64,000 nucleotides of DNA from an uncultured Bacteroidota bacterium (GTDB taxonomy: Bacteria; Bacteroidota; Bacteroidia; Flavobacteriales; Flavobacteriaceae). Shown in pieces: positions 1-64,000 of the stretch (position 1 is the stretch's first letter; each line of letters opens with the position of its first letter). Both the position numbers and the translations under genes were made by a program. The stretch lies in assembly GCA_902523665.1 (NCBI GenBank), contig CABZAD010000004.1, positions 1 through 64,000 of the forward strand, written 5' to 3'. The notes under the pieces were generated by a model. That model was not told where the DNA came from. It made no database searches and saw only the letters and a list, made by a program, of their open reading frames with translations.

Positions 1-1611
1 TTCATCTTCATTTCTTGTTAAATCTGGAGAGACAATTTTCCAAGATTTACCTTGGTCATTTGTTTTAAATAGATGTTGAGCTGCATGATAAAAAGTATTT
101 GGTTCGTGTTTAGACCAGATAATCGGTGCATTCCAATTAAACCTGTACTTCATATCTCTAGAAGCCCTTCCAATATAATTTATCGGCTCAATCATTACTT
201 TTTTTCTAGCATTTGCCTTTGTGTCAAATATGTTAACACTACCAAGATAACTACCCCCCATCACAATACTTGGATCATCAGGGTCAAAGGCAAGGAATGC
301 GCTTTCACCTCCAGCAGAGGCTGACCAATCTCTTTCTGAAATACCACCTCTAGACCCAATACTTGCAATTTTAATTGTAGAATTATCTTGCTGACCACCA
401 TATATGTTATATGGAAACAAATTGTCAACATTGACCCTATAAAATTGAGCAGTTGGCATGTTGTATATACTAGACCAAGTATTTCCATTATCAAATGTTA
501 TTTCACCACCCCCGTCATCAGAAATTATCATATTTTTTGAATTATTAGGATTTATCCATAAGTCATGATAATCCCCGTGGCCACTATATATCCTTTTCCA
601 GGTTTTACCGCCATCAATTGATCTAAAAGCTCTTGCACTTAGCACATAAACTGTATCCTCATCATTTGGATCTGCAAATACTTCAATGTAATACCATGCT
701 CTTGATGTCAGTTCAGCATAAGAACTAATTTTAGACCAGCTTTCACCAGCATTATTTGATACAAACAAACCTCCCGATCTTTTGTTTGAATTACCCTCGG
801 CAAGAAGAAATACCTTATCAGAGTTTGCTCTTGATACTGATATAGCCATCTTTCCTAGTTCTGATGGCAAGCCATTTTCAATTTTAAACCAACTATCTCC
901 ACCATCGATGGATTTATAAACTCCATCGCCTTGACCACCGCTTATAACTTTCCATGGAAGTCTTTGATGCTTCCACATTGTTGCATATAAAATTTTGGGA
1001 TTATTGTAATCTATTGAAAGTTCTGAAGCTCCTACTAATTGATTTACGAAAAGTACATTACTCCAAGTTTTTCCGCCATCAATTGATTTATAAATACCTC
1101 TTTCTTTAGTTGGTCCATTTATAGCTCCTTGAGCAGCAACAAAAACTACATTAGGATTATCTGGGTGAATTATTATTCTTGAAATCTGTTGAGTCTCCTC
1201 TAAACCAATGTGCTTCCATGTTTCACCGGCATCAGTTGATTTATAAACTCCATCTCCATAAGAGGTGGTAACACCTCTCGGAGCGTGCTCTCCCATGCCA
1301 ACATAAATTATTCTGCTATCAGTATCAGCAACTGCAATTGCTCCAACTGAGGATGTTTTAAAGTAATCATCGGATATGTTAGACCAGTTAACACCAGCAT
1401 TAGTTGTTTTCCATAAACCTCCTCCTACAGTTCCCATATAATATGTAAGTGGGTCTCCAATTACACCTACTGAGGCTACAGATCTACCTCCTCGAAAAGG
1501 CCCTATGTTTCTATATTTTACCTCATCTAGTTTTTCCTTTAAATTTTGAGAATAAGAAAGGGGTGAAATTATAATCAAAGCAAAAAGTATTCTAAAATTT
1601 CTCATTATCAT
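1..1611 (-). CDS. Secreted BNR/VPS10 (sortilin)-like beta-propeller protein, 3' part missing
   Basis: I translated this by hand; the frame is open from ATG 1611 (or the in-frame ATG 1605) to the window edge, 537 codons with no stop, so the gene continues to the left. The N-terminus is a signal peptide ([20 protein letters not shown]) followed by [18 protein letters not shown], a start typical of the 'glycosyl hydrolase' BNR family in Bacteroidota. Asp-box repeats recur throughout: [53 protein letters not shown]. The last visible residues include [10 protein letters not shown], another family signature. Members are usually around 1000 residues and exported; no enzymatic activity is established for most. 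It is divergent from bshC, sharing the gap 1612-1683. Role is inferred only as an extracytoplasmic propeller protein, perhaps binding or processing polymers. Confidence 0.85.
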
Positions 1612-1683
1612 GATAGTTATAGTTAGATCTACTAAGTTACACCCAATTTTGAAAAATTCAGATATATTTACAAAAATTAAGGG

Positions 1684-3291
1684 ATGAAAAGTCAAATAAT
1701 CCAAAGAGATACTAAACTAATTGGAGATGAACTTCTTAAAAAATTCATTTCAGGTGATAAAAAAGTTTTGAAATACATCAATTCTTTTTATAATCATGAA
1801 AATGTTAAAATACAATCTGAAAATAAAAGTAAAAACTTTTCCAATGAACAAAGAGAAGTTCTGGTAAAAACTATAAAAAAACAATATTCTAAAATTGATA
1901 TTTCGGAACTAACATTAAAAAATATTAACTCCCTTCTTGAATCTAACACTTTTTGTATCACTTCAGGTCACCAGCTTAACCTTTTTACTGGTCCTTTTAT
2001 GGTTATTCTCAAGATAGCTCAGGTAATTAATATTAGTAAGCAGTTAAATTCAGAAATTAAAAACTTTAATTATGTGCCAGTCCTTTGGATTGCAAGTGAA
2101 GATCATGATTTTGATGAAATCTCAGAAGTCAATCTAAGTCAAAAAAATATTAAATGGGAAATCAATTCAAATAATAAGCCTGTAGGAGAAATTGAGATTA
2201 ATAACATCAAGGATTTGTTACGAAATTATAAGGATTTAATTATTGATTATGATTTTAAAGAAAAACTTGAAGAGATTGTAGATAATTCCTACAAAGATGG
2301 AGATAGTCTCTCTATGTCAACAATAAAATTTATAAATTCTTTATTCTCAGACCATGGATTAATAATAATTGATGCTAATAAAAAGGAATTAAAAAATTTA
2401 TTTAAACCTAAATTAAAAAATGAAATAGAAAATTTTTCTTGTAAACAAAATAACTCTTTACAGACATCCAAACTAAAAAAAGATTTTGTATCATATAAGC
2501 CCCAAGTAAACCCATCTGAAATTAATTTTTTTAAACTTACTAATAAAGGAAGAAAGAGGGTGAGGTTCAATAATCAATCATTTAATGTAGATGATGAGAA
2601 TTCCTACAATAAAGATGAGATGCTGACTTTAATTGATAGAAGTCCGGAGTTATTCTCTCCTAATGCAATTATGAGGCCCTTATATCAGGAAGTTGTCTTA
2701 CCAAATGTCTGTTATGTTGGAGGTCCAAATGAATTGAAATATTGGATGCAATTAAAAACCTATTTTGATGACAATAAAGTTCAATTTCCAATTCTTAAAT
2801 TAAGGAATAGTGCATATATAATTGATTCCAAGACTTCAAAAAAAATTAAAAATTCTGGAATTGAAATCAAGTATTTTGTGGGAGAACTAAATGAATTAAT
2901 AAATTATAAAATAGAGAATACCTCTAGTATGAAAGTAAACTTTGATTCTTTAAGATCAAATTTATCGTCACAATTTGATGAGTTAAGAAAAGTTTCCCTT
3001 GAAACAGACAAGTCATTTGTGGGAGCCCTAAATGCTCAAGAAAAAAAACAAAAAAAGGGAATTGACGATCTCGAGAAAAAACTGAATAAAGCTGAAAAGA
3101 AAAATTATGAGGCTGAAATCAAATTAATAAGGTCTATTCATAGTTATCTTCACCCAAGTAATATTGATCAAGAGAGGCACTTAAATTTTGGAAATTTCTA
3201 TTCATTTAAGGGACCTTCACTCATAAATTACTTAGTTGAGAAAATCTCAATAATGGACGATAAAATATTAATAATAGATCTTGAAGATTAA
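1684..3291 (+). CDS. bshC: Bacillithiol biosynthesis cysteine-adding enzyme BshC
   Basis: 535 residues, the usual length of BshC. This enzyme adds L-cysteine to glucosaminyl-malate, the last step of bacillithiol synthesis in the cytoplasm. Visible family blocks are [10 protein letters not shown] (about residues 95-104), [12 protein letters not shown] (about 135-146), [18 protein letters not shown] (about 330-347) and a long charged coiled-coil stretch near 450-490 before the C-terminal [16 protein letters not shown] 1684 is the only good start. The gene is divergent from the BNR protein and lies 20 bases before guaA, whose own promoter box occupies the gap. bshA and bshB are not in the window. 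It implies a bacillithiol-based thiol pool rather than glutathione. Confidence 0.93.
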
Positions 3292-3300
3292 TTTATATTG

Positions 3301-3308
3301 TATTTTTG
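3301..3308 (+). promoter_or_regulatory. -7 box TAnnTTTG for guaA (leaderless arrangement)
   Basis: The sequence TATTTTTG is an exact match to the Bacteroidota sigma-ABfr -7 consensus TAnnTTTG. Its last G lies only three bases before ATG 3312, so if G is at about -4 the transcript would begin at the A of the start codon. No clear -33 TTTG is seen. Confidence 0.5.
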
Positions 3309-3311
3309 TCC

Positions 3312-4841
3312 ATGCAAAATAAAGTCTTAATAATTGATTTTGGCTCTCAGTATACTCAATTAATTGCAAGGAGAATCAGAGAGCTTTTTATTTACTGTGA
3401 GATTTCACCATTTAACAATCTCCCTGAGGATTTAAATCAATATAAGGCTATTGTGCTTTCTGGCTCTCCCTTTTCTGTTAATCAAGAAAATTCTCCCGAA
3501 ATTAATCTTAAAAGTATTTTAGGCAACAAACCTATAATTGCAATTTGTTACGGAGCACAACTAATTGCAAAATCCCTTAATGGAAAAGTTGAGAATTCAA
3601 ACTCGAGAGAATATGGAAGAGCAAATCTATCATTCATTGAAAAAGATTGTAAGCTTTTCCGAAACATAAAAATGAATAATCAAGTATGGATGAGCCATGG
3701 AGATACTATTACAGATTTGCCTGATGGTGCAAGAGTTATAGCTAGTACAGACTCTGTAGAAAATGCTGCTTACTCAATAGACTCCCTAAATTTATATGCT
3801 CTACAATTTCATCCTGAGGTTTTTCATACAGACAATGGTCTAAAAATATTTGAAAACTTTTTTTTAGAAGAATTAAAATTTACTAAAGAGTGGAATCCAG
3901 AATCTTTCATTGATAGGACAGTTAAAAAATTGAAATCTGAAATATTAGATGAAAAAGTAATTTTAGGACTTTCAGGTGGAGTAGACTCTAGTGTGGCAGC
4001 TGTTCTTCTTGATAGAGCAATAGGAAAGAATTTACATTGCATTTTTGTAAATAATGGTCTTTTAAGAAAGAATGAATATGATGAAGTATTAGATCAATAT
4101 ATTGGAATGGGTCTAAATGTAAAAGGGGTTGATGCATCAGATCAATTTGTTAACGGTCTTAGTGGTGTGACTGACCCTGAAAGTAAAAGAAGGATAATTG
4201 GAAATACATTCATTGATGTTTTTGATGAAGAATCAAAAAAAATATCCAATGCAAAATGGCTTGCTCAAGGAACTATTTATCCAGATGTAATTGAATCAAT
4301 CTCAGTAAAGGGGCCGTCTGCAACTATCAAGTCTCACCATAATGTTGGAGGACTCCCTGAAAAAATGAATCTTAAAGTTATTGAACCTCTTAAGATGTTA
4401 TTCAAAGATGAAGTTAGAAAAATTGGTACCTCTCTAAAAATGTCTCAAGAAATACTATCTAGACATCCTTTTCCAGGTCCAGGTCTAGGAATAAGAATTC
4501 TTGGAGAAGTTGATCATGAAAGTATTGGACTTATTCAGGAGGCTGATAAAATTTATATTGATGCATTAAAAAAATGGAATCTCTATGATAAAATTTGGCA
4601 AGCTGGCTCTATACTATTACCAGTTAAAAGTGTAGGTGTAATGGGGGATGAAAGAACTTATGAAAGATGTGTTGCATTAAGGGCGGTAGTCTCAACTGAT
4701 GGAATGACTGCAGATTGGTATGAATTTTCAAATGATTTCTTGAAAGAAGTTTCTAATAATATAATTAATAAGGTTAAAGGAATAAATAGAGTTGTCTATG
4801 ATATAAGTTCTAAACCTCCTGCAACAATTGAGTGGGAATAA
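3312..4841 (+). CDS. guaA: GMP synthase (glutamine-hydrolysing)
   Basis: 509 residues from ATG 3312; a TTG six bases upstream is in frame but lies inside the promoter box, so ATG is preferred. GuaA aminates XMP to GMP with glutamine and ATP. The N-terminal class I glutaminase shows [17 protein letters not shown], the nucleophile Cys79 in AICYGAQ and the His/Glu pair in LQFHPEV. The ATP pyrophosphatase P-loop is [14 protein letters not shown] (about 220). The C-terminal dimerisation domain has [16 protein letters not shown] and ends in KPPATIEWE, as usual. It heads a tight + strand run with the two following genes. Identification is secure. Confidence 0.97.
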
Positions 4842-4848
4842 AGTGCAT

Positions 4849-5361
4849 ATGGAAGAACTAAATAATTTATTTAATCCAATGTTAACTCCAAAACAAATGT
4901 TACACAAAGGTATTTTTGGAGGAACATATTTTAGTCAGCTTGTTGACTACAGAACCTTTCCAGAAGATTGGTTCGAGAATCTTGATGAATCTTATTATTT
5001 GTCAAAAAAATATTTAGTAAAGATTAATTTATTTAAAATTAAATCTGGACAATCTCAGGAAGAATGGGAAGCAAAAGGGTGGATACATAAAGATGATCCT
5101 CGAGGTTGGTTTGAATGGTATTGTAAGTATTACAGAGGTAGACGTCACGAGGATGATATAAGGCAAATAAAAAGATGGCTTGCATTTTGTGGTCCTAAGG
5201 GTAGATTTAGAAATTCTATTTATAATAAAATATACAAGTCTGGTCTAGGATTAGAAAATTCAAATGATATTTCTCCTAGAATTCAACAGTCTTTATTACA
5301 TTGGTCATACATAGTTAATAATGAGCATTATGAATTATGGAAACTTGAAAGACAAAAATAA
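4849..5361 (+). CDS. Conserved protein of unknown function (guaA-linked)
   Basis: 170 residues from ATG 4849; earlier in-frame TTG 4828 overlaps guaA and GTG 4843 is also possible. The protein is soluble, has no signal peptide or membrane segment, and is unusually rich in Trp and Tyr. Striking blocks are GGTYFSQLVDYRTFPEDWF (about 25-45), EEWEAKGWIHKDDPRGWFEW and YCKYYRGRRHEDDIRQIKRW, then CGPKGRFRN. These look conserved and basic-aromatic, as in nucleic-acid or small-ligand binding proteins, but I do not recognise a named domain. It begins 7 bases after guaA and its stop directly abuts the GTG start of the LysM gene, so the three are probably cotranscribed. Confidence 0.7.
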   Translation: MEELNNLFNPMLTPKQMLHKGIFGGTYFSQLVDYRTFPEDWFENLDESYYLSKKYLVKINLFKIKSGQSQEEWEAKGWIHKDDPRGWFEWYCKYYRGRRHEDDIRQIKRWLAFCGPKGRFRNSIYNKIYKSGLGLENSNDISPRIQQSLLHWSYIVNNEHYELWKLERQK

Positions 5362-6750
5362 GTGAAAAAAGTATTTATTCTTTTATTAATAACATTACAT
5401 CCAATATTTTCACAAATTATTGTATCAGATACCATTATTCATGAAGTCGATAGAAAAGAAACCCTTTTTTCAATTTCACAGAAGTATAATATTGATGTAA
5501 ATGATATTCTTGAACTTAACCCAAGACTTAGAGAATCAAGATTAAAAAGAAAATCAAAAATTCTAATTCCAGTTTTAGAGTCAATTCAAGAATCCACAAT
5601 AGTTAACAAAGACTCGTTAATTACAGAAAATAAATTATTTAGGCTAGACTCAATTTTTGTAAAAAAAAGAAAAAAAGATAGTCAATTAAATCTCTCAGTC
5701 CTTCTTCCATTTAGATCCAATACAGTTAACTATGACTCAATCGAGGAAGTTGAGTCTTTATTTGAAGATAGGAACTTGTATACAATTACCTTAAATTTTT
5801 ACTCCGGTATTTTGTATGCGATTGAAGATTTAAAGGAATTAAATATTTCAGTCAATCTAAATGTCTTTGATACTGAAAATTCATTAAATAAATTAAATGA
5901 AATATCATATAATAATTCAGTTAAAAGTTCAGATGTAATTATTGGACCATTAATCCCAAGAAATTTTGAAACATTTTCAAATATTGAATTACTTGAATCA
6001 ATTCCTAAAGTTTTTCCTTTATCAACAATCCCAATTAAGATAATAAAAGGTGTAATTCAGTCTGTTACACCAAAAATACTTTTGAGAGAGAGAATGATAA
6101 ATTATTTAGATAAAAATTTAAACAGAGAGGAGAATATTGTAATAATAGCTGATTCTTTAAATAACGAAATTGACTCTAAGCTATCAGAGATTTTTCCTAA
6201 TTCAATTAAAATAAAACCCGAGTTTGAAGGCTATATTTTACCTGAACTTTTAGATTCACTTTTAGTAGATTCTCTACCAAATAAAGTAATCGTGGAATCT
6301 GAAATATTTACATTGATATCTAGTGTAATATCTCAACTTAACTCTCAAATTACTACTGATAGAGAAGTTAAATTATATACAACCTATAGAGGTAATCAGT
6401 ATGATGACCCAAGTATTAATATAAAAGATCTTGGAAATCTGGCTTTCACATACACATCAATTTCAAAAAAATTAAATAATGATTCTATTTCAAAATTTGA
6501 AAGAAGATATTTAAACTTATTTGGAAGTCTACCAAATAAAGATGTTATAAGAGGCTATGATGTTACCAAAGATATATTGCTTAGAGTTTTAATTGATAAA
6601 AATTTAAATAGAACAACTAAATATGAAGAGCAATCATACATTGAATCTAAATTTCTATACAAAAAAGATACTTTAGGTGGTTTATTTAATTCCTCCATGT
6701 TTATTCTTAGGCATAGAGAATATGATATTGAAGAGATTATTGAGCAATAA
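5362..6750 (+). CDS. LysM plus type-1 periplasmic-binding-fold envelope protein
   Basis: 462 residues starting at GTG 5362, directly after the upstream TAA. The N-terminus is a signal peptide (KKVFILLLITLHPIFSQ). Residues about 25-70 form a LysM domain (HEVDRKETLFSISQKYNI, then LNPRLRES and ILIPV), which binds peptidoglycan. From about residue 100 the pattern LNLSVLLPF, FYSGILYAIEDL, SSDVIIGPLIPRNFE and RGYDVTKDILLRVL fits a type-1 periplasmic-binding (ABC amino-acid-receptor-like) fold. No transporter genes are near, so it is more likely a wall-anchored sensor or synthase activator than an uptake receptor; the LpoA fold is a possible parallel, by inference. pyrG follows after 57 bases with its own promoter. 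Confidence 0.8.
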   Translation: MKKVFILLLITLHPIFSQIIVSDTIIHEVDRKETLFSISQKYNIDVNDILELNPRLRESRLKRKSKILIPVLESIQESTIVNKDSLITENKLFRLDSIFVKKRKKDSQLNLSVLLPFRSNTVNYDSIEEVESLFEDRNLYTITLNFYSGILYAIEDLKELNISVNLNVFDTENSLNKLNEISYNNSVKSSDVIIGPLIPRNFETFSNIELLESIPKVFPLSTIPIKIIKGVIQSVTPKILLRERMINYLDKNLNREENIVIIADSLNNEIDSKLSEIFPNSIKIKPEFEGYILPELLDSLLVDSLPNKVIVESEIFTLISSVISQLNSQITTDREVKLYTTYRGNQYDDPSINIKDLGNLAFTYTSISKKLNNDSISKFERRYLNLFGSLPNKDVIRGYDVTKDILLRVLIDKNLNRTTKYEEQSYIESKFLYKKDTLGGLFNSSMFILRHREYDIEEIIEQ

Positions 6751-6774
6751 TCTATTAAATACTTTAATATTTTG

Positions 6775-6782
6775 TAAATTTG
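6775..6782 (+). promoter_or_regulatory. -7 box TAAATTTG for pyrG
   Basis: Exact TAnnTTTG match 25 bases before ATG 6808; predicted start of transcription about 6786, giving a leader of roughly 22 bases. No convincing -33 element. Confidence 0.5.
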
Positions 6783-6784
6783 AG

Positions 6785-6808
6785 TCCGGAAATATTATTC
6801 TATCCGGA
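6785..6808 (+). promoter_or_regulatory. pyrG leader hairpin touching the start codon
   Basis: Two copies of TCCGGA (6785-6790 and 6803-6808) are separated by 12 bases. Because the hexamer is self-complementary, the copies can pair as a 6-bp GC-rich stem in an AT-rich region. The right arm includes the A of the pyrG ATG, and the left arm lies at the predicted 5' end of the transcript. A role in translation control or transcript stability is inference. Confidence 0.35.
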
Positions 6809-8421
6809 TGAATAAGCCTAAATATATTTTTGTTACAGGTGGTGTTACTTCCTCTCTTGGAAAGGGTATTGTATCTGCTTCATTAGCAAGACTTCTTCAG
6901 TCTCAAGGTTTAAATGTTTCAATTCAAAAGTTAGATCCATACATTAATGTTGACCCAGGGACATTAAATCCATATGAGCATGGCGAGTGCTATGTAACTG
7001 ATGATGGAGCTGAAACTGATTTGGATCTGGGTCATTATGAAAGGTTTTTAAGTATTAATACTTCACAAAAAAATAATATTACAACTGGAAAAATTTATCA
7101 AAATGTAATTGAAAAAGAGAGAAAAGGAGAGTTTCTTGGTAAAACAGTCCAGGTAATACCTCACATTACAAATGAGATTAAGGAAAATATTAGAAATCTT
7201 AATAATAAAAATAATTTGGATTTAATAATTACCGAGATTGGTGGAACAGTAGGTGATATTGAGTCATTACCATTTTTGGAGGCAGTCAGACAAGTTATTT
7301 ATGAAGAAGGTCCTGAAAACTCTATGGTTATTCATCTAACGTTAATACCATACTTATCTGCTACAGGTGAATTAAAAACCAAGCCAACTCAACATTCAGT
7401 TAAAACTCTTATGGAATTGGGTCTAAAAGCAGATGTTCTTGTATGTCGAACAGAAAAGGTTTTATCTGATGAGATAAAAAATAAATTGGCATTATTTTGT
7501 AATGTTAGATTTGACTGTGTAATTCAGTCTATTGACGTAGAGACTATTTACGATGTTCCTATTAAAATGATGGATGAAGGACTAGATAAGGTAACATTAG
7601 AAAAGTTTAACATTAAAAAATCTGAGCCTAATCTTGATAAATGGAAAAACTTCCTTCATAGACTAAAGAATCCAACTCATCAAATAAATATTGGCCTAGT
7701 CGGTAAATATGTTGAGCTAGATGATTCATATAAATCAATTTTAGAGTCTCTTATTCATGCGGGAGCTGAAAATGAGGTTAAGGTTGTTGTAAATTCAGTT
7801 CATTCTGAATATTTAGATAAGGATAATATTTCAAAAAATTTAAGCCAATTAGATGGGATTATTGTTGCTCCAGGTTTTGGTCAAAGAGGTCTTGATGGAA
7901 AAATTCGCGCTGTTGAGTATGCTAGAGTAAATAAAATACCTTTTCTTGGAATATGCCTGGGAATGCAAATGGCTGTAATAGAATATGCCAGAAATGTTAA
8001 AAAGATTAGGTACGCTAACTCAACAGAAATCTCTGAAAAATGTAAAGATCCTGTTATAGATTTGATGACATCACAAAAAGAGATTGTTAATAAGGGAGGA
8101 ACCATGAGGCTTGGAGCTTGGGATTGTGAAATAGAAAAAAATACTAAATCTTATGAATCTTACAAGAAAAAATTAATTTCAGAAAGACATAGACATAGAT
8201 ATGAATTTAACAACAATTACTCAGATAGAATCTTTGATGATAAATTTATAGTTGCTGGATCAAATCCTGATACAAAACTTGTTGAAATAGTAGAAAACAC
8301 TCATCATCCATGGTTTGTTGGAGTTCAATTTCATCCAGAATATAAAAGTAGTGTTTATAATCCTCATCCAATTTTTGTAAACTTTGTAAAAGCTAGTTTA
8401 AAAAAATATTTAAATAAATAA
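6808..8421 (+). CDS. pyrG: CTP synthase
   Basis: 537 residues, normal for the family. It converts UTP to CTP using glutamine and ATP. The synthetase domain opens with KYIFVTGGVTSSLGKGI (P-loop) and has IQKLDPYINVDPGTLNPYEHGE and EIGGTVGDIESLPFLEA. The C-terminal glutaminase shows the nucleophile Cys in FLGICLGMQMAVIEYARN (about residue 385) and GVQFHPEY near the end. The gene has its own TAnnTTTG promoter and a small leader hairpin. yidC starts two bases after its stop, so pyrG, yidC and mnmA appear to be one operon. Confidence 0.97.
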   Translation: MNKPKYIFVTGGVTSSLGKGIVSASLARLLQSQGLNVSIQKLDPYINVDPGTLNPYEHGECYVTDDGAETDLDLGHYERFLSINTSQKNNITTGKIYQNVIEKERKGEFLGKTVQVIPHITNEIKENIRNLNNKNNLDLIITEIGGTVGDIESLPFLEAVRQVIYEEGPENSMVIHLTLIPYLSATGELKTKPTQHSVKTLMELGLKADVLVCRTEKVLSDEIKNKLALFCNVRFDCVIQSIDVETIYDVPIKMMDEGLDKVTLEKFNIKKSEPNLDKWKNFLHRLKNPTHQINIGLVGKYVELDDSYKSILESLIHAGAENEVKVVVNSVHSEYLDKDNISKNLSQLDGIIVAPGFGQRGLDGKIRAVEYARVNKIPFLGICLGMQMAVIEYARNVKKIRYANSTEISEKCKDPVIDLMTSQKEIVNKGGTMRLGAWDCEIEKNTKSYESYKKKLISERHRHRYEFNNNYSDRIFDDKFIVAGSNPDTKLVEIVENTHHPWFVGVQFHPEYKSSVYNPHPIFVNFVKASLKKYLNK

Positions 8422-8423
8422 TT

Positions 8424-10211
8424 ATGGAGCAAAATAAATTTGATCCTTTGCAGTTTGTAGGGTTTCTGCTAATATCAGCAATTTTAATGTTCTGGTTTTA
8501 TGATAATCAATCAAGTATAATTGAAAACCAACAATTGAGTGAAGCTAAAAATTTAGTAGATGAATCTTATGAAAATTCCACTCAATCGAAAAATTCTAGT
8601 TCAAATAATATAAAAATTGATCAAAAATTTGAAGAAGAGATTATCAGTCTTGAAAATGAAAATATTTTATTTGAAATTAATACAGATGGTGCTGAAATTA
8701 ATAAAATCCTACTCAAAAATTTTTCAAATTATGACGAAGAGCCAATTTATCTTGTTGATGACAATAAATCCATTTTTGGCTATAACATACCAATAGGTAG
8801 AAATTCTATAATTAACTCTGCCGATTTAAATTATACGTACGAAATTATTAAACCGAGGTCGGAGGTCATATTGTCTGCTGTTATTGATGAGGAGAGATCA
8901 TTGGATTTAAAATTTAAATTAGAGAAAGACTCTAACATTGTAGATTTTGATATTAAACTAAATGATTCAAATAGGTCAAATAATTATCAGAATGTTGAGT
9001 TATTATGGGGAAGAGACTCTTATAGAAATTCAAAGAGTATTGATTATGAAAATAGATATACTGCACTTGCATATGGGTTCGAAGAAAAAAAAGATTCTTA
9101 TTTATCTGTTGGAGGATCTACAAACAAGAATATAAATAGCGTAAACTGGATTTCTTTCAGAGAGCATTTTTTTAGTTCAATTCTTATTTTAGAAAATCAA
9201 GTTAACGATGTATATATAAGCTCTGAAGATTTAGCAAGTAATGAAACTTTAGACAATAAATTTACAAAGAGGTTTCTTGCTAATGTTCCTCTGAATCTTG
9301 ATTCAGATTATAGTCTCGCCTATAGCATGTATTTTGGCCCTACAGATTATGAAATTCTTAAAGAGTATAATTTAAATCTTGAAAATTCTGTTCAAATTGG
9401 TTGGGGTATTTTTGGATGGTTAAATAGATTCATTTTCTTTCCTCTTTTTTCATTTCTTACTAAGTATTTTTCATATGGATTATCAATTATCTTAATGACT
9501 ATAATTGTAAAAGTAGCAATTGCCCCTTTGACTTATAAATCATATGAATCTCAGGTCAAAATGAGAATTTTAAGACCAGAACTTGAAGTGATTAATGAAA
9601 AGTTTAAAGATGATCCAATGAAGAAGCAGCAAGAAACTATGAATCTTTATACAAAATCAGGAGCTAATCCAATGTCTGGATGTTTACCTGCATTACTGCA
9701 AATGCCTATATTTTTTGCACTTTTTGTATTTTTTCCTGCAGCATTTAGTTTAAGAGGAAAAAGTTTTTTGTGGGCAGATGACCTTTCTTCTTATGACTCA
9801 ATTCTTGATTTTGGTTTTTCCATACCTCTTTACGGAGATCATATTAGTCTTTTTCCAATTCTAGCATCCATTGCAATTTTTTTCTACACAAAAATGACTA
9901 CTGGTCAACAAATGATGCCAGCATCTCAAACTGGAGGAGTCAATATGAAAGTGATAATGTATATGATGCCAATAATGATGTTATTCTTCTTTAATAATTA
10001 TGCAAGTGGATTAAGTTTATATTACTTTATCTCAAACATACTTACTATTATATTAATGTTAGTCATCAAAAACTTTATTATTGATGATACAAAAATATTA
10101 ACTCAAATTGAGGAAAATAAAAAGAAACCACTAAAAGTAGGTGGTTTCCGAGCTAGACTTCAAAAAGCTCTAGAGGAAGCTGAGAAACAAAAGAAAAGAA
10201 GAGAACAATAA
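8424..10211 (+). CDS. yidC: Membrane protein insertase YidC
   Basis: 595 residues, the long Gram-negative form. One N-terminal membrane segment (FVGFLLISAILMFWFY, about 12-28) anchors a large periplasmic beta domain (about 60-340). The insertase core with five membrane segments spans about 350-560, including GWGIFGWLNRFIFFPLFSFL, the cytoplasmic loop LRPELEVINEKFKDDPMKKQ, GCLPALLQMPIFFALF and MMPIMMLFFFNNYASGLSLY. The C-terminus is a basic tail (LQKALEEAEKQKKRREQ). It inserts proteins into the inner membrane alone or with SecYEG. It sits between pyrG (2-base gap) and mnmA (6-base gap). Confidence 0.96.
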   Translation: MEQNKFDPLQFVGFLLISAILMFWFYDNQSSIIENQQLSEAKNLVDESYENSTQSKNSSSNNIKIDQKFEEEIISLENENILFEINTDGAEINKILLKNFSNYDEEPIYLVDDNKSIFGYNIPIGRNSIINSADLNYTYEIIKPRSEVILSAVIDEERSLDLKFKLEKDSNIVDFDIKLNDSNRSNNYQNVELLWGRDSYRNSKSIDYENRYTALAYGFEEKKDSYLSVGGSTNKNINSVNWISFREHFFSSILILENQVNDVYISSEDLASNETLDNKFTKRFLANVPLNLDSDYSLAYSMYFGPTDYEILKEYNLNLENSVQIGWGIFGWLNRFIFFPLFSFLTKYFSYGLSIILMTIIVKVAIAPLTYKSYESQVKMRILRPELEVINEKFKDDPMKKQQETMNLYTKSGANPMSGCLPALLQMPIFFALFVFFPAAFSLRGKSFLWADDLSSYDSILDFGFSIPLYGDHISLFPILASIAIFFYTKMTTGQQMMPASQTGGVNMKVIMYMMPIMMLFFFNNYASGLSLYYFISNILTIILMLVIKNFIIDDTKILTQIEENKKKPLKVGGFRARLQKALEEAEKQKKRREQ

Positions 10212-10217
10212 TTTCTA

Positions 10218-11408
10218 ATGAAAAAAACTAAAGTTGTTGTTGCCTTGTCTGGAGGAGTTGACTCAAGTGTAGCTGCATATTTACTTAAAGATCAAGGATA
10301 TGAACTAATTGGTTTATTTATGAAAAATTGGCATGATGAAAGTGTTACGATATCAGATGAATGCCCATGGTTAGATGATAGTAATGATGCAATGCTAGTT
10401 GCAGATAAATTAAATATTCCATTTCAGGTTGTTGATTTAAGTAAAGACTATAAAGAGAAAATAATCGATTATATGTTTGATGAATACTCTAGAGGAAATA
10501 CACCAAATCCTGATATTTTATGTAACAGAGAAATAAAATTTGATGTTTTCATGGATGTTGCGCTTTCTTTAGGTGCAGATTATGTTGCAACAGGACATTA
10601 CTGTAGAATTATAAAAAATAATAATAATAATAGTACTAAATATGAGTTACACTCAGGAATAGACAAGACTAAAGATCAATCATATTTTTTATGTCAATTA
10701 AATCAAGATCAATTGAGTAAGATATTATTTCCAATAGGTGATTTAAGAAAAGATGAAGTAAGAAAAATTGCAAAAAAAAATAATTTAGTAACAGCTGAAA
10801 AAAAAGATTCTCAAGGTTTGTGCTTTGTTGGAAAGGTAAGCTTACCAGATTTTCTTCAACAAAAACTTAAGAAAAAGAAAGGAAATGTAATTGAAATATC
10901 AAGCGATTCTAAACTTTTTGACAAAAAAATAAAGTTTGTTGACGAAAAGGAAAGGCTCTTAAGTTTAGCTGATGACATTGATTACTCATTAAAAGATGGA
11001 AAAATTATAGGAGAGCATAATGGAGCCTATTATTACACTTTAGGTCAGAGAAAAGGTTTAGCTATTGGAGGATATAATGAGCCACTATATGTTATCTCAA
11101 CTAATACTCAAACAAATGAAATATTCGTTGGAGAGGGAAAAAATCATCCTGGTTTGATTAAAAAGGCTTTAAAGATTAAATTCTCTGATGTTAATTGGGT
11201 AAATGATTATTATAATTTTAAAAATTTAGGAGATTTAAAACTTAAAGCTAGGATAAGATACAGGCAGAAACTTCAAAAAATTTCTGTTTACAAACATCTT
11301 GATTATTTATATGTTGAATTTGATGATTTTCAATCTGCTGTGACAAAAGGCCAATTCCTTGCTATATATGATAATTCCCAATTAATTGTCTCAGGAGTAA
11401 TCTGTTAA
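10218..11408 (+). CDS. mnmA: tRNA-specific 2-thiouridylase MnmA
   Basis: 396 residues, slightly longer than the E. coli enzyme. MnmA adenylates and thiolates U34 at C2 in Lys, Glu and Gln tRNAs. The PP-loop [13 protein letters not shown] is at residues 11-23. The catalytic nucleophile Cys102 lies in NPDILCNREIKF and the persulfide Cys202 in DSQGLCFVGK, so both active cysteines are present. ATGHYCRI and YYTLGQRKGLAIGG are further family blocks. It ends the pyrG-yidC-mnmA run; the 104-base gap that follows holds the ribosomal operon promoter. Confidence 0.96.
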   Translation: MKKTKVVVALSGGVDSSVAAYLLKDQGYELIGLFMKNWHDESVTISDECPWLDDSNDAMLVADKLNIPFQVVDLSKDYKEKIIDYMFDEYSRGNTPNPDILCNREIKFDVFMDVALSLGADYVATGHYCRIIKNNNNNSTKYELHSGIDKTKDQSYFLCQLNQDQLSKILFPIGDLRKDEVRKIAKKNNLVTAEKKDSQGLCFVGKVSLPDFLQQKLKKKKGNVIEISSDSKLFDKKIKFVDEKERLLSLADDIDYSLKDGKIIGEHNGAYYYTLGQRKGLAIGGYNEPLYVISTNTQTNEIFVGEGKNHPGLIKKALKIKFSDVNWVNDYYNFKNLGDLKLKARIRYRQKLQKISVYKHLDYLYVEFDDFQSAVTKGQFLAIYDNSQLIVSGVIC

Positions 11409-11472
11409 GTTTTTTAATCCCTTTTTTTTAAAAAAACATTCAATTATACATACAATAACCAAAAAAAAATTT

Positions 11473-11480
11473 TAAATTTG
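11473..11480 (+). promoter_or_regulatory. -7 box TAAATTTG for the str-S10-spc-alpha operon
   Basis: Exact TAnnTTTG match within TTTTAAATTTGCAC, which is preceded by a run of nine A. The same core with an A-run stands before the L31 gene at 51664-51683. Predicted transcript start about 11484, giving a leader of roughly 29 bases to rpsL. No clear -33 TTTG is present; the A-tract may act as an upstream element, by inference. Confidence 0.6.
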
Positions 11481-11512
11481 CACGCTTTAATAAGGAATGT
11501 AACAATAATTGT

Positions 11513-11887
11513 ATGCCAACAATATCGCAGTTAGTAAGAAAAGGTAGAACTTCTTCGACAAAGAAGAGTAAATCTGTTGCTCTAAATAAATCACCTCAAA
11601 AAAGAGGAGTCTGTACAAGAGTTTACACAACTACTCCAAAGAAGCCAAACTCAGCAATGAGAAAGGTTGCAAGGGTTAGACTTACGAATGGAAAAGAGGT
11701 AAATGCATACATTCCAGGTGAAGGTCATAATCTCCAAGAACACTCTATAGTTTTAGTTAGAGGAGGAAGAGTAAAAGACTTGCCCGGAGTTAGATACCAT
11801 ATTGTAAGAGGAGCACTTGACACAGCTGGTGTAGAAGGGAGACTTCAACGAAGATCCAAGTATGGAGGAAAAAAACCTAAAAAATAA
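11513..11887 (+). CDS. rpsL: 30S ribosomal protein S12
   Basis: 124 residues, full length. S12 sits at the decoding centre. Conserved blocks are [31 protein letters not shown] and [20 protein letters not shown]. The lysine in [10 protein letters not shown] equivalent to E. coli K42/K43 is present, so there is no sign of the usual streptomycin-resistance substitutions. It is the first gene of the ribosomal super-operon, under the TAAATTTG promoter; rpsG follows after 8 bases. Confidence 0.98.
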
Positions 11888-11895
11888 TTCCATAG

Positions 11896-12372
11896 ATGAG
11901 AAAGAAACAATCCAAAAAAAGAGCTCTACTACCTGATCCTAAGTTCAATGATCAACTTGTTACAAGGTTTGTTAATAATCTCATGCTACAGGGAAAAAAG
12001 TCCACTGCTTATAAAGTATTTTATGATGCAATTGATATTGTAGAAAACAAGAAAGAGGATGATGATAAATCTTCATTAGAACTATGGAAAGATGCTCTTT
12101 CTAATGTCATGCCACATGTAGAGGTGAGAAGTAGAAGGGTTGGGGGTGCTACTTTTCAAATACCAACTCCAATCAGACCTGACAGAAAAATTTCAATTGC
12201 AATGAAATGGTTAATTTCTTCCTCAAGAAAAAGAAATGAAAAGTCCATGGCAGTTAAATTAGCTCAAGAAATTCTTGCTGCTGCTAAAGAGGAGGGAGCT
12301 GCTGTTAAGAAAAGAGTCGATACTCACAAAATGGCTGAAGCGAATAAAGCCTTTTCACACTTTAGATTTTAA
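11896..12372 (+). CDS. rpsG: 30S ribosomal protein S7
   Basis: 158 residues. S7 nucleates assembly of the 30S head on 16S rRNA. It begins [17 protein letters not shown] and contains [19 protein letters not shown] and [20 protein letters not shown], the normal C-terminus. It lies between rpsL (8 bases) and fusA (9 bases), the standard str order. Nothing unusual. Confidence 0.98.
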
Positions 12373-12381
12373 CATTCAATT

Positions 12382-14511
12382 ATGTCAAGAGATTTAAAAT
12401 TTACAAGAAACATTGGTATTGCTGCTCACATTGATGCGGGTAAGACTACTACTACAGAAAGAATTTTGTTCTACACAGGAGTTAGTCACAAGATTGGTGA
12501 AGTTCATGATGGTGCTGCAACTATGGATTGGATGGAGCAAGAGCAAGAAAGAGGTATAACTATTACCTCTGCTGCAACTACATGTAATTGGAACTTTCCA
12601 ACTAATCAAGGAAAATCAGTAGATGATACTAAATCTTATCATTTTAACATCATTGATACTCCTGGCCATGTTGATTTTACAGTAGAAGTAAACAGATCTT
12701 TAAGAGTCCTTGATGGACTTGTTTTTTTATTTTCAGCTGTAGATGGTGTTGAACCACAATCTGAAACTAACTGGAGACTAGCTGATAATTACAAAGTTCC
12801 TAGAATAGGTTTTGTTAATAAAATGGATAGACAAGGATCCAACTTTCTTGGTGTATGTAATCAAGTCATAGATAAACTGGGTTCCAAGGCTGTACCAATT
12901 GTTCTAAATATTGGTGATGAAGAGGACTTTAAAGGTATTGTAGATCTTGTTAAGAATCAAGCAATTGTATGGCATGATGATAACTTTGGATCAACATTTG
13001 ATATTGTTCATATCCCAAATGATTTAAAAGATGAGGCGGAGAGACTTCGTGCTGAGTTAATTGAAGCTGTAGCTGAATATGATGAAAATCTTTTAGAAAA
13101 GTATTTTGACGATCCTGATTCAATAACTGAAGATGAAGTTCACAATGCCTTAAGAGCAGCAACTCAAGATATCAGTATCATTCCAATGATTTGTGGATCT
13201 GCATTTAAAAACAAAGGTGTTCAATTTTTACTAGATGCAGTATGTAGATATTTACCATCTCCTGAAGACAAAGATGCTATTACAGGTACAAAACCGAATT
13301 CTGAAGATGAAATTTCAAGACTTCCCAAAGTATCTGAACCTTTTTCAGCACTTGCCTTTAAAATTGCTACAGATCCATATGTAGGTAGACTTGCTTTTTT
13401 CAGAGTATACTCTGGTAGATTAGATGCTGGATCATATGTGCTTAATAATAGATCTGAAGATAGAGAAAGAATTTCTAGAATTTATCAGATGCATTCAAAT
13501 AAGCAAAATGCAATTGATTTCATTGAAGCTGGCGATATTGGAGCTGCTGTTGGATTTAAAGATATTAAAACAGGGGACACTTTATCCTCTGAGAAGCACC
13601 CAATAGTGTTAGAAAGTATGGTTTTTCCTGACCCAGTTATTGGTGTTGCAGTTGAACCTAAGACCAAAGCTGATGTTGATAAATTAGGAATGGCTCTTGG
13701 AAAATTAGCTGAAGAGGATCCTACATTTCAAGTTAAAACAGATGAAGCTTCTGGCCAAACTGTAATTTCAGGTATGGGAGAACTTCACCTTGACATTATT
13801 GTTGATCGGTTAAGAAGAGAATTTAAAGTTGAAGTTAATCAAGGTCAACCTCAAGTTGAGTATAAAGAATCTCTAACTCAATCTGCAGATCACAGAGAGA
13901 CTTATAAAAAACAAACTGGTGGTAGAGGTAAATTTGCAGATATTGTTTTTACAATTGAACCAGGAGAAAAAGGTAAGGCCGGACTTGAATTTGTTAATCT
14001 TATTAAAGGTGGAAACATTCCTAGGGAATATATTCCATCTGTTGAAAAGGGTTTCAAAGATTCAATGAAAAATGGCCCTCTTGCAGGGTTTGAGGTAGAT
14101 TCAATGAAAGTAATACTCAAAGATGGTTCATTCCACCCTGTTGATTCAGATTCATTATCATTTGAATTAGCTGCTAAGCTTGCATTTAAAACTGCGGCAA
14201 AAGCAGCAAAAGCAGTAATTATGGAACCGATAATGAACTTAGAAGTTATAACTCCTGAAGAGAATATGGGTGACATAGTAGGTGATCTTAATAGAAGAAG
14301 AGGTCAAGTCAATTCCATGGATGATAGAGCAGGAGCAAAAGTTGTTAAGGGCGAGGTTCCTTTATCTGAAATGTTTGGATATGTAACTTCTTTAAGAACA
14401 CTTTCATCTGGAAGAGCAACATCTACAATGGAATTTTCTCATTATGCAGAAACTCCAACTAATATATCAGAAACTGTTATTTCTGAAGTGAAAGGAAATA
14501 CAACAGAATAA
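12382..14511 (+). CDS. fusA: Elongation factor G
   Basis: 709 residues. EF-G is the GTPase that drives ribosomal translocation and, with RRF, recycling. G-domain motifs are [15 protein letters not shown] (P-loop, about 17-31), [10 protein letters not shown] (switch I end), [12 protein letters not shown] and [10 protein letters not shown]. Domain II and IV-V blocks include [18 protein letters not shown] and [20 protein letters not shown]. It ends the str section; rpsJ starts 9 bases later with no tuf gene between, an arrangement common in Bacteroidota. Confidence 0.98.
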
Positions 14512-14520
14512 ATAATAGAT

Positions 14521-14826
14521 ATGAGTCAAAAAATTAGAATTAAATTAAAATCTTATGATTACAACTTAGTTGATAAGTCAGCTGATAAGATTGTTAAAAC
14601 TGTAAAAAATACAGGTGCAATCGTCACTGGGCCTATTCCTTTACCAACTCACAAAAAGATTTTTACTGTTCTAAGATCACCTCATGTAAATAAGAAATCT
14701 AGAGAGCAATTTAAATTGTGCTCCTATAAAAGGTTATTAGATATCTACAGTTCATCTTCAAAGACAGTTGATGCCCTAATGAAATTAGAACTTCCAAGTG
14801 GAGTTGAAGTTGAAATTAAAGTATAA
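14521..14826 (+). CDS. rpsJ: 30S ribosomal protein S10
   Basis: 101 residues. S10 is a 30S head protein and, as NusE, part of antitermination complexes. Conserved segments are [44 protein letters not shown] (seen in parts) and [13 protein letters not shown] at the C-terminus. First gene of the S10 section, directly downstream of fusA (9 bases), with no separate promoter seen. Confidence 0.98.
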
Positions 14827-14831
14827 AGGTT

Positions 14832-15446
14832 ATGTCAGGTATTATTGGTAAAAAAGTTGGAATGACAAGTATCTACGATGAAAGTGGAAAGAATATACCA
14901 TGCACTATACTTCAAGTTGGTCCTTGTACTATTACCCAAATTAAAACTGAGGATAGGGATGGATATTCATCTTTCCAACTTGGATTTGATGAAAAGACAA
15001 AGAATACCACTAAATCATATGAGGGTCAATTTAAAAAAAGTAAGTCTAAACCAATGAATAAACTAGCTGAATTTAATGGTTTTGAAGGTGACCTTAAACT
15101 TGGTGATAAAATTACTGTAGAGCACTTTGTGGAAGGAGAATATGTTGATGTTTCAGGTTTTACAAAGGGTAAAGGATTTCAAGGTGTTGTAAAGCGACAT
15201 GGTTTTGCAGGTGTAGGGGATTCAACTCATGGTCAGCACAACAGATTAAGAGCCCCTGGTTCTATTGGTGCTGGTTCAAGCCCATCAAGAGTCTTCAAGG
15301 GTATGAGGATGGCTGGTCAGACTGGAAATTCAAAGGTAAAAGTTCTTAACCTAAAAGTTGTAAAGGTTATGTCTGAAGATAACATCTTAATTGTTAGAGG
15401 TAGTGTACCGGGTCATAATAACTCATATATAATTGTTCAAAAGTAA
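14832..15446 (+). CDS. rplC: 50S ribosomal protein L3
   Basis: 204 residues. L3 binds 23S rRNA near the peptidyl-transferase centre. It opens with [16 protein letters not shown] and has the long-loop region [20 protein letters not shown] and [15 protein letters not shown]. Gap of 5 bases after rpsJ; its TAA shares one base with the ATG of rplD, suggesting translational coupling. Confidence 0.98.
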
Positions 15447-16072
15447 TGGAACTTAAAGTACATAATATAAAAGGTAAAGAAACTGACAAAAGGGTCAAGT
15501 TAAACAAGTCAATTTTTGGAATTGAACCAAATGACCATGCAATTTATCTTGATGTTAAACAATACCTTGCGAACAATCGTAAAGGTCTTCACAAGTCAAA
15601 AGAGAGAGCTGAAATTGCTGGAAGTACTAGAAAGATTAAGAAGCAGAAAGGTACTGGGACTGCAAGAGCTGGAAGTATAAAGAACCCACTATTTAGAGGT
15701 GGTGGTAGAGTGTTTGGACCAAGACCAAGATCTTACGATCAAAAAGTAAATAAAAAAGTAAAGAAATTAGCAAGAAAGTCTGCCCTTGCATATAAACTCA
15801 AAAACAAAGAAGTTTTAATTTTAGAAGATTTTAAATTTTCAAGTCCAAAAACTTCAGATTATATAAAAATTATAAAGGCTTTTGGTTTGGAATCAAAAAA
15901 GACTTTACTAGTAACAAGCGAAACAAATAAAAATATTTATTTGTCCTCACGAAATATAAAAAATTCAAAAGTTATGATTAACTCAGAATTAAACACTTAT
16001 GAGATTACAGATGCTAACAACATATTAATTTTAGAAAGTGCGGTTGAAGGAATAGAAACAACCTTGAAATAA
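15446..16072 (+). CDS. rplD: 50S ribosomal protein L4
   Basis: 208 residues. L4 lines the exit tunnel through its long loop, here KQKGTGTARAGSIKNPLFRG followed by GGRVFGPRPRSY, and in E. coli also represses its own operon. C-terminal ILESAVEGIETTL is normal. Start overlaps the rplC stop by one base. No obvious S10-leader-like structure exists upstream of rpsJ, so L4 autoregulation of that type cannot be inferred here. Confidence 0.97.
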   Translation: MELKVHNIKGKETDKRVKLNKSIFGIEPNDHAIYLDVKQYLANNRKGLHKSKERAEIAGSTRKIKKQKGTGTARAGSIKNPLFRGGGRVFGPRPRSYDQKVNKKVKKLARKSALAYKLKNKEVLILEDFKFSSPKTSDYIKIIKAFGLESKKTLLVTSETNKNIYLSSRNIKNSKVMINSELNTYEITDANNILILESAVEGIETTLK

Positions 16073-16080
16073 ATTAGATC

Positions 16081-16371
16081 ATGGATATACTTATAAAACC
16101 AATATTAACAGAGAAAGCAACAAACGAAAGTGAATTGAGAAATTCATATACTTTCATTGTTTCAAAGTCTGCAAACAAGGTTGAAATTAAAAAAGCTGTT
16201 GAAGCTTCCTATGGAGTTTCAGTTGAGAAAGTTAGAACTATGATTTATGGAGCAGAAACAAGGACCAGGTTTACAAAACGTGGTATCCAGAAAAGTAAAA
16301 AAGGTCCATACAAAAAAGCAATTGTCAAAGTATCAGACGGAGATAGAATAGACTTCTTCGCAAATTTATAA
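16081..16371 (+). CDS. rplW: 50S ribosomal protein L23
   Basis: 96 residues. L23 lies at the tunnel exit and docks SRP and trigger factor. [37 protein letters not shown] and the loop [20 protein letters not shown] mark it. Gap of 8 bases from rplD and 2 bases to rplB. Confidence 0.97.
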
Positions 16372-16373
16372 TT

Positions 16374-17198
16374 ATGCCTGTTAGAAAATTGAAACCGGTT
16401 ACGCCATCTCAAAGATTTAGAATTGTTAATGGATTCGATGCTTTAACATCTGATAAACCTGAAAAGTCTCTATTAGTTACAAAGAAAAGAACTGGTGGTA
16501 GAAATAACCATGGTAAGATGACTAGTAAATATAGAGGAGGTGGACATAAAAAGAGATATAGAATTATTGATTTTAAAAGAGATAAGTTTGATGTGAGTGC
16601 TGAAGTAAAATCAATTGAGTATGATCCAAATAGAACAGCATTTATCTCCTTGCTAGAATACAAAGATGGAGAAAAGAGATATATAATTGCTCAAAATGGA
16701 CTTAAAATTGGACAAACAGTTTTATCTGGTGAATCAGCTACTCCTGAAATTGGAAATGCAATGCCTGTTAATAAGATTCCTTTAGGAACCATCATTTCTT
16801 GTATTGAATTAAATCCAGGCAAAGGTGCAAGTATTTCAAGAAGTGCAGGTTCTTTTGCACAATTAATGGCAAAAGAAGGCAGATATGTAACAATTAAACT
16901 TCCTTCAGGGGAAACAAGGATGATTTTGAAAACTTGTTATGCAACTATTGGCGCAGTTTCTAATTCAGACAATCAGCTTATATCATCTGGTAAAGCTGGA
17001 AGGAAAAGATGGCTTGGTAGAAGACCAAGAACAAGACCAGTTGCCATGAACCCAGTTGATCATCCAATGGGAGGTGGAGAAGGTAAAGCATCAGGAGGTC
17101 ACCCTAGATCTAAAAAAGGAATACCTGCTAAAGGATACAGAACTAGATCCAAGAAGAAATCATCTTCTAGGTTTATTATAGAACGAAGAAAAAAATAA
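16374..17198 (+). CDS. rplB: 50S ribosomal protein L2
   Basis: 274 residues. L2 is a core 23S rRNA-binding protein needed for subunit association and peptidyl transfer. Blocks include [30 protein letters not shown] and [20 protein letters not shown], the last carrying the conserved His of the catalytic-centre region. The C-terminal [16 protein letters not shown] is basic as usual. Gap of 6 bases to rpsS. Confidence 0.98.
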
Positions 17199-17204
17199 GA
17201 AGTA

Positions 17205-17471
17205 ATGTCAAGATCATTAAAAAAAGGACCATATGTACATTTAAGCCTTCTAAAGAAGGTAAATAAAAATATTGAGGATAATAAGAAGGATGTTATCAAG
17301 ACCTGGTCTAGATCATCAATGATCATTCCTGATTTTGTTGGACAAACTATTGCTGTTCATAATGGTAAACAATTTATACCTGTCTACATTACTGAAAATA
17401 TGGTTGGTCATAAACTTGGAGAATTTTCCCCGACAAGATCATTTAAAGGTCATACTGGTAATAAAAGATAA
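17205..17471 (+). CDS. rpsS: 30S ribosomal protein S19
   Basis: 88 residues. S19 binds the 30S head with S13. [39 protein letters not shown] and [16 protein letters not shown] are typical. Gap of 19 bases to rplV, one of the larger gaps in the operon. Confidence 0.98.
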
Positions 17472-17490
17472 ATAATATTGATTTAAATAA

Positions 17491-17892
17491 ATGGGATCGA
17501 GAAAAAGAAATAGTGCAGAAAAGATAAAGGAAGCAAAGAAGGACTTAGCATTTGCCAAACTAAATAATTGTCCTACTTCGCCTAGGAAGATGCGTCTTGT
17601 AGCTGATCAAATCAGAGGTGAAGATATTTCAAGTGCATTATCGATATTAAAGTTTAGCCCAAAAGAAGCTTCGAAAAGATTAGAAAAACTTTTAGTCTCT
17701 GCTATATCAAATTGGCAATCCAAAAATGAAAATTCTAATCTTGATTCAGCTCAACTTTTTGTTAAGGAAATTAGAGTTGATAGTGGAAGTATGCTAAAGA
17801 GAATTAGAACAGCCCCTCAGGGTAGAGCTCACAGAATCAGAAAGAGATCTAATCATGTAACATTAGTTCTTTCATCAAAAACAATAACTTAA
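17491..17892 (+). CDS. rplV: 50S ribosomal protein L22
   Basis: 133 residues, with a Bacteroidota-style extended N-terminus ([19 protein letters not shown]) before the conserved [18 protein letters not shown]. The tunnel-lining beta hairpin is [20 protein letters not shown] with normal length, so no macrolide-type deletion is visible. Its stop codon abuts the ATG of rpsC. Confidence 0.97.
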
Positions 17893-18603
17893 ATGGGACA
17901 GAAGACAAATCCGATAGGAAATAGATTAGGAATTATCAGAGGCTGGGACTCCAATTGGTGGGGTGGTAGAGATTATGGCGATAAGATAGCAGAAGATGAT
18001 AAAATTAGAAAATATATATATGCTAGGCTTTCTCGAGCAAGTGTTTCAAGTATAATAATTGAGAGAACTCTTAAATTGATAATAATAACTATTACTACTG
18101 CAAGGCCTGGTATTATTATCGGTAAAGCTGGATCAGAAGTTGATAAGTTAAAGGAAGAATTAAAAAAAATAACATCTAAAGATGTACAACTTAACATTTT
18201 TGAAATCAAACGTCCTGAGTTAGATGCTTTTTTAGTTGGTAATAGTATAGCAAGACAGATAGAAAATAGAATCTCTTTTAGAAGAGCCATAAAAATGGCG
18301 ATTGCTGCTGCAATGAGAATGAATGCAGAAGGTATTAAAATTCAAATATCTGGAAGGCTTAATGGCGCTGAAATGGCTAGATCTGAATCTTACAAAGAAG
18401 GTAGAATCCCATTATCTACTTTTAGAGCAGATATTGATTATGCAATTGTAGAGGCTCATACTACTTATGGTAGACTTGGTATAAAAGTTTGGATTATGAA
18501 GGGAGAGGTATATGGAAAAAGGGAATTATCCCCTTTAACTGGAATGAAAAATTCCTCTAACAATTCAAAAAAGAATAATAGACAAAGAGATAGAAAAAAT
18601 TAA
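17893..18603 (+). CDS. rpsC: 30S ribosomal protein S3
   Basis: 236 residues. S3 forms part of the mRNA entry site and helicase. [20 protein letters not shown] followed by [15 protein letters not shown] is the insertion typical of Bacteroidota S3. The KH domain shows [40 protein letters not shown] and GVKVWI-like [17 protein letters not shown] are conserved. The tail ends in a low-complexity Asn/Lys/Arg run. Confidence 0.98.
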
Positions 18604-18610
18604 ATAGAGT

Positions 18611-19042
18611 ATGTTACAACCGAAAAGGACCAAATATAGAAAGACACAAAAGGGCCGTATGAAAGGCCTATCACAGCGTGGCCATAGATTATCCAATGGA
18701 ATGTTTGGTATTAAATCCTTAGAATCCAAATTTATTACCTCTAGGCAAATTGAAGCCGCTAGAATTGCTGCAACAAGATATATGAAGAGAGAGGGTCAAC
18801 TTTGGATAAAAATATTTCCAGACAAACCTATAACTAAAAAACCTTTAGAGGTAAGGATGGGAAAAGGTAAAGGTGCTCCAGAGTATTTTGTCGCAGTTGT
18901 TAAACCTGGGAGAGTTCTTTTTGAAGTTTCTGGTGTGCCACTAGCTGTTGCTAAAGAGGCACTCAGACTAGCTGCTCAAAAGTTACCTGTAACAACAAAA
19001 TTTATTATTGCAAGAGATTTTAAGGGATATTATGAAAATTAG
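18611..19042 (+). CDS. rplP: 50S ribosomal protein L16
   Basis: 143 residues. L16 organises the A-site region of the 50S subunit. [59 protein letters not shown] and [17 protein letters not shown] are all present. The gene overlaps rpmC by 11 bases, consistent with coupled translation. Confidence 0.98.
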
Positions 19043-19232
19043 TGAAATTAGAAATATGACAATTGATGAGTTAAATGAAAAATTAACTGATACTTCAAAA
19101 AAGTTATCACAGTTAAAATTTAACAATTCTGTTCAAACAATAGATAATCCTCTTGAAATTAAAAATTTGAGAAGACAGCTTGCTAGGCTTAAAACAATAT
19201 TAAACGAAAAAAAACAAGATAATGGTAACTAG
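19032..19232 (+). CDS. rpmC: 50S ribosomal protein L29
   Basis: 66 residues from ATG 19032; an earlier in-frame ATG at 19008 would add an atypical leader. Conserved [18 protein letters not shown] and [19 protein letters not shown] identify L29, a two-helix protein at the tunnel exit. It overlaps rplP by 11 bases at its start and rpsQ by 11 bases at its end. Confidence 0.95.
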
Positions 19233-19479
19233 AAGTTTAAGAAAAGAAAGAATTGGGATTGTTTCATCTAATAAAATGGAAAAATCTGTCGTTGTATCTG
19301 AGGTTAAGAAGGTTAAGCATCCTGTTTACGGAAAGTTTGTTTTAAAAACTAAGAAATATGTGGCTCATGATGAAAAAAATGATTGCAATGAAGGAGATAC
19401 TGTTAAGATTATGGAAACTAGACCAATGAGTAAGACTAAAAAATGGAGAATTGTAGAAATAATAGAAAGAGCAAAATAA
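19222..19479 (+). CDS. rpsQ: 30S ribosomal protein S17
   Basis: 85 residues. S17 is an early 16S rRNA binder. It starts [20 protein letters not shown] and contains [38 protein letters not shown]. Overlaps rpmC by 11 bases; one base separates it from rplN. Confidence 0.97.
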
Positions 19480-19480
19480 T

Positions 19481-19849
19481 ATGGTACAAGCAGAATCAAG
19501 ACTTAAAGTAGCAGATAATACAGGAGCTAAGGAAGTTCTTACAATACGCGTGTTGGGTGGTACCAAAAGAAGATATGCAAGATTAGGAGACAAAATTGTT
19601 GTAACTGTAAAAGATGCTACACCTAATGGTACGGTAAAAAAAGGTCAAGTTTCTCTTGCTGTTGTTGTAAGAACAAAGAAAGAGGTTAGAAGAATTGACG
19701 GCTCATACATTAGATTCGATGAGAATGCCTGTGTATTACTCGCTCAAACTGGTGAAATGAGAGGAACTAGGGTGTTTGGCCCTGTCGCAAGAGAATTGAG
19801 AGACAAACAATTTATGAAAATTGTTTCGTTAGCACCTGAGGTTTTATAA
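19481..19849 (+). CDS. rplN: 50S ribosomal protein L14
   Basis: 122 residues, exactly the common length. L14 contributes to an intersubunit bridge. [40 protein letters not shown] and [20 protein letters not shown] are highly conserved. Seven bases to rplX. Confidence 0.98.
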
Positions 19850-19856
19850 TAAAGAA

Positions 19857-20168
19857 ATGAATAAAATTAAAATTAAAAAAGGAGATCAAGTTCTAGTTAT
19901 AGCTGGAGAGTATAAGGGTACAAAAGGTGCAGTCTTAAAAGTGCTTTACAATTCAAATAAAGCAATAGTTGAGGGTGTAAACACTGTCAAAAGACATACA
20001 AAGCCAAACTCTGAAAACCCTAAAGGTGGAATAATTGAAAAACAATTAGCAATAGACATATCTAATTTATCATTAATGACAAAAGATGGAACAAAGACTA
20101 GGATAGGATTTGAAATTCAGGATGGAAATAAAATTAGAATATCAACAAAATCTAAAGAAACTATATAA
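19857..20168 (+). CDS. rplX: 50S ribosomal protein L24
   Basis: 103 residues. L24 initiates 50S assembly. The KOW motif appears in [20 protein letters not shown], followed by [14 protein letters not shown] and [17 protein letters not shown]. Two bases separate it from rplE. Confidence 0.97.
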
Positions 20169-20170
20169 TT

Positions 20171-20719
20171 ATGACATATTCACCAAGACTTAAAGACGAT
20201 TACTCTAACAAGATTGTAAAAGATTTGCAAGAGAGTCTTGACTTAAAAAATGTTATGCAAGTCCCAGCTTTAGTTAAAATTGTCATTTCAAAAGGAGTTG
20301 GAGCTGCTGTTAGTGACAAGAAGTTAATTGATTATGCTGTTGAAGAATTAACTTTAATATCTGGACAGAAAGCAATTGCTACATTATCAAAGAAGGATGT
20401 TGCTTCTTTTAAATTAAGAAAAGGTACTCCTATTGGTGCAAAAGTTACATTAAGAGGTGATAGGATGTATGAATTCCTCGACAGACTTATTACAATTGCT
20501 CTTCCTAGAGTTAGAGATTTCCAAGGTGTTAAATCTGATGGATTTGATGGTAGAGGTAATTATAACCTTGGGATCAAAGAACAAATTATCTTTCCTGAAA
20601 TCAATATTGATAAAGTAAATAATATATCAGGTATGGATATAACATTTGTAACTAATTCAAATTCTAATAAAGAAGCAAAAGCATTATTAACTAATTTAGG
20701 GTTACCTTTTAAAAAATAA
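20171..20719 (+). CDS. rplE: 50S ribosomal protein L5
   Basis: 182 residues. L5 binds 5S rRNA and contacts the P-site t[43 protein letters not shown] and [20 protein letters not shown] identify it; [20 protein letters not shown] is also standard. Three bases to rpsN. Confidence 0.98.
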
Positions 20720-20722
20720 ATT

Positions 20723-20992
20723 ATGGCAAAAGAATCGATGAAAGCTAGGGAAAGAAAAAGACAAAGAATTGTAGCTAAATATGCTGCAAAAAGAAAGTCT
20801 CTTAAAGAAGCTAAAGACTATATTGGTCTTCAAAAGCTTCCAAAAAATGCTTCTCCAATTAGACTTCATAATAGGTGTAAATTAACTGGAAGACCAAAGG
20901 GTTATATTAGACAATTTGGTATTTCGAGAGTGATGTTCAGAGAAATGGCAAATAAAGGTTTAATTCCAGGTGTAACTAAAGCGAGTTGGTAA
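20723..20992 (+). CDS. rpsN: 30S ribosomal protein S14, zinc-free type
   Basis: 89 residues, the long form. It contains a single Cys ([19 protein letters not shown]) and lacks the paired CxxC motifs of the short zinc-binding S14, so it is the C-minus type. The C-terminus [19 protein letters not shown] is conserved. Ten bases to rpsH. Confidence 0.98.
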
Positions 20993-21002
20993 ATAAAAGA
21001 TT

Positions 21003-21404
21003 ATGTATACAGATACTATTGCAGATTATTTAACAAGAGTCAGAAATGCTAGCATGGCTGGCCATAAAGTTGTAGATATTCCCTCATCTAATATCAAGAA
21101 GGATATAACTAAAATTCTTTTTGATCAAGGTTATATACTCAGTTATAAATTTGAAGATACTGACAACAAGCAGGGTAATATTAAAATTGCTCTAAAATAT
21201 GACTCAGTTTCAAAACAACCTGTGATTAAAGAAATCCAGAGAATCAGTAAGCCGGGGCTAAGAAAATACTCTAGTTCAAGAGACTTTCCAAGAATTTTGA
21301 ATGGTCTTGGTATATCTATTGTGTCAACCTCTAAAGGTGTAATGACCGGAAAGCAGGCTTCAAGTCAAAATATTGGTGGTGAATTAATTTGTTATGTTTT
21401 TTAA
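21003..21404 (+). CDS. rpsH: 30S ribosomal protein S8
   Basis: 133 residues. S8 binds the central 16S domain and represses the spc operon in E. coli. YTDTIADYLTRVRNASMAGH, SKPGLRKYSSSRDFPRILNG and GISIVSTSKGVMTGKQA are typical, with the C-terminal GGELICYVF. Nine bases to rplF. Confidence 0.98.
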   Translation: MYTDTIADYLTRVRNASMAGHKVVDIPSSNIKKDITKILFDQGYILSYKFEDTDNKQGNIKIALKYDSVSKQPVIKEIQRISKPGLRKYSSSRDFPRILNGLGISIVSTSKGVMTGKQASSQNIGGELICYVF

Positions 21405-21413
21405 ATATATATT

Positions 21414-21956
21414 ATGTCAAGAATAGGTAATAACCCGATAAATATTCCCGAAGGAGTTTCAATTAAAGTCAGTGAGGATGTCATTACTGTAAAAGGAAGT
21501 AAAGGTGAGATTAACCAAAACTTTGACGGTGTCAGCTTTGATATATCTAATGATACTATAATTGTAAAAAGAAATTCAGAATCAAAAGATCATAAGGCTA
21601 AACATGGGCTTTATAGATCTCTTGTATCTAATATGATCAAAGGAGTGAGCGAAGGTTTTACTCTAGAATTGGAGTTAGTCGGTGTTGGTTACAGAGCAAC
21701 TTCATCTGGTCAGAAACTTGACCTTGCCTTAGGCTTCTCTCACACAATTGTTATGAATATTGCTCCAGATGTAAAGGTTGAATGTATAAACGAAAAGGGC
21801 TCTAATCCGATAATTAGATTAAGCTCATTTGATAAACAGCTTTTAGGGCATGTTGCAGCTAAAATTAGGTCATTTAGAAGGCCTGAGCCATATAAAGGAA
21901 AAGGAATAAAATTTGTTGGTGAACAAATAAGAAGAAAAGCAGGTAAATCAGCATAA
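21414..21956 (+). CDS. rplF: 50S ribosomal protein L6
   Basis: 180 residues. L6 sits near the factor-binding site. [39 protein letters not shown] and [20 protein letters not shown] followed by RKAGKSA are hallmark segments. One base to rplR. Confidence 0.98.
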
Positions 21957-21957
21957 T

Positions 21958-22317
21958 ATGAAAAATAACAAAACCTTTAGGAGAAATAGAATTAGACAAA
22001 GAATAAAGAAAGTAATTTCGGGTACATCTGAATATCCTAGGCTTTCTGTATTTAGGAGTAATAAAGAAATATATTGTCAATTGATTGATGATGTAAATGG
22101 TAAAACTATTATTCAAACATCTTCAAGAGATAAGTCAATTGCTGACCTAAAGCTAGATAGTAACATTGAAATTTCTTTCAATGTAGGAAAATCAATTGCA
22201 GAGCAGGCAGTGAAAAAAGGTATTGACAAAATTAAATTCGATAGAGGTGGTTACCTTTATCACGGTAGAGTTAAATCACTTGCTGATGGCGCAAGAGAAG
22301 GTGGTCTTAAATTTTAA
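21958..22317 (+). CDS. rplR: 50S ribosomal protein L18
   Basis: 119 residues. L18 binds 5S rRNA with L5. [38 protein letters not shown] and [20 protein letters not shown] with the final EGGLKF are standard. Two bases to rpsE. Confidence 0.98.
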
Positions 22318-22319
22318 AT

Positions 22320-22844
22320 ATGTATAAGAATTATAAAAATATTGAACTTGTTAAGCCAGCTGGCTTAGACTTAAAAGATAAACTTGTTGGTATCCAAAGA
22401 GTCACAAAAGTAACAAAAGGTGGTAGAGCTTTTGGTTTCTCTGCCATTGTTGTTGTAGGAGATGAAAATGGAGTTGTTGGACACGGACTTGGTAAAGCAA
22501 AAGAAGTTTCAATTGCAATTTCTAAAGCTGTTGAAGACGCAAAAAAAAATCTTGTAAGAATTCCAATTGAAAATGGTACTTTACCTCACGAACAAAAGGG
22601 AAAATTTGGTGGTTCAAGAGTATTTATAAAGCCTGCGACTCCTGGTACAGGTGTAATTGCTGGTGGCGCTGTAAGAACAGTATTAGAAGCTGTAGGCGTA
22701 CAAAATGTTCTTTCTAAATCTCAAGGGTCATCAAATCCTCATAATGTTGTCAAAGCAACATTTGATGCACTTCTTAATTTAAGAAGTCCGTTAATGATTT
22801 CAAGACAAAGAGGTATATCTCTTGATAAAGTTTTTAAAGGATGA
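22320..22844 (+). CDS. rpsE: 30S ribosomal protein S5
   Basis: 174 residues. S5 lies at the mRNA entry channel and affects decoding accuracy. Conserved blocks are [40 protein letters not shown] and [20 protein letters not shown]. The stop codon overlaps the rpmD start as ATGA (4 bases). Confidence 0.98.
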
Positions 22845-23026
22845 GTAAAAAGGTAAAAATTAAACAAGTAAGAAGTACAATAAAGAGGTTAGAGTCTCAA
22901 AAGAGAACTCTACAAGCTCTTGGTTTAAGAAAAATAGGAATGGAAGTTGAACATGAGTTAACATCTTCTATTTCTGGTATGATTGATAAAGTTAAACATC
23001 TTGTTGAGGTAAACCCTGTTAAATAA
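22841..23026 (+). CDS. rpmD: 50S ribosomal protein L30
   Basis: 61 residues. [20 protein letters not shown] and [17 protein letters not shown] identify L30; the short protein binds 23S and 5S rRNA contacts. It overlaps rpsE by 4 bases and precedes rplO by 5 bases. Confidence 0.96.
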
Positions 23027-23031
23027 TAGCT

Positions 23032-23484
23032 ATGAGTTTAAATAATCTAAAACCTGCAAAAGGATCAAATAAGACGAGTGGAAAAAGATTAGGCCGAGGA
23101 CAGGGTTCTGGAAAGGGTGGTACATCTACAAAAGGACATAAAGGGGCTCAATCTAGATCAGGTTACTCCAGAAAAATTGGATTTGAGGGTGGTCAAATGC
23201 CACTTCAAAGAAGAATTCCAAAATTTGGTTTTAGAAATATTAACAGAGTTGAGTATAATACTATAAATGTTGACGATATTCAAAATCTTGTTGATAATAA
23301 AAAGATAAAAAAGGACTTAACATTAGAAAAAATGGTTGAATTGAGATTAGCTAAGGAAGGCGATCTTGTCAAGGTTTTAGGAAGAGGTGAAATTGACTCC
23401 CCAGTAAATATATCGGCTCATAAGTTTTCTGCATCTGCTGAAAAGTTGATTAAGAAAGCAGGGGGAAAAGCGAATATAATATAA
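23032..23484 (+). CDS. rplO: 50S ribosomal protein L15
   Basis: 150 residues. L15 is a late-assembly protein. The Gly/Lys-rich N-terminus [20 protein letters not shown] and [20 protein letters not shown] are characteristic; the C-terminal globular part ends [15 protein letters not shown]. Its stop shares one base with the secY start. Confidence 0.98.
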
Positions 23485-24836
23485 TGAATAAATTAATAGA
23501 CCTAATAAAGAGTATTTACAAGATTAAAGAATTAAGGGAAAGAATTCTTTTTACTCTTGCACTCTTATTAGTATACAGGCTTGGAGCACAAGTAGTTCTT
23601 CCAGGAGTTGATTCTTTAGCTCTATCTGACTTATCCTCAAGATCTGATGGGGGAGGCTTACTAGGAATTTTAAATGCTTTTACTGGCGGAGCCTTTGCTA
23701 ATGCGTCGATATTTGCTCTTGGTATAATGCCCTATATATCTGCATCAATTGTAGTTCAATTAATGGGTGTTGCTTTACCTTATCTTCAAAAGCTGCAAAA
23801 AGAAGGTGAAAGTGGAAGAAAAAAAATTACTCAAATTACTAGGTGGCTAACGATCTTTATATGTGTAGTACAAGCTCCAGCTTATCTTTATGGTTTAAGT
23901 GCTCTAGGTGTTCCTGATAGTGCTTTTATATTCGGAAGAACTCCAGCGTTTATTTTTACATCAATTATAATACTTGTTACTGGATGTATATTTGCGATGT
24001 GGCTTGGAGAAAAGATTACTGACAGAGGTATTGGTAATGGAATATCACTTCTTATAACTGTTGGTATTGTCGCCACTCTCCCATTATCCTTTACTCAAAA
24101 TTTAATTTCAAGAATATCTGAAAGTAATGGGGGACTAATTATGGTTGTTATTGAATTAGCCGTTTGGCTAGTTATAATTCTTTTGTGTATTCTATTAGTG
24201 ATGGCAGTAAGACAAATACCAGTTCAATATGCAAGAAGAAATTCTGTTCCTGGAACTCAATCACCTGGAATGGCTAAAAGACAGTATATCCCTCTTAAGC
24301 TTAACGCATCAGGAGTTATGCCAATAATTTTTGCTCAAGCACTTATGTTTGCTCCAGCCACAATTGGAAGTGTTTTTGGTACCTCTTCAGTTGGTCAATG
24401 GTTGCAGGCAAGTTTTTCTGATATATTTGGCCTATGGTATAACATTTTATTTGGAGTATTAGTTGTTGTTTTTACATTTTTTTATACAGCTATAACAGTA
24501 CCAACAAATAAGATGTCTGATGATTTAAAAAGAAGTGGAGGATTTGTTCCTGGTATAAGACCTGGTAACGAAACATCTGAATATTTAGATTCTGTAATGT
24601 CACAAATAACATTTCCAGGATCTTTATATTTGGCTATAATTGCAGTTTTCCCTGCAATTGTTGTGCAGCTAATTGGAATGCAGCAAGGATGGGCTCTTTT
24701 TTTTGGTGGAACTTCCCTTTTAATTATGGTTGGAGTTGCAATCGATACAATTCAGCAGGTAAATGCATATTTATTAAATAATCACTATGATGGACTTATG
24801 AAGTCAGGGTCAATGAGAAGTAAACCAACAATATAA
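23484..24836 (+). CDS. secY: Protein translocase subunit SecY
   Basis: 450 residues, ten membrane segments expected. SecY is the pore of the SecYEG translocon. [20 protein letters not shown] is the first segment, [20 protein letters not shown] the second, then GLGNG-like [28 protein letters not shown] and [20 protein letters not shown]. The cytoplasmic loop and plug are of normal length. One-base overlaps with both rplO and infA point to coupled translation. Confidence 0.97.
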
Positions 24837-25051
24837 TGGCTAAACAGAAATCAATTGAGCAAGAAGGTAAAATAATCGAAGCATTGTCAAATGCTATGTT
24901 TAGAGTTGAGCTAGAAAATGGACACGTTGTTACAGCTCATATCTCAGGTAAAATGAGATTACATTATATTAAACTTTTACCAGGAGACAAAGTAAAACTT
25001 GAAATGAGTCCCTATGATTTGACAAAAGCAAGGATAACATTTAGAATGTAA
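24836..25051 (+). CDS. infA: Translation initiation factor IF-1
   Basis: 71 residues, single S1-like OB fold. [40 protein letters not shown] and [20 protein letters not shown] show the family. IF-1 blocks the A site during initiation. Shares one base with the secY stop; rpmJ follows after 11 bases. Confidence 0.98.
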
Positions 25052-25062
25052 ATTAAATTAAA

Positions 25063-25179
25063 ATGAAAGTAAGAGCATCAATAAAAAAAAGAAGTAGTGA
25101 GTGTAAAATCGTCAGAAGAAAAGGCCGTTTATACATCATTAATAAAAAAAATCCAAGATTTAAACAAAGACAAGGTTAA
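25063..25179 (+). CDS. rpmJ: 50S ribosomal protein L36, zinc-free type
   Basis: 38 residues, found by reading the gap between infA and rpsM. The protein opens [20 protein letters not shown] and ends NPRFKQRQG. In zinc-binding L36 the ligands are C11, C14, C27 and H32/33; here they are Ser11, Cys14, Asn27 and Phe33, so only one ligand remains and zinc binding should be lost. Two bases separate it from rpsM. Confidence 0.95.
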
Positions 25180-25181
25180 TT

Positions 25182-25556
25182 ATGGCAAGAATTTCAGGAA
25201 TAGATATACCAAAGGATAAGAGAGGAGCAATAGCTTTAACCTACATATATGGTATTGGTAAAAGTTTAGCATTAACTATATTAGAAAACGCAAAAGTTGA
25301 TCAAAATAAAAAGGTTTCTAATTGGGATGATAAGGAAATAGCTAGCATAAGAGATGTTGTAGGGAATCTGATAATAGAAGGTGAATTAAGATCAGAAACT
25401 CAGCTTAATATTAAAAGATTAATGGACATTGGAAGTTACAGAGGAATAAGACATAGAACAGGACTCCCTCTAAGAGGCCAAAGGACAAAAAATAACTCTA
25501 GAACTAGAAAAGGAAAAAGAAAAACTGTAGCTAACAAGAAAAAAGCGACTAAATAA
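25182..25556 (+). CDS. rpsM: 30S ribosomal protein S13
   Basis: 124 residues. S13 bridges the 30S head to the 50S subunit. [36 protein letters not shown] and [20 protein letters not shown] are conserved; the basic tail is typical. One base to rpsK. Confidence 0.98.
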
Positions 25557-25557
25557 T

Positions 25558-25941
25558 ATGGCAAAATCTACAAATAAAAAGAGAAAGGTAATTGTTGAAT
25601 CAAATGGTGAAGCTCATATCAATGCTTCATTCAATAATATAATAATATCCATTACAAATTTAAAAGGTGAAGTTATCTCATGGTCATCTGCTGGTAAAAT
25701 GGGATTTAGAGGTTCAAAAAAAAATACTCCTTTTGCAGCACAAACAGCAGCTGAAGATTGCGCAAAAATAGCTTATGATGCTGGCTTAAGAAGAATTAAA
25801 GTCCTTGTTAAAGGACCTGGAAATGGAAGAGAATCTGCGATAAGAACACTTCATAATAATGGACTTGAAGTTTCAGAAATTATTGATGTTACTCCAGTTC
25901 CTCATAATGGATGTAGACCACCTAAAAGAAGAAGAGTTTAA
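25558..25941 (+). CDS. rpsK: 30S ribosomal protein S11
   Basis: 127 residues. S11 lies on the 30S platform. [40 protein letters not shown] and [17 protein letters not shown] are signature segments. Fourteen bases to rpsD. Confidence 0.98.
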
Positions 25942-25955
25942 TTAATTATAAATAA

Positions 25956-26561
25956 ATGGCAAGATATACAGGACCAAAAACAAAGATTTCAAGAAAGTTC
26001 GGCGAACCATTATTTGGAGAAGACAGAACTCTAGAGAAGAAAAACTATCCTCCAGGTCAACATGGTAATAGCAAAAGAAGAGCAAAAAAATCCGAATATG
26101 CTATTCAGCTAATGGAGAAGCAAAAGGCTAAGTACACTTATGGAATACTTGAAAAACAGTTTAGAAACATTTACAATAAAGCTAATAGAGGGAAAGGTAT
26201 TACTGGTGAATTACTTCTTCAGCTATGTGAGTCTAGGCTTGATAACGTAATTTATAGAATGGGCATTTCAAAAACAAGAGATGGAGCCAGACAGCTTGTA
26301 TCTCACAAGCATATTACTGTAAATGGATCAATAGTAAATATCCCATCATACACTTTAAGGCCAGGTGATAAGGTATCAATTAGAGAAAAATCAAAGTCTT
26401 TAAAAGCAATTGAAAGCTCTTTAATTGAAAATAACTCTGAATACGAATGGATTAAATTTAACAGAGAAAGGCTAGAAGGAGAATTTGTTTCAATTCCAGA
26501 AAGAGAGCAAATTCCAGAAAATATTAAAGAACAATTAATAGTTGAATTATACTCAAAATAA
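25956..26561 (+). CDS. rpsD: 30S ribosomal protein S4
   Basis: 201 residues. S4 starts 30S assembly. [40 protein letters not shown] and the S4 RNA-binding domain [40 protein letters not shown] are present. It lacks the N-terminal zinc CxxC cluster seen in some S4 proteins. Five bases to rpoA. Confidence 0.98.
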
Positions 26562-26566
26562 AAAAT

Positions 26567-27559
26567 ATGGCAATTTTAAACTTTCAGAAACCAGATAAAG
26601 TAATCATGATTGATTCTACGGAATCTCATGGTAAATTTGAATTTAGACCTTTGGAACCAGGCTATGGTTTAACCATAGGAAATGCTCTACGAAGAGTATT
26701 ATTATCTTCTTTAGAGGGATACGCTTTCACGTCATTAAAAATTGACGGTATTGACCATGAATTTTCTACAATTGAAGGAGTTGTTGAAGATGTAACTGAA
26801 ATTATCCTTAACATTAAACAAATAAGATTAAAGAGACAGATTGATGATGTTGAAAATGAAAAAATTAATGTTATAATAGGAAATCAAAAAGTTTTTAAGG
26901 CCTCTGATCTTCAAAAGTTTATTTCCGGTTTTCAAATTCTAAATCCTGATCTAGTAATTTGTAGCTTAGAGAAAGATATAAAGCTTTCTATTGAGCTTAA
27001 TATCGAAAAGGGAAGAGGTTATGTTCCAGCTGAAGAAAACAAAAAACAAAGTGATTCTATAGGTGTAATAGCCATTGATTCAATATATACTCCTATTAGA
27101 AATGTAAAGTATAATATTGAGAATTATAGAGTTGAACAAAAGACAGATTATGAGAAACTTGTTTTTGAAATTGAAACTGATGGATCTATTCACCCTAAAG
27201 ATGCTTTAACCGAGGCAGCAAAAATTTTAATTCATCACTTTATGTTATTCTCAGATGAATTGATAACCTTAGAGGCTGATGAAATTGCTCAGTCAGAAAC
27301 ATACGATGAAGAATCTCTTCACATGAGACAATTACTTAAGACCAAATTAATTGATATGGACTTATCAGTTAGGGCTCTAAACTGTCTTAAAGCAGCTGAA
27401 GTTGACACTCTTGGTGATCTTGTTTCATTTAATAAAAACGATCTTATGAAATTTAGAAACTTTGGAAGAAAATCACTCACAGAATTAGAAGAATTAGTTA
27501 TTCTTAAAGGTCTTTCTTTCGGTATGGATCTTTCAAAATATAAACTAGACAAAGATTAA
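26567..27559 (+). CDS. rpoA: DNA-directed RNA polymerase alpha subunit
   Basis: 330 residues. The N-terminal assembly domain (about 1-235) includes [20 protein letters not shown] and [20 protein letters not shown]. The C-terminal DNA/activator-binding domain (about 260-330) shows LDLSVRALN-like [20 protein letters not shown] and [20 protein letters not shown]. Usual place between rpsD and rplQ. Confidence 0.98.
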
Positions 27560-27569
27560 ACTTTAAGTC

Positions 27570-28004
27570 ATGAGACACGGTAAGAAAATTATTAAATTAG
27601 GTAGAAAATCTGCTCATAGAAAGGCAATGTTAGCCAATATGGCTGTTTCTTTATTTGAGCATAAAAGAATTACTACTACCTCAACTAAGGCAAAAGCATT
27701 AAAAATATTTGTTGAACCTTTAATTACCAAGTCTAAAAATGACACTGTACACAATAGGAGACAATGTTTTAGTAAACTAAGAAATAAAATTGGTGTTCAG
27801 ATTTTATTTGATGAAATTTCTAATAGAGTCGCTAATAGACCTGGAGGTTACACAAGGGTAATTAAACTAGGAAACAGATTGGGAGATAATTCATCAATGG
27901 CAATGATAGAACTTGTCGATTTTAATGACATATATAATAGTACTTCTTCAAATAAACTTGAAGTTCCTGATGAAGATTCTAATCCAGAATCTACCTCTGA
28001 ATAA
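27570..28004 (+). CDS. rplQ: 50S ribosomal protein L17
   Basis: 144 residues. [40 protein letters not shown] and [20 protein letters not shown] identify it. After the core (about residue 118) there is a short acidic tail, [16 protein letters not shown], instead of the basic tails seen in many relatives. It closes the ribosomal operon; carA follows after 77 bases that show no hairpin terminator. Confidence 0.97.
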
Positions 28005-28081
28005 CACCTTATAAAAAGTAATTAACAATAGGGTATATGTCTTTATATATATCCTTTTTTTGTTTAATTTTATTTTTAGAA

Positions 28082-29179
28082 ATGTCCAACAAAAAAAGAA
28101 AGAAAGGTCTCGTACTGTTAGCTGATGGTACGATTTTTTATGGTCGTTCTGCTGGAATTGATGGCACTTCCTTTGGCGAAATTTGTTTTAATACAGGAGT
28201 AACAGGATATCAAGAAATATTTACTGACCCCTCATACTTTGGACAAATTATGGTTACAACAACTTCTCATATTGGTAACTATGGAATAAAAATGTCTGAA
28301 TCTCAATCCAAAGAGATATTTATTAGTGGTTTAATATGTAAGTCATTTAGCTCAGTTAATTCTCGGTCAAATTCTAAATCATTAAAGGAATGGTTTAAGT
28401 CAAATAAATTAGTCACACTCTGTGATGTTGACACTAGAGCATTAGTTAGATACATTAGAGATAATGGAGCAATGAATGCTGCGATTACAACTGAAATTGA
28501 TAAAATTAAACATATCAAAAAGAATCTTAATAAGTTTCCAGTTATGGATGGTCTTGAGCTCGCTTCTAAAGTTTCAACGAAAAAATCATATGAATACGGT
28601 AATAAAGACTCAAAAGTTAGATTAGCAGTTATAGATCTAGGAATTAAAAAAAATATTCTTGAAAACTTTTCAAAAAGAGGTTTGTTTGTTAAAGTGTTTC
28701 CATACAACACAGATTTTGAAAAAATGTTAAAATTTAAACCCGATGGCTTCTTTTTATCAAATGGCCCTGGTGATCCTAAGCCTCTATCTGAGGTTATAAA
28801 TACTACAAAAAAAATTTTAGATAAAAATTATCCTCTATTTGGTATATGTCTAGGTCATCAAGTAATTGCTCTCGCAAATGGAATTAAAACATATAAAATG
28901 TTTAACGGTCATAGAGGAATTAATCATCCTGTTTTAAATCTAAATACTGGTAAAGGTGAGATTACATCCCAGAATCATGGTTTTGCAGTTGATTATAAGA
29001 CAGCAGTTTCTAATAAATCTGTAAAAATATCTCATAAACATTTAAATGACCAAACAGTTGCAGGTCTTGAAATTAAAGGTAAGGACTGTTTTTCCGTCCA
29101 GTATCATCCTGAAGCTGGTCCTGGGCCAAATGACGGTAATTATCTATTTGATCAATTCCTATCTAAGCTTAACCAATGA
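28082..29179 (+). CDS. carA: Carbamoyl-phosphate synthase small chain
   Basis: 365 residues from ATG 28082 ([20 protein letters not shown]). An in-frame ATG at 28037 would add 15 hydrophobic residues that do not belong to the family. CarA hydrolyses glutamine to supply ammonia to CarB for arginine and pyrimidine synthesis. [20 protein letters not shown] is conserved; the glutaminase Cys is in [17 protein letters not shown] and the His in [15 protein letters not shown]. carB is about 25 kb away at 54722. eno starts one base after the stop. The order rplQ-carA-eno-gltA is typical of Flavobacteria. Confidence 0.96.
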
Positions 29180-29180
29180 T

Positions 29181-30473
29181 ATGACAAAAATTAAGACTAT
29201 TGTAGCTAGGCAAATATTTGATTCAAGAGGTAATCCAACAGTTGAAACTGATGTAATTACCTCAAATGGAGTTTTAGGCAGAGCTGCTGTTCCGTCAGGG
29301 GCTTCAACCGGTGAGCATGAGGCTGTTGAGTTAAGAGACGAAACTAAAGATTTTATGGGTAAGTCTGTTTATCGGGCAGTTAAAAACGTAAATGAATCAA
29401 TTTTAAAAGAACTAAAGAATTTATCAGTATTTGACCAAGAATTAATTGATTCAAAGATGATTGAGCTTGATAATACCCCTAACAAGTCAAAACTTGGAGC
29501 AAATGCTATTCTATCTGTTTCATTAGCTGTTGCAAAGGCTGCCGCAATTGAAAAAAATTTACCTCTTTTTAGATATTTGGGAAATGAAAAATCAAATATT
29601 CTACCTGTTCCTCTAATGAATATAATAAATGGTGGAAGTCATTCTGATTCACCTATTTCTTTCCAAGAATTTATGATTGTTCCTATTGGTGCTTCAACTT
29701 TTAGTCATGCTCTTCAAATAGGTAACGAAGTTTTTCATAATCTAAAATTAATTTTAAAATCTAGAGGTCTTTCAACTGCAGTTGGGGATGAGGGTGGATT
29801 TGCCCCTGATCTAGATGGTACAGAAGATGCAATCAACACAATCATTAAAGCTGTAGAAAAAGCAGGCTATAAGATCAAAGAAGATGTAATGATAGCTCTT
29901 GATTGTGCCTCCTCAGAATTTTTTAAAGATGGTTATTATGATTATTCAATTTTTGAAAGTGGTAATAACTCTAAATTAACATCAGAGGAACAAGTAAATT
30001 TTCTAGTTGATCTCTGTGAAAAATATCCAATAATTTCTATTGAAGATGGAATGGATGAAAATGACTGGGGTGGATGGAAACTTTTAACAGAAAAAATTGG
30101 AGATAAGGTACAGCTTGTTGGCGATGATTTATTTGTAACTGATATTTCAAGGTTGTATAAGGGAATAAATGAAAAAATTGGTAATTCTATTTTGATTAAA
30201 TTTAATCAAGTCGGTTCATTAACTGAGACTATCTCATCTATTAATCTTGCTTTAAAAAATAACTTTACTTCAGTAATATCGCATAGATCTGGTGAAACAG
30301 AAGATTCTACAATTTCAGATCTTTGTGTAGCCTTCAACACCGGACAAATTAAAACAGGATCAATGTCCAGAAGCGACAGAATGTCTAAATACAATCAATT
30401 AATTAGAATTGAGGAAGAATTAGGAGATTCTGCTATATATCTGGGAAAAAAAGCGTTTAAGTTAAACTTATAA
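29181..30473 (+). CDS. eno: Enolase
   Basis: 430 residues from ATG 29181 ([20 protein letters not shown]), one base after carA. A longer frame starting inside carA is not credible. Enolase interconverts 2-phosphoglycerate and phosphoenolpyruvate. Conserved segments are GAIPSGASTG-like [39 protein letters not shown], the Mg-ligand region [23 protein letters not shown] and the active-site loop [20 protein letters not shown]. Confidence 0.97.
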
Positions 30474-30516
30474 AAATTTAAATTTTATTTAATTTTTTTC
30501 TTAACCCTAGGTAATT

Positions 30517-30524
30517 TAAATTTG
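30517..30524 (+). promoter_or_regulatory. -7 box TAAATTTG for gltA
   Basis: Exact TAnnTTTG match 15 bases before ATG 30540. Predicted start about 30528, a leader of roughly 12 bases. It lies inside a spuriously extended upstream frame of gltA, which supports the downstream ATG. Confidence 0.5.
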
Positions 30525-30539
30525 TATAAATACCCATCG

Positions 30540-31835
30540 ATGGATAAATCTGCAAAAATTGAATACAACGGTAAGTCCTATGATTTTCCAGTTATTACTG
30601 GTTCAGAGAATGAAGAAGCTATTGATATTAATAAATTAAGGGCTGAGACTGGTTTGATAACTTATGATCCTGGCTATAAAAATACTGGCCATTGTATTAG
30701 TAATATAACATATCTTGATGGAGAAAATGGTATATTAAGATACAGAGGTTACTCTGTTGATGAATTATGTGAAAAAAAATCTTTCTTAGACGTTGTGTAT
30801 CTCCTTATTTTTGGAGATCTACCCAATAGTGATCAGTTAAGTAAATTTCAGAATGATATTAGAGAAGAAGCTTTAGTAGATGAAGATTTAAAGAGAATTT
30901 TTAAAAGTTTCCCAAGGTCTGCTCATCCTATGGGTGTACTTTCATCTTTAACATCAGCCTTAATTGCATTTAACCCCCTTAATGAAACAAAGATTTCAAT
31001 TCATGACAAGAAAGGAATTACAGAACATGAAAAAATGTATATGTCTACAGTCAAACTTTTATCAAAATTTCCAATTATTTCATCTTGGACACTTAGAAAG
31101 ATAAAAGGTCTTCCACTTAATTATAGTAATAATAAATTATCATATACTGAAAACATTGCATATATGATGTTTGCTTTACCCAATAGAGAGTATATTAAAA
31201 ATGATATTATAACAAATGCTCTAAATACTCTTTTAATTCTTCATGCTGACCATGAACAAAATTGCTCAACTTCAACAGTTAGAATAGTCGGGTCATCATA
31301 TGCTGGTCTTTATGCATCAATTTCTGCAGGAATAGGTGCATTATGGGGTAGACTTCATGGTGGTGCAAATCAGGCTGTGATTGAAATGTTAGAATTAATC
31401 AAAAATGATGATTCCAATATAGATAAATATATAAGTAAAGCAAAAGACAAATCAGATCCATTCAGATTAATGGGTTTTGGTCATAGAGTTTATAAAAATT
31501 TTGATCCTCGTGCAAAAATTATTAAAAAAGCTGCAGACCAAGTTCTTAACGACCTTGGAATCAATGATCCTGTTTTAGATATTGCAAAATCCATTGAGGA
31601 AAAAGCACTAAATGATGAATATTTTATTGAAAAAAAGTTATATCCTAATGTTGATTTTTACTCTGGTATAATATACAGAGCCCTTGGTATTCCTACTGAA
31701 ATGTTTACTGTTATGTTTGCCCTAGGTAGAATTCCTGGTTGGATCGCTCAATGGAAAGAAATGAGAGATTCAAATAATCCAATAGGAAGACCAAGACAAA
31801 TTTATAACGGGCCAACACATAGAAAAATATCATAA
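30540..31835 (+). CDS. gltA: Citrate synthase
   Basis: 431 residues from ATG 30540 (MDKSAKIEYNGKSYDFPVIT); an upstream TTG at 30522 falls in the promoter box. It condenses oxaloacetate and acetyl-CoA at the entry to the TCA cycle. The hexameric type II family is indicated by LITYDPGYKNTGHCISNITY and GILRYRGYSVDELCEKKSF. Catalytic residues are in LHADHEQNCSTSTVRIVGS, GRLHGGANQAVIEML and GFGHRVYKNFDPRAKIIKK; the CoA-site PGWIAQWKEM precedes RPRQIYNG at the end. argS starts 8 bases later. Confidence 0.96.
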   Translation: MDKSAKIEYNGKSYDFPVITGSENEEAIDINKLRAETGLITYDPGYKNTGHCISNITYLDGENGILRYRGYSVDELCEKKSFLDVVYLLIFGDLPNSDQLSKFQNDIREEALVDEDLKRIFKSFPRSAHPMGVLSSLTSALIAFNPLNETKISIHDKKGITEHEKMYMSTVKLLSKFPIISSWTLRKIKGLPLNYSNNKLSYTENIAYMMFALPNREYIKNDIITNALNTLLILHADHEQNCSTSTVRIVGSSYAGLYASISAGIGALWGRLHGGANQAVIEMLELIKNDDSNIDKYISKAKDKSDPFRLMGFGHRVYKNFDPRAKIIKKAADQVLNDLGINDPVLDIAKSIEEKALNDEYFIEKKLYPNVDFYSGIIYRALGIPTEMFTVMFALGRIPGWIAQWKEMRDSNNPIGRPRQIYNGPTHRKIS

Positions 31836-31843
31836 AATAATCA

Positions 31844-33613
31844 ATGGAAATCAAATCTGAGATTTCAAATCTAACCTCTAACTTTTTGAACAAAAACTTT
31901 AGTATTAAGCCTGACTCTGTTGAAATTCATAATACTAAAAAGGACTTTGTGGGTGACATCACAATTGTTCTATTTCCATATTTAAAAAATATTAATAAAG
32001 ATAAGTCCAATTTTGGTAAAGAACTTGGTGAATATATTAAAAAAAAATCATCCAATGTTCAAAATTTTAATATGGTAGGTGGTTTCTTAAACCTTACCAT
32101 TTCTGATAATTATTACACTAATTTTATAAATATAATTGATGATAATTTAAATTTTGGTAAAATAGAACCTTCTGATGATACATATATTGTTGAATTCTCT
32201 TCTCCTAACACAAATAAACCTCTTCACTTAGGCCATATTAGAAATAACCTGTTAGGTTATTCTATTTCTAAAATTTTAGAGGCTAATGGTAAAAGAGTCC
32301 AAAAAGTTCAAATAATAAATGATCGTGGGATTCATATATGCAAATCAATGATTGCTTGGAAACAATTTGCTAAAGGATCAACACCTCAATCATTGAATGT
32401 TAAAGGAGACAAATTTGTAGGTGATTATTATATAATGTTTGATAAAATTCATAAAGAACAGATGTACAAGTTAATTAAATCTGGAATGGATAAAGAATTA
32501 GCATCAGATAGTACTGATATAATGAAATCTGCTAAAGAGGAGCTAACAAAATGGGAGAATAATGATAAAGAAACTAGAGAAACATGGAAAATGATGAATA
32601 ACTGGGTTTATGATGGTTTTGAAAAGACATACAGTCTACTGGGAGTTTCATTTGATAAAAATTATTATGAAAGTGATACATACCTTTTGGGCAAAGACAT
32701 AATGTTAGAGGGGTTAAAAAATAATGTATTATACAAAAGAGATGACTCGTCAGTATGGATAAATTTAGATAGTGATGGTTTAGATGAGAAACTCTTGCAA
32801 AGATCTGATGGGACATCTGTTTATATGACGCAAGACCTGGGTACTGCAGTTCAAAGGATTTCTGACCACTCTAATGTAAAGGGTATGATTTATACGGTTG
32901 GTAATGAACAAGATTATCACTTTAAAGTATTATTTAAAATATTAAAGAAATTAGGTTATGACTGGGCTGATAATCTTTATCATTTAAGTTATGGAATGGT
33001 AGACCTTCCAACAGGAAAAATGAAAAGTAGAGAGGGTACAGTTGTTGATGCTGACGATTTAATTTATGATCTTATCGATACTGTTAAAGAAACAACAGAA
33101 AGCTTAGATAAATATCAGTCGTCAAGTGAATCATTAGATTATGAAGATTATAACAAGATTGCGCTAGGCGCGCTAAAGTATTATATTTTAAAAGTTGATC
33201 CAAAAAAAAATATTTTATTCAATCCAGAAGAATCAATTGATTTAACAGGTAATACGGGTCCTTTTATTCAATATGCATATGTTAGAATTAAATCAATTCT
33301 TAAAAAGGTAAATAAGGTTTCAGATATAAATATTGAATATAATTTAAATGAAAAAGAGAAAGAGTTAATTAAAATTATTCATGAATTTCCTACAGTCGTT
33401 AAAAGTTCATACAAAGAGCTTTCACCTGCATTAATAGCAAATTATCTCTACGATTTAGTTAAAAGCTTTAATTCTCTTTATCAAAACTACAATATTCTTA
33501 ATTCTGGAAGTAAAGACTCAACTTCAATAAGGCTAACTATATCATCTAAGGTTGCTTATATTATTGAATCCTGTTGTGATCTTTTAGGTATAGAACTACC
33601 AAATAAAATGTAA
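31844..33613 (+). CDS. argS: Arginine--tRNA ligase
   Basis: 589 residues, class I synthetase. The N-terminal additional domain is followed by the HIGH-type motif VEFSSPNTNKPLHLGHIRNN (about 110-130). KMKSREGTVVDADDLI (about 387) replaces the KMSKS motif, as usual for ArgRS. The anticodon-binding DALR domain near the C-terminus shows NTGPFIQYAYVRIKSILKK and ends with CCDLLGIELPNKM. A strong bidirectional terminator follows immediately. Confidence 0.97.
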   Translation: MEIKSEISNLTSNFLNKNFSIKPDSVEIHNTKKDFVGDITIVLFPYLKNINKDKSNFGKELGEYIKKKSSNVQNFNMVGGFLNLTISDNYYTNFINIIDDNLNFGKIEPSDDTYIVEFSSPNTNKPLHLGHIRNNLLGYSISKILEANGKRVQKVQIINDRGIHICKSMIAWKQFAKGSTPQSLNVKGDKFVGDYYIMFDKIHKEQMYKLIKSGMDKELASDSTDIMKSAKEELTKWENNDKETRETWKMMNNWVYDGFEKTYSLLGVSFDKNYYESDTYLLGKDIMLEGLKNNVLYKRDDSSVWINLDSDGLDEKLLQRSDGTSVYMTQDLGTAVQRISDHSNVKGMIYTVGNEQDYHFKVLFKILKKLGYDWADNLYHLSYGMVDLPTGKMKSREGTVVDADDLIYDLIDTVKETTESLDKYQSSSESLDYEDYNKIALGALKYYILKVDPKKNILFNPEESIDLTGNTGPFIQYAYVRIKSILKKVNKVSDINIEYNLNEKEKELIKIIHEFPTVVKSSYKELSPALIANYLYDLVKSFNSLYQNYNILNSGSKDSTSIRLTISSKVAYIIESCCDLLGIELPNKM

Positions 33614-33641
33614 AAAAAAAGTCACCCAAAGGTGACTTTTT
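33611..33641. terminator. Bidirectional intrinsic terminator between argS and proteorhodopsin
   Basis: GTCACC (33621-33626) and GGTGAC (33631-33636) form a perfect 6-bp stem with a CAAA loop, flanked by a run of A on the left and T on the right. The symmetric A/T tracts allow termination for both argS (+) and proteorhodopsin (-), which converge here. Confidence 0.85.
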
Positions 33642-33659
33642 AAATTATCTGAGTGTAAA

Positions 33660-34376
33660 TTACTTAGATACTGCAAGGTTGTATACAACAAGACCGAAAC
33701 CGATTTTGTTAATTGCATCACCGACATTGTAAATAACATCCATTTGACCTGCAAGGCCACTAAAGATACCACTGTACCATCCATCAGTTCCCGCCATATA
33801 TCCTATTGGATAGATAGCCCAACCTATAAGGACAAATCTACATAGTAACTTATGAGCATATGCCACATTTCCACCAGCAGAGGCAGCTAATTTAGAAGCA
33901 CCACCGAAGAATATTTCAGCAACAATTGCAAAGTAAGCAATACCGGAAACAAGACCCCATAATTGAGCATCTAGTGGACCAATACCTGCTTCACCAAAGT
34001 AACCAGTTACTAACATTACAGTTGAAAGGGCAATTAACTTCCACAAGAGACTTTTAGTAGCTCCTGATGGCTTTAAAATTAGATAAAACTCTACACACAT
34101 TAGTGGTACAGTTAATATCCAATCTACATACCTGTAGGCAGTAGTAATGTCACCTTCCATAGCAGCATTTCTCATATAGTAATAGTGAAGTGCTGCAATA
34201 CCAGTAATTAAAGCTGATACAAGCATAGATGTTTTCCACTTATCTGCAACCATATTCATAGCTGAGAAAAAGAACATTGTAGATGCTAACATAGCAGCAA
34301 ATCCAATCCAAAAAGTGAAATCAGTCAAGCTTAAATCAGTTGCTAAAACTGGTAAAATACTTAATAAATTTTCCAT
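33660..34376 (-). CDS. Proteorhodopsin, green-type light-driven proton pump
   Basis: 238 residues, seven membrane segments. Helix C, RYVDWILTVPLMCVEFYLIL, has the proton-acceptor Asp85, Thr89 and proton-donor Glu96, the DTE set of outward proton pumps. The spectral tuning position (105 in the SAR86 numbering) is Met93, as in green-absorbing flavobacterial pumps. His64 matches the conserved counterion-partner His (ALHYYYMRN). The retinal Schiff-base lysine is Lys224 in DAINKIGFGLVVYN. It converges on argS with a shared terminator and diverges from blh, which makes retinal. No exact TAnnTTTG box was found upstream. Confidence 0.97.
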   Translation of the reverse strand: MENLLSILPVLATDLSLTDFTFWIGFAAMLASTMFFFSAMNMVADKWKTSMLVSALITGIAALHYYYMRNAAMEGDITTAYRYVDWILTVPLMCVEFYLILKPSGATKSLLWKLIALSTVMLVTGYFGEAGIGPLDAQLWGLVSGIAYFAIVAEIFFGGASKLAASAGGNVAYAHKLLCRFVLIGWAIYPIGYMAGTDGWYSGIFSGLAGQMDVIYNVGDAINKIGFGLVVYNLAVSK

Positions 34377-34485
34377 AATTAAATTAATTATTGTTTATAG
34401 AAAAGTAAATTAAATAAAATAATGGAGTTAAAAAAGATAATTTAAAAAAAAATCATATCTTTTTTTGCGAATATTTAAATTAAAT

Positions 34486-35370
34486 ATGCCTAAAATTATC
34501 AAATCAAGAACACTAATATTTCTGATTTCTATTGGATTAAGTTACTTATTACCAGTTATTTATCAAGATATAGTTGGTTTTCTGTTAATTCTTTCAATAG
34601 GTATAATACATGGTGCAAATGACCTGTTAATAATTAAAAAATATACAAAAAAAGACAGTTTAAAAAGTCAAATTTCTTACTTTTCTTACTATTTAGGACT
34701 AGTCTTTCTTGGTTTCTTGTTTTTTTATACATTTCCATCAATTGCATTGCTATCATTCGTTTTAGTTTCAATTTATCATTTTGGAGAGCAACATTGGGAG
34801 TCTAACATACTTAATATTGATATGTATAAAGGAAGAAAAAATTTTCCTATTATTTTACATGGCTCAACTTTTTTTCTTATAATTTTTATAAATAACATAG
34901 ACGCAGTTAATGAGGTTTTAGCAAGTTTTAATACAATATTCCTGGACCATTTCCTTCTACAAACGTTACTTATAATATTATTTTCAATTTATATGCTAAC
35001 GTTATTATTATTTGTGTCATATAGAAGATATTTTTTTGGAGAATTACTGTTTTTTCTTCTATTGTATTTATTAACAATAAATTCTACCCTAATTTTTGGG
35101 TTTTCAGTATATTTCATTTTTTTTCATAGTATTTTATCAATTAAAGATCAAGTCAGGTACATTTATGAGAATGATAAATCACAACACATAAAAAAGTATT
35201 TAATTAGTGCATTGCCATATTTTTTATTAGCTCTATTTTTTCTAGTTGGTTTTTATTTGTTTATTGATATTGAATCCATAAATATTTTACCAATTATATT
35301 CACTTTTTTAGCAGCTATTACATTCCCCCATGTAATCGTAATTGAAAAAATGTATAGTACTATGAAATAA
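34486..35370 (+). CDS. blh: Brp/Blh-type beta-carotene 15,15'-dioxygenase
   Basis: 294 residues from ATG 34486 (an upstream TTG at 34465 is less likely). It is a polytopic membrane protein that cleaves beta-carotene into two retinals. Conserved histidines appear in GIIHGANDLLII (His42), IYHFGEQHWE (His98, His103), YFIFFHSILSIKDQ (His214) and TFPHVIVIE (His282). In the HSxxH motif I expect from marine Blh, the second histidine position is Ser218 here. The gene is divergent from proteorhodopsin across a 109-base AT-rich gap, so the two form one retinal-opsin locus; carotenoid synthesis genes are not in the window. Confidence 0.9.
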   Translation: MPKIIKSRTLIFLISIGLSYLLPVIYQDIVGFLLILSIGIIHGANDLLIIKKYTKKDSLKSQISYFSYYLGLVFLGFLFFYTFPSIALLSFVLVSIYHFGEQHWESNILNIDMYKGRKNFPIILHGSTFFLIIFINNIDAVNEVLASFNTIFLDHFLLQTLLIILFSIYMLTLLLFVSYRRYFFGELLFFLLLYLLTINSTLIFGFSVYFIFFHSILSIKDQVRYIYENDKSQHIKKYLISALPYFLLALFFLVGFYLFIDIESINILPIIFTFLAAITFPHVIVIEKMYSTMK

Positions 35371-35388
35371 TTTTCTAGAAGCAATATG

Positions 35389-35396
35389 TATATTTG
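35389..35396 (+). promoter_or_regulatory. -7 box TATATTTG for folD
   Basis: Exact TAnnTTTG match 13 bases before ATG 35410; predicted transcript start about 35400, a leader of roughly 10 bases. Confidence 0.5.
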
Positions 35397-35409
35397 AAAA
35401 ATTTACTCT

Positions 35410-36285
35410 ATGAAATTAATTGATGGAAAAAAAATCTCAGAAAAGGTTTTAGATGAAATTAAATTTTCTGTACAAAAAAGAGTTAAAAATAATTTAAAGA
35501 TTCCTCATTTAGCTGCAATTTTAGTAGGAGATGATGGTGCTAGTAAGACATATGTTAATAGTAAAATTAAAGCATGTGAAAAAGTAGGATTCAAATCATC
35601 GCTCTTTAAGTTTGATAACTCAATTAGTGAAATTGAACTTGTAAATCAAATAAAAAAGATTAATGATAATGATGATATTGATGGATTTATTGTTCAATTA
35701 CCATTACCAAAACATATAAATCAAGAGATTATTTTAAATAAGGTAAGTCCAGCTAAAGATGTTGATGGTTTTCATCCGAATAATTATGGTAAAATGACGC
35801 TTGGCATAGATACATTTATTCCTGCTACACCTGCTGGTATTATTGAGTTAATTGAAAGATCTGATATTAAAACGGAGGGTAAAAAATGTCTTATAATTGG
35901 ACGAAGTCAAATAGTAGGCAGACCAATTAGTATATTACTTAGTCAAAATAAAAGTTTTGGAAATTCAACAGTAACAGTTGCTCACAGTAGAACAAAAGAC
36001 CTTGAGAAATTATGCCTTGACTCTGATATAATTATTTCTGCCATAGGTATACCTGAATTTATTAAAGGAAACATGATAAAAAAAGGTTCATCAATTATTG
36101 ATGTTGGCATAACTAGAGTAGAGGACTTATCCTCGCCGAATGGCTATAGGATAGTTGGTGATGTTGATTTTAAAAGTGTGTCAGACACCGTAGGTTATAT
36201 TACTCCAGTCCCAGGTGGTGTTGGACCAATGACAATCTCAATGCTTTTAAAAAACACACTAAAAGCATGTAAAAATTCAGATTAG
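35410..36285 (+). CDS. folD: Bifunctional methylene-THF dehydrogenase / methenyl-THF cyclohydrolase
   Basis: 291 residues. FolD interconverts 5,10-methylene-, methenyl- and 10-formyl-tetrahydrofolate with NADP. GDDGASKTYVNSKIKACEKV contains the Tyr48-x3-Lys52 catalytic pair; DGFIVQLPLPKHIN, AKDVDGFHPNN, IIGRSQIVGRP and GGVGPMTISMLLKNT are signature segments. The stop codon at 36283-36285 directly abuts the stop of the convergent membrane-protein gene, with no bases between. Confidence 0.97.
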   Translation: MKLIDGKKISEKVLDEIKFSVQKRVKNNLKIPHLAAILVGDDGASKTYVNSKIKACEKVGFKSSLFKFDNSISEIELVNQIKKINDNDDIDGFIVQLPLPKHINQEIILNKVSPAKDVDGFHPNNYGKMTLGIDTFIPATPAGIIELIERSDIKTEGKKCLIIGRSQIVGRPISILLSQNKSFGNSTVTVAHSRTKDLEKLCLDSDIIISAIGIPEFIKGNMIKKGSSIIDVGITRVEDLSSPNGYRIVGDVDFKSVSDTVGYITPVPGGVGPMTISMLLKNTLKACKNSD

Positions 36286-37155
36286 TTACTCAATCTTATT
36301 CATTAGACTGTAAATCTTGAGGATCAATAGTCCAAAAAGAACACTAGATATTATTAATAATAAATTAGTTAAACCTGTTGATGAAAAAGACAATCTAATT
36401 AGTATTGTACAAATAATAAACCCCGTATTTCGCATAATTTGACTATATCTTTCGGTGTAAAGGAATGATAAAAGTAAAATGAATACATCTGCAATAATTA
36501 GTATTGAAAAGAAAGTATTATAAAATACTTCATTAACATAATAAAAGGAATTTGCAAAATTAGTGGTTAAACCAATTGAGTACCAATTATATAATCCGAT
36601 AGCAAATAGTACAATCATAACTGGTATTAATCCTATACTTATAATCTTTTTTGAGTCTATGAATCTGTCAATATTTTTTATTCCTTTTTTAACATCAATA
36701 TTTGACTTTACGTAATTGAATAGATATATTAGGAAGAATAACACAAGTATGCAGATTAAGTCATAAGTGATTTGCAGATTATCGGCATTTTCAAGCCAAC
36801 TCTCTGATTCTAGATCTAGTTTTGGAATATCATAAAAAATTCTTCTTATAACAATTAGTGAAATAATTTCGAATTGTTTTAAAATAGAAGTTGTAAAAGA
36901 TCGAGGTAAATAAAAAATTAATAGGAAAATTTCATAATACAGAATTATAGAAAATGGTGTATAAATAGCTGAAATGGGGTTAGTAAGTAACAAGCTTTCA
37001 TTTCCAATATTAATAATTGAGTTAGTATTCAGTAAAACAAGTGATAGGTGAAAAATAAATCCTATCGTAGCTGACCAAATTGTAAAACCTTCAATTTTCT
37101 TTCTATTATACTCTGAGAAGATTACATCAAAAATCTTTGATCCAATTTTTAGCAT
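36286..37155 (-). CDS. Polytopic membrane protein of unknown function
   Basis: 289 residues with about seven hydrophobic segments, for example GFIFHLSLVLL, ISAIYTPFSIILYYEIFLLI, DLICILVLFFLIYLFNYV, ISIGLIPVMIVLFAIGLYNW, FFSILIIADVFILLLSFLY and the last LLLIISSVLFGLLILKIYSL. Between segments 2 and 3 lies RRIFYDIPKLDLESESWLEN. No catalytic motif is recognised. It starts two bases after the VOC gene and probably belongs to the namZ-VOC unit. It converges on folD with zero spacing. Confidence 0.75.
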   Translation of the reverse strand: MLKIGSKIFDVIFSEYNRKKIEGFTIWSATIGFIFHLSLVLLNTNSIINIGNESLLLTNPISAIYTPFSIILYYEIFLLIFYLPRSFTTSILKQFEIISLIVIRRIFYDIPKLDLESESWLENADNLQITYDLICILVLFFLIYLFNYVKSNIDVKKGIKNIDRFIDSKKIISIGLIPVMIVLFAIGLYNWYSIGLTTNFANSFYYVNEVFYNTFFSILIIADVFILLLSFLYTERYSQIMRNTGFIICTILIRLSFSSTGLTNLLLIISSVLFGLLILKIYSLMNKIE

Positions 37156-37157
37156 AA

Positions 37158-37586
37158 TTATATTTTAGTTGAAAATAACATACTCATATCTTTAAATGAT
37201 TTAAACTCGAGTGCATTTCCTGAATTATCATAAAAAAACATTGTTTTTTGTTCACCAGGTAGGCCTTCAAATCGAACATATGGTTCAATAACAAAACGAA
37301 TATTGTTTGATCTTAACATATTTGCAAATTTATCAAAGTTATCCCAGGGTATAACAACCCCAAAATGAGGAATTGGCACTGATTTTCCGTCAACCTCATT
37401 ATGATGTGATTTTCCTACATGATTGGGATCAACATGAATAACTAGTTGGTGACCAAAAAAATCAAAATCTGCCCATTCATCGGACTCTCTTCCTTGCTTA
37501 CATCCAAGAATATTCTCGTAAAAATCTTTAGATTCAGATAAATTTTTTACTGGTATAGCTAAGTGAAATGGGGTTAACTTTGTCAT
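37158..37586 (-). CDS. VOC (glyoxalase/bleomycin-resistance) family protein
   Basis: 142 residues from ATG 37586 (MTKLTPFHLAIPVKNLSESK); a longer frame would overlap namZ. The VOC fold is indicated by FHLAIPVKNLSESKDFYENI, GHQLVIHVD, PHFGVVIPW and FFYDNSGNALEFKSFKDM, with His and Glu metal-type ligands at His8, His62-region and the Glu of LEFK. VOC enzymes act on small organic substrates through a metal; the substrate here is unknown. Seven bases separate it from namZ upstream and two from the membrane protein downstream. Confidence 0.85.
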   Translation of the reverse strand: MTKLTPFHLAIPVKNLSESKDFYENILGCKQGRESDEWADFDFFGHQLVIHVDPNHVGKSHHNEVDGKSVPIPHFGVVIPWDNFDKFANMLRSNNIRFVIEPYVRFEGLPGEQKTMFFYDNSGNALEFKSFKDMSMLFSTKI

Positions 37587-37593
37587 AATTATT

Positions 37594-38769
37594 TCAATAT
37601 AATAAATATTTCTTTCTAATTTTTTTAAACTTTTCAAGACCATCCTTCCATGATTCTCTAATTAAAGACTCACTTAAACCCTCAACTATCTGTTTTTTTA
37701 GATTCGAGGTTCCAGATAATTTATCAAAGTCACTTCTAAAAAATTTTGTTTTATCACTAATTTGATTATAAGATTTAATCAACCATTTTAGTTCAATCCT
37801 CTTTTGAGTTTTATAATTTCTTAGGTCCTCACCAAATGATAATTTCTCATTTAATTTTGGATATTGACTTCCAAAATTAGGCATTGGAGTGAAACTGAAA
37901 TCACTCATAAAATCAGGGTGTCCATAAATTTGAAATTGAATTTTAGTTCCCCTACCAACACTTACCTCAGTTTTTTCTAGAAAAGCTAAACTAGGATATA
38001 GATAAATTGACTGAAGGTTAGGTAAGTTTGGTGATGGCCTAATAGGTGGTTCATATTTCAAATTATGCTTATAATTTTTTATTCTAATTACTTCTAAATC
38101 AGCCTTAATTTTGTTTTCTAACCATCCTTCTCCATTTATCATTTTTCCATATTCTCCAATTGTCATTCCATACACAATTGGTACTGGGTGCAATCCAATG
38201 AAACTTGAGTTTTCAACCTCTAAAACAGGTCCATCTATATAGAATGAATTTGGGTTGGGCCTATCTAAAATTATTATTTTTTTATTTGTTCTAGAGGAAG
38301 CCTCCATTACATAATGAAGTGTTGATAAATAAGTATAAAATCTTACTCCAACATCTTGAATATCAAAAACAATTATGTCAATATCAACAATATCTTCATT
38401 ACTAATCTTCCTTTTTTTCCCATATAAAGAAATCACCTTAATAGATTTGTATAAACCGTCTTCAATCTTCTCACCATCATCTTTATCTCCAAGAAATCCA
38501 TGTTCTGGACTAAATATTTTTTTTATTTTAACCCCTCTATTTAGAAGTGTGTCAATAAGGTGGACTGATTGATTTCCATTTTTAATTATACTCGTATTAT
38601 TAGCAATTACTGCTACTTTTTTATCAATCAGTTTATCTATATATAAATTAAGTCTCTGAGCACCAGGAATTATTTCTTGAGACTGAATTGAGGGAATTGT
38701 ATAAGAAAACAGAAAAAATAAAAGTGTATTTTTGATTAAAGTATCTATTTTGAACCTTTCTTTTTTCAT
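37594..38769 (-). CDS. namZ: DUF1343 / NamZ-type exo-beta-N-acetylmuramidase
   Basis: 391 residues with a signal peptide (LIKNTLLFFLFSYTIPSIQS). NamZ enzymes (GH171) release MurNAc from the non-reducing end of peptidoglycan fragments. The family signatures are KKIFSPEHGFLGDKDDGEK, IIVFDIQDVGVRFYTYLST, ILDRPNPNSFYIDGPVLE and HPVPIVYGMTIGEYGKMINGE (quoted in part). It likely works in the periplasm in wall recycling. Its first codons overlap the 5' end of the divergent ABC permease. The gene starts a unit with the VOC and membrane proteins. The symbol is by family resemblance. Confidence 0.88.
   Translation of the reverse strand: MKKERFKIDTLIKNTLLFFLFSYTIPSIQSQEIIPGAQRLNLYIDKLIDKKVAVIANNTSIIKNGNQSVHLIDTLLNRGVKIKKIFSPEHGFLGDKDDGEKIEDGLYKSIKVISLYGKKRKISNEDIVDIDIIVFDIQDVGVRFYTYLSTLHYVMEASSRTNKKIIILDRPNPNSFYIDGPVLEVENSSFIGLHPVPIVYGMTIGEYGKMINGEGWLENKIKADLEVIRIKNYKHNLKYEPPIRPSPNLPNLQSIYLYPSLAFLEKTEVSVGRGTKIQFQIYGHPDFMSDFSFTPMPNFGSQYPKLNEKLSFGEDLRNYKTQKRIELKWLIKSYNQISDKTKFFRSDFDKLSGTSNLKKQIVEGLSESLIRESWKDGLEKFKKIRKKYLLY
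38727..38734 (+). promoter_or_regulatory. -7 box TATTTTTG for the ABC permease, inside namZ
   Basis: Exact TAnnTTTG match on the + strand lying within the namZ signal-peptide codons. Predicted start about 38738, twelve bases before TTG 38750, which supports that TTG as the permease start. Confidence 0.45.
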
Positions 38770-39982
38770 ATATAATAAATTAAAATCAAGTAGTGATAAA
38801 AGTAATATTTCGTCACGTATTATAAAAATTGCAATTTTTTCAGTTTTCCTAGGAGTATTTGTCTCTTTATGTTCTACATCTATTGGTAAAGGCCTTCAAA
38901 TTTCAATAAAAGATAAACTATATAGTTTAAATCCTGACTTAGTTGTATCCACGTATGAAAACAATTTCAGAGGTATTGCATCAGAAAAGATAAACAATAT
39001 TGATGAAGTTGACTTTCAAATAAGGGATGCTTATCCAGACTTAAAAATTGAATATTTAATTGAGAAGCCAACACTAATTTCAAATAATAATTCTTTTGAA
39101 TCTGTAATATTCAAAGGTGTAAGTAGTGGATATGATTTACAAAAACTGAACAAATTTATCACAAACTCAAAAATATCAGAAAAATTATCCAACAATGAAA
39201 TTATAGTTTCAAGACTTATAGCTAATAAAATGGATATTGAGGAAGGAGATGAAATAACTCTTTATTTTCAAACAAGTAACAACCAAAGAATTCCAAATTT
39301 AAGATCATATTCTATTAAGCATATTTTCGATAGTGATTTTCCTGATTTTGATCATAATTATTTAATTGGAAATGCCCAGTCCCTTCAAAATATTTTTAAA
39401 TGGGAATCAAATGATTATTCAATAATTGAAATATCATCTAATAATAAAGCTAAAATATTTGATATTGAAAGTTCAATTAAAGAATTACGGTCACTAGAAA
39501 AAAATAACTTATCTGTTAAATCAATAACTACAAAATATGAAAACATATTTAGTTGGGTTTCTATTTTTGATTTTAACATAATCGTAATTACAGCTCTTAT
39601 GGTGTTTATTGCTATCATTAGTGTAACTATTTCAATTTTTACTTTAATTTTTGAGAGAGTAAAAATGATAGGAATTTTGTCTTCACTTGGAGCAAATGAA
39701 GCCTCTCTGAGAAGAATTTTTATATATCAAGGAATTAACATCATTTTAAAAGGCATGATTCCGGCTAACATCTTTTTTATAATTATATCAGTAATTCAGA
39801 ATAAGTTTAAATTAATTAAGCTTAATCCAAGTGATTACTATATGGATTCGATTCCCTTTATAATAGACCCACTATATATAATTTTATTAAACTTAATATT
39901 TATTATAATGACTACAATTATTTTATCATTTACTTTTGTCTCAGTTACAAAGTTTTCTCCAATAAAAAATATAAATTCTTAA
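38750..39982 (+). CDS. ABC transporter permease, LolC/E-FtsX type
   Basis: 410 residues from TTG 38750; TTG 38732 is also in frame but would precede the predicted transcript start, and no ATG occurs until far downstream. The topology is one N-terminal membrane segment (IIKIAIFSVFLGVFVSLCS), a large periplasmic MacB-like domain (about 60-260), then three C-terminal segments of an FtsX domain: FNIIVITALMVFIAIISVTI, FERVKMIGILSSLGANEASL, GMIPANIFFIIISVI and ILLNLIFIIMTTIILSFTFV. Such permeases export lipoproteins or other envelope cargo with a separate ATPase, which is not in the window. The 5' end overlaps namZ; the stop shares one base with the next gene. Confidence 0.8.
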   Translation: MNLSFFIYNKLKSSSDKSNISSRIIKIAIFSVFLGVFVSLCSTSIGKGLQISIKDKLYSLNPDLVVSTYENNFRGIASEKINNIDEVDFQIRDAYPDLKIEYLIEKPTLISNNNSFESVIFKGVSSGYDLQKLNKFITNSKISEKLSNNEIIVSRLIANKMDIEEGDEITLYFQTSNNQRIPNLRSYSIKHIFDSDFPDFDHNYLIGNAQSLQNIFKWESNDYSIIEISSNNKAKIFDIESSIKELRSLEKNNLSVKSITTKYENIFSWVSIFDFNIIVITALMVFIAIISVTISIFTLIFERVKMIGILSSLGANEASLRRIFIYQGINIILKGMIPANIFFIIISVIQNKFKLIKLNPSDYYMDSIPFIIDPLYIILLNLIFIIMTTIILSFTFVSVTKFSPIKNINS

Positions 39983-40959
39983 TGAAATATTTTAATAATA
40001 TTTTAGAGACAATTGGTAACACTCCATTAATTAAATTAAATTCGATTACAGAATCCATTAAATCTGATGTTTTTGTGAAAGTCGAAAGCTTTAACCCAGG
40101 GAATTCAGTAAAAGATCGAATTGCAATTAAAATGATTGAAGATGCAGAAAAAGAAGGAAAATTAAAACAAGGAGTAACTATTGTTGAAGGAACTTCAGGA
40201 AACACTGGAATGGGTCTTGCCCTTGCGGCAATAGTAAAAGGATATGACTTAATATGTGTGTCTAATGATAAGCAGTCAAAAGAAAAATTTGACGTTTTAA
40301 GGGCTATGGGAGCGAAAGTTGTCATATGTCCAAGTAATGTTGAAGCAAGTGATCCAAGATCTTACTATTCAGTTTCAAAAAGAATTTCCGAGGAGATAAA
40401 GAATTCTTGGTATGTAAATCAATATGACAATTTTTCAAATACTGTAGCTCATTATGAATCAACTGGTCCTGAAATATGGGACCAAACAGATGGTAAAATT
40501 GATCATTTCGTAGTTGGTGTTGGGACTGGGGGAACTATTTCTGGTGTTGGAAAATTTCTAAAAGAAAAAAAATCCAGTGTAAAAATCTGGGGAATTGATA
40601 CTTATGGGTCAGTTTTTAAAAAATATCACGAAACTGGAATATTTGATGAAAACGAAATCTTTCCATATTCTACTGAAGGTATAGGGGAAGACATTCTTCC
40701 AGAAAATGTTGATTTTAATGTTATTGATCATTTTGAAAAAGTAACAGATAAAGATGCAGCTTTATATACTAGAAAATTAGCTAGAGAAGAAGGAATATTT
40801 GCTGGTAACTCTTGTGGTGCTGCTATTGCTGGTTTAATACAGTTAAAAGAAAATTTTATAAAGAATCAAGTTGTAGTTGCATTACTCCATGACTCAGGTA
40901 GTAGATATATAGGAAAAATTTATAATGATGACTGGATGAAAGAAAAAGGATTTATTTAA
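39982..40959 (+). CDS. PLP-dependent cystathionine beta-synthase / cysteine synthase family protein
   Basis: 325 residues. The PLP lysine is Lys44 in FNPGNSVKDRIAIKM, and GTSGNTGMGLALAA is the substrate loop; GVGTGGTISGVGKFLKEKK binds the phosphate. The segments VLRAMGAKVVICPSNVEASD, SWYVNQYDNFSNTVAHYEST and STEGIGEDILPENVD resemble the catalytic core of cystathionine beta-synthase more than CysK, although no CBS regulatory domain follows. It may make cystathionine or cysteine; sequence alone does not settle it. It overlaps the permease stop by one base and precedes the GGT gene by 19 bases. Confidence 0.88.
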   Translation: MKYFNNILETIGNTPLIKLNSITESIKSDVFVKVESFNPGNSVKDRIAIKMIEDAEKEGKLKQGVTIVEGTSGNTGMGLALAAIVKGYDLICVSNDKQSKEKFDVLRAMGAKVVICPSNVEASDPRSYYSVSKRISEEIKNSWYVNQYDNFSNTVAHYESTGPEIWDQTDGKIDHFVVGVGTGGTISGVGKFLKEKKSSVKIWGIDTYGSVFKKYHETGIFDENEIFPYSTEGIGEDILPENVDFNVIDHFEKVTDKDAALYTRKLAREEGIFAGNSCGAAIAGLIQLKENFIKNQVVVALLHDSGSRYIGKIYNDDWMKEKGFI

Positions 40960-40978
40960 ATTGTATGAAAATCTAATT

Positions 40979-42664
40979 ATGAAAAAATTACTTTTTTTAT
41001 CAATTATACTTAGTGCGACTAGTTTTTATGGCCAAGATAGGATTACAGGTGAACTTTTTGCAACAAGATCTGAGGTTATAGCTCAAAATGGAATGGTTGC
41101 TACTAGTCACCCGCTAGCAAGTCAAATTGGAATAGATATTCTTAAAGAAGGTGGTAATGCAATTGATGCTGCGATTGCAGCAAATGCTGCCTTAGGTTTA
41201 ATGGAGCCAACAGGAAATGGTATTGGTGGTGATTTATTTGCAATTGTTTGGATAGAGAAAGAGAAAAAGTTGTACGGTTTAAATGCAAGTGGAAGATCCC
41301 CAGAAAATCTTACTCTTGAATATTTTAAAGAAAACAATTTTAAAAGTATACCTGCATACGGACCACTTCCAATAAGTGTTCCTGGTTGTGTTGATGGATG
41401 GTTTGAACTTCATAATAAATTTGGAAAAATTAAAATGAGTAATATTTTAAGTCCAACTATTAAGTATGCTGAGGATGGATTTCCTGTCACCGAGTTAGTG
41501 TCATACTATATGGAAGTTGCTTCAGATAATTTTCAAGATTATCCAAATTTTAAAGAAACCTATTTTATTGATGATTCAACTCCTAATAAGGGTCAGATTT
41601 TTAAAAATCCTGATCTTGCAAATACACTAAGAACTATTATTAAAAATGGAAGAAAAGGATTCTATGAGGGTGAGATTGCGCATACAATTGCTGATTTTGT
41701 TCAAGATCAGGGAGGTTTTCTTTCTTATGATGACCTAAAGAACCATAAATCTGAGTGGATTGAACCGGTATTTACTAATTATCGAGGATACGATGTGTGG
41801 GAGTTACCTCCAAATGGTCAAGGTATAGCAGCTCTTCAAATATTAAATTTATTAGAAGGCTATGATATTAGATCTATGGGTTTTGGTAGTGCAGACCATA
41901 TACATCATTTCGTTGAAGCAAAAAAAATTGCTTTTGCAGATAGAGCAAAATATTATGCTGATATGGACTTTAATGAAATCCCAGTAAATTATTTAATTTC
42001 AAAGGAATATGCAGACATTCGAAGAAAAGAGATTAATTCTAAGAATTCAGCATCAACTGTTTTTCCTGGTAATATTGAGAATGGCGATACTATATACTTA
42101 ACAACAGCTGATAGCGAAGGAAACATGGTATCATTAATTCAAAGTAATTACAGGGGTATGGGATCTGGAATGGTTCCTAATGACCTTGGATTTATGCTCC
42201 AAGATAGGGGTGAGCTTTTCTCTTTGGATGAAAATCATTTCAATGTATATGCCCCAAAGAAAAGACCCTTTCATACAATTATTCCTGCATTTATAACTAA
42301 AGATGGGAACCCATTCATAAGTTTTGGTCTAATGGGTGGAGCTATGCAACCTCAAGGCCATGCTCAAATTGTAATAAATATTATTGACTTTGATATGAAT
42401 CTTCAGGAAGCAGGTGATGCACCAAGGATTAGACACCAATCTAACCAACAACCAACAGGAGGAGAAATGAATAATGGGGGGGAAGTATCATTAGAAAAGG
42501 GATTTGACTATAAACAAATCCGTGAACTAATGAAGAAAGGTCACAAAGTTATATTTGATTTAGGCTCATTTGGGGGGTATCAAGCTATTATGATTGACTA
42601 TATAAACAAAGTTTACTATGGTGCATCCGAGTCACGTAAAGATGGAAGTGCGATTGGTTATTAG
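40979..42664 (+). CDS. ggt: Gamma-glutamyltransferase
   Basis: 561 residues from ATG 40979, giving a clean signal peptide (MKKLLFLSIILSATSFYGQ); ATG-like start 40961 would bury it. The precursor should self-cleave before Thr371 in NGDTIYLTTADSEGNMVSLI, leaving a small subunit of 191 residues, the normal size. GGNAIDAAIAANAALGLMEP and GNGIGGDLFAIVW are family blocks, and GSGMVPNDLGFMLQDRGELF follows the nucleophile. It hydrolyses or transfers gamma-glutamyl groups in the periplasm. Its neighbour makes cysteine or cystathionine, so a thiol-salvage pair is plausible. It converges on the dehydrogenase gene with four bases between. Confidence 0.95.
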   Translation: MKKLLFLSIILSATSFYGQDRITGELFATRSEVIAQNGMVATSHPLASQIGIDILKEGGNAIDAAIAANAALGLMEPTGNGIGGDLFAIVWIEKEKKLYGLNASGRSPENLTLEYFKENNFKSIPAYGPLPISVPGCVDGWFELHNKFGKIKMSNILSPTIKYAEDGFPVTELVSYYMEVASDNFQDYPNFKETYFIDDSTPNKGQIFKNPDLANTLRTIIKNGRKGFYEGEIAHTIADFVQDQGGFLSYDDLKNHKSEWIEPVFTNYRGYDVWELPPNGQGIAALQILNLLEGYDIRSMGFGSADHIHHFVEAKKIAFADRAKYYADMDFNEIPVNYLISKEYADIRRKEINSKNSASTVFPGNIENGDTIYLTTADSEGNMVSLIQSNYRGMGSGMVPNDLGFMLQDRGELFSLDENHFNVYAPKKRPFHTIIPAFITKDGNPFISFGLMGGAMQPQGHAQIVINIIDFDMNLQEAGDAPRIRHQSNQQPTGGEMNNGGEVSLEKGFDYKQIRELMKKGHKVIFDLGSFGGYQAIMIDYINKVYYGASESRKDGSAIGY

Positions 42665-42668
42665 GACT

Positions 42669-44459
42669 CTAAAAACAATATCTGTTTTCTGAAATAATTT
42701 TTTCAGCAATCTTGGTTTTTAATTCAAATATATTTGGATTTTCCCTATACTTAAGTTTACCAGTAATTGAGCTATATATCTCATCTTGAATCTTTAAGTC
42801 AATTATACTATTGACAACATCATTAGATTTCTTTAAAACTATTTGGCATGCTTCGTATATGTATAGTTTAGTCATATTTATTCGGTCAAATTGATCATCA
42901 ACTGAACTTCTATTAATATTTTTAATAGTTCTTTTAAGGGTCGATTCTGATAGATATGCTTCTATTGCTAGATCAGACAAGCTTAGTAATACTTGCTGAT
43001 TTTTTTCAATTTCTGAACCGTATTTTTCAAATGCTTTCCCTAAAAGCAAGAGAAATATTTTTTTAATATTTTCAACAAGTATAATTTCATCATTCAAAAT
43101 ATCACATTTTTCTTCAATTGATAAAGGTTTATTATCTAAAACATCTTGATAAGGTGTCATAATATCTAGACTACCTTTCATTGCTTTTTTTAATAACATA
43201 CCTATTATAAGCATTCTATTTATTTCATTAGTTCCTTCATATATTCTACCAATTCTTGCATCTCTCCATGCACTTTCAATTGGTGCTTCAGCAGAAAATC
43301 CCATTCCACCAAATATTTGAACACCTTCATCAGCACATATCTGCATGTCTTCTGATATAGCAACTTTTAGTATTGAGCACTCAAGTGCAAACTCCTCAAC
43401 TCCTTTTAATTCAGATTCTTGCTTAGTTAAACCACTTGATTCATATTCATTTATCTTAGATTGTATATCACTTGCAGATCTGTAGCATGCTGATTCTCCA
43501 GCATAACATGATGTGGCCATTGATGCCAATTTTTCTTTAATTGCACCAAAGTTGGATATTGGCTGTTTAAATTGAATTCTATTATTAGCATAGTCAACAG
43601 ATAAACTAATCGATCTTCTTTGTGCATCTAAATTTCCTGCTCCAAGTTTTATTCTTCCAACATTTAGTGCATTCATGGCTATTTTAAAGCCACCATTTCG
43701 TTCCCCTAACAAATTTTCAACAGGAACCTTAGTGTCTGAAAAAAACACTTGTCTAGTGGATGAAGAGTGTATACCAAGTTTCTTTTCTTCCTCACCTAAT
43801 TTAATACCATTTTCAGAATCATTTGGAACAATAAATGCTGTTATATTTTTATCATCTTCAATTCTTGCAAATACAATAAACAAGTCTGCAAATCCAGCAT
43901 TAGAAATCCACATTTTTTGACCTGATATTGAATAATGTGAACCATCATCACTTAATACAGCCTTTGTTTTTCCTGAATTTGCATCAGAACCAGCTGTTGG
44001 CTCAGTTAAACAATAAGAACCAAACCATTCACCTGAAGCTAGTTTTGGCAAATATTTGAGCTTCTGCTCCTCATTTCCATATAAATAGATTGGAAGTATA
44101 GCAATGCCTGTATGTGCTCCGTAAGCAGTAGAAACTGACCCAGATATTCCAGAAACATAATCAACAGCAAGCATAGTTGATATAAAATCCATCCCCATTC
44201 CACCATATTTTTCATCAAGAGAAACTCCAAAAATTCCTAATTCACCAATTTTTTTCATAGCTTGAACAGTTAATTTGTAATTTTTCTCTTCATATTTCAT
44301 TTTATCAGGCCATATTTCTCTGTTCATAAAATCAGTTATGGTCTCTTTCATCATCAATTGTTCTGGAGAAAAATCTTCAGGTGTAAAAGTATCACTTGAT
44401 AGTGATTCTCTAAGAAGAAATTCTCCTCCATTAAGCTTTAATTTGTTCTTTACAGACAT
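42669..44459 (-). CDS. Acyl-CoA dehydrogenase with C-terminal extension
   Basis: 596 residues from ATG 44459 (MSVKNKLKLNGGEFLLRESL). A longer frame to 44570 runs into the hairpin and is rejected. FAD-dependent oxidation of acyl-CoA at the alpha-beta bond is indicated by YGGMGMDFISTMLAVDYVSG, SYCLTEPTAGSDANSGKTKA, ISGQKMWISNAGFADLF and the catalytic Glu region IGRIYEGTNEINRMLI (about 400). The last 190 residues form the extra helical domain found in very-long-chain types. Likely a beta-oxidation enzyme; chain-length preference cannot be read. Confidence 0.93.
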   Translation of the reverse strand: MSVKNKLKLNGGEFLLRESLSSDTFTPEDFSPEQLMMKETITDFMNREIWPDKMKYEEKNYKLTVQAMKKIGELGIFGVSLDEKYGGMGMDFISTMLAVDYVSGISGSVSTAYGAHTGIAILPIYLYGNEEQKLKYLPKLASGEWFGSYCLTEPTAGSDANSGKTKAVLSDDGSHYSISGQKMWISNAGFADLFIVFARIEDDKNITAFIVPNDSENGIKLGEEEKKLGIHSSSTRQVFFSDTKVPVENLLGERNGGFKIAMNALNVGRIKLGAGNLDAQRRSISLSVDYANNRIQFKQPISNFGAIKEKLASMATSCYAGESACYRSASDIQSKINEYESSGLTKQESELKGVEEFALECSILKVAISEDMQICADEGVQIFGGMGFSAEAPIESAWRDARIGRIYEGTNEINRMLIIGMLLKKAMKGSLDIMTPYQDVLDNKPLSIEEKCDILNDEIILVENIKKIFLLLLGKAFEKYGSEIEKNQQVLLSLSDLAIEAYLSESTLKRTIKNINRSSVDDQFDRINMTKLYIYEACQIVLKKSNDVVNSIIDLKIQDEIYSSITGKLKYRENPNIFELKTKIAEKIISENRYCF

Positions 44460-44543
44460 ATATTTTACAATTATGTCAAATTTCGTTTTTTTAATATTTA
44501 GACTTTTTAATAACTTAGAAAATTTACAACACTCAAAAAGTAT

Positions 44544-44586
44544 AAAAATACATAAAGTATTAATTATCAATACTTTATGTATTTTT
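44544..44586. terminator. Long AT-only hairpin, probable purL terminator
   Basis: The arms 44544-44559 and 44571-44586 are a perfect 16-bp inverted repeat (ATACATAAAGTA on the left, TACTTTATGTAT on the right, with A5 and T5 outer ends); two more A-T pairs extend the stem to 18 bp around a short loop. On the - strand a T-rich stretch follows, so it can end purL transcription before the acyl-CoA dehydrogenase. The stem has only two G-C pairs. Confidence 0.65.
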
Positions 44587-44616
44587 ACATACTATTTTCA
44601 ATTAAAATAAATTAGT

Positions 44617-47600
44617 TTATTTTTTTTTATTTATAAACCAATTATAACTATTATTGAAAACTTTTATCCATGGTGAGTATTTATCATTTCTATCTTCAGG
44701 ATAAAATGCCCAATTGTGTGGGTGAAGTGATCTTTCAATGTGAGGCATCATAACTAGATGTCTTCCATCATCTGAAACTAGCATTGCAGTATTAAATTTT
44801 GATCCATTTGGATTTGCAGGATAAGATTCATAAGAATATTTAGCTGCTATTGAATATTTATTTTCTGAATAAGGTAAATCAAATTTACCTTCTCCATGAG
44901 CAGACCAGACTCCCAATCTACATCCCTCAAGACCCCTTAACATTATTGACGGAGAGGGAATTATATCTACTGATGAAAAAATACACTCAAATTTGTTTGA
45001 ATCATTATGTTTCATTTTTGGTTTATCAGAATGTTCTTTATTAATTAAACCAAGCTCTATAAATAATTGGCATCCATTACACACTCCTAATGATATTGTG
45101 TCATTTCTTTCAAAAAAACCAGTTATAGCATTTTTTGCCTTATGGTTATGAATAAATGACCCTGCCCACCCTTTTGCTGAACCTAGAACATCTGAATTAG
45201 AAAATCCGCCAACTGCAACAAGTAACTGAATGTCTTTAAGATCTTCTTTTCCAGAAATAATATCTGTCATATGAATATCTTTTACATTAAACCCAGCAAG
45301 AGACATCATATATGCCATTTCTCTTTCCGAGTTACTTCCTTTCTCCCTTATTACCGCTGCATTGACCTTATTTTTGTCAAAATTTGTATCTGTATTTCCA
45401 TTGAAATCATTTGGAAATATGAAATTAAGTGGTTGATTTTTATAATTATTGAATCTTTCAACCCCTTTGTTGTTTTTTGTCTGAATCTTGTCAAAATCTT
45501 TTGATGTAGTGTACCATATATCCCTATAATGAGAAATATTAAACGAAAAGTTTTTTTGAAAATTTTTAACATTTAATAAACCTACACTATTTATTTTTCC
45601 AATTTTATAACAATCAACTCCAATTTTAGAAAAATCATTTTCAAGATTTAATTCTGACTGAATTATAAGTCCGTGATTTTCAGAGAAAAATAATTTTGTA
45701 TTATCATCGCATCCAATTTCAGTTAAATCTATATCCATTCCGATATTAACACAGGAAAAACACATTTCTAGTAAAGTTGTTATCATTCCTCCTGAAGATA
45801 TATCGTGACCAGAATTTATTTTATTTGATTTTATCAAATCTTGAACTAAATTAAAAGCATCTCTAAATTTCTCCGAATTCCTTATTGATGGTGCATCATT
45901 TCCAATTTTATTTTGTGTTTGAGCAAAAGATGACCCTCCAAGTCTGAATTTATCAAAGGATAAATCTATGTAATATATATCTCCAGTTCTTTTATTAAGA
46001 GCAGGATTAACTACTTTTCTAATATCTTGACAATGACCTGAGGCAGAAATTATAACAGTACCTGGAGATTTAATTTTTACATTATCATACTTTTGAACCA
46101 TTGAAAGAGAGTCTTTACCAGTTGGAATATTAATGCCAAGTTCAATTGCAAATTCTGAACATGCATTAACTGCTTTATATAACCTAGAGTCTTCACCTTC
46201 ATTTCCACATGGCCACATCCAATTAGCTGATAATGATATAGATTTAATACCATTTTCGAGAGGTGCCCAAATTATATTAGTCAGGGATTCCCCGATAGAG
46301 TTAATACTTCCAATTGATGGATCTATTAGACCTGAAATAGGTGAGTGACCAATTGATGTTGCTATTCCATTATAGTTATCGTAATCTAAGGATACAACAC
46401 CACAATTAGATAGAGGTAACTGAATTTCACCAACAGTCTGCTGCTGTGCAATTCTTCCAGTTACACATCGATCAACTTTATTAGTAAGCCAGTCTTTACA
46501 AGCTACTGATTCTAGGGATAGTACACTTTCAACATAGTCATAGATTTTTTCAGATTCATACTTTAGTTTAGAAAATTGAGTTTGTTTTGTAATATCAGTA
46601 ATGATTTTTTTTGGAGCATTTCCAAATAAATTATCAATTCCAAGATTGATGATTTCAACGTTATTGTTTCTATCATATACCCTGAATTTATTGTCTGCTG
46701 TAACTTTTCCAACTTTATAAATCGGGGCTCTTTCTCTTTCTGCAATATTCTCTACAATTACATAGTCCTTTTCTCTAATAATAAGCCCAATTCTTTCCTG
46801 AGATTCATTACCTATTAATTCTTTATAAGACAGAGAAGGATCGCCAATTGGTAATGAATCTAAATATATTTCACCTCCAATATCTTCAACTAATTCTGAA
46901 AAACAATTCAAATGTCCTCCTGCTCCATGGTCATGTATAGATACAATTGGGTTTTCATCCATTTCAAACAGTGACCTTATTGTATTTGTAATTCTTTTCT
47001 GCATTTCAGGATTTGATCTTTGTACAGCGTTTAGTTCAATTGTATTATCATAACTCCCAATATCAGTAGAAGAGACTGATGCTCCACCCATACCAATTCT
47101 GTAATTATCACCCCCAAGAAGAACAATGATGTCTCCTTTCTTTGGTTTACCTTTCATTGATTGATTAAGTTCTCCGTATCCTACACCACCAGCTAGCATG
47201 ATAACTTTATCATATGAATGAATCTCATCTCCTTCTTTATGTTCAAATGTAAATAGTGATCCAACTATCAAAGGTTGGCCAAAGCAATTACCAAAATCAG
47301 AGGCACCATTGGATGCCTTTATTAAGATATCTCTAGGTGTTTGATATTTCCAATCTCTTTCTTTAATATTTTTTTCCCAAATCTTTTTACTATTTAATCT
47401 TGAATATGGAGTCATATATACTGCGGATCCAATTAATGGGAGGGAACCAGTACCTCCTGCTGCTCTATCTCTAATTTCACCACCAGAACCAGTAGCTGCT
47501 CCATTATACGGCTCAACAGTTGTTGGAAAATTATGAGTCTCAGCTTTTAAGGAAATTATACCTTCAATTTGTTTAGTAATGAAATAACTAGCTTCATCCC

Positions 47601-48273
47601 CTCTTTTGGGTTGAAACTGTTTAATAATTGGACCATTTATAAATGCAACATTATCAGAATAAGCTGAAACAATAAAATTTTTATTTTTTTTTGAAGTTAA
47701 TTTAATCAAATCAAATAGGCTCTCATTCTTTTCAACACCATCTATAATAAATTTCCCATTAAATATTTTATGTCTACAGTGTTCAGAATTTACTTGAGAA
47801 AATCCATAGACTTCTGAATCTGATAATTTTCTTCCAATTTTTTTTGATAAATTTTCCAAGTATGAAATTTCAAAATCGTCTAAAGCTAATCCTTGTTCAT
47901 TATTATACTCGGATATATTATCAATAAAATATATCTTATCAGGACTACTATTATTTTCAAAAATCTTTTGATTAAGATTTGGATACTCTTCATTTACCAT
48001 TTTATCAAGTTTTTCAGATTTTTTGTGGTATGTAAACTCCTCAATACGATTAATATTTTTTAGTCCCATATTCTTAGTAATCTCTACAGCATTCGTACTC
48101 CAGGGAGAGATCATTATAGACTTAGGTCCTATAAATTTTTCTGAAATTTCTGTTGATTCTAAATAGACTGAGTTGAGAACCCATGATAGTTTTTTAATAT
48201 CTTCGGATGATAATTCTTTTGTAATCTTTACTGCAAAAACTTTTAATTTAGGATTTCCAAAAAATAATATCAT
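44617..48273 (-). CDS. purL: Phosphoribosylformylglycinamidine synthase, single-chain
   Basis: 1218 residues, the large fused form, a little shorter than the 1290-residue E. coli enzyme. It makes FGAM from FGAR using glutamine and ATP, step four of purine synthesis. DSEVYGFSQVNSEHCRHKIF opens the N-terminal catalytic half; LKAETHNFPTTVEPYNGAAT and GGEIRDRAAGGTGSLPLIGS are the substrate loops. The C-terminal glutaminase carries the nucleophile Cys in LGVCNGCQLFIELG (about 1060) and HIERSLHPHNW (about 1176). It ends the - strand run that starts with DUF4199; the AT-only hairpin follows its stop. Confidence 0.97.
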   Translation of the reverse strand: MILFFGNPKLKVFAVKITKELSSEDIKKLSWVLNSVYLESTEISEKFIGPKSIMISPWSTNAVEITKNMGLKNINRIEEFTYHKKSEKLDKMVNEEYPNLNQKIFENNSSPDKIYFIDNISEYNNEQGLALDDFEISYLENLSKKIGRKLSDSEVYGFSQVNSEHCRHKIFNGKFIIDGVEKNESLFDLIKLTSKKNKNFIVSAYSDNVAFINGPIIKQFQPKRGDEASYFITKQIEGIISLKAETHNFPTTVEPYNGAATGSGGEIRDRAAGGTGSLPLIGSAVYMTPYSRLNSKKIWEKNIKERDWKYQTPRDILIKASNGASDFGNCFGQPLIVGSLFTFEHKEGDEIHSYDKVIMLAGGVGYGELNQSMKGKPKKGDIIVLLGGDNYRIGMGGASVSSTDIGSYDNTIELNAVQRSNPEMQKRITNTIRSLFEMDENPIVSIHDHGAGGHLNCFSELVEDIGGEIYLDSLPIGDPSLSYKELIGNESQERIGLIIREKDYVIVENIAERERAPIYKVGKVTADNKFRVYDRNNNVEIINLGIDNLFGNAPKKIITDITKQTQFSKLKYESEKIYDYVESVLSLESVACKDWLTNKVDRCVTGRIAQQQTVGEIQLPLSNCGVVSLDYDNYNGIATSIGHSPISGLIDPSIGSINSIGESLTNIIWAPLENGIKSISLSANWMWPCGNEGEDSRLYKAVNACSEFAIELGINIPTGKDSLSMVQKYDNVKIKSPGTVIISASGHCQDIRKVVNPALNKRTGDIYYIDLSFDKFRLGGSSFAQTQNKIGNDAPSIRNSEKFRDAFNLVQDLIKSNKINSGHDISSGGMITTLLEMCFSCVNIGMDIDLTEIGCDDNTKLFFSENHGLIIQSELNLENDFSKIGVDCYKIGKINSVGLLNVKNFQKNFSFNISHYRDIWYTTSKDFDKIQTKNNKGVERFNNYKNQPLNFIFPNDFNGNTDTNFDKNKVNAAVIREKGSNSEREMAYMMSLAGFNVKDIHMTDIISGKEDLKDIQLLVAVGGFSNSDVLGSAKGWAGSFIHNHKAKNAITGFFERNDTISLGVCNGCQLFIELGLINKEHSDKPKMKHNDSNKFECIFSSVDIIPSPSIMLRGLEGCRLGVWSAHGEGKFDLPYSENKYSIAAKYSYESYPANPNGSKFNTAMLVSDDGRHLVMMPHIERSLHPHNWAFYPEDRNDKYSPWIKVFNNSYNWFINKKK

Positions 48274-48310
48274 TATGGAATATTAAGCTGTAAATTTAAA
48301 AGATTTAGAC

Positions 48311-50128
48311 TTAGATTTGCAGCTCATTCATATTTTTATATGAAGAATTAGAGTTAATAAGTTCTTCATGGGTTCCTTGGGCTATTATTCTACCTTTGTC
48401 GATGAGAATAATTTTATCACATTTTTTGATTGTTGAAAACTTATGAGCAATAATAAGTGAAGTTTTACCTTGCATGAGCTTATTGATAGCATCTTGAACC
48501 TTTTTCTCTGATTTACTATCTAATGATGAAGTTGCCTCGTCCAGTATTAATATTGAGGGACTCTTTAACATTGCTCTTGCTATAGTCAGCCTTTGTTTTT
48601 GCCCACCAGATAATTTGTTACCATAATCACCAATAACTGTTTCATAGCCATTAATTTGCTCTTCTATAAATTCATGAGCATTAGCTTCTTTTGCAGCACT
48701 TATAATATCTTCTTTTTCTGCATCTAAATTTCCAATTTTAATATTATTAAATATATTGTCATTAAAAAGAATAGACTCTTGTGTTACAATAGATATGTTT
48801 TTGTAAAGAGATTCTCTTTTGATATAAGAAATATTTATTCCGTCTATTAATAAGCTTCCTGAATCAGCACTAAAAAAACCATTAAGAATATTAGCTATAG
48901 TAGTTTTACCACTTCCTGACGATCCAACTAGTGCTACACTCTCGCCTTTCTTTATTGTGAATGTTATACCATCTAAAATTTTTGATTCACCATAACTAAA
49001 CTCTAAATCTTGAAAGCTGATTTTATCTTTTAACTCTTCAATCTCTATATTCCTACCCAGATCATTGTTATATCTATCATACTCAATAATTTCGAATACT
49101 CTTTCTGCAGCAGCATTACCTTTCTTAATGCTGTAAAAAGATTTACTTAGATTTTTAGCTGGAGTTAATATATTGTATGCAAGTCCCATAAAAACTATAA
49201 ATGTTGTACCAGAAATAGACTCGCTTAGAAGCACCATTCTCCCTCCAAACCAAAGAAGTACACCTATCACCAAAATTCCCATAAACTCACTGAAAGGACC
49301 TGCTAAATTTTTTCTATTAATTACTTTGTTGGAATACTTGAATAGTAAAAGATTTATTTTATCAAATTTTTTAGAAAAGAAAGACTCCGATAAAAATGAC
49401 TTTATCACTTTTTGGCCGCTAATTGTCTCATCTATTATTGAAAGAAAGTTGCTCTGTTGTTGCTGAACCTCCTTAGAATCTTTTCTTAATTTCTTTCCAA
49501 TTATCGATATAATAAAACCGGAGATAGGAATAAATAATATAACAAAAAGTGTTAGTTCAGAACTAATGGTAAACATTACAATAAGTGTAAATAATATTGT
49601 CAAAGGTTCTCTAACCATTAACTCTAAAATTGATAAATAGGATGTTTGAATCTCAAGAATATCAGCAGTTATCCTTGACATCAAGTCACCTTTTTTCTTA
49701 TTGATAAAATATGGAATTGGCATAGTTAAAACTTTAGAATAAAGATTTTCTCTTAGTTTTTTCAAAAGACCATTTTTTACAAAAGTGATGTTGAACAATG
49801 CCAAATAATTAAAAACATTCTTCATTAGAAAAAAGAAGATAACTATACTGACAACAATAATTAGTGTTGTTGAAATATCTGTTTCTAACTGTTTTGATAT
49901 ATAATAATTAAAATAATTTTCTGCGTATTCTCTGATATTTCCAATACCTGAATAAACAGGTTCCTCGTAAACTTTTTTTGTTTGTTTAAAAAGTACATCT
50001 AGCATAGGAATGAAAGAGACAAATGCTAATGCACTAAAAATTGCATACAGAATATTAAATATAATATTCAGTACTGCAAAGTATGAGTATTCACGACCAT
50101 ATTTTAGAACTCTAGTAAAATAATTCAT
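48311..50128 (-). CDS. MsbA-like ABC exporter (lipid/multidrug type)
   Basis: 605 residues, a half-transporter with six membrane segments (about 15-320) fused to an ATPase (about 350-605). ATPase motifs are Walker A LVGSSGSGKTTIANIL, Q-loop IVTQESILF, signature LSGGQKQRLTIARAML, Walker B SILILDEATSSLDS and the switch His in LIIAHKFSTIKK. Coupling-helix stretch NKKKGDLMSRITADILEI is typical. It likely flips lipid A core or other lipids, as a homodimer. Its start abuts the stop of the glycosyltransferase, suggesting cotranscription; purL follows after 37 bases. Confidence 0.92.
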   Translation of the reverse strand: MNYFTRVLKYGREYSYFAVLNIIFNILYAIFSALAFVSFIPMLDVLFKQTKKVYEEPVYSGIGNIREYAENYFNYYISKQLETDISTTLIIVVSIVIFFFLMKNVFNYLALFNITFVKNGLLKKLRENLYSKVLTMPIPYFINKKKGDLMSRITADILEIQTSYLSILELMVREPLTILFTLIVMFTISSELTLFVILFIPISGFIISIIGKKLRKDSKEVQQQQSNFLSIIDETISGQKVIKSFLSESFFSKKFDKINLLLFKYSNKVINRKNLAGPFSEFMGILVIGVLLWFGGRMVLLSESISGTTFIVFMGLAYNILTPAKNLSKSFYSIKKGNAAAERVFEIIEYDRYNNDLGRNIEIEELKDKISFQDLEFSYGESKILDGITFTIKKGESVALVGSSGSGKTTIANILNGFFSADSGSLLIDGINISYIKRESLYKNISIVTQESILFNDNIFNNIKIGNLDAEKEDIISAAKEANAHEFIEEQINGYETVIGDYGNKLSGGQKQRLTIARAMLKSPSILILDEATSSLDSKSEKKVQDAINKLMQGKTSLIIAHKFSTIKKCDKIILIDKGRIIAQGTHEELINSNSSYKNMNELQI

Positions 50129-51073
50129 TTAAAAAGTTTTATTTTTAATTGAATACTTATCCTTATTTAAATTAAACTTTAAAATTAATTCAGCTAAAAA
50201 CCCTGCAATAAAAAATTGCGCGCCCAAAATCATTGTAGTTAAAGCAATATAAAATTCAGGTCTACTTGTAATCAGCCTAGAATTTGTTTCAATAAATAAC
50301 TTGTTGTAACCTAGGTATACTGAGAATATAATACCAATAAAAATCATTATTGTTCCGATTAAACCAAAAAAATGCATTGGCCTTCTTCCGAATTTATTGG
50401 TAAACCATAGAGTGGTTATATCTAAAAATCCTCTTATAAATCTTTCATTTCCAAATTTACTTTTACCATATTTTCTTGGTTTATGATTTACTACATGCTC
50501 TCCAATTCTATAAAAACCTTCATTTTTTGCAAGAATTGGAATAAATCTATGCATATCAGCATGTAAGTTAATTGACTTTATTACTTCTTTTCTGTAAACC
50601 TTAATTCCACAATTAAAGTCATGGAGTTTTATTCCAGAAAAAGCACGCGCTACCAAATTAAAAAATAAAGATGGAATCTTTTTAAAAAAATATGAATCAT
50701 ATCTTTTCTTTTTCCAACCAGATATTAAATCAAGATTATTTTTGATCAGCTTATCAATCATTATTGGAATTTCTTCAGGTGAATCTTGAAGATCAGCATC
50801 AAGTGTAGCAACATAATTACCTTTGGATTCATGAAATCCAACTCTTAATGCTTGTGATTTTCCATAATTTCTAATGAATGAAATACCCTTAACGTTATTG
50901 TTCTCTTTTGAAATATTCTCAATAATTTTCCAAGATTGATCATTACTTCCATCATCTATGTATATTATTTCATAAGAAAAACCACTATTAATAAAAGATT
51001 TATAAATCCACCCATTGAGTTCAATTAAGGACTCGGATTCATTATAAAGCGGTATTACAATTGAGACGTCCAT
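50129..51073 (-). CDS. GT2 family glycosyltransferase (dolichol-phosphate-mannose-synthase-like)
   Basis: 314 residues. The GT-A fold begins MDVSIVIPLYNESESLIELN, with the donor-binding DDGSNDQSW and the metal site ATLDADLQDSPEEIP. HDFNCGIKVYRKEV and FIPILAKNEGFYRIGE are conserved in polyprenyl-phosphate glycosyltransferases. Two C-terminal membrane helices (FFGLIGTIMIFIGIIFSVYL and YIALTTMILGAQFFIAGFLA) anchor it. It probably transfers a sugar to undecaprenyl phosphate on the cytoplasmic face. DUF4199 lies 7 bases upstream, the exporter directly downstream. Confidence 0.92.
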   Translation of the reverse strand: MDVSIVIPLYNESESLIELNGWIYKSFINSGFSYEIIYIDDGSNDQSWKIIENISKENNNVKGISFIRNYGKSQALRVGFHESKGNYVATLDADLQDSPEEIPIMIDKLIKNNLDLISGWKKKRYDSYFFKKIPSLFFNLVARAFSGIKLHDFNCGIKVYRKEVIKSINLHADMHRFIPILAKNEGFYRIGEHVVNHKPRKYGKSKFGNERFIRGFLDITTLWFTNKFGRRPMHFFGLIGTIMIFIGIIFSVYLGYNKLFIETNSRLITSRPEFYIALTTMILGAQFFIAGFLAELILKFNLNKDKYSIKNKTF

Positions 51074-51080
51074 AGGCTAT

Positions 51081-51605
51081 TTAAACTGGCCTATTTTTTT
51101 TTAGTGCTAATCCAGTTAACAATGATATAAGCCCACCAAAGAATAATGAGACTGCCATTCCAATTGATGACGAAATAAGTGGATTTGCAAAGAATTCAAA
51201 TGCTCCCTCCATAGCTTCAACTATCTCATCTCCAATTTCAGGATTTTGTTGTAGTGCTTGGTCTATTGCATAATCCATGGCTTTAGTCATAGTATCTGGA
51301 TCTAATACATATCCTTGAAATATTCCATATGCAATACCGATAGCAGATCCAAGAGCTGTAATTCCGATACCAATTTTAATTCCTTCACCTAAACTTATAA
51401 AATTATCATTCATCTTTTTAAAAGCTAATTGGCCAAAAACAATTGACCCTGCCATTATTAATAATCCAGTCCATTGTTGAATTGAGGAGTTTTGATAGTG
51501 CATGTCCATTAGAAATAACATAATTGTAAATGCAATAGTTAGTCCACCCATTATTAAACCATAGTTTAGCACAGTTGACCTAATAGTTCCTTTAGATTCT
51601 AACAT
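51081..51605 (-). CDS. DUF4199 membrane protein
   Basis: 174 residues, four hydrophobic segments: VLNYGLIMGGLTIAFTIMLF, WTGLLIMAGSIVFGQLAF, IGIGITALGSAIGIAYGIFQ and ISSSIGMAVSLFFGGLISLL. A soluble acidic loop (YVLDPDTMTKAMDYAIDQAL and beyond) lies between the last two. The pattern matches DUF4199, a Bacteroidota family often found next to GT2 genes, as here. Function unknown; by position, perhaps a partner of the glycosyltransferase or its lipid substrate. Confidence 0.88.
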   Translation of the reverse strand: MLESKGTIRSTVLNYGLIMGGLTIAFTIMLFLMDMHYQNSSIQQWTGLLIMAGSIVFGQLAFKKMNDNFISLGEGIKIGIGITALGSAIGIAYGIFQGYVLDPDTMTKAMDYAIDQALQQNPEIGDEIVEAMEGAFEFFANPLISSSIGMAVSLFFGGLISLLTGLALKKNRPV

Positions 51606-51672
51606 ATTATTTGTATTAAATTATTTAGGTAAAATTAAGCAATTATAATGATAGGTTATATGAAAAAAATTT

Positions 51673-51680
51673 TAAATTTG
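51673..51680 (+). promoter_or_regulatory. -7 box TAAATTTG for the L31 gene
   Basis: Exact TAnnTTTG match inside TTTTAAATTTGCAC with an A-run before it, the same core as the rpsL promoter. Predicted start about 51684, a leader of roughly 13 bases. Confidence 0.6.
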
Positions 51681-51696
51681 CACTCACTTTGAAGTT

Positions 51697-52185
51697 ATGA
51701 AAAGTAATACACATCCTGATAACTATAGACTAGTAGCGTTTAAAGATATGTCAAATAATGATGTTTTTATAACAAAGTCTACAGTTGAAACTAAGGAGAC
51801 CACAAAAATTGATGGTGTAGAATATCCGCTTTTCAAACTTGAAATATCAAGAACATCACATCCTTATTATACCGGTAAATCTAAGTTAGTAGATACTGCT
51901 GGTAGAGTTGATAAGTTTAGAAGCAAATATGCTAATTTCAATCAGGCACCTACTACTGAGGAGGTTTCTGATACTGCGGAGGCTTCTGCTACTGAGGAGG
52001 CACCTACTTCTGAGGAGGTACCTACTGCTGAGGAAGCACCTACTGCTGAAGAGGCTTCTGCTGCTGAGGAGGCACCTGCTACTGAGGAGGCTTCTGCTAC
52101 TGAGGAGGCTTCTGCTACTGAGGAGGCTTCTGCTACTGAGGAGGATAATGACTCACAAGAATCAGAAGATACAGACCCTTCATAG
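51697..52185 (+). CDS. rpmE2: 50S ribosomal protein L31 type B with acidic repeat tail
   Basis: 162 residues, about twice the usual length. Residues 1-82 are a clear type B (zinc-free) L31: [40 protein letters not shown] and [17 protein letters not shown]. Residues 84-162 are a tail made mainly of 11 hexads of the form ATEEAS/APTAEE, followed by an Asp/Glu/Ser end. The tail has 28 acidic residues and no Lys, Arg or His. Three consecutive 18-base units are identical, so the repeat expanded recently or is kept uniform. It has its own promoter, and mtaB starts 14 bases after it. The core function is secure; the tail's role is unknown. Confidence 0.92.
51949..52146 (+). repeat. 18-bp tandem repeat, 11 units, in the L31 tail
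   Basis: Units approximate GCTACTGAGGAGGCTTCT, in frame, coding for hexapeptides with a central Glu-Glu. The three units nearest the 3' end are identical; the 5' units have point changes (one has Ala-Glu instead of Glu-Glu). Base composition is much richer in G and C than the surroundings. Likely length-variable between strains. Confidence 0.9.
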
Positions 52186-52199
52186 ATTATTTTAAAGTT

Positions 52200-53528
52200 T
52201 TGTCAAGTATTTTAGTATCAACAGAAGTTAAAAGAAATATATCTACTGTTGCAATTCATACGCTTGGATGTAAATTAAACTTTTCTGAGTCCTCATATAT
52301 TTCAAAATCTCTTCAAGAAAATGATTACAAGATTGTAGAATTTAATGAATTTGCAGATGCATATGTAATAAATACTTGCTCTGTTACTGAAAATGCTGAT
52401 AAAAAATTTAAGTATTTTGTCAAGCAAGCTCAAAAAAATAATCCGAATGCTTTTATTGCAGCAATCGGATGCTATGCGCAGTTAAAACCAAAAGAATTGT
52501 TATCGGTAGATGGTGTTGATCTAGTTCTAGGTGCAGCTGATAAATTTAATCTTTTAGAATATCTTAAAAATTTAGATAGTGACCATTCAAAAAAGGTTCA
52601 TTCATGTAATATAAATGAGGTAAACTTTTTTAAGGAAAGTTATTCTTTAAATCATCGTACAAGAGCATTTTTGAAAGTTCAAGATGGATGTGACTATAAG
52701 TGTAGTTTTTGTACTATTCCTCTTGCACGTGGTAAGTCAAGAAGCAATTCAATTTCAAATGTGATTGAAAATGTTTATAAAATTGCAAGTCAAAATATTA
52801 AAGAAATAGTTTTGACTGGTATAAACTTAGGAGACTTTGGTAAAAATGAAAACAAAGAATTTAATTCTAATTTCATTGATCTAATAAAGGAATTAGACAG
52901 TCTTAACTTGGATGTGAGATTTAGGATATCATCAATCGAGCCAAATCTTCTTAGTGATGAAATAATAACCTTTATAAGCACTAGCAAAAAGTTTGTCCGT
53001 CATTTTCATATTCCATTACAAAGTGGTAGTGATTCTATTTTAAGATTGATGCGAAGAAGATATGACACAAAATTGTATAAAAGCAAAATTGAAAAAATAA
53101 ACAAATTGATGCCTGATGCATGTATTGGTGTTGATATTATTGTGGGTTTTCCTGGAGAAAATAATGATCTTTTCCTTGAAAGTCTTAATTTTTTGGATAA
53201 TCTAAATGTTTCCTATTTTCATGTGTTTACTTATTCAGAGAGAGACAACACTCATGCTATATCCTTGCCTAATGTTGTAGATTTTAATGTTAGGACAAAA
53301 AGAAGTAAACTTTTAAGGCTTTTATCTAGTAAAAAGAAAGCATTATTCTATAAAAAAAACCAAGGGAGTATTCAAGATGTTTTGTTTGAATCAGAAGAAA
53401 AAAATGGATATATAGAAGGTTTTTCATCTAACTATATTAGATTCAGAAGACCATGGGATCCCAGTATAATTGGAACAATAGTAAAGTCTATTTTTGTAAA
53501 TATTGACTCAGATGGGTACGCTATATAG
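52200..53528 (+). CDS. mtaB: tRNA t6A37 methylthiotransferase MtaB
   Basis: 442 residues from TTG 52200; no in-frame ATG exists between the upstream stop (52149) and the conserved start region, so a non-ATG start is required. MtaB converts t6A37 to ms2t6A37 in tRNAs. The N-terminal domain cysteines appear in IHTLGCKLNFSESS, VINTCSVTENAD and AIGCYAQLKP. The radical-SAM cluster is QDGCDYKCSFCTIPLARGKS. HFHIPLQSGSDSILRLMRRR and GVDIIVGFPGE are family blocks. Follows L31 by 14 bases. Confidence 0.93.
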   Translation: MSSILVSTEVKRNISTVAIHTLGCKLNFSESSYISKSLQENDYKIVEFNEFADAYVINTCSVTENADKKFKYFVKQAQKNNPNAFIAAIGCYAQLKPKELLSVDGVDLVLGAADKFNLLEYLKNLDSDHSKKVHSCNINEVNFFKESYSLNHRTRAFLKVQDGCDYKCSFCTIPLARGKSRSNSISNVIENVYKIASQNIKEIVLTGINLGDFGKNENKEFNSNFIDLIKELDSLNLDVRFRISSIEPNLLSDEIITFISTSKKFVRHFHIPLQSGSDSILRLMRRRYDTKLYKSKIEKINKLMPDACIGVDIIVGFPGENNDLFLESLNFLDNLNVSYFHVFTYSERDNTHAISLPNVVDFNVRTKRSKLLRLLSSKKKALFYKKNQGSIQDVLFESEEKNGYIEGFSSNYIRFRRPWDPSIIGTIVKSIFVNIDSDGYAI

Positions 53529-53540
53529 CTTCAAATAAAA

Positions 53541-53834
53541 TTAAAGTTTAATACCAACAGGAAGAAGATGTTTAAATGCTTTATTCTTTCTTACAAACCC
53601 TGCAATTCTTGGTGATGTAGGAACAACTCTCAAATTTTTACTTTCTATAAATTCAAGTACTTTTATGATAAATTCCTCTTCAAAAGATTTATCTTTTAAA
53701 TTATCTGGAATATGAATTTTTGTTAAGAAAATTTTTCTTTCTTGTTCAGCGTATTCTATTCTTGCTAATGAGTCTGAAACCTTGGCTTCAAATTGTCTTA
53801 AAAACTCATTATTTTCTATTGTTATTTCACTCAT
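53541..53834 (-). CDS. Small GNAT-like (YjdJ/NATD1-type) acetyltransferase domain protein
   Basis: 97 residues from ATG 53834 (MSEITIENNEFLRQFEAKVS). The pattern LARIEYAEQERKIFLTKIHI, PDNLKDKSFEEEFIIKVLEF and VVPTSPRIAGFVRKNK matches the compact Yjdj-type GNAT fold, in which the strand after the helix carries the C/S-P-x-x-x-x-F segment. The usual RGxGxG CoA loop is weak (DKSFEEE), so catalytic competence is doubtful. Twelve bases separate it from the convergent mtaB. Confidence 0.7.
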   Translation of the reverse strand: MSEITIENNEFLRQFEAKVSDSLARIEYAEQERKIFLTKIHIPDNLKDKSFEEEFIIKVLEFIESKNLRVVPTSPRIAGFVRKNKAFKHLLPVGIKL

Positions 53835-53895
53835 AAACAAAAAAGCTGGACAACAAAGATAAAAAAAAATCTATTTACGATAAGAAAACTTGATA

Positions 53896-54411
53896 TTAAA
53901 TTCTTTTCATCTGTTCCTGCATAAGCTTTATTTGTGCTGTTAGCATATTATGCTTATCATAAGCTTTTGCTTCAGTTAATAGAGCTTGAGCTTCTCTTTT
54001 TCTTCTCTTCTGCATCATAATGCCAGCAAGACTTAATTTTGCCATTGCAATATCATGATTCATATTTAACCCAAGTTTTAAAGATTCGCGAAAATGCTTT
54101 TCGGCAATAGTTAGATTTTTTTGTGATTGTATTAAGCCATTAAGGTAATAATAGAAACCCTGCTGTTTTCTTATTAACGTAGATTTTGGGTTCTTGATTA
54201 ACTTTAAAATTCTTTCAGTTCTATCAAAGTTTTGTTTTCTTAAACTCAAAAATGCAAAAATTAATACTTCATTTTTAAAATATAAAACTGTGAGTAATAT
54301 TGAAAGAATAATTAAGAATACTCCATTTCCGATAAAAGTTTCTGTAATTTGATAAACTCCATATGCTAGAAGTAATATTGAAGCAATAAGCTTGACTATT
54401 TTTGGTATCAT
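53896..54411 (-). CDS. Conserved membrane protein with TPR-like tail, unknown function
   Basis: 171 residues. Two adjacent N-terminal membrane helices (LIASILLLAYGVYQIT and GVFLIILSILLTVLYF) precede a helical cytoplasmic part with TPR-like spacing: YYYLNGLIQSQKNLTIAEKH, FRESLKLGLNMNHDIAMAKL and SLAGIMMQKRRKREAQALL. It is divergent from rpmH; a TAAATTTG box lies eight bases upstream of its ATG. No specific role can be assigned; it resembles small envelope scaffold proteins of Bacteroidota. Confidence 0.75.
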   Translation of the reverse strand: MIPKIVKLIASILLLAYGVYQITETFIGNGVFLIILSILLTVLYFKNEVLIFAFLSLRKQNFDRTERILKLIKNPKSTLIRKQQGFYYYLNGLIQSQKNLTIAEKHFRESLKLGLNMNHDIAMAKLSLAGIMMQKRRKREAQALLTEAKAYDKHNMLTAQIKLMQEQMKRI

Positions 54412-54419
54412 ATCTTTAG

Positions 54420-54427
54420 CAAATTTA
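54420..54427 (-). promoter_or_regulatory. -7 box TAAATTTG for the TPR-like membrane protein
   Basis: Exact TAnnTTTG match on the - strand; with G at about -4 the transcript would start near 54416, only about five bases before ATG 54411. Confidence 0.5.
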
Positions 54428-54467
54428 CAATTTAAAAATATTTATGTGAAGTTGGACAAAAAGATAT

Positions 54468-54475
54468 TATATTTG
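54468..54475 (+). promoter_or_regulatory. -7 box TATATTTG for rpmH
   Basis: Exact TAnnTTTG match 22 bases before GTG 54498; predicted start about 54479. It is back to back with the - strand box at 54420-54427. Confidence 0.5.
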
Positions 54476-54497
54476 CCACCAATTCAAATGGATAATT

Positions 54498-54656
54498 GTG
54501 AAAAGGACTTACCAACCATCAAACAGAAAAAGAAAAAATAAGCACGGTTTCATGGATAGAATGTCTAATGCTAACGGTCGAAGAGTACTAGCAGGAAGAA
54601 GGGCAAAAGGCAGAAAAAAATTATCTGTTTCTGACGAACCTCGTCACAAAAAATAA
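54498..54656 (+). CDS. rpmH: 50S ribosomal protein L34
   Basis: 52 residues, read by eye. It starts at GTG 54498, because the invariant [20 protein letters not shown] follows directly; the nearby ATG 54488 is in another frame. The rest, [20 protein letters not shown] then [11 protein letters not shown], is a full-length L34. Single-gene transcript with its own promoter and a strong terminator. It does not neighbour dnaA or rnpA in this window. Confidence 0.96.
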
Positions 54657-54678
54657 TTTTTAATAACTTTTTACTTCT

Positions 54679-54703
54679 GGTGCTTTTATGGCACCTTTTT
54701 TTT
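54679..54703 (+). terminator. Intrinsic terminator after rpmH
   Basis: GGTGC (54679-54683) pairs with GCACC (54691-54695) around a 7-base loop, followed by eight T. It lies 23 bases after the rpmH stop and 19 bases before carB. Confidence 0.85.
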
Positions 54704-54721
54704 ATATTTTAGTGTGATTTT

Positions 54722-57574
54722 ATGCCAAAGGATAAAAATATTAAATCAATTCTTATAATTGGTTCAGGGCCTATAATAATTGGCCAAGCCTGTGAGTTTG
54801 ATTATTCTGGGTCGCAAGCTCTAAGATCTTTAAAAGAGGATGGTATAAAAACCACTTTAATCAATTCAAATCCTGCTACAATTATGACTGATCCTTCAAT
54901 GGCAGATCATATTTATCTAAAGCCTCTTACTACCAAATCTATTATTGAAATTCTTGAAATGCATGATGATATTGATGCAGTACTCCCTACCATGGGTGGT
55001 CAAACTGCTTTAAATCTATGCATTGAGGCTCAAGAAAAAGAAATTTGGTCTAGATTTAATGTGAAAATAATTGGAGTTGATATTGATGCAATTGAAATAA
55101 CTGAGGATAGAGAAAAGTTTAGAACTCTTCTAAATGAAATAGACATACCTGTTGCTCCAGCTGAAAGCGCCTCATCATTTTTAAAGGGAAAAGAAATTGC
55201 TCAAAGATTTGGTTTTCCCCTTGTAATTAGGCCCTCATTTACTCTCGGAGGTACCGGTGCATCTATTGTTTTTGAACAAGATAAATTTAATAATTTATTA
55301 ACAAGAGGTCTTGAATCATCTCCAATTCATGAGGTGCTAATTGATAAAGCTTTAATTGGATGGAAAGAATATGAATTAGAGTTACTTAGAGATAAAAATA
55401 ACAACATTGTGATAATCTGTACAATAGAAAACATGGATCCAATGGGAATCCATACTGGAGATTCAATTACAGTCGCACCAGCTATGACCCTCTCTGATAC
55501 TACCTATCAAAGGATGAGAGATATGGCTATTAAAATGATGAAAAGTATTGGAGACTTTGCAGGAGGTTGTAATGTTCAATTTGCTGTAAGTCCAGATGAA
55601 AATGAAGATATAATTGCTATTGAAATAAATCCTAGAGTTTCAAGATCCTCAGCTCTTGCATCCAAAGCCTCTGGGTATCCTATAGCTAAAATTGCTGCAA
55701 AGTTAGCACTTGGATATACTTTAGATGAGTTAAGTAACCAAATAACTAAGTCAACTTCCGCACTTTTTGAACCTACTCTAGATTATGTTATCGTTAAAAT
55801 TCCAAGATGGAATTTTGATAAGTTTGAGGGATCTGATAGAACTCTAGGTCTGCAAATGAAAGCTGTTGGTGAAGTAATGGGAATTGGTAGATCTTTCCAA
55901 GAAGCACTTCATAAGGCAACACAATCATTAGAAATTAAAAGGAATGGATTAGGTGCAGATGGTAAAGGCTACAAAGACTATAATACCATCATTGGAAAAC
56001 TTACTAATGCAAGTTGGGATAGAGTCTTTGTAATTTATGATGCAATAGAGGCTGGTATTCCTCTTGAAAGAATATATCAAATCACTAAAATTGATATGTG
56101 GTTTTTAAAACAATATGAGGAACTCTATCAATTGGAAGAAGAAATTTCTAAATTAAATATTGATAATATTGAATATGATACTCTTCTTGAAGCAAAACAA
56201 AAAGGTTTTGCCGATAGACAAATTGCATATATGTTAAATTGTCTAGAGAGTCAGGTATACAATAAAAGAGATAAACTAGGAATTCATAGAGTCTACAAAT
56301 TAGTTGATACTTGTTCTGCAGAGTTTCCAGCACAAACTCCATATTATTATTCAACTTTTGAAGAAAAAATAAAAACGGTTGACAACAAGGAATTTTCTGA
56401 AAATGAGAGTATTGTTTCGAACAATAAAAAAATTGTCGTTTTAGGGTCTGGACCTAACAGAATTGGTCAAGGTATAGAGTTTGATTATTGTTGTGTTCAT
56501 GGTGTTCTTGCTGCCAGTGAATGTGGATATGAAACTATAATGATAAATTGTAATCCAGAGACTGTTTCAACGGATTTTGATATTTCTGATAAACTATATT
56601 TTGAGCCAGTATTTTGGGAACATATTTATGATATAATTCAGCATGAAAATCCAATAGGGGTTATTGTCCAACTTGGTGGACAAACTGCACTGAAACTAGC
56701 AGAAAAATTGGACAGATATAAAATTAAAATTATTGGTACTGAATATAAATCTCTTGATTTAGCAGAAGATAGAGGAAGCTTCTCAAATCTGTTAAAGAAA
56801 AATAAGATTCCATATCCAGATTTTGGTGTGGCTACTAATGCGAAGGAAGCAGTTAAATTATCTTCAAAATTAAACTTTCCAATTTTAGTCAGACCCTCAT
56901 ATGTCTTGGGTGGACAAGGAATGAAAATTGTAATTAATAAAGAAGAACTAGAAGAGCATGTTGTAGATCTTTTATCAAAGATTCCTAATAATAAACTTTT
57001 GCTTGACCATTATCTTGATGGAGCTATAGAAGCTGAGGCTGACGCTATTTGTGATGGTGAAGATGTCTATATTATTGGGATTATGGAGCATATTGAGCCT
57101 TGTGGTATTCACTCGGGTGATTCAAATGCAACACTTCCTGTATTTAATTTAGGAGAGTTTACAATTAAACAGATTAAAGATCATACAAAAAAAATTGCTT
57201 TAGCTTTAAATACTGTTGGTTTAATAAACATACAATTTGCAATTAAGGATGATAAAGTTTTTATAATTGAAGCAAATCCAAGAGCTTCAAGAACAGTTCC
57301 ATTTATCTCTAAGGCCTACAAGGAGCCATATGTAAACTACGCTACAAAAGTCATGTTGGGTGAAAATAAAATTAAAGATTTTGACTTTAAACCAAGGTTA
57401 GATGGATATGCAATTAAACAGCCTGTTTTCTCGTTCAATAAGTTTCCTAATGTGAATAAACAATTAGGTCCTGAAATGAAAAGTACAGGAGAAAGCATTC
57501 TATTTATAGATGATTTAAACGATGATTCGTTTTTTGAACTTTATTCTAGAAGAAAAATGTACTTGACTAAATAA
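54722..57574 (+). CDS. carB: Carbamoyl-phosphate synthase large chain, without allosteric domain
   Basis: 950 residues. The two ATP-grasp halves are clear: IKSILIIGSGPIIIGQACEF (N-half) and KIVVLGSGPNRIGQGIEFDY (C-half, about 555), each with its own NPRVSRSSALASKASGYPIA or NPRASRTVPFISKAYKEPYV block. The E. coli subunit has 1073 residues; this one stops after the second synthetic half (SFFELYSRRKMYLTK), so the C-terminal MGS-like domain that binds UMP, IMP and ornithine is missing. It works with CarA. The stop directly abuts that of the convergent S41 gene. Confidence 0.96.
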   Translation: MPKDKNIKSILIIGSGPIIIGQACEFDYSGSQALRSLKEDGIKTTLINSNPATIMTDPSMADHIYLKPLTTKSIIEILEMHDDIDAVLPTMGGQTALNLCIEAQEKEIWSRFNVKIIGVDIDAIEITEDREKFRTLLNEIDIPVAPAESASSFLKGKEIAQRFGFPLVIRPSFTLGGTGASIVFEQDKFNNLLTRGLESSPIHEVLIDKALIGWKEYELELLRDKNNNIVIICTIENMDPMGIHTGDSITVAPAMTLSDTTYQRMRDMAIKMMKSIGDFAGGCNVQFAVSPDENEDIIAIEINPRVSRSSALASKASGYPIAKIAAKLALGYTLDELSNQITKSTSALFEPTLDYVIVKIPRWNFDKFEGSDRTLGLQMKAVGEVMGIGRSFQEALHKATQSLEIKRNGLGADGKGYKDYNTIIGKLTNASWDRVFVIYDAIEAGIPLERIYQITKIDMWFLKQYEELYQLEEEISKLNIDNIEYDTLLEAKQKGFADRQIAYMLNCLESQVYNKRDKLGIHRVYKLVDTCSAEFPAQTPYYYSTFEEKIKTVDNKEFSENESIVSNNKKIVVLGSGPNRIGQGIEFDYCCVHGVLAASECGYETIMINCNPETVSTDFDISDKLYFEPVFWEHIYDIIQHENPIGVIVQLGGQTALKLAEKLDRYKIKIIGTEYKSLDLAEDRGSFSNLLKKNKIPYPDFGVATNAKEAVKLSSKLNFPILVRPSYVLGGQGMKIVINKEELEEHVVDLLSKIPNNKLLLDHYLDGAIEAEADAICDGEDVYIIGIMEHIEPCGIHSGDSNATLPVFNLGEFTIKQIKDHTKKIALALNTVGLINIQFAIKDDKVFIIEANPRASRTVPFISKAYKEPYVNYATKVMLGENKIKDFDFKPRLDGYAIKQPVFSFNKFPNVNKQLGPEMKSTGESILFIDDLNDDSFFELYSRRKMYLTK

Positions 57575-59038
57575 TTATTCAATTATTTTATCATCAATTA
57601 TTATCCTTTCTTTCAAAAAATCTAATGGAGAAGGTATCTCTTTAAAGATGTAGTTATTATCAAATGATGAAGCATCTCCTGTAATTTGATCAATTGCAAT
57701 TTTTAAGAGTGGTTCATTAACATCACCTAAAATACCTGGATTTAGTAATGATTCCTTTATTAGAATATCAGGTTCGAGTCCATCAGGGAAGTCCGTATAG
57801 CCTGCCACATTACCAATTTTAAGAACTATTGGCTGCATTGCATACATATGATTTGGATTTTTGTCTCTAGAGTCATTGATATAGTCATAGACAGTAATAG
57901 ACCCTTGATTTTTACCTACAGTAAAGTCACCAATATGTATTACATTAACATATGGGTCAAGCCCATTAATAAGAAGTTCACTTGCAGATGCTGTTCTAGC
58001 AGATGTAAGTATAAAAACCCTATCAAGATTTAATGAAGATATTGATTGATTATTACTTAGTTTATTAGTGAATCTATTTAATAAAGATTCTGGATTATTT
58101 TCATCCCAGTAATTCATTAATTTGGAGTTCCACCTCTCTTTTGCAAAGATTTGGTTATTAAATTGCCCAGTAATCATTGATGCCAAATTAATAGATGTAG
58201 ATATTCTTCCACCAGGGTTATATCTTAAGTCAACAACTAGATCATTAATTCCGTTGGATAAAAAATTAGAAAAGACATTATTAAGTTCAGAGTTATAATC
58301 CTTTCCTTCTGAATCTACAACTCCAACAAATTGATTGTACATGAGGTATCCCACCTTTTGTCCTTCAACTTCAATAATTTTGTAAATATGAATTGGGTTC
58401 TTAACAATTCTAGACTTTACTAATGTCAAATCTTCTTGTCCTTGAATTATATTTGCACATTGATTATTCTGATCATAACTAATTTCCGAAAATTTTACAG
58501 TGTAAGAGCTGCTGGTCTGATTATAAAGTATGTCTCTGTAGTTATCCCTAGTAAGTCTGATGCCATTAATATCACTAAAAACCATACCTCTTTTTACTCC
58601 CTTTGACTCCGCATCTGAACCCTTTTGAACATATCTAACAAACCCAAAAATATTTTGGTCATTACATTCAACATATAATCCAAATTCCATTCCATCAGAA
58701 TTATCAATTCCTTGAAGCATGTTTTCTAATTCAATGTAATCATCAACTATCCAACTAAAATTGTCATCAGGATGAAGAAGTGAATTAAAAAATGTTTCAG
58801 GATTAGTGTTTTGACTTAAATAATATGCATAATCAGATTCATTTTCTTTTTTACTATCTGATAAATTCACAACACTTTCTTGCCAATAATAATATTGATT
58901 TAATCCTCTCCATATAAAATCACTGATCTCAAGGTCTGTCTCAATTCTAATAATATTTGGATCTTCATCATCTCCAGATTTTTTACAGCCAATAAAAACA
59001 ATTATAGACGCCAGTAAATAAAATTTAATTCTTTTCAT
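57575..59038 (-). CDS. S41 family peptidase lipoprotein
   Basis: 487 residues. The N-terminus is a lipoprotein signal with lipobox IIVFIGCKK (Cys18), so it is membrane anchored. A degenerate PDZ domain spans about 110-200 (GFVRYVQKGSDAESKGVKRG, MVFSDINGIRL). The S41 core shows DLVVDLRYNPGGRISTSIN and the nucleophile region FILTSARTASASELLING; the Ser of SASELL is the likely catalytic residue. Such tail-specific-like proteases cut exported proteins; substrate unknown. Sixteen bases from purB upstream on the same strand. Confidence 0.9.
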   Translation of the reverse strand: MKRIKFYLLASIIVFIGCKKSGDDEDPNIIRIETDLEISDFIWRGLNQYYYWQESVVNLSDSKKENESDYAYYLSQNTNPETFFNSLLHPDDNFSWIVDDYIELENMLQGIDNSDGMEFGLYVECNDQNIFGFVRYVQKGSDAESKGVKRGMVFSDINGIRLTRDNYRDILYNQTSSSYTVKFSEISYDQNNQCANIIQGQEDLTLVKSRIVKNPIHIYKIIEVEGQKVGYLMYNQFVGVVDSEGKDYNSELNNVFSNFLSNGINDLVVDLRYNPGGRISTSINLASMITGQFNNQIFAKERWNSKLMNYWDENNPESLLNRFTNKLSNNQSISSLNLDRVFILTSARTASASELLINGLDPYVNVIHIGDFTVGKNQGSITVYDYINDSRDKNPNHMYAMQPIVLKIGNVAGYTDFPDGLEPDILIKESLLNPGILGDVNEPLLKIAIDQITGDASSFDNNYIFKEIPSPLDFLKERIIIDDKIIE

Positions 59039-59053
59039 AAAACGAATTTAAAA

Positions 59054-60397
59054 TTATAAACCAGTGTAGTTGTAAGGAGAGATTTGTTTTAACTCTTTTT
59101 TAATAGCACTACTAACTTCAAGCCTGTCAATAAATTTATGTAAAGATTTTTTATCAATTTTTTTATTTTTTCTGGTGAGTTCTTTCATTATCTCATATGG
59201 GTTATTATACCCTTCTCTTCTCAATATTGTTTGGATAGCTTCTGATATAACAATCCAGTTCTCTTCAATATCTTGGTTTATTTTCTCCTCATTAACATAT
59301 ATCTTATTAAGACCTTTGAGGATAGATTCAAAAGAGATCAAGGAATGTCCAAAAGGAACACCAATATTCCTTAAAACAGTACTGTCACTGAGGTCTCTCT
59401 GTAGTCTTGATTTTGGTAATTTATTTGATAAAAATTCAAATATTGAATTAGCTAAACCAATATTCCCCTCAGCATTCTCAAAGTCAATAGGATTAACTTT
59501 GTGAGGCATAGCAGATGATCCAACCTCACCTTTGATTATTTTTTGTTTAAAATAATCATAAGATATATAACTCCATATATCCAGACACATATCCAATAAG
59601 ATATTATTTATTCTTCTACAATTGTCAAACAAAGCTGCAAGTGAATCATAATGTTCAATTTGAGTTGTTGGAAAAGAATAGTTTAAACTTAATTCATTTT
59701 CGATAAAATTCTGACCAAATTTCTTCCAATCAATATTTGGGTATGCTACCTTGTGAGCATTAAAATTTCCAACTGCACCAGCAAATTTTGCAGAATTTGG
59801 TATATTTTTTAGAGTAGATAGTTGATTAGTTACTCTAGTCCAAAAAACCTTAAATTCTTTTCCAAGTTTAGTGGGTGAGGCAGGCTGACCGTGTGTTCTA
59901 GCAATAATTGTTATATTTTTTAATTCTTTGCACTTTGTATTAATTGCATCAAGAACATTATCTATTTTTGGAATATAAACTTCTTCCATAAAGTCTTTTA
60001 TAGATAATGGAATAGCTGTATTGTTAATATCTTGCGATGTTAACCCAAAATGTATAAATTCTTTATGATCACTTAATTTGAGAGCATCAAATTTCTCTTT
60101 AATAAAGTACTCAACTGCTTTGACATCATGATTTGTAACCTTCTCAATCTCTTTAATTTCTTTTGCATCATCAATTGAAAAATCTTGATAAATTTTTCTT
60201 AACTCTTTAAATTTTTTTGATTCAAAGTTTCTAAGTTGAGGGATTTCGGTTTTACAAAGAGAAATAAAATATTCAATTTCAACTTTTAGTCTGTAAAAAA
60301 TTAATGCTTTCTCACTAAAATATTTATTTAGATCTTTAGTCTTATCAAAATATCTACCGTCTATCGGGGAAATTGAATTCAATTTAAACTCATTCAT
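59054..60397 (-). CDS. purB: Adenylosuccinate lyase
   Basis: 447 residues, the E. coli-like form. It removes fumarate from SAICAR and from adenylosuccinate in purine synthesis. Conserved parts are NSISPIDGRYFDKTKDLNKY, NHDVKAVEYFIKEKF, HFGLTSQDINNTA, ARTHGQPASPTKLGKEF and the lyase signature GSSAMPHKVNPIDFENAEGN with the catalytic Ser loop. The promoter box TATCTTTG ends four bases before the ATG, a near-leaderless arrangement. It precedes the S41 gene on the same strand. Confidence 0.97.
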   Translation of the reverse strand: MNEFKLNSISPIDGRYFDKTKDLNKYFSEKALIFYRLKVEIEYFISLCKTEIPQLRNFESKKFKELRKIYQDFSIDDAKEIKEIEKVTNHDVKAVEYFIKEKFDALKLSDHKEFIHFGLTSQDINNTAIPLSIKDFMEEVYIPKIDNVLDAINTKCKELKNITIIARTHGQPASPTKLGKEFKVFWTRVTNQLSTLKNIPNSAKFAGAVGNFNAHKVAYPNIDWKKFGQNFIENELSLNYSFPTTQIEHYDSLAALFDNCRRINNILLDMCLDIWSYISYDYFKQKIIKGEVGSSAMPHKVNPIDFENAEGNIGLANSIFEFLSNKLPKSRLQRDLSDSTVLRNIGVPFGHSLISFESILKGLNKIYVNEEKINQDIEENWIVISEAIQTILRREGYNNPYEIMKELTRKNKKIDKKSLHKFIDRLEVSSAIKKELKQISPYNYTGL

Positions 60398-60401
60398 TGC
60401 G

Positions 60402-60409
60402 CAAAGATA
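60402..60409 (-). promoter_or_regulatory. -7 box TATCTTTG for purB (near leaderless)
   Basis: Exact TAnnTTTG match on the - strand; its G lies four bases before ATG 60397 (GCGC between), so transcription should begin within about one base of the start codon. Confidence 0.5.
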
Positions 60410-60427
60410 AGCTAACTGAGTAGTATA

Positions 60428-61189
60428 TTAAAATTCAAGAAGCTTGTATTCGTCATAGCATTCATTAATTGCTTCCATTATCTGTAAATCATTAGCTTGT
60501 TGAATAAAAGTATCAGAAAAATTGCAGTTCCTTAAAATTTCATCAATATCAACTTTATCAACTCCTAAAAGTTGAACTAAAACTTCTCGGTCAAACTTTG
60601 TTGATAAAAGATTTTTGATTTCAGTATCTTCTCTCATCAACCTAAGTTTATCCATTTTAGCAGATTTCTTTTTAAAAAGATTGTTAAGAAAATCGGCTGG
60701 ATTAAATATAGCACCAATTACTTTTGATATCCCAGAACGTGATCTTCTTCCTGCCTCATAACCAAGGTTTGGTAAACCAACAATTCTGTATCTGGTTGAA
60801 GTATTTACTGGAGCATTCTTTACGTCTATTTCTAGGTAACCTGTAAGTTGGTATGGCTTTATAATAACTTCTTCCAATGCAAAGGCAAGCTCGGTTAATT
60901 CTATTGTATTTTCATCAAATCGAATCAAATCATTAGTTACCACAATTTTAAGAGGTTTATATCCGATATACGAAAAATATAAAGTATCGTTTAATTTAGC
61001 ATTTATTTCAAATTCACCCTCAAGATTTGTAATTGTCCCTTTTACCTTGGTTAAGTTGAGTACATGGACGTTTTGAAGAATTGATTTACTAGTTTCACTT
61101 TGAACCTTTCCTTTTACTATTTGATTCTGTTGTTGGGAGAAACAAAAAAAAGAAAGAGTTAGAGAAATAAATATTAGTATCTTTTTCAT
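60428..61189 (-). CDS. Exported protein with carboxypeptidase-regulatory-like domain
   Basis: 253 residues with signal peptide (KKILIFISLTLSFFCFSQQ). Residues about 24-100 are a CarboxypepD_reg-like beta sandwich: VKGKVQSETSKSILQNVHVL, NLTKVKGTITNLEGEFEI and LYFSYIGYKPLKI. The C-terminal 150 residues (LEEVIIKPYQLTGYLEIDVK, RYRIVGLPNLGYEAGRRSRS and a charged helical end) resemble the downstream part of a Bacteroidota outer-envelope family of unknown function, not a TonB receptor. It is divergent from priA and 30 bases upstream of purB's end region promoter. Confidence 0.8.
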   Translation of the reverse strand: MKKILIFISLTLSFFCFSQQQNQIVKGKVQSETSKSILQNVHVLNLTKVKGTITNLEGEFEINAKLNDTLYFSYIGYKPLKIVVTNDLIRFDENTIELTELAFALEEVIIKPYQLTGYLEIDVKNAPVNTSTRYRIVGLPNLGYEAGRRSRSGISKVIGAIFNPADFLNNLFKKKSAKMDKLRLMREDTEIKNLLSTKFDREVLVQLLGVDKVDIDEILRNCNFSDTFIQQANDLQIMEAINECYDEYKLLEF

Positions 61190-61231
61190 CGGGCTAATTG
61201 CTAAATTAGAAAGAATATATTATAATTAACC

Positions 61232-63661
61232 ATGAATTTTTTTGCAGATGTTATACTACCTCTTCCGTTACAAGGAACATTTACATATAAACTTACACCC
61301 AATCAGAGTAAATCACTGGGTATAGGTCATAGAGTTGCTGTAAGCTTTGGGAAAAGAAAAATTTATACAGGAGTAATAAAGCATATTCATAATCAAAAGC
61401 CAGATTTTAGTGAAATAAAACCCATTGAGTTTTCATATGATAGTGACGCACTTATATCTCAATCTCAGATTAAATTCTGGAGTTGGATGTCAAAATATTA
61501 TTTTACTCCTTTAGGTGATGTATTGAAGGCAGCAATTCCTTCAACATTTCTTCTCGAGAGTGATACAGTTATTGTCAAAAAAGAGAAAGAAGAAAATAAT
61601 CTTGATGATCTAACTGAAGATGAGTTCCTAATATATGAAGCACTTGGTTTTAAAAATCTAAAAATTAATGAGGTCTCAGAAATACTTGATAAGAAAAGCA
61701 CCTACTCAATAATTCAAGGAATGATTCAAAAGAACCTAGTTGAACTAAATTTTGAAATAAATGAAATTTACAGGCCAAAACTAGCAAGTGTAGTTTATTT
61801 AAAAAAAGAAACAGTAAATAAGTCAATTGATCTTCTTAAAAAATCACCTAAACAAATGGAAATCTTATTACATATTATAAGTGAAATAAAGTCTAATTCA
61901 TTTATAAATATTAAAGATTTAAAAGATAGAATTAAGTTTTCAGATAATTCTTTGAAAGGTCTTGAGGAAAAAGGGTTCATATCAATAAAAAAAATAAAAA
62001 TTGATAGAAATCATAGTGAACAAAAATTTGATCAAAAAATAAATAAGCTTTCAGATGTTCAATCCATAGCATTAAATCAAATTAAGGATAAGTTAATTAA
62101 TAAAGATGTGGTTCTACTAGATGGTGTCACATCTTCTGGAAAAACTGAGATATACATTAAGCTTATTGAAGGCTATCTAAAATTAGGTAAACAAGTTCTC
62201 TACCTACTCCCTGAAATATCTTTAACAACTCAAATCATTCAAAAATTAAAAATAAATTTTGGTAATCAGATTTCAGTATTCCACTCAAGATATTCACTTA
62301 ATGAACGGACTGATGTATGGGAAAGTATAAAAAAAAATAAGAAATCTGCAAGACTAATAGTTGGTGCAAGATCTTCAGTTTTTCTTCCATTTAATGATCT
62401 TGGATTAATTATAGTTGATGAGGAACATGAAACATCATATAAACAGCAAGAACCATCACCTAGGTATAATGCCAGAGATGCTGTCATTTATTTATCCAAA
62501 CTAAATAATTCAAAAGTTGTATTAGGATCTGCAACTCCTTCAATTGAGTCAACTAATAATGCAAAAAATGATAAATATGGTTATGTTCAATTATCGGATA
62601 GATATGGTAAGGTTAAAATGCCAAATATTATTCCTTTAGATATGAGAAATGAGCCAAAAAATGCGTACAGTTCAATATTTTCAGAAAAATTGGTAAAAGA
62701 AATTAATAATTGTTTAGCGCTAGATAAACAAGTAATTTTATTCAGGAATAGAAGAGGGTACTCTCCTCAATGGATATGTGATTCTTGTGGTCAAAATGTA
62801 ATGTGCGATAATTGTGATGTGAGTCTTACGTATCATTTATCTTCAAATATGCTTAAGTGTCATTATTGTGGATTTTCTTCAAAGGCTGAATCCAAATGTA
62901 ATTCATGTGGATATGAGACTATGAGCCACAAGGGAGACGGAACTCAGCAAATAGAGGAAATTGTAAAAGAAATTTTTCCAAATGCTAAAAGTAAAAGAAT
63001 GGACTGGGACTCAACAAGAGGAAAATTTTCATTTGATAAAATAATTAATTCATTTGCTAAACATGAAATAGATATTCTAATTGGAACGCAGATGATTACT
63101 AAAGGTCTAGACTTTGAAAATGTTGCTTTAGTAGGCGTTATTAATACTGATCATTTTCTTAATTTTCCAGATTTTAGAGCTCATGAAAAAGCTTTTCAGA
63201 TTTTAACTCAAGTTGCAGGAAGATCAGGAAGATCTGGTGATGTTGGTAAAGTTTTTCTTCAAACATATCAACCAGAACATCCAATTATTCAAAATGTAAT
63301 TAATTATGATTACAAAAAAATGTACGAGAATCAACTAGCAGAAAGAAAAGATTATAATTATCCTCCTTATGTTAGATTAATAAAAATTACTGTAAAAGAT
63401 AAGAGTTATGATAAATTAAATAGTTCTGGAGATTGGTTAAATAAGGTTATTAGAGATAATTTTAAAGGAGTAATATTAGGACCTGTATACCCCCAAATTT
63501 CAAGAATTAAGAATAAATATCATAAAGAGTTTCTAGTAAAACTTAGAAATCTTGATGAGCTAAATAAATTTAGAAGTGTTATTCAGAAAATTCATAAAAG
63601 TTTTGATTCTATATCTAAATACAGAAGTGTCAAAATCATCATTGATGTTGACCCAATATAG
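61232..63661 (+). CDS. priA: Primosomal protein N' (replication restart helicase PriA)
   Basis: 809 residues. PriA reloads the replicative helicase at stalled forks. The N-terminal 3'-DNA-binding domain begins FFADVILPLPLQGTFTYKL. Helicase motifs are VLLDGVTSSGKTEIYIKLI (Walker A, about 289), LIIVDEEHETSYKQQEPSPR (motif II) and VVLGSATPSIEST. The zinc-binding insert has eight cysteines in four CxxC pairs, from WICDSCGQNVMCDNC to KCNSCGYE. Motif V-VI ITKGLDFENVALVGV and QVAGRSGRSGDVGKVFLQT follow. It is divergent from the regulatory-domain gene. Confidence 0.96.
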   Translation: MNFFADVILPLPLQGTFTYKLTPNQSKSLGIGHRVAVSFGKRKIYTGVIKHIHNQKPDFSEIKPIEFSYDSDALISQSQIKFWSWMSKYYFTPLGDVLKAAIPSTFLLESDTVIVKKEKEENNLDDLTEDEFLIYEALGFKNLKINEVSEILDKKSTYSIIQGMIQKNLVELNFEINEIYRPKLASVVYLKKETVNKSIDLLKKSPKQMEILLHIISEIKSNSFINIKDLKDRIKFSDNSLKGLEEKGFISIKKIKIDRNHSEQKFDQKINKLSDVQSIALNQIKDKLINKDVVLLDGVTSSGKTEIYIKLIEGYLKLGKQVLYLLPEISLTTQIIQKLKINFGNQISVFHSRYSLNERTDVWESIKKNKKSARLIVGARSSVFLPFNDLGLIIVDEEHETSYKQQEPSPRYNARDAVIYLSKLNNSKVVLGSATPSIESTNNAKNDKYGYVQLSDRYGKVKMPNIIPLDMRNEPKNAYSSIFSEKLVKEINNCLALDKQVILFRNRRGYSPQWICDSCGQNVMCDNCDVSLTYHLSSNMLKCHYCGFSSKAESKCNSCGYETMSHKGDGTQQIEEIVKEIFPNAKSKRMDWDSTRGKFSFDKIINSFAKHEIDILIGTQMITKGLDFENVALVGVINTDHFLNFPDFRAHEKAFQILTQVAGRSGRSGDVGKVFLQTYQPEHPIIQNVINYDYKKMYENQLAERKDYNYPPYVRLIKITVKDKSYDKLNSSGDWLNKVIRDNFKGVILGPVYPQISRIKNKYHKEFLVKLRNLDELNKFRSVIQKIHKSFDSISKYRSVKIIIDVDPI

Positions 63662-63684
63662 CGATTTGATTACCTAAAAATAAA

Positions 63685-63716
63685 TTTGGCAGATTATATT
63701 TAATAACCTAATTTTG
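63685..63716 (+). promoter_or_regulatory. Full -33/-7 promoter for rpsF
   Basis: TTTG at 63685-63688 and TAATTTTG at 63709-63716 are separated by 20 bases, a good match to the Bacteroidota TTTG-N(about 19-20)-TAnnTTTG promoter. Predicted start about 63720, thirteen bases before ATG 63733. Confidence 0.6.
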
Positions 63717-63732
63717 CGGCCTAAGATTTAAG

Positions 63733-64000
63733 ATGAAAAACTACGAAACTGTATTTATTTTAAACCCAGCTCTTTCTGAAGAGCAAGTCCAAAAGACTGT
63801 AGACAAATACGAAAAGTCGTTAAAGTCTAATGGAGCCAAAATAATTAATAAAGAGATATGGGGACTAAAAAAACTAGCCTACACCATTGAAAACAAGAAT
63901 AGTGGTTTTTATAATTTATTAGAGTATTCAGCACCAGCAGAAATTGTCTCCTCTCTTGAACTAGAATTCACAAGAGATGAAACCGTAATGAGATATCTTA
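63733..64000 (+). CDS. rpsF: 30S ribosomal protein S6, 3' part outside the window
   Basis: 89 codons are visible from ATG 63733 to the edge. The protein begins MKNYETVFILNPALSEEQVQ, then KIINKEIWGLKKLAYTIENK and NSGFYNLLEYSAPAE, which are normal S6 blocks; the last visible part ends TRDETVMRYL. S6 pairs with S18 on the 30S platform. It has its own promoter; rpsR and rplI would be expected beyond the edge. Confidence 0.96.
   Translation, partial: MKNYETVFILNPALSEEQVQKTVDKYEKSLKSNGAKIINKEIWGLKKLAYTIENKNSGFYNLLEYSAPAEIVSSLELEFTRDETVMRYL

Follow-up and report, generated by a model that had tools for sequence, protein, structure and literature searches.

The window, by which we mean the whole 64 kb stretch of DNA that was analysed, comes from the assembly of a marine flavobacterium (1.13 Mb in 52 contigs, 81% complete, 30.5% GC). 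On its forward strand, positions 51697–52185 contain an open reading frame of 162 amino acids that encodes a type B bL31, the only L31 found in the host genome. The core of the protein (residues 1–82, 51697–51942) has a net charge of +4, and its residues 1–79 match both Pfam Ribosomal_L31 (PF01197; E value 1.2e-22, 80.3 bits against a cut-off of 27) and the NCBIfam type B L31 model (NF002462.1; 111.9 bits against a curated cut-off of 86, a whole-domain match). The PDB chain closest to the core is the 84-residue bL31 of F. johnsoniae (7jil_a), with which residues 1–80 align without a gap. Upstream, on the reverse strand, lie genes for a DUF4199 protein (51081–51605) and a GT2 glycosyltransferase (50129–51073), the latter serving as the syntenic marker for the tree described below. 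This gene order is conserved, as both genes adjoin L31 upstream on the opposite strand in all 23 fetched loci of the host genus, and a search of 19 genus genomes found L31 in 18 of them, as a single copy each time. The open reading frame list and a domain match place a radical SAM/UPF0004 protein, presumably MtaB-like, downstream at 52200–53528 on the forward strand.

The remainder of the bL31 frame forms a C-terminal tail in which residues 83–162 (80 amino acids) include 28 Asp/Glu and no Lys or Arg. The initial annotation was therefore correct in reporting an acidic tail devoid of basic residues, but its description as purely acidic holds only in that sense, as acidic residues make up just 28 of the 80. 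Tandem Repeats Finder and unit-by-unit codon reading identify eleven in-frame 18-bp units of the form xxxxEE at 51946–52143, a number that derives from a metagenome assembly alone and whose exact value is uncertain. The eleven hexads had been recognized in the initial annotation as sharing Glu-Glu; the dyad is present in ten of them, the exception being unit 2 (VSDTAE). The limits given there also required adjustment, since residue 84 begins at 51946 rather than 51949 and the last 13 residues (52144–52182, followed by the stop codon that ends at 52185) form a non-repeat acidic cap, a similar version of which is kept in the relatives L003 and L010. The three final units (52090–52143), noted previously as identical at the DNA level, do all read GCT TCT GCT ACT GAG GAG, and unit 3 matches them as well.

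Tandem Repeats Finder reports the array at 51953–52144 with a period of 18, 10.7 copies and a score of 237, whereas the best of the 45 other rows in the window scores 66, which places the array far beyond chance. The tail has a GC content of 0.53, compared with 0.30 for the core and 0.31 for the window, and GAG accounts for 19 of its 23 Glu codons, compared with 312 of 1103 in the long open reading frames of the window, the tail counted in. In another frame of the forward strand, 51908–52195 encompasses a 95-residue open frame with Leu/Arg-rich repeats, which is probably a consequence of the repeat. The window encodes 29 further ribosomal proteins confirmed by Pfam, or 30 with L31. A scan for acidic C-termini in its frames of at least 60 residues flagged L31 alone among the ribosomal proteins, which makes the extension a selective feature; L34 and L36, which are short frames, were read by eye and contain no acidic repeat, and L17 has a short acidic end.

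Acidic repeat tails on L31 and other ribosomal proteins

The host probably belongs to the genus of MED-G11 (NS5_A), as genomes of the same genus have tails identical to those of named records such as Cryomorphaceae bacterium MED-G11 and FRAM18_bin151. According to PMC9122927, MED-G11 counts among the four GTDB genera of the NS5 marine group, one of its species is labelled NS5_A, and that clade has been named Candidatus Marisimplicoccus, with genomes of about 1.17 Mb, about 30% GC and cells of about 0.5 μm. L31 was found in 57 of the 60 genomes searched, comprising 24 of 25 from the genus (host included) and 33 of 35 others. Nineteen of the 24 genus genes are complete and every one of these is tailed, with tails of 28–98 residues and net charges of −9 to −30 appended to cores that are mostly at +4; the other five genes run into contig ends. 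Outside the genus, 31 of the 33 open frames are 116 residues or shorter (an upper bound on protein length), both of the longer ones belong to family f6, and many of the sampled Flavobacteriaceae L31 proteins end near KFKK.

In family f6, represented by five genomes, the tails of L204, L205, L207 and L208 (cut in L207 and L208) are acidic repeats, and L206 has a weaker one of the AVAPE type. A second marine clade contributes 11 complete L31 tails, from a sample that is biased towards tails because the scan used tail peptides among its patterns and retained the best 80 of 168 matches. Of 15 other long L31 frames fetched from among the matches listed in surveys of the order and phylum, a long tail is found in L209 only, and the other 14 owe their length to in-frame sequence upstream. 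L209 (G586), an L31 from the host's own family, carries a long mixed-charge Lys/Glu/Ala/Pro tail that constitutes a different kind of extension. The suggestion that such a tail is unusual on L31 thus stands for most of the sampled genes outside the genus, with their frames of at most 116 residues, but not for the genus itself, where every complete L31 is tailed, nor for the second marine clade and family f6.

A quick tree of the GT2 glycosyltransferase and the L31 core was built from 98 loci, 16 of which were dropped for want of a nearby GT2 orthologue to leave 82 rows; the named copies L031–L048 of genus loci were left out. The tree contains two separate tailed clades. Because a tree that unites them is not rejected (5.34 lnL better, p-AU 0.603), we do not claim convergence for the two. 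The host gene pairs with L008 (4 units, support 83) rather than with L003 or L010. Family f6, which has a different L31 core, falls outside the tree, as GT2 is not nearby.

Acidic repeats also occur on three other ribosomal proteins of the genus. The bS16 gene, located by alignment, is present in 23 of the 25 genus genomes, and all 10 complete copies end in acidic repeats of the APADE/APAEE type. This tail is not confined to the genus but recurs in sampled genomes across the order: the 11 non-genus bS16 genes that were fetched have Glu-rich ends, and at least L144, L155, L160 and L172 among them show clear repeats. For uL10, found in 19 genus genomes, all 16 complete copies have acidic repeat-type tails, and a long acidic tail is present in one of 11 fetched from outside the genus (L274). 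Identified through 7jil chain 4 ('50S ribosomal protein L38', E value 2.3e-10) and PF14128, bL38 (DUF4295) was found in 21 genus genomes; all 16 complete copies are tailed (38–88 residues, net charge −3 to −21), and none of the 21 fetched non-genus genes is. The uL10 and bL38 tails contain Lys, unlike the host L31 tail. In the host genome itself the L31 tail is the only complete one: the contig that carries bS16 stops shortly after the start of the repeats, that of uL10 stops ahead of any tail, and no copy of bL38 was found.

These gene predictions show that, in this genus, the L31 tail belongs together with those of bS16, uL10 and bL38 to a set of acidic repeat extensions. Explanations tied to the L31 site alone become less likely as a result, and the L31-specific role considered in the initial annotation is not retained. 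Across species, the tail charges of the four proteins correlate positively but not significantly (Spearman 0.40–0.75, p 0.08–0.31, n 6–12). The set may be larger still, since genome searches with tails alone recall poorly and missed even the known host L31 tail.

Some tails of the set have features of their own. In the same genomes, uL10 (L271, L258) and bL38 (L285, L290) share a very similar 30-bp unit of the AEEVKAEEPA type, a likeness that suggests copying between the two genes or a common seed. The tails of uL10 in G017 (L258/L233) and of bL38 in G007 (L329) seem frameshifted near the end, either in reality or through assembly error. A 258-residue protein of the former genome (L232, G017:C1:1052224) has mixed-charge KPVKEATVEE repeats near its end.

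Contigs of the genus break off inside the tail or ahead of it in 13 of 23 bS16, 5 of 24 L31, 5 of 21 bL38 and 3 of 19 uL10 genes, a frequency at which the tails seem to break assemblies. The host genome was assembled from a metagenome, and tandem repeats can collapse or break assemblies, so the tails might be thought an assembly artefact. We regard this as extremely improbable, given that tails of one kind, in an unchanged gene order, recur in separate assemblies across the genus and that the tail of the two-contig genome G017 equals that of FRAM18_bin151.

Turnover of the arrays and constraint on their charge

L003 and L010 are the relatives most similar to the host in the core and downstream DNA (96% and 93%, respectively), and their arrays contain six and four units as compared with eleven in the host. 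Nine of the ten units in these two relatives encode the dyad as GAG-GAA, whereas eight of the ten host dyads are GAG-GAG. Codon usage is uniform within arrays: in 18 of the 19 complete genus arrays (the exception being L016, which lacks a Glu-Glu dyad), Glu-Glu codon pairs from the same array are identical at a frequency of 0.769, compared with 0.271 after shuffling, a value reached in none of 5000 shuffles. The 11 arrays of the second clade give 0.479 against 0.246 (0 of 5000). Some genus arrays have, in place of the six-residue period, a period of nine residues mixed with one of five. Homogeneity of codons within arrays, together with the differences in unit count, codons and period between them, indicates that the arrays have been rebuilt repeatedly. 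The recent expansion or homogenisation proposed in the initial annotation is thus supported, both by the codon identity within arrays, far above that of shuffles, and by the alignment of related L31 genes, in which the unit counts differ between species rather than being equal.

The host array contains nine copies of GGAGG (51943–52185), and, with the GAG bias described above, it could be read as a DNA- or RNA-level element in which GAGGAGG repeats act as a Shine-Dalgarno-like decoy in the mRNA. A conserved array of this kind was rejected, as 15 of the 19 genus tails have no GGAGG at all, with GAGGAA, GAAGAG or GAAGAA in its place. Bacteroidia ribosomes are, moreover, reported in PMC9976891 to sequester the anti-Shine-Dalgarno sequence, and we give the decoy next to no credence; the GGAGG array of the host species is a by-product. 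An Rfam scan of 51000–52600 at a permissive threshold returned two matches to eukaryotic families, both below the gathering score and taken as chance.

At the protein level, the picture is one of constraint. Across 80 six-residue units, the two dyad positions are Glu in 79 and in all 80 units, and the remaining four linker positions are mostly Ala, Pro, Thr, Val and Ser. The corresponding pN/pS values are 0.026 for the Glu positions and 2.34 for the linker (80 units from 13 of the 19 arrays, namely those with a six-residue period and at least three units in register). These values are descriptive and carry no p value, because unit pairs are non-independent and the units were anchored on Glu-Glu; recent duplication of units, which leaves little time for change, also bears on them. 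The high linker value may reflect preferred codons, the third positions there being mostly T. Read from the genes, the arrays preserve their Glu-Glu pattern in the encoded protein, whereas the number of units, their sequence and their codons turn over fast.

Constraint of this kind need not imply a positive function. Under a near-neutral repeat ratchet, the C-termini of a few ribosomal proteins would tolerate soluble extensions, slippage would generate the repeats, and selection would only purge basic or frameshifted versions. Unit number, linker and period (six, or nine mixed with five) do vary freely among species, some bL38 tails are almost neutral, the tails of uL10 L258 and bL38 L329 look frameshifted, and contigs often end in tails, as they would at unstable repeats. 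Two observations are difficult to reconcile with such a process. The Glu pairs are retained at the pN/pS noted above although GAG to AAG is a single transition and the genome is at 30% GC, and no complete genus gene lacks a tail in bL31 (19 of 19 tailed), uL10 (16 of 16) or bL38 (16 of 16). A ratchet without positive function is thus a serious possibility, but in our estimation an unlikely one.

Proposed role of the tails and comparison with known systems

On balance, we lean slightly towards the tail being a strongly negative, probably disordered C-terminal bristle, one of a selected set that acts by charge and length. Retention of charge on several proteins, with sequence and length left loose, points to a bulk electrostatic or solubility role. 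In such a role, the tails would be translated and kept on ribosomes, and would depend on how charged and how long they are, not on their exact sequence. They would project into solvent, where they may keep free basic ribosomal proteins off RNA before assembly, produce like-charge repulsion between ribosomes in very small cells, or both. The AlphaFold model is of low confidence over its whole length (mean pLDDT 49.6; blocks of ten residues at 46–61 in the core and 36–46 over most of the repeat) and leaves disorder of the tail weakly supported. The more than threefold variation in L31 tail length and the near-neutral tails of some bL38 proteins count against the bristle explanation, and fit weak constraint as well. 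The Lys residues in the uL10 and bL38 tails and the non-significant correlation of tail charges also count against it.

The bL31 tail would leave from the 30S head, the site of the bL31 C-terminus in characterized ribosomes. As described in PMC9966373, E. coli bL31 spans the subunits, with its C-terminal domain on the 30S head and its C-terminus directed to uS14 and helix 41, and subunit association depends in part on the final eight residues. According to PMC7530986, the C-terminal part of E. faecalis bL31 touches uS13, uS14, uS19 and helix 42, and work cited there found that cleavage of the final seven bL31 residues compromised 100S formation. From this position on the 30S head, it follows that an 80-residue acidic extension would emerge from the head.

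The ends of the L31 tails are partly conserved. Read by eye, the 19 complete genus tails terminate in DPS (11), NPS (3), SDS (3) or otherwise (2), so that (D/N)PS is retained in 14 of 19 despite the variable repeats, a feature that a pure charge role does not predict. This end is one argument for a role in recruitment, in which the tails, like those of the eukaryotic P-stalk, would draw basic partners such as a translation, assembly or hibernation factor. The genus-associated tails include those of bL38 and of uL10, which we take to be the stalk base; bS16, in contrast, is presumably not at the factor site, which counts against recruitment. The (D/N)PS end lacks hydrophobic character and is absent from 5 of 19 tails, periods and linkers differ between the proteins, and no candidate partner was identified. 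In favour of recruitment, the Borrelia counterpart of bL38 contacts helix H95 with the sarcin-ricin loop, according to PMC10618245, and the effect on 100S particles of losing the last seven bL31 residues (PMC7530986) points the same way. We consider recruitment very doubtful.

A broader form of the bristle reading, which we offer as speculation and think rather improbable, is that the four tails jointly form an acidic corona, with bL31 positioned at the subunit bridge, uL10 at the base of the stalk, bL38 close to the sarcin-ricin loop and bS16 on the 30S body. If this were true, they might tune surface electrostatics or factor access through rapid change in repeat number, and would represent a bacterial counterpart of the acidic stalk tails in working, though not in descent.

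Few proteins of a cell are as conserved or as basic as those of the ribosome. Even so, a genus of ocean bacteria with reduced genomes has equipped at least four of them with long acidic tails coded by minisatellites, with charge kept as the DNA churns, and it thereby presents a case in which selection on the bulk charge and length of ribosomal tails can be tested. Tails that seem to break assemblies also affect ribosomal protein gene calls and proteomic databases. In the literature on bacterial ribosomal protein tails, the F. johnsoniae ribosome, MED-G11, Marisimplicoccus and bL38, covered through the titles and abstract openings of the top-ranked papers, few of them from subscription journals, we found no description of acidic repeat tails on bL31, bS16, uL10 or bL38.

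A close parallel to the L31 tail is provided by the acidic Ala/Pro/Glu extensions of Flavobacteriales bS16, which are likewise C-terminal, low-complexity repeats (of the APAEE/APADE kind) on a ribosomal protein. The L31 tail shares their C-terminal position, their repetitiveness, their composition of Ala/Pro with Glu/Asp and their paucity or absence of Lys and Arg. It differs in having a unit of six rather than five residues, in its codons, and in its occurrence in the genus, the second marine clade and family f6 rather than in genomes sampled across the order. Canonical type B bL31, as in F. johnsoniae (7jil chain a), corresponds to the core of the host protein and has no tail. The polyglutamylation of bS6 by RimK likewise adds a run of Glu to a ribosomal protein, and is a way for acidic tails to alter how ribosomes behave; that modification is post-translational, whereas the tails on L31 and the other proteins here are genetically encoded. 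In the P-stalk of eukaryotes and archaea, too, ribosomal proteins, among them P0, the homologue of uL10, bear flexible acidic tails at their C-termini. Those tails terminate in a conserved hydrophobic motif that recruits partners, whereas inspection by eye of the 19 complete L31 tails reveals no evident hydrophobic end of this kind.
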